Shown here: positions 1-14,989 of the stretch, one piece after another
Position numbering within the stretch: the first letter of the stretch is position 1
Layout: every line of letters starts with the position of its first letter
DNA from: Rhodocyclaceae bacterium
GTDB taxonomy: Bacteria; Pseudomonadota; Gammaproteobacteria; Burkholderiales; Rhodocyclaceae
Length of the DNA: 14,989 nucleotides
NCBI GenBank assembly: GCA_030689585.1
Contig: JAUYFZ010000076.1
Location: 1-14,989, forward strand
Direction of reading: 5' to 3'
Notes under the pieces: model-generated
Told to the model about the DNA's origin: nothing
What the model saw: only the letters and a program-made list of their open reading frames with translations
Database searches by the model: none
Program-made: the position numbers and the translations under genes

Positions 1-324
1 CAGGAAGCCAAAAAGGCGCATGAAGCCAAGCTCAAGCAAAAACAGGTGCAGGTCAAGGAAGTCAAGTTTCGTCCGGGTACTGACGATAATGATTACCAGA
101 TCAAACTGCGTAACTTGGTCAAGTTTTTGAACGAGGGAGACAAGGCCAAGATAACATTGCGTTTCCGTGGGCGAGAGATGGCCCATCAGGAATTTGGAAT
201 GCGCATGTTGGAACGTATCAAGCTTGACTTGCAAGAGGTTGCGCAGGTGGAGCAATTTCCGAAAATGGAAGGTCGTCAGCTCATCATGGTGCTGGCACCG
301 GCCAAGAAGCTGGTGAAACATTAA
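1..324 (+). CDS. infC: Translation initiation factor IF-3, C-terminal part (partial, 5' end outside window)
   Basis: IF3 binds the 30S subunit, blocks premature 50S joining and checks start-codon pairing. The frame is open from base 1 and ends at TAA 322-324, giving 107 codons of the C-terminal domain. The conserved blocks [33 protein letters not shown] and [10 protein letters not shown] match the IF3 C-domain, which is the ribosome-binding half. The GTG at 46 lies inside the gene and is not a start; the lysine/glutamine-rich linker lies upstream of it. In proteobacteria infC is normally followed by rpmI and rplT, as here. The 250-bp gap to rpmI is unusually long because an insertion-like hairpin element sits in it. 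Identification is very secure; only the N-terminal half is missing. Confidence 0.97.
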
Positions 325-343
325 GAATTTGCGGATTTCTGAA

Positions 344-484
344 GGGTACTTCTATTAACTCAAAATCCTAAGCGAGACAAGGCGCGAGTAAAAAATTACG
401 ACGACGCATATGTTTGATATGTAAGGAGTAATTTTTTGCGAGTAACGCACTATCGCGACGGAGTTTGAGTTAATAGAAGTGCCC
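344..484. mobile_element. MITE-like 141-bp imperfect palindrome between infC and rpmI
   Basis: Bases 344-364 pair with 464-484 over 21 positions: 20 Watson-Crick pairs plus one G-T at 347/481. Inner parts also pair: 390-399 with 428-437 through an A6/T6 stretch, and 407-411 with 417-421 around a five-base loop. The element therefore folds into one long hairpin centred near 414. The tetranucleotide TGAA stands directly outside both ends (340-343 and 485-488), as a 4-bp target-site duplication would. There is no room for a protein, so it would have to be a non-autonomous miniature element moved by a transposase elsewhere. I cannot assign the IS family. An alternative is a purely regulatory RNA hairpin of the operon, but the flanking duplication favours insertion. 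Confidence 0.75.
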
Positions 485-524
485 TGAAAGAAGTTCGCAA
501 CATAAGCGGAGCGGGTCATCAAGT

Positions 525-546
525 GCCTTCGAGGTGAAGGCCACCT
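525..546 (+). promoter_or_regulatory. Two mutually exclusive small hairpins in the rpmI leader (possible L20-type control site)
   Basis: GCCTTC (525-530) can pair with GAAGGC (536-541). AGGTG (532-536) can instead pair with CACCT (542-546). The two stems share bases, so only one can form fully, or they could form a tight pseudoknot. They lie 15-37 bases upstream of the rpmI ribosome binding site. In E. coli and Bacillus, L20 represses its own operon by binding a structured leader, so a control site is expected here. The match is by position and general form only; I did not recognise the known L20-site consensus. Confidence 0.3.
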
Positions 547-574
547 AGCAACGTGTTACAAAGGAGATTCGGCC

Positions 575-772
575 ATGCCGAAGATGAAAACAAAGAGCGG
601 AGCTGCCAAGCGCTTTCGAGTGCGCGGTAGTGGCAGCATCAAACGTTCGTGCGCCTTCAAGCGTCACATTCTTACCAAGAAAACCACCAAGGTGAAGCGT
701 CATTTGCGTGGTGTGCTAACCGTTCATGCGGCGGATACGAAGTCTGTCCGCGCCATGTTACCTAACGGTTAA
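575..772 (+). CDS. rpmI: 50S ribosomal protein L35
   Basis: L35 is a small basic protein of the large ribosomal subunit. The 65 codons give a lysine/arginine-rich chain starting [20 protein letters not shown] and ending near MLPNG, the usual length and pattern of bacterial L35. The central segment with HILTKK is the family hallmark. AAGGAG at 561-566, eight bases before the ATG, is a strong ribosome binding site and fixes the start. The stop is followed after 11 bases by rplT, whose ribosome binding site overlaps the end of rpmI, so the two are co-translated. Expression is probably controlled from the infC-side promoter and by L20 feedback. Confidence 0.97.
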
Positions 773-783
773 GGAGAGCCACG

Positions 784-2270
<1,487 letters not shown>

Positions 2271-2275
2271 TTCTC

Positions 2276-4282
2276 ATGCAATTTTCAGAATCCTGGTTAC
2301 GAACCTTCGTTAATCCGTCCCTTTCGACGGAGGCACTCTGTCATCTACTGACCATGGCGGGGCTGGAAGTTGAAGACGAAAATGAAGGGCTGATTACCTT
2401 AAAACTGACGCCCAATCGAGCCGATTGCTTGTCTATCCTAGGTATTGCTCGTGAAGTCGCAGCATTGACGGGCAGTTTTTTGGTGTCACCGTCCGTGGAT
2501 GCGATACCTGCGGTCATCGACGATCATCGTGCTGTCACGCTGGATGTGCCGCAATCCTGCCCGCGTTACTGTGGCCGCATCGTGCGCGGCATTTCGCCCA
2601 CAGCGAAAACGCCAGACTGGATGCAACAACGCCTTGAACAGTGCGGCTCGCGCGCTATATCGCCCGTGGTGGATATCACCAATTACGTCATGCTGGAACT
2701 GGGGCAACCGCTTCATGCCTTCGATAACGCCAAACTCTCCGGCACGTTGCATGTGCGTGCTGCGAAACCGGAAGAAACCTTGCGCTTGCTCAATGGCGAA
2801 GTCGTTGAACTTTCCTCCCATCATCTACTGATTGCCGATGAAGCGCAGGCCTTGGCACTGGCCGGCATCATGGGAGGAATTTCTTCTGCCGTCGATGAAA
2901 ACACAACGGACCTTTTCCTTGAAAGTGCTTTCTTCGCGCCCAAGGCCATTGCAGGTAAAGCGCGTGCCTTAGGGTTTTCGACGGATGCTTCTTATCGGTT
3001 CGAACGCGGTGTGGATTTTGAATTGCCTCGTTGGGCACTGGAACGGGCGACAAGATTGATCGTCGATATTTGCGGGGGCCATGCAGGTCCGATCATCGAA
3101 ACCGTTTCAACGGCGAATCTGCCGATCCGTCAGCCGGTGCGGTTGCGCACGGGTAGAGTGGCGGACGTGTTGGGCGTGGATATTCCTCTGAACCGGATAG
3201 AAGCCTTGTTGCAAACGCTGGGAGGAAATCTCAAACAGCAGGACGATGGTTTTGTCATCACCCCGCCTGCCTGCCGTTTTGATATCGAGATTGAAGAAGA
3301 CCTGATTGAAGAAATTGCACGCTTGTATGGTTACAACAATATTCCAGCCCGTCCGCCACGAGCGAATCTTTCCATGCTGCCGTTGCCAGAGAATGTTCGT
3401 ACCCCGTTGCACATCAAGCAGTTTTTAGCAGGACGCGGCTATCAGGAAGTCGTGACCTACAGCTTTGTCGAAGCGGCATGGGAAACTGATTTTGCTGGAA
3501 ATACCGATCCACTGCGGCTAGCCAACCCCATTGCCAGTCAGATGAGTGTGATGCGCTCGACTCTTCTGGGGGGGCTGGTCAATGTGTTGGTGACGAATCG
3601 AAATCGACAGACCCCCCAGGTGCGCATCTTTGAAATGGGCCGATCATTTCTGACAATCGAGGCGCAGCCGCAGCGGTTAGCCGGATTGTGGGCGGGTTCT
3701 GCTTTGCCAGAACAATGGGGAATCAACCCCACCCGCGATGTTGATTTTTTTGACATCAAAGGTGATCTGGAAGCCTTGTTTTCACCGCATTCGTTGCACT
3801 TTGAAAAAATGATCCATCCGGCTCTTCATCCGGGGCGAGCGGCCAGAATCCTGTTTGACGGGCGCGATATCGGCTTTGTGGGCGCGTTGCATCCTCAACT
3901 GGTGCAAAAGTATGAACTGGGCATGGCTCCCGTGGTGTTTGAAGTAGATCGGGATGTTCTGTTGTCGATTTCAGTGCCTGCTTATCGTGAAGTATCGCGG
4001 CAACCTGCCGTGATTCGCGATTTGGCCCTAGTGGTATCGCAGAACCAGAACGTCGAACCGCTGCAAGCGGCATTGCGTGCGGCGGCTCCCCCCGTGGTCG
4101 TAGACATATCCTTGTTCGATGTTTATCAGGGTAAAGGATTGGCAGATGGACAAAAAAGCCTTGCATTTCGGGTAGTTATGCGAGATACTGAGCGCACCTT
4201 GACGGATGTTGAGGTGGAAAAAACGGTCGCATTGTTAGTCGATGCTGCCGTTCATTATTGCGGCGCAGTTTTGCGTGGTTAG
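2276..4282 (+). CDS. pheT: Phenylalanine--tRNA ligase beta subunit lacking the N-terminal tRNA-binding domain
   Basis: This is the structural and editing subunit of PheRS; it hydrolyses mischarged Tyr-tRNA-Phe. The 668-residue product compares with about 795 in E. coli. The first 35 residues match domain B1 (FSESWLRTFVNP, LTMAGLEVE). The chain then goes straight to GLITLKLTPNRADCLSILG, which in E. coli follows only after the roughly 110-residue B2 OB-fold. The reading frame is continuous through the junction. The rest is complete: editing domain B3/B4 with LELGQPLHAFD (His147), GIMGG and LFLESAFFAP; domain B5 with FDIEIEEDLIEEIARLYGYNNIP; the catalytic-like B6/B7 part; and the C-terminal ferredoxin-fold anticodon-binding domain (SLFDVYQGKGLADGQKS). 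There is no clear ribosome binding site, so translation probably couples to pheS. Confidence 0.95.
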   Translation: MQFSESWLRTFVNPSLSTEALCHLLTMAGLEVEDENEGLITLKLTPNRADCLSILGIAREVAALTGSFLVSPSVDAIPAVIDDHRAVTLDVPQSCPRYCGRIVRGISPTAKTPDWMQQRLEQCGSRAISPVVDITNYVMLELGQPLHAFDNAKLSGTLHVRAAKPEETLRLLNGEVVELSSHHLLIADEAQALALAGIMGGISSAVDENTTDLFLESAFFAPKAIAGKARALGFSTDASYRFERGVDFELPRWALERATRLIVDICGGHAGPIIETVSTANLPIRQPVRLRTGRVADVLGVDIPLNRIEALLQTLGGNLKQQDDGFVITPPACRFDIEIEEDLIEEIARLYGYNNIPARPPRANLSMLPLPENVRTPLHIKQFLAGRGYQEVVTYSFVEAAWETDFAGNTDPLRLANPIASQMSVMRSTLLGGLVNVLVTNRNRQTPQVRIFEMGRSFLTIEAQPQRLAGLWAGSALPEQWGINPTRDVDFFDIKGDLEALFSPHSLHFEKMIHPALHPGRAARILFDGRDIGFVGALHPQLVQKYELGMAPVVFEVDRDVLLSISVPAYREVSRQPAVIRDLALVVSQNQNVEPLQAALRAAAPPVVVDISLFDVYQGKGLADGQKSLAFRVVMRDTERTLTDVEVEKTVALLVDAAVHYCGAVLRG

Positions 4283-4294
4283 GAGAAAAAAATC

Positions 4295-4594
4295 ATGACG
4301 TTGACCAAAGCGGAGTTGGCCGACATGCTGTTTGACAGGGTAGGTTTGAACAAGCGGGAAGCAAGAGATATGGTGGATGCCTTCTTTGAAGAAATTCGAT
4401 TGGGGCTGGAAACAGGGGAGGGAGTCAAACTTTCCGGTTTCGGACATTTTCAATGTCGTGACAAACCGCAGCGACCCGGGCGCAATCCCAAAACGGGAGA
4501 GGAAATCCCCATCACGGCGCGGCGCGTCGTCACTTTTCATGCCAGCCAGTTACTCAAGTCAACGGTAGAAAATGGTCAGTCACGTCAGGGATGA
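4295..4594 (+). CDS. ihfA: Integration host factor subunit alpha
   Basis: IhfA pairs with IhfB to bend DNA sharply in the nucleoid, at promoters and in recombination. The 99 residues have the HU/IHF fold pattern: helices with [20 protein letters not shown] and VDAFFEEIR, then [17 protein letters not shown] and the DNA-grasping arm [12 protein letters not shown]. Proline 65 in that arm is the residue that intercalates into DNA in IHF. The ending [17 protein letters not shown] is typical of the alpha rather than the beta subunit. AGGAG at 4282-4286 precedes the ATG. Placement just after pheT is the standard proteobacterial arrangement. The last 23 bases overlap the next gene. Confidence 0.95.
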
Positions 4595-4958
4595 CCTGCA
4601 ACCGTTGTCGTCCTTACCCCCCCTGCCTGCCAAGCGTTATTTCACGATCGGCGAGGTAAGCGACCTGTGCGGTGTCAAACCGCATGTGTTGCGGTATTGG
4701 GAGCAGGAATTTACCCAGTTACGTCCTGTCAAACGACGCGGCAATCGACGTTATTACCAGCATCACGAAGTGATTTTGGTGCGTCGGATTCGCGACTTGT
4801 TGTATCAGGAAGGATTTACGATCAACGGCGCACGTCATCGTCTGGAAGAGGTGGACGTGCCTGAACCCATCGCCCTCCCTGTGACGGCGATGGTGTTATC
4901 CCCTGAGCGGGGATTACGTGCTGAATTAACAGAAATTATCGGGATATTACGACTATGA
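4572..4958 (+). CDS. MerR-family transcriptional regulator (ihfA-linked type)
   Basis: This is a small DNA-binding protein of 128 residues. Residues 22-92 form a MerR winged helix-turn-helix: [25 protein letters not shown], the wing with [13 protein letters not shown], and the second helix pair with [19 protein letters not shown]. The C-terminal part is short and has no cysteine-rich metal site or drug-binding domain, so the ligand, if any, is unknown. A MerR-like gene directly after ihfA is a conserved neighbourhood in proteobacteria, but its targets are not generally established. The start lies inside ihfA with no good ribosome binding site, so translation is probably coupled. The stop overlaps the next start as ATGA. 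Confidence 0.88.
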
Positions 4959-6181
4959 CCGCCATTGTTCAGCCCTTTCGGGGTTTGCGCCCGAACGCCT
5001 CCCGTCTTGCAGAGGTCATCGCGCCGCCTTACGACGTGTTATCCAGTGAAGAAGCGCGTGTTCAGGCGAAGGATCGTCCTTGGTCCTTCCTGCACATTTC
5101 CAAACCGGAAATTGATCTGCCGTCGGGCACGGACGTGATGGCTCCTCATGTGTATGCCAAGGCACGAGAAAATCTTGACAGGATGATATCCGCCAAAATT
5201 CTTGAGCGGGATGAACTTCCCTGTTATTACGCTTATCGGATACAGATGGGCGACCATATCCAAACAGGGATTGTCGTGGCCGCGTCGGTGGCCGCTTATG
5301 ATGAAGGGCGCATCAAACGTCATGAATTCACCCGACCGGACAAAGAAGATGATCGTGTCCGCCAGATTGAAGCGACCAACGCGCAAACGGGGCCAGTCTT
5401 GCTAGCCTGCCCGGGGTCTTCTGAAGTCGAGGCGATTCTTGAACGGGCCACGCAGACGGCTTGCATGAATGATGCGACAGCCACCGATGGCATTGTTCAT
5501 CAACTCTGGCCGATTTTAGATGCCGAATGCCAGCGGGACATCTCGGCTCTTTTTGAGGCGATGCCGGCTTTGTATATTGCCGATGGACATCATCGTTCTG
5601 CGGCGGCATCGCGGGTGGCTGCTTCGTGTCGCACGACAGAAATACAATCCAGCGATTTCTTCCTGGCGGTGGTTTTCCCGCACAACCAGATGAAGATTCT
5701 CGATTACAACCGCGTTGTTCGTGATTTGAACGGACTGACCGACGCAGAGTTTTTAACCAGAATTGCTACCAGCTATACCGTGACCCCCTCGGATATGCCT
5801 GTCAAACCGACAGAACCTGGCGAAGTGGGACTTTATCTGTCGGGGAACTGGATTCGCTTGCGCATTCATCCCCGATTGATTTCTACTGATCCTGTAGCCC
5901 GCTTGGATGTTTCCCTGCTCTCCGACCACCTGTTGGGACCGGTTCTGGGCATTACAGACTTGCGTCGAGACAAGCGTATCGATTTTGTGGGCGGCATACG
6001 AGGTCTGCCGGAACTTGAAAAACGTGTCGATTCCGGCGAAATGGCCGCTGCTTTTGCCATGTTTCCCACGCGTATGGAAGATTTGATGGCGGTAGCAGAT
6101 ACCGGGCAGGTGATGCCGCCAAAATCGACCTGGTTCGAGCCGAAACTGGCCGATGGCATGGTGTCTCACGTACTGGATTAA
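4955..6181 (+). CDS. DUF1015 family protein
   Basis: This is a conserved protein of unproven function, 408 residues long and cytoplasmic by appearance. Family hallmarks are all present: PFRGLRP with PPYDV (residues 24-28) near the N-terminus, RHEFTRPDKEDDR (about 122-134), and ADGHHR with Asp210-His212-His213-Arg214. The DGHHR signature resembles the catalytic loop of ParB/sulfiredoxin-like folds, including ADP-dependent serine kinases. That resemblance is my inference, not an assigned activity. In other bacteria DUF1015 genes often neighbour serA or serC (serine synthesis). Here the start overlaps merR by four bases, and gcvT of glycine metabolism lies 131 bp downstream. This gene is not a normal member of the ihfA-merR block. 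Confidence 0.88.
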   Translation: MTAIVQPFRGLRPNASRLAEVIAPPYDVLSSEEARVQAKDRPWSFLHISKPEIDLPSGTDVMAPHVYAKARENLDRMISAKILERDELPCYYAYRIQMGDHIQTGIVVAASVAAYDEGRIKRHEFTRPDKEDDRVRQIEATNAQTGPVLLACPGSSEVEAILERATQTACMNDATATDGIVHQLWPILDAECQRDISALFEAMPALYIADGHHRSAAASRVAASCRTTEIQSSDFFLAVVFPHNQMKILDYNRVVRDLNGLTDAEFLTRIATSYTVTPSDMPVKPTEPGEVGLYLSGNWIRLRIHPRLISTDPVARLDVSLLSDHLLGPVLGITDLRRDKRIDFVGGIRGLPELEKRVDSGEMAAAFAMFPTRMEDLMAVADTGQVMPPKSTWFEPKLADGMVSHVLD

Positions 6182-6253
6182 CTCGCATGGTCACGAAGCC
6201 CCACCCCGTCACATGAAATCCGTTAAATGCGATTAAACGCCCGCCCCCCTTCG

Positions 6254-6269
6254 CCCCCCTTTCGGGGGG
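6254..6269 (+). terminator. C6/G6 hairpin, possible weak terminator after the DUF1015 gene
   Basis: CCCCCC (6254-6259) pairs with GGGGGG (6264-6269) around a TTTC loop. A second C6 run at 6244-6249 could compete as the left arm. No T-run follows, so intrinsic termination would be inefficient. The 131-bp gap (6182-6312) otherwise holds an imperfect palindrome, GCTCGCTGCGCTC (6279-6291), and no gene. The structure could equally be a REP-like repeat. Confidence 0.35.
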
Positions 6270-6312
6270 TTCTCATCGGCTCGCTGCGCTCGATTGTTAC
6301 GGGGCACTCCGA

Positions 6313-7395
6313 ATGAGTGTATTTAAACGAACTCCTCTTTTTGAAGCGCATGGGGCCGCTGGCGGCAAGATGGTTGATTTCGCCGGATGGGAAATGCCCA
6401 TTCATTACGGCTCCCAAATCGAGGAACATCACGCGGTTCGGCGCGATGCGGGCCTATTCGATGTGTCACACATGGGAATGATCGACATACGAGGATGCGA
6501 AGCGCAAAGCTATTTACGTCGTTTGTTGGCCAATGATGTCGCCAAACTCACCGTCCCTGGCAAAGCACTCTATAGCTGCTTGTTGCAAGAAGATGGTGGC
6601 ATTCTCGATGATCTGATTGTCTACGGGATGAGTGCCACGCATTACCGCATGGTCGTCAATGCGGGGACACGCCATAAGGATATGGACTGGATGCGATTGC
6701 AGGCCTCCGATTTTGCGGTCAGTCTGACGGCTCAACATGATAGGGTCATCCTGGCCCTTCAAGGCCCGAAGGCACGGGAGCGTTTTTTGGCTGCTTTTCC
6801 GGAGGCACGGACGACGGAGGCTCTGGAACCTTTTCAGGCCATTCAATGGGAAAACTGGTTCATCGCCCGCACAGGTTATACCGGTGAAGATGGTTTTGAA
6901 ATCGCCCTCCCCAAGGGCGAAGCATTGGATACTTGGAACAAACTCGTCGCAGCCGGACTTCGGCCTTGTGGCCTGGGTGCTCGCGATACGCTTCGCCTAG
7001 AAGCCGGCATGAATCTGTATGGACAGGATATGGATGAAGCCCGGAATCCTCTTGAATCCGGGCTGAAGTGGACCGTTGATCTGAGCGATACCACACGCGA
7101 TTTCATCGGAAAAAAAGCACTCGAAGTTTGGCAACCGATCACTCGTTTTGTCGGATTGATCTTGCAGGATCGAGGCGGTGTACTACGAGCGCACCAGAAA
7201 ATCATCACGAAGTGGGGAGAAGGAGAAACGACCAGCGGCAGTTTTTCACCTACCCTCAACCAGTCCATCGCCTTGGCTCGTGTGCCTCTCGGCGTGCAAT
7301 ACGGCGATGAAGTGCAGGTTGAAATTCGAGATAAACAGCTCAAAGCCAAGGTCGTCAAACTGCCGTTTGTGCGTCATGGAAAAGTGCTGGCCTGA
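6313..7395 (+). CDS. gcvT: Glycine cleavage system T protein (aminomethyltransferase)
   Basis: GcvT releases ammonia from the aminomethyl group carried on lipoyl-GcvH and passes the one-carbon unit to tetrahydrofolate. The 360-residue product is full length (E. coli 364). The characteristic segments are TPLFEAHGAAGGKMVDFAGWEMPIHY, GLFDVSHMG, YSCLLQEDGGILDDLIVY with the folate-site aspartates 99 and 100, RTGYTGEDGFEI, CGLGARDTLRLEAGM and the C-terminal folate-binding beta-barrel. Partners gcvH and gcvP are not next to it, although they often follow gcvT. No strong ribosome binding site is visible before ATG 6313. A sensor kinase starts 27 bases after the stop and may be co-transcribed. Confidence 0.95.
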   Translation: MSVFKRTPLFEAHGAAGGKMVDFAGWEMPIHYGSQIEEHHAVRRDAGLFDVSHMGMIDIRGCEAQSYLRRLLANDVAKLTVPGKALYSCLLQEDGGILDDLIVYGMSATHYRMVVNAGTRHKDMDWMRLQASDFAVSLTAQHDRVILALQGPKARERFLAAFPEARTTEALEPFQAIQWENWFIARTGYTGEDGFEIALPKGEALDTWNKLVAAGLRPCGLGARDTLRLEAGMNLYGQDMDEARNPLESGLKWTVDLSDTTRDFIGKKALEVWQPITRFVGLILQDRGGVLRAHQKIITKWGEGETTSGSFSPTLNQSIALARVPLGVQYGDEVQVEIRDKQLKAKVVKLPFVRHGKVLA

Positions 7396-7422
7396 AGGCC
7401 TATCGCTGATTTTTTGCTGACC

Positions 7423-8913
7423 ATGCCACGACTACCTGCTGAGTTGGGGGCCAAGATCAATGGCATTCTGCTGATGTTTTTTCTGGCCGCACTTTCATTG
7501 ATTTTAGCGACGCTCTATGTGGGTCGTCTGCTGGAAGGCGGTGCGGCAGCGATTAACGAAGCCGGTGCTGAACGGATGCGCACCTATCGCATTGCGTATA
7601 TTCTGGACCAAAGCATTCACGATTTGGAACGCAGAGATGAGTTGGTACTCGAAGCGCACAACGTTTTGCTCTCCTTTGAATCGGCTTTGTCCTTGTTGGA
7701 ACAAGGGGATCCTGAACGTCCGCTTTTTTTGCCTCGTGAGGAACGAATTCATGCTGAGATGCGGGAGCTGCGCGAGCAGTGGGAATCTCGGTTGCGGCCG
7801 CTCATATTGAATGTCATGGAAACGCGCAGTTTGAATGAAAGACGGCAACTCATTCATCAACTGGATGAAGCGGTGCGCAAATTTGTCCCCATGATTAACG
7901 AGATTGTCCTGATGATAGAAAAGAGCAACGCACGCAATACCGACTTGATGTGGATTTTCCAGAATGCACTGGTGGGATTTGCTTTGGCAGGAACCTTATT
8001 TTTGGTCTATGTATTCAAATTTCTGGTGATTCGACCGGTTGAAAATCTGAAACGGGGCATGGACAGCATGGCCGCCGCCGATTTTGAAGTGCGGCTGTCT
8101 GTTGAATCGTCCGATGAATTCGGTGATCTTGCGAATGGATTCAATCGAATGGCGGATCGATTGAAAGGTTTCTACGACACGTTGGAACAACGCGTGGTGG
8201 ATAAGACACGGGATGTCGAAGAGAAAAACAGGGAATTGGCCGTGCAGGAAAGGGACATTGCCGTATGCACCGAGCGAAACTTACTGGCCCAGGAACTGCA
8301 TGACAGTATCGCGCAGTCATTGGCTTTCCTCAACATTCAGGCGCAGATGCTGCAAAGCTCTTTGCGTGCGGGTGAGATTGAAGCGGCTCATGAAGAGCTT
8401 GCACGCATACGGGAAGGTATTCAGGAAAGTTACGACAATGTGCGCGAATTATTGGTGCACTTCCGAATCAAAGCCGATCATGCAGATTTCGCCGAGGCGG
8501 TTCGGAGTACGCTGGAAAAATTTGAAGGGCAAACCGGGATACATACCACCCTTGAAAAACAAGGAGATGCCATGTTGGCGGGAGTGACTGCCGCCAACAC
8601 CCTGCAAATATTGCACATCTTGCAGGAAGCACTCTCTAACGTGCGCAAACACGCGGGGGCTTCCGCCGTTACGGTGAGTTTGCGAGGTGAGTGTGATGGA
8701 CTGATCGTTACCCTGTGTGATGATGGTCGCGGCTTCGATCCTTTGCGTGTCGTTGAGGAAGGGGGAACCCATGTGGGGATTAGTATCATGCGCGAACGAG
8801 CACATCGGATTGGCGCACGCTTCGAGTTGAATTCCGGCATAGGCACCTGTATCACGCTTACCCTCCCCTCCCTTTCGAACGCTACCGTATGCACACATCT
8901 TTTAACTTGTTGA
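7423..8913 (+). CDS. NarX-like sensor histidine kinase (HisKA_3 type)
   Basis: This is a membrane sensor kinase of 496 residues from ATG 7423; a TTG at 7414 is a less likely start. TM1 is at about 14-35. It is followed by AINEAGAERMRTYRIAYI (43-60), which matches the nitrate-binding P-box of NarX/NarQ. The helical periplasmic sensor runs to TM2 (about 178-201), then a HAMP domain (about 205-255) and a coiled coil. The dimerisation helix carries the phospho-acceptor His293 in ELHDSIAQSL. The ATPase domain shows the N-box EALSNVRKHA (Glu403), DDGRGFD (Asp433) and GISIMRERA. It lacks the central cysteine/GAF-like module of E. coli NarX (598 residues). No response regulator lies beside it. The final residues after ITLTLPS are encoded by an inverted-repeat element, so the natural C-terminus has been replaced. 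Confidence 0.9.
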   Translation: MPRLPAELGAKINGILLMFFLAALSLILATLYVGRLLEGGAAAINEAGAERMRTYRIAYILDQSIHDLERRDELVLEAHNVLLSFESALSLLEQGDPERPLFLPREERIHAEMRELREQWESRLRPLILNVMETRSLNERRQLIHQLDEAVRKFVPMINEIVLMIEKSNARNTDLMWIFQNALVGFALAGTLFLVYVFKFLVIRPVENLKRGMDSMAAADFEVRLSVESSDEFGDLANGFNRMADRLKGFYDTLEQRVVDKTRDVEEKNRELAVQERDIAVCTERNLLAQELHDSIAQSLAFLNIQAQMLQSSLRAGEIEAAHEELARIREGIQESYDNVRELLVHFRIKADHADFAEAVRSTLEKFEGQTGIHTTLEKQGDAMLAGVTAANTLQILHILQEALSNVRKHAGASAVTVSLRGECDGLIVTLCDDGRGFDPLRVVEEGGTHVGISIMRERAHRIGARFELNSGIGTCITLTLPSLSNATVCTHLLTC

Positions 8914-9111
8914 TTGCACATGGGAAAAGAGACGCACCAAGTTCCCTCCCCTTCAAGGGGAGGGTTAGGGTGGGGATGGGGTATCTATGGCATTATATTT
9001 GTAACTGATTGAATTATATGGAGTCTTCATTTCCCCCTCCCCCTCCCGGCCTCCCCCTTGAAGGGGGAGGAGTAAGAGGCTCCGACTTGTGTGCATACGG
9101 TAGCCTTCGAA
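8874..9111. mobile_element. MITE-like element with 24-bp inverted repeats at the end of the NarX-like gene
   Basis: Bases 8874-8897 match the reverse complement of 9088-9111 at 23 of 24 positions. Between them are two perfect 21-base palindromes (8944-8964 and 9050-9070), each with 10-bp arms around one base. They are arranged as inverted copies, each beside a G-rich tract. No protein frame of note lies inside. The left repeat covers the last codons and stop of the kinase gene. I find no convincing target-site duplication, so insertion is inferred from the inverted repeats alone. The long stem could also act as a terminator-like barrier. With 9112-9221 this fills the 308-bp stretch between the kinase and the Crp-type regulator. 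Confidence 0.6.
8962..8981 (+). repeat. G-quadruplex-type tract, with an opposed one at 9033-9057 on the minus strand
   Basis: The + strand at 8962-8981 reads G3-TTA-G3-T-G4-AT-G4, a compact four-tract quadruplex pattern. The C-rich run 9033-9057 gives four G tracts (5, 3, 5, 5) on the opposite strand. Each lies beside one of the 21-base palindromes of the inverted-repeat element. Folding is predicted from pattern only. Confidence 0.5.
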
Positions 9112-9132
9112 CGAACTAGGTCTTTAGAACTA

Positions 9133-9161
9133 TTCTCGCCACATAGCTCCCCGGCTATAGT
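9133..9161 (+). promoter_or_regulatory. Weak promoter-like sequence upstream of the Crp/Fnr-type gene
   Basis: TATAGT at 9156-9161 is a fair -10 box; TTCTCG at 9133-9138, 17 bases upstream, is a poor -35. A transcript from here would begin near 9168. It would carry a five-codon frame (MLNSM, 9194-9211) whose stop codon merges into the G tract. Poor -35 agreement keeps confidence low; an activator could compensate. Confidence 0.25.
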
Positions 9162-9210
9162 GCATCAAAGCAGGAGAGCCGCTTAACGGCCAGATGCTGA
9201 ATTCAATGTA

Positions 9211-9219
9211 GGGGGGGGG
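9211..9219 (+). repeat. Nine-G homopolymer tract in the ribosome binding region
   Basis: Nine consecutive Gs end three bases before ATG 9222 and, with the following A and G, form the only Shine-Dalgarno-like sequence of the Crp/Fnr-type gene. Slippage would change ribosome binding strength or spacing without shifting the frame of the protein. Confidence 0.8.
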
Positions 9220-9221
9220 AG

Positions 9222-9857
9222 ATGAATCAATCGGAGGAGGAAAGCGAGGAGGCTATTGACCGAATCGCCGCATTTCTGCCCGAACAAATGCGCAGGCAAG
9301 CGCGACTTGTTCGGGCAAATGCTGAAGAGGTGCTGGATGCATCGGAAGATGTCTATCGTCTGATCAAAGGCTGCATGACCGTATGGCGTGATGCGCTGGG
9401 CGATGAGTGGATGCTTCAGTTCATGATTGAGGGCGACTGGCTGGTCGAAATGGCTCCTACCGGTCATGCCGTGCATGGCGACTGGATGGCGCGCTGTGAA
9501 CGAGACAGTCTGTTGCTGGCAATTCCGATCCCGGTATTCAATCAATGCCTGACGCACGATGCCGGTTTCGCGCTGACATGGTGCGCGAAACTTTCCGGTC
9601 AGATGTCCCGGTTGCATCGGCAAACCGAACGGCTCCGCATGCCGCAGGTCAGTGACCGGATTACCCATTATCTGGCGACAGAAAGTGTCAATGGGTGCGG
9701 CGAAATCACTTTGCCTTTTCCGAAATATCTTTGGGCGGCTCAGTTGGGGATCGCGCCTGAAACGCTTTCACGATCTCTGTTGCAACTGGAAACTGACGGT
9801 CGCATTGAACGTCGGTCGAACCGTTGTTTGTCTTTGCGCAGAGGTTGTGTTTCGTAG
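9222..9857 (+). CDS. Crp/Fnr-family transcriptional regulator
   Basis: This is a 211-residue cytoplasmic DNA-binding protein. Residues about 25-120 resemble the cyclic-nucleotide-type sensor barrel (IKGCMTVWRD, GDEWMLQFMIEGDWLVEM) but lack the conserved cAMP-contact motif. The C-terminal winged helix contains LPFPKYLWAAQLGIAPETLSRSLLQLE (about 165-190), the Crp-type recognition helix with ETLSR, followed by DGRIER. Four cysteines are spread through the sensor half, but there is no FNR N-terminal iron-sulfur cluster spacing, so it is not FNR proper. The signal is unknown. A rhodanese gene starts 39 bases after the stop, and a regulator beside a rhodanese suggests response to sulfur or redox species. 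That link is inference. Confidence 0.88.
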   Translation: MNQSEEESEEAIDRIAAFLPEQMRRQARLVRANAEEVLDASEDVYRLIKGCMTVWRDALGDEWMLQFMIEGDWLVEMAPTGHAVHGDWMARCERDSLLLAIPIPVFNQCLTHDAGFALTWCAKLSGQMSRLHRQTERLRMPQVSDRITHYLATESVNGCGEITLPFPKYLWAAQLGIAPETLSRSLLQLETDGRIERRSNRCLSLRRGCVS

Positions 9858-9896
9858 TATTGGTTGTTTAACCGTAGTAAAACAAGGAGATTTGCC

Positions 9897-10316
9897 ATGT
9901 ACCGTATCATTGCCAAGTTTTTCGCTCTAGGTTCTCTGTTGTTGTTGCCGTTTCAGAATGTGTATGCCGCTGAAGAAGCTCCTTTGACAGCGGTAGGCTC
10001 AACGGTCGTGAATGCCGCCGAAGCCAAGGCATTGTTCGATAAAAAAGCCATTTTTCTGGATGGTCGCAAAGACAGCGACTGGGAAGCCGGACGTATCGCG
10101 GGGGCTGTTCATTTGGAAGTCAGTGCCAAGTTAACAAAGGAAAGCTTGGCGAAACACGCCAAAGTGACCGATTCGATCGTTGTCTACTGCAATGGCATCA
10201 AGTGTCTCGTCAGTTCGAATGTCATCGCAAAAATACGGCCTTGGGGATACACGAAACTGTTCTATTTTCGTGACGGTCTTCCTGCCTGGAAGGCCGCTAA
10301 CTACCCCGTTGAATGA
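9897..10316 (+). CDS. Secreted rhodanese-like protein
   Basis: Rhodanese domains carry sulfane sulfur on an active cysteine. The 139-residue product starts with a signal peptide: positive IIAK start, hydrophobic core and a VYA cleavage site near residue 24, so it is likely periplasmic. The single rhodanese domain shows [22 protein letters not shown] and the active loop VVYCNGIKC. Cys98 is the expected sulfur-accepting residue and Cys103 a second cysteine in the loop. The end, [17 protein letters not shown], is typical. ATG 9897 has AAGGAG (9884-9889) seven bases upstream. A TTG at 9864 in the same frame has none and would spoil the signal peptide, so I reject it. The stop overlaps a possible start of the chemoreceptor that follows. 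Confidence 0.9.
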
Positions 10317-10327
10317 GGTCACCTGCC

Positions 10328-12715
10328 ATGCTAAAAGCCAAGATTTTAGGCATTACCGCCCTGATTATCTTGGCGATGGTGGCCGTTCTGGGGGCGGCCA
10401 CCTACTTCATCAAGGATAACGCCGATGACGCTTATCGGCAGGCCACCCTGGAAGCCAACCGAAATCTTCTGAACAAGATCATCGCCAACAGCGTCGGTCA
10501 GATGGAGTTCAACATCACGGCCATCACGCGCAATACGGAGGCTCTGGCTGCGCTTCAGGAAGCAAATCTGGAGGTTTTGAAAGAATCCAGTGTGGGCAGC
10601 TACAACCGTTTGAGTAGCGGCGGTACCATCAACTTCCTGCATCTTTTCGATACACAGGGGAATCTCGTCTTGTCGCACGGATTGACTGACAAGCAAACGA
10701 TAGGACGCAGTCAGCTCGTCAGCCATGTGATCGCGCAAGGCAAAAGCAAATACGGTTTGGAAATATCCGGCAATAACGAACTGGTGGTCAGCTTTGCTTT
10801 CCCGCTGTTTCTGCGTGGTACTCAGGTGGGCATTTGCGTCATGAGCAAAGGATTTGCCTCGATACTGGCTGAAGTAGCCAAGGCCAACCATGCTGAAACG
10901 GCGATTGTCACCTTTGAGGGAAAAATTGAGAATACGACGAACAAACCCCTCTTTGACGCACTCACAACCGAATTTGAAGCGTTAAAAAGTGAAAGTTTCA
11001 GTAAAATAAAACACGCAGAAACGCATTTTGGCCTGTCGAATTTGCCGATGATGAACAACGAAGGCCAAGCCTTGGCCAGCTTCGTGGTGCTCAAAGATCA
11101 TACGCAGACATTTACAAGGGATACCTGGATCAAAATCATCGCCATCGTGGGGTGTTTAGGGGTATTTGCCGCGTGCCTCGCCTTTTTGTATTCCTATATC
11201 AACCGAGCCTTCCACCCGTTGGAAAAAACGGTGATCGTCATGCGCCAGGTGCAAGAAGAGGGGGATTTCTCGCGACGGGTGGAGATTCACAACAAAGATG
11301 ACGAAGTCGGGTTGGCCAGCACGGCTTTTAACAACCTGATGGAAACATTGCAATCTGCCTTATCGGATACCAACCTCGTCATGGAGGCCGTCGCCATAGG
11401 GGATTTCAATAGACGGGTCGAAGGGGAGGTTCGCGGTGATCTCAATCATCTGAAAGAAAGCGTTAATGCCAGTGTCGACACGCTGGAGCGCACCATGGTT
11501 GCTTTACACAATGTCATGAATTCTCTCTGTGCAGGTGATTTCAGTCAACGCATGGATGCCAGCATCGAAGGAGAACTCAAGTTATCTGTTGATCATGCGA
11601 TGCAAACCATGCAGACGATGTTAGATGATGTGGGCAACGTGATGAGTGGCGTGGCACAAGGAGACCTCACCTGTCGTGTAAGTGCGCAGGGGCAGGGGGA
11701 CTTTGCACGCTTGAAACAGGACATCAATGCCTCTCTCGACGTGCTGGAACAAACGCTGGCGGATATCGCGTTCATCGCGCAAGCTCTATCGGATGGCGAC
11801 TTGACGCAGAGCATCACCCAGGATTATCCGGGGGTCTTTGGTCAGACCAAAGACGGGATCAATGCCACGGTGGCCAATGTCACCGCCATGATTGTTCAAA
11901 TCAGGGAATCTGCGGCGGCCATCAATCTTTCAGCGAGGGAAATCGCCGCTGGAAATCAAGACCTGTCTGTGCGCACGGAAGAACAGGCCACCTCACTGGA
12001 AGCGACGGCCACCTCATTGTCAAAACTGAATGCAACGGTACGAGACAACGCCGACAATGCACGCCAAGCCAAGGAACTGGCCCAGCAATCCAATGAAACG
12101 GCAGCCAGCGGGGGGGCGATGGTCAAACGCGTCGCGACGACCATGGAAGAAATTCAGGGCAGTTCCCGGAAAATCGCGGACATCATCAGCGTGATTGACA
12201 GCATCGCTTTCCAGACGAATATCTTGGCGTTGAATGCCGCTGTGGAAGCCGCACGGGCAGGCGAACAGGGGCGAGGATTTGCGGTAGTCGCCTCCGAAGT
12301 GCGTAATCTAGCCCAACGTTCGGCCACGGCTGCCAAGGAAATCAAGGCATTGATCGCAGAATCTTCTGACAGAGTGAATGTAGGAACAAAATCAGTCCAG
12401 GAAGCGGGACAAACCATGGATGACGTCGTGACCTCTTTCGATTCAGTGGCCAATCTCGTCACCGAGATCAGCGAAGCCAGCCGCGAGCAAAGCGTTGGTA
12501 TTGACCAGGTCACCCGGGCGGTGTCACAAATGGATGAAGTAACCCAGCAAAACGCTGCCTTGGTAGAAGAAGCCGCCGCCGCGGCAGAAAATCTGGAAGA
12601 ACAAGCACGAAATCTCGTGCAGTCCATGAATATGTTCAAGCTGACAGAAACCCCCAATTACCTGCCTACCCCCGCTTTGCGCAATGTCACTCCCCTGCGT
12701 CTGAGAGCCTCATAG
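10328..12715 (+). CDS. Methyl-accepting chemotaxis protein with five HAMP-like repeats
   Basis: This is a membrane receptor that would feed CheA/CheW to control motility or a related output. I prefer ATG 10328 (795 residues), with GAGGT 8 bases upstream; ATG 10313 overlaps the rhodanese stop and adds five residues. TM1 is at about 7-27. The periplasmic part has a Cache-like segment with [15 protein letters not shown] and ends at TM2 (about 268-290). After it come five GDF/GDL-type HAMP units beginning near residues 312, 358, 403, 445 and 490, about 45 residues apart. The signalling coiled coil follows, with its hairpin tip from about 629 ([20 protein letters not shown]). There is no C-terminal CheR/CheB tether pentapeptide. 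It is probably co-transcribed with the rhodanese gene. The ligand is unknown. Confidence 0.93.
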
Positions 12716-12736
12716 CGATGCGAAAAATACCGTTTA

Positions 12737-12753
12737 CCCCCCCCCCCCCCCCC
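12737..12753 (+). repeat. Seventeen-C homopolymer tract upstream of the haem-type chemoreceptor
   Basis: Seventeen consecutive Cs lie 16 bases before a promoter-like -35 box and 71 bases before the next start codon. Tracts of this length are strongly slippage-prone. The rest of the gap (12716-12824) holds the promoter and ribosome binding site listed separately. Confidence 0.9.
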
Positions 12754-12769
12754 AAGTTAGCGTCGCTCC

Positions 12770-12797
12770 TTGATTGGCAGCGTGTTGGTGCTAATCA
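12770..12797 (+). promoter_or_regulatory. Promoter-like sequence for the second chemoreceptor
   Basis: TTGATT (12770-12775) and TAATCA (12792-12797) are separated by 16 bases, a plausible sigma-70 pair. A transcript would start near 12804, just ahead of the ribosome binding site AGGAGAG (12811-12817). The poly-C tract ends immediately upstream, where it could affect promoter geometry or activator contact. Confidence 0.45.
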
Positions 12798-12824
12798 TTT
12801 AGAAAAACATAGGAGAGAACAGCA

Positions 12825-14528
12825 ATGACACAGCACAGCACAATTATGTCGCAATCTATAGTGGGCAGACTGGTTTTGGCGATGAGTGGCGTAATACTGC
12901 TGATCGTCATGGTTCTCGTTTGGCATGGACATTCCTTGAAAGAGGCTATGCTGGAACAGGCAGGCTTGTCCGCTGCTCGTGCTGCGCTAGGAAGTGCAGC
13001 GAATGCGCGTCAGTTTTATGCTCGTGAAATTGTGCCTAAAGCGAAAACCAAGGGCATGAATATCCACCAAGAGTTCAAGGGTAAAGAAGATGCTATTCCT
13101 TTGCCCGCATCCTTGATTGGTGCACTCGCCGAGGCCGACAAATCTGGGAATGGTTTGCGGCTCTATTCGAAGATGCCTTTCTCTTTCCGCAAAGCGGAAG
13201 AGGTACGGCGAGACCCATTTGAAGATGAGGCATTGACTTGGCTGGAGAGTAATCCTAAGGGTGAGTTCTTCAGAATAGAGCGACGCGACGGTCAACCCGT
13301 TATGCGTCTAGCCAAGGCAGATATTATGGTAAGTGACGGATGTACCAATTGTCATAACAATCATCCCGACTCGCCTAAGCGCGATTGGAAGGTGGGCGAT
13401 GTGCGTGGCGCGCTGACGGTTTCAATTCCTATCGGGGTAGTGGAAATGCAGATTGCAAAGCACTTTCAGGTAGGTGGCATCATTTTGGCAATCTGTTTTG
13501 GATTGGGTGCGGTGCTTTTGTTTCTGGTCGTACGCAGTGTGAAACGCTCGCTAAAAACTGTTGTGGATGCCGCTGAACAGGTTGTTATGCACAATGACTT
13601 TACCTGTTCAGTGCCGACGACTGGTGCTTCGGAAACCGTTAGTGTTGCTGTGGCAATCAATAAATTGATGGAAAGTTTGCGATCCATCGTGAATAGGTTG
13701 CGGGATTCCGTCACGTTGATAACCACTGCAGCATCCGAGCTGACGGGACTGGCCGGTGAAGTGAGTCATGCTTCGGACAAGCAATCCGAAGCGGTGGAAT
13801 CAGCGGCGGCGGCTATTGAGGAGATTTCGGTTTCCTTAAGCCATACGGCAGACAATGCCGCACAGGCCCGCAGCATCGCGGAATCCTCACACGCGGCTAT
13901 GAACAAAACCATTGAGGTGACACACGCGGCTATGTCGGAGATGGAAGGGATTGCGGGAGCTATTCGTGATTCTAAAAATGAAGTGCAGGAACTTGCAAAA
14001 CGATCCGAAGCCATTAACGGTATTGTTGGGGTTATCCGTGAAATTGCAGATCAAACGAATCTGTTGGCGTTGAATGCAGCCATCGAGGCAGCGCGGGCGG
14101 GCGAAACGGGTCGGGGATTCGCCGTCGTTGCAGATGAGGTGCGCAAATTGGCGGAACGTACGAGTCAATCGACACAGGAAATCGCCAAACTTGTGCACGG
14201 CACTCAAGAACAGGTCGATCGGGCAGTCGCCACATTGGCCGTGGCGGATGAACGCTCCTTACGTAGTGTTCAACTAACCCGTCAATCTGAAGAATCCCTG
14301 CGCGGTGTTGTGCGCGGTGCTGAAGATTCCGTCGCCCATATGCGAACGATTGCTGATGCCCTGCACGAACAGGATGCCGCCGTGCGAGACATTGCGGTCA
14401 ACGTGGAACGCATTGCGCGTATGACCGAGGGCAACAGTGCCGCTGCCTCAAAGAATCGCCATGTCGCCGAAGAAATGGAACGACTATCGAGTGATCTCAA
14501 TACCATGACGTTACAATTCAAGACATGA
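12825..14528 (+). CDS. Methyl-accepting chemotaxis protein with haem-c (DUF3365/Tll0287-like) sensor
   Basis: This is a 567-residue membrane chemoreceptor. TM1 is at about 13-33 and TM2 at about 215-236. The periplasmic region between them ends with [40 protein letters not shown] at 173-177 is a CxxCH covalent haem-attachment site, and the surrounding [17 protein letters not shown] pattern is the hallmark of DUF3365/Tll0287-like sensors. Haem would allow sensing of redox state or a gas ligand; which one is not shown. A HAMP-like linker follows. The signalling hairpin tip is [24 protein letters not shown], then [27 protein letters not shown] supports ATG 12825. The stop overlaps the nucleotidyltransferase start as ATGA. 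Confidence 0.93.
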
Positions 14529-14881
14529 CGGAACAAACACTACATTTTTCGCACGAAGCATTTAGTGAGCAATTGCGCATCATTGCGCAAATTGCTGCTG
14601 AGCGTATCCAACAACGGTTTCCTGGGTGCGAGGTGCGGCTGTTTGGTTCTGTGGCGAAGGGGCGTGCCAGTGCGTCGAGTGATATTGATCTGGCCGTGTT
14701 CCTGGATATCGAAGGGGCGCAACGTCGAGTGTGGTCGGGGAGAATTCAACGGGAATTGTTGGATTTGGTACGTCAGTATCTTGTCTCTTTCGATGTGGTC
14801 GTGTTTGATAAAAAACAAAGTCATGTGAACCGTGATGACTGCTCATCCACACTATTACGTGAGGTGTTGTTCCATGAGTGA
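14525..14881 (+). CDS. MNT-type nucleotidyltransferase domain protein
   Basis: This is a 118-residue protein of the minimal nucleotidyltransferase family. The motif [21 protein letters not shown] carries the Gly41-Ser42 pair and the metal-binding Asp53 and Asp55; Asp90 in SFDVVVFD is the third expected acidic residue. All catalytic positions are present. Members such as MntA are antitoxins that AMPylate a HEPN toxin encoded beside them. The start overlaps the chemoreceptor stop as ATGA, and there is no separate promoter or clear ribosome binding site, so it depends on receptor translation. The next gene overlaps it by eight bases. Whether that gene is a HEPN toxin cannot be told from the 38 codons visible. 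Confidence 0.85.
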
Positions 14882-14989
14882 AAAGAAAGCAATCTTTTGG
14901 TTCGGGTATGCGTTAGACGATAGAGAGAGCTTGAAATCTGATTCGTCGGGTCGAATGCACTTGTATACCGCAACGCAAGTGATTGAAAA
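14874..14989 (+). CDS. Unrecognised protein, N-terminal part (partial, runs off the window)
   Basis: ATG 14874 lies inside the end of the nucleotidyltransferase gene, and the frame is open to the window end, giving 38 complete codons that begin [19 protein letters not shown]. The tight overlap implies one translational unit. A HEPN partner would be expected after an MNT gene, but the visible residues show neither the usual HEPN helix pattern nor the R-x4-6-H motif, which would lie further on. I assign no function. Confidence 0.6.
   Translation, partial: MSEKKAIFWFGYALDDRESLKSDSSGRMHLYTATQVIE

Follow-up and report, generated by a model that had tools for sequence, protein, structure and literature searches.

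A bacterial phenylalanyl-tRNA synthetase beta subunit without its B2 domain, and likely repeated loss of that domain in one bacterial order

Cells cannot do without phenylalanyl-tRNA synthetase (PheRS), the beta subunit of which carries an unusually large set of RNA-binding modules; what each of them does is only partly settled. Bacterial PheRS-beta has a domain B2 described as 'EMAP II-like' (PMC3275996). B2 sits as an insertion in a loop of the B1 domain. The DNA treated here, hereafter the window, is a stretch of 14,989 nucleotides in which the pheT gene appears to have no B2. Is this a real deletion in a working enzyme, a domain that has moved elsewhere, a gene in decay, or an error of assembly?

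The window pheT is an open reading frame with an ATG start and free of stops. Its features, and the partner gene pheS, are as follows.

1170..2270, + strand: pheS, alpha subunit partner, ORF of 366 aa (TIGR00468, 332.2 bits; comparison with G001 and G332)
2276..4282, + strand: pheT, phenylalanine--tRNA ligase beta subunit, B2-less, 668 aa (ORF; TIGR00472, 602.9 bits)
2276..2374, + strand: B1 domain, first half, residues 1-33 (MQFSESW...GLEVE; alignment with E. coli residues 1-33 and relatives)
2375..2389, + strand: junction of the deletion at residues 34-38 (DENEG), where B2 with its edges, about 117 residues, is absent (alignments; flanking AlphaFold strands)
2390..2545, + strand: B1 domain, second half, residues 39-90 (LITLKLTPNRADC...), end approximate (alignment)
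2558..3076, + strand: B3/4 editing domain, residues 95-267 (PF03483)
2714-2716 and 2921-2923, + strand: conserved editing residues H147 and E216, within B3/4
3137..3334, + strand: B5 domain, residues 288-353 (PF03484)
3341..3949, + strand: catalytic-like CLM domain, residues 356-558 (PF17759)
3995..4276, + strand: B8 / FDX-ACB anticodon-binding domain, residues 574-667 (PF03147, E 2.7e-24)

The score of the window PheT passes the cut-off of TIGR00472, the model for bacterial PheRS beta (402.65 bits), and fails that of TIGR00471, for archaeal and eukaryotic PheRS beta (131.7 against 282.65 bits); with B8 also present, an archaeal-type PheT was rejected. Pfam places B3/4, B5, CLM and FDX-ACB in the order found in bacterial PheRS beta, and the expectation of intact downstream domains in a continuous frame thus held. 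PF01588 (tRNA_bind), the B2 match usually inserted in B1 of bacterial PheRS beta, was absent from the window PheT at E<=1 in a domain search of the kind that had been proposed. B2 is usual, yet unneeded for the curated TIGR00472 model, since the window protein passes without it and members without B2 from CPR bacteria are in print (PMC5370408). The window PheT, which lacks B2 and keeps all its other domains, is a B2-less bacterial PheRS beta, the CPR form of which is known here by description.

A phmmer comparison with E. coli PheT (3pco_B) gives a split match, query residues 1-33 to chain residues 1-33 and query 37-662 to chain 155-789, which leaves E. coli residues 34-154 unmatched. The usual place of B2, inserted in B1, agrees in the alignment with the window junction. 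Ahead of PNRADC the window protein has 45 residues; the four B2-bearing relatives compared have 162 each, a difference of 117. The original prediction, that the whole N-terminal tRNA-binding domain had gone by an in-frame deletion, is borne out by this gap and by the absence of PF01588, and its figure of roughly 110 residues, or 330 bp, was about right.

An assembly collapse or sequencing error, by which some 350 bp were dropped from a full-length pheT, might be suspected in a genome as fragmented as the source of the window, which is contig 18 of G000 (1.71 Mb in 314 contigs, 79% complete). The gap is, however, common to five separate sequences of 668-680 aa, which are the only ones without PF01588 (the window PheT, P0002, P0003, P0004 and P0006) in a listing of the best 120 relatives from the database, and residues at the junction vary between species. 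The names of the listed relatives are mostly Rhodocyclaceae. Genome G001, one contig of 2,704,353 bases, encodes a PheT with the same translation as P0006 (680 aa), which matches the window PheT unbroken over residues 1-668 at 66% identity. P0006 is a protein named for Ca. Nitricoxidivorans perseverans, which we infer G001 to be. MAG1 of this organism is reported as a closed genome in a single circular contig, from data that include PacBio reads, by authors who count it 92.28% complete and place it in Sterolibacteriaceae (PMC10390337). For the clade as a whole, neither chance nor a faulty assembly can explain the deletion: five sequences share it, and one of them comes from a circular contig in a PacBio-supported assembly. 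The relatives in which the missing 330 bp might have turned up (G001 and P0002-P0004) have the same gap, so collapse was rejected for the clade, and a full-length pheT behind the window has only a very small chance. One further point in favor of collapse concerns a different genome, G332, whose short PheT is known from one sequence and has a 95%-identical relative, P0122, with B2. The suggestion that the deletion may be a lineage trait was upheld, B2 being absent in both genomes examined for the window's genus, G000 and G001.

The clade's junctions are nested, with 49 residues ahead of PNRADC in P0003, P0004 and P0006, four more than in the window protein and P0002. One ancestral deletion followed by small trimming would fit these junctions best. 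A tree of the downstream PheT core (65 of 214 proteins) at its best sets P0001-3 (window, P0002, P0003) apart from P0004/6 at a fork of 84/79, and a tree with all five held together is not rejected (p-AU 0.468). Since the two groups are not sisters on the best tree, the deletion might represent two events.

The frequency of the short PheT was surveyed in other genomes. The window PheT was searched against 61 genomes, 60 of which match. In 52 the match falls into two separate pieces, one covering about residues 1-35 and the other 37-667, with roughly 350 bases between them; in G033 it falls into three, and in seven it is single. Besides G000 and G001 these seven are G016, G017, G024, G053 and G057, which match from residue 34-38 onward but in open frames of 774-896 aa.

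Within the family, TIGR00472 matched 376 of 395 genomes (19 without), and those with split or weak matches, plus some others, were rechecked with the window PheT (33 genomes, 31 of the family). Three of the 376 are B2-less, G000, G001 and G332, their short PheTs matching TIGR00472 in two pieces at 1.9e-169 to 4.5e-174; the genomes not rechecked gave one match each at E 1.3e-221 or better and were taken as B2-bearing, and eight with later PheT parts only were left unjudged (G080, G115, G125, G317, G360, G369, G373, G406). In a phylum sample 380 of 397 genomes matched, and among the matches listed only G000 matched a 76-residue junction profile unbroken.

For the order, which we take to be the Burkholderiales, a single PF01588 match was the flag, raised by 37 of 399 genomes, G000 included. 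A recheck of the other 36 with the window PheT found five that are B2-less (G816, G946, G987, G1006 and G853), 27 in which the length or gap of PheT is the usual one, one with a fragment only (G1043), and three with no PheT match (G912, G1026, G1030). B2 is thus absent in at least 6 of 399 genomes, a lower bound because the one-by-one check covered the 37 with a single PF01588 match; the other 362 have two or more. The 27 must, on these counts, have either a MetRS without a scoring tRBD or one copy too diverged to score, since their PheT is full length and yet they have one PF01588 match. The second case is seen in G1054, G1071 and G1104, where the one match falls in an ORF of MetRS size (690-702 aa) although PheT occupies an ORF of 809-812 aa. 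In any of the 27, genus g96 among them, where MetRS does lack its C-terminal tRBD, this would be a parallel loss of the same fold.

Are these B2-less proteins one lineage or several? Their junctions differ. Over 13 B2-less rows the right end falls just before the B1 strand leading into TPNRxDC, and the left end is variable. The G332 protein (P0121, 700 aa; L113 1490-3592) keeps the first B2 strand and is sister to B2-bearing P0122 and P0123; this is apparently a separate, recent deletion in another genus of the family, and rests on one assembly. P0188 (699 aa) and P0201 (686 aa), which stand for three and two member sequences respectively, are also B2-less, with the break elsewhere. On the tree P0121, P0188 and P0201 each stand apart among B2-bearing rows, and at least five changes are needed, or four if the window clade is one.

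A second listing had 6 of 120 relatives without PF01588 (P0121, P0188, P0201, P0004, P0195, P0196). P0195 and P0196 were not counted as losses, being N-terminally cut and beginning inside the missing region, nor was P0273, 598 aa long and named a fragment. P0196, a 686-aa PheT on a 756-kb contig, has its first residues (MSNSFGML...) within B2 and so lacks the N-terminal half of B1; either the gene was called too short or the protein is truly unusual.

Outside the family, B2-less PheTs span three more families of the order, represented by G816, by G946/G987/G1006 and by G853. G946, G987 and G1006 belong to one genus, B2-less in all three genomes seen (L119 1924-4029, L122 and L123); the G946 protein has 701 aa and its genome is a single contig of 3.28 Mb. 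They group with P0215-P0219, and the next relatives among the matches listed (65% identity) have B2. In G975, genus mate of G853, the ORF that holds PheT has 824 aa, and G848, genus mate of G816, has two PF01588 matches. These three losses are off the tree, their independence being argued from taxonomy, identity and junctions. Together with those on the tree they would make at least seven losses in the order. We consider it likely that B2 was lost independently this many times in one order, each time with an open frame, a nearly identical right breakpoint and the main editing residues conserved; the open frames are partly imposed by the search design, as a broken essential gene would hardly turn up among open frames. 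If so, bacteria other than CPR also manage without B2 in nature, and pairs of sisters of which only one has kept the domain (e.g. G332 and P0122) are natural loss experiments that directly test its share in proofreading.

A domain missing from PheT might still serve it from elsewhere, as a stand-alone or fused tRBD acting on PheRS in trans, and each genome does have a tRBD. That tRBD, the only PF01588 match in G000 and likewise in G001, is the C-terminal domain of MetRS (PF09334 plus PF01588). The check for a free-standing tRBD, part of the original prediction, found none by PF01588 search in G000 (79% complete) or in G001, and for the latter, closed and without a second PF01588, the candidate was rejected. 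B2-bearing G020 and G029 have two PF01588 matches each, the first in a PheT-sized ORF and the second in one of 706 or 719 aa; the other B2-less genomes examined have one, in an ORF of 670-933 aa. PheT itself matches once in G000 and once in G001, and the gene adjoins pheS. The part missing from G000 may hold a second pheT or tRBD, which the closed genome G001 does not share. We give relocation of B2 almost no credence, and prefer its outright loss.

If B2 is lost, is editing being lost with it? The editing residues of E. coli, which we take to be H265, G318, E334, T354 and A356, map to H147, G200, E216, T236 and A238 of the window protein. H265, G318, E334 and A356 are identical in five of five window-clade members; T354 is T or S there, and in the other 29 rows of alignment A3 it is S in 27 and T in 2. 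Over the 13 B2-less rows, which span all the groups, four positions (G261, H265, G318 and E334) are invariant. T354 is again T or S, and at A356 eleven rows have A and two (G816, G853) have S. For T. thermophilus, His261, Glu334 and their neighbours are given as editing residues (PMC3275996). A lost editing site was thus rejected at the positions checked.

Early decay of PheT or relaxed translation quality control, with B2 loss as a first step to losing PheRS editing, would draw on the contribution of B2 to editing stated in the title of Roy & Ibba 2006, on the long branch to P0001-P0003 (0.6 changes per column in a midpoint-rooted drawing), on five residues missing from a hairpin of the window PheS, and on the serine at A356 in G816 and G853. 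Against this stand the near constancy of the six positions above, the remaining domains, which pass their Pfam cut-offs in all four of the B2-less PheTs that were scanned, and frames that are still open in the window and G001 at 66% identity. Decay is unlikely. A scan of A3 for compensation took columns with one residue in >=85% of the 28 B2-bearing rows and >=4 of 5 clade members differing. It returned 13 scattered columns, of which only F242 and C662 have a single residue in all five clade members, each state also occurring in 2 of 28 B2-bearing rows; nothing convincing as a shared compensatory substitution was found in this comparison.

In the window the + strand runs from the end of infC through rplT, pheS, pheT and an ihfA-like gene (infC, rplT and ihfA are presumed from their sequences), and the order from rplT onward is the same in G001 locus L115. 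Judged against G001, the true start of pheS is probably near 1236, some 22-24 codons inside the listed ORF. Compared with G001 and G332, the window PheS lacks the five residues at a conserved hairpin and one more nearby. Farther on, the ORF at 7414-8913, presumably a NarX-like sensor kinase, is followed by a presumed Crp/Fnr-like regulator at 9222-9857, with no long response-regulator ORF between them.

An AlphaFold2 model of the window PheT (34 sequences) has a mean pLDDT of 75.9 and pTM of 0.53, with residues 359-428 under 50. The junction falls between strands 31-36 and 39-43 (block pLDDT 72 and 68), and this arrangement suggests, with moderate confidence, that B1 closes there as a beta hairpin. 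The top Foldseek ranks are bacterial PheRS-beta chains (4p71_A, E 1.4e-67, TM 0.55, rmsd 17.4), though the rmsd and TM values make domain placement in the model unreliable.

With these alternatives weighed, we hold with high confidence that the window encodes the beta subunit of a working bacterial-type (alpha-beta)2 PheRS from which B2 was lost by in-frame deletion in an ancestor of the Ca. Nitricoxidivorans group. In the mechanism we propose, as B2 is an accessory EMAP/OB-fold domain inserted in a B1 loop, its removal would let B1 close as a beta hairpin. Charging of tRNA-Phe would then depend on the contacts that are left, those of the alpha coiled coil, the catalytic core and B8, and post-transfer editing in B3/4 would be retained, maybe with weaker tRNA capture. 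That the enzyme is active is a prediction, as is any kinetic effect, perhaps weaker editing or tRNA capture.

Repeated natural loss with the editing residues kept suggests an accessory under weak or conditional selection, and close sister pairs with and without B2 make its role in tRNA capture and Tyr-tRNA-Phe clearance testable. Short PheTs in metagenome bins call for caution before they are named pseudogenes or misassemblies. We found no report of B2 loss in Proteobacteria, or of repeated loss in this order, in the literature searched, which left most subscription papers outside.

Among known systems, the window PheT is like bacterial PheRS beta (E. coli 3pco, T. thermophilus 1pys) in its other domains, their order, its pheS neighbour and its editing residues, and differs in lacking E. 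coli residues 34-154, the EMAP-like B2. Archaeal and eukaryotic cytosolic PheRS beta (3l4g, 2cxi) have no EMAP-like B2 at the corresponding place, and Foldseek with the window model also reaches 3l4g_B and 2cxi_A. Archaeal and eukaryotic PheRS are described as missing B8, with the editing histidine replaced (PMC3275996). The proposed closeness to their layout therefore stands for the missing B2 and fails for B8/FDX-ACB and the bacterial editing histidine, both of which the window protein keeps; the likeness is convergent. Roy and Ibba are said to have deleted B2 from E. coli PheRS; that is the same domain but in a laboratory construct, whereas the window's deletion is natural and fixed. The title of their 2006 paper calls B2 'dispensable' and credits it with contributing to editing. 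The PheT of Mycoplasma pneumoniae is reported to tolerate a split after B1-B2-B1 (PMC12494982). In CPR bacteria a B2-less PheRS-beta is reported (example OGE14653.1, PMC5370408) which, compared by its published description, is like the window's a bacterial beta without B2, in other phyla; the losses in the present order look recent and independent, nested among B2-bearing relatives. The reading of the window gene as a B2-less PheRS beta is confirmed. The trait is shared, however, with CPR proteins and with further lineages of the order that have lost B2 independently. Given the CPR proteins, the Roy & Ibba title and the split Mycoplasma protein, the kind of change is already known, and what the window PheT adds is a natural experiment more than a new system.
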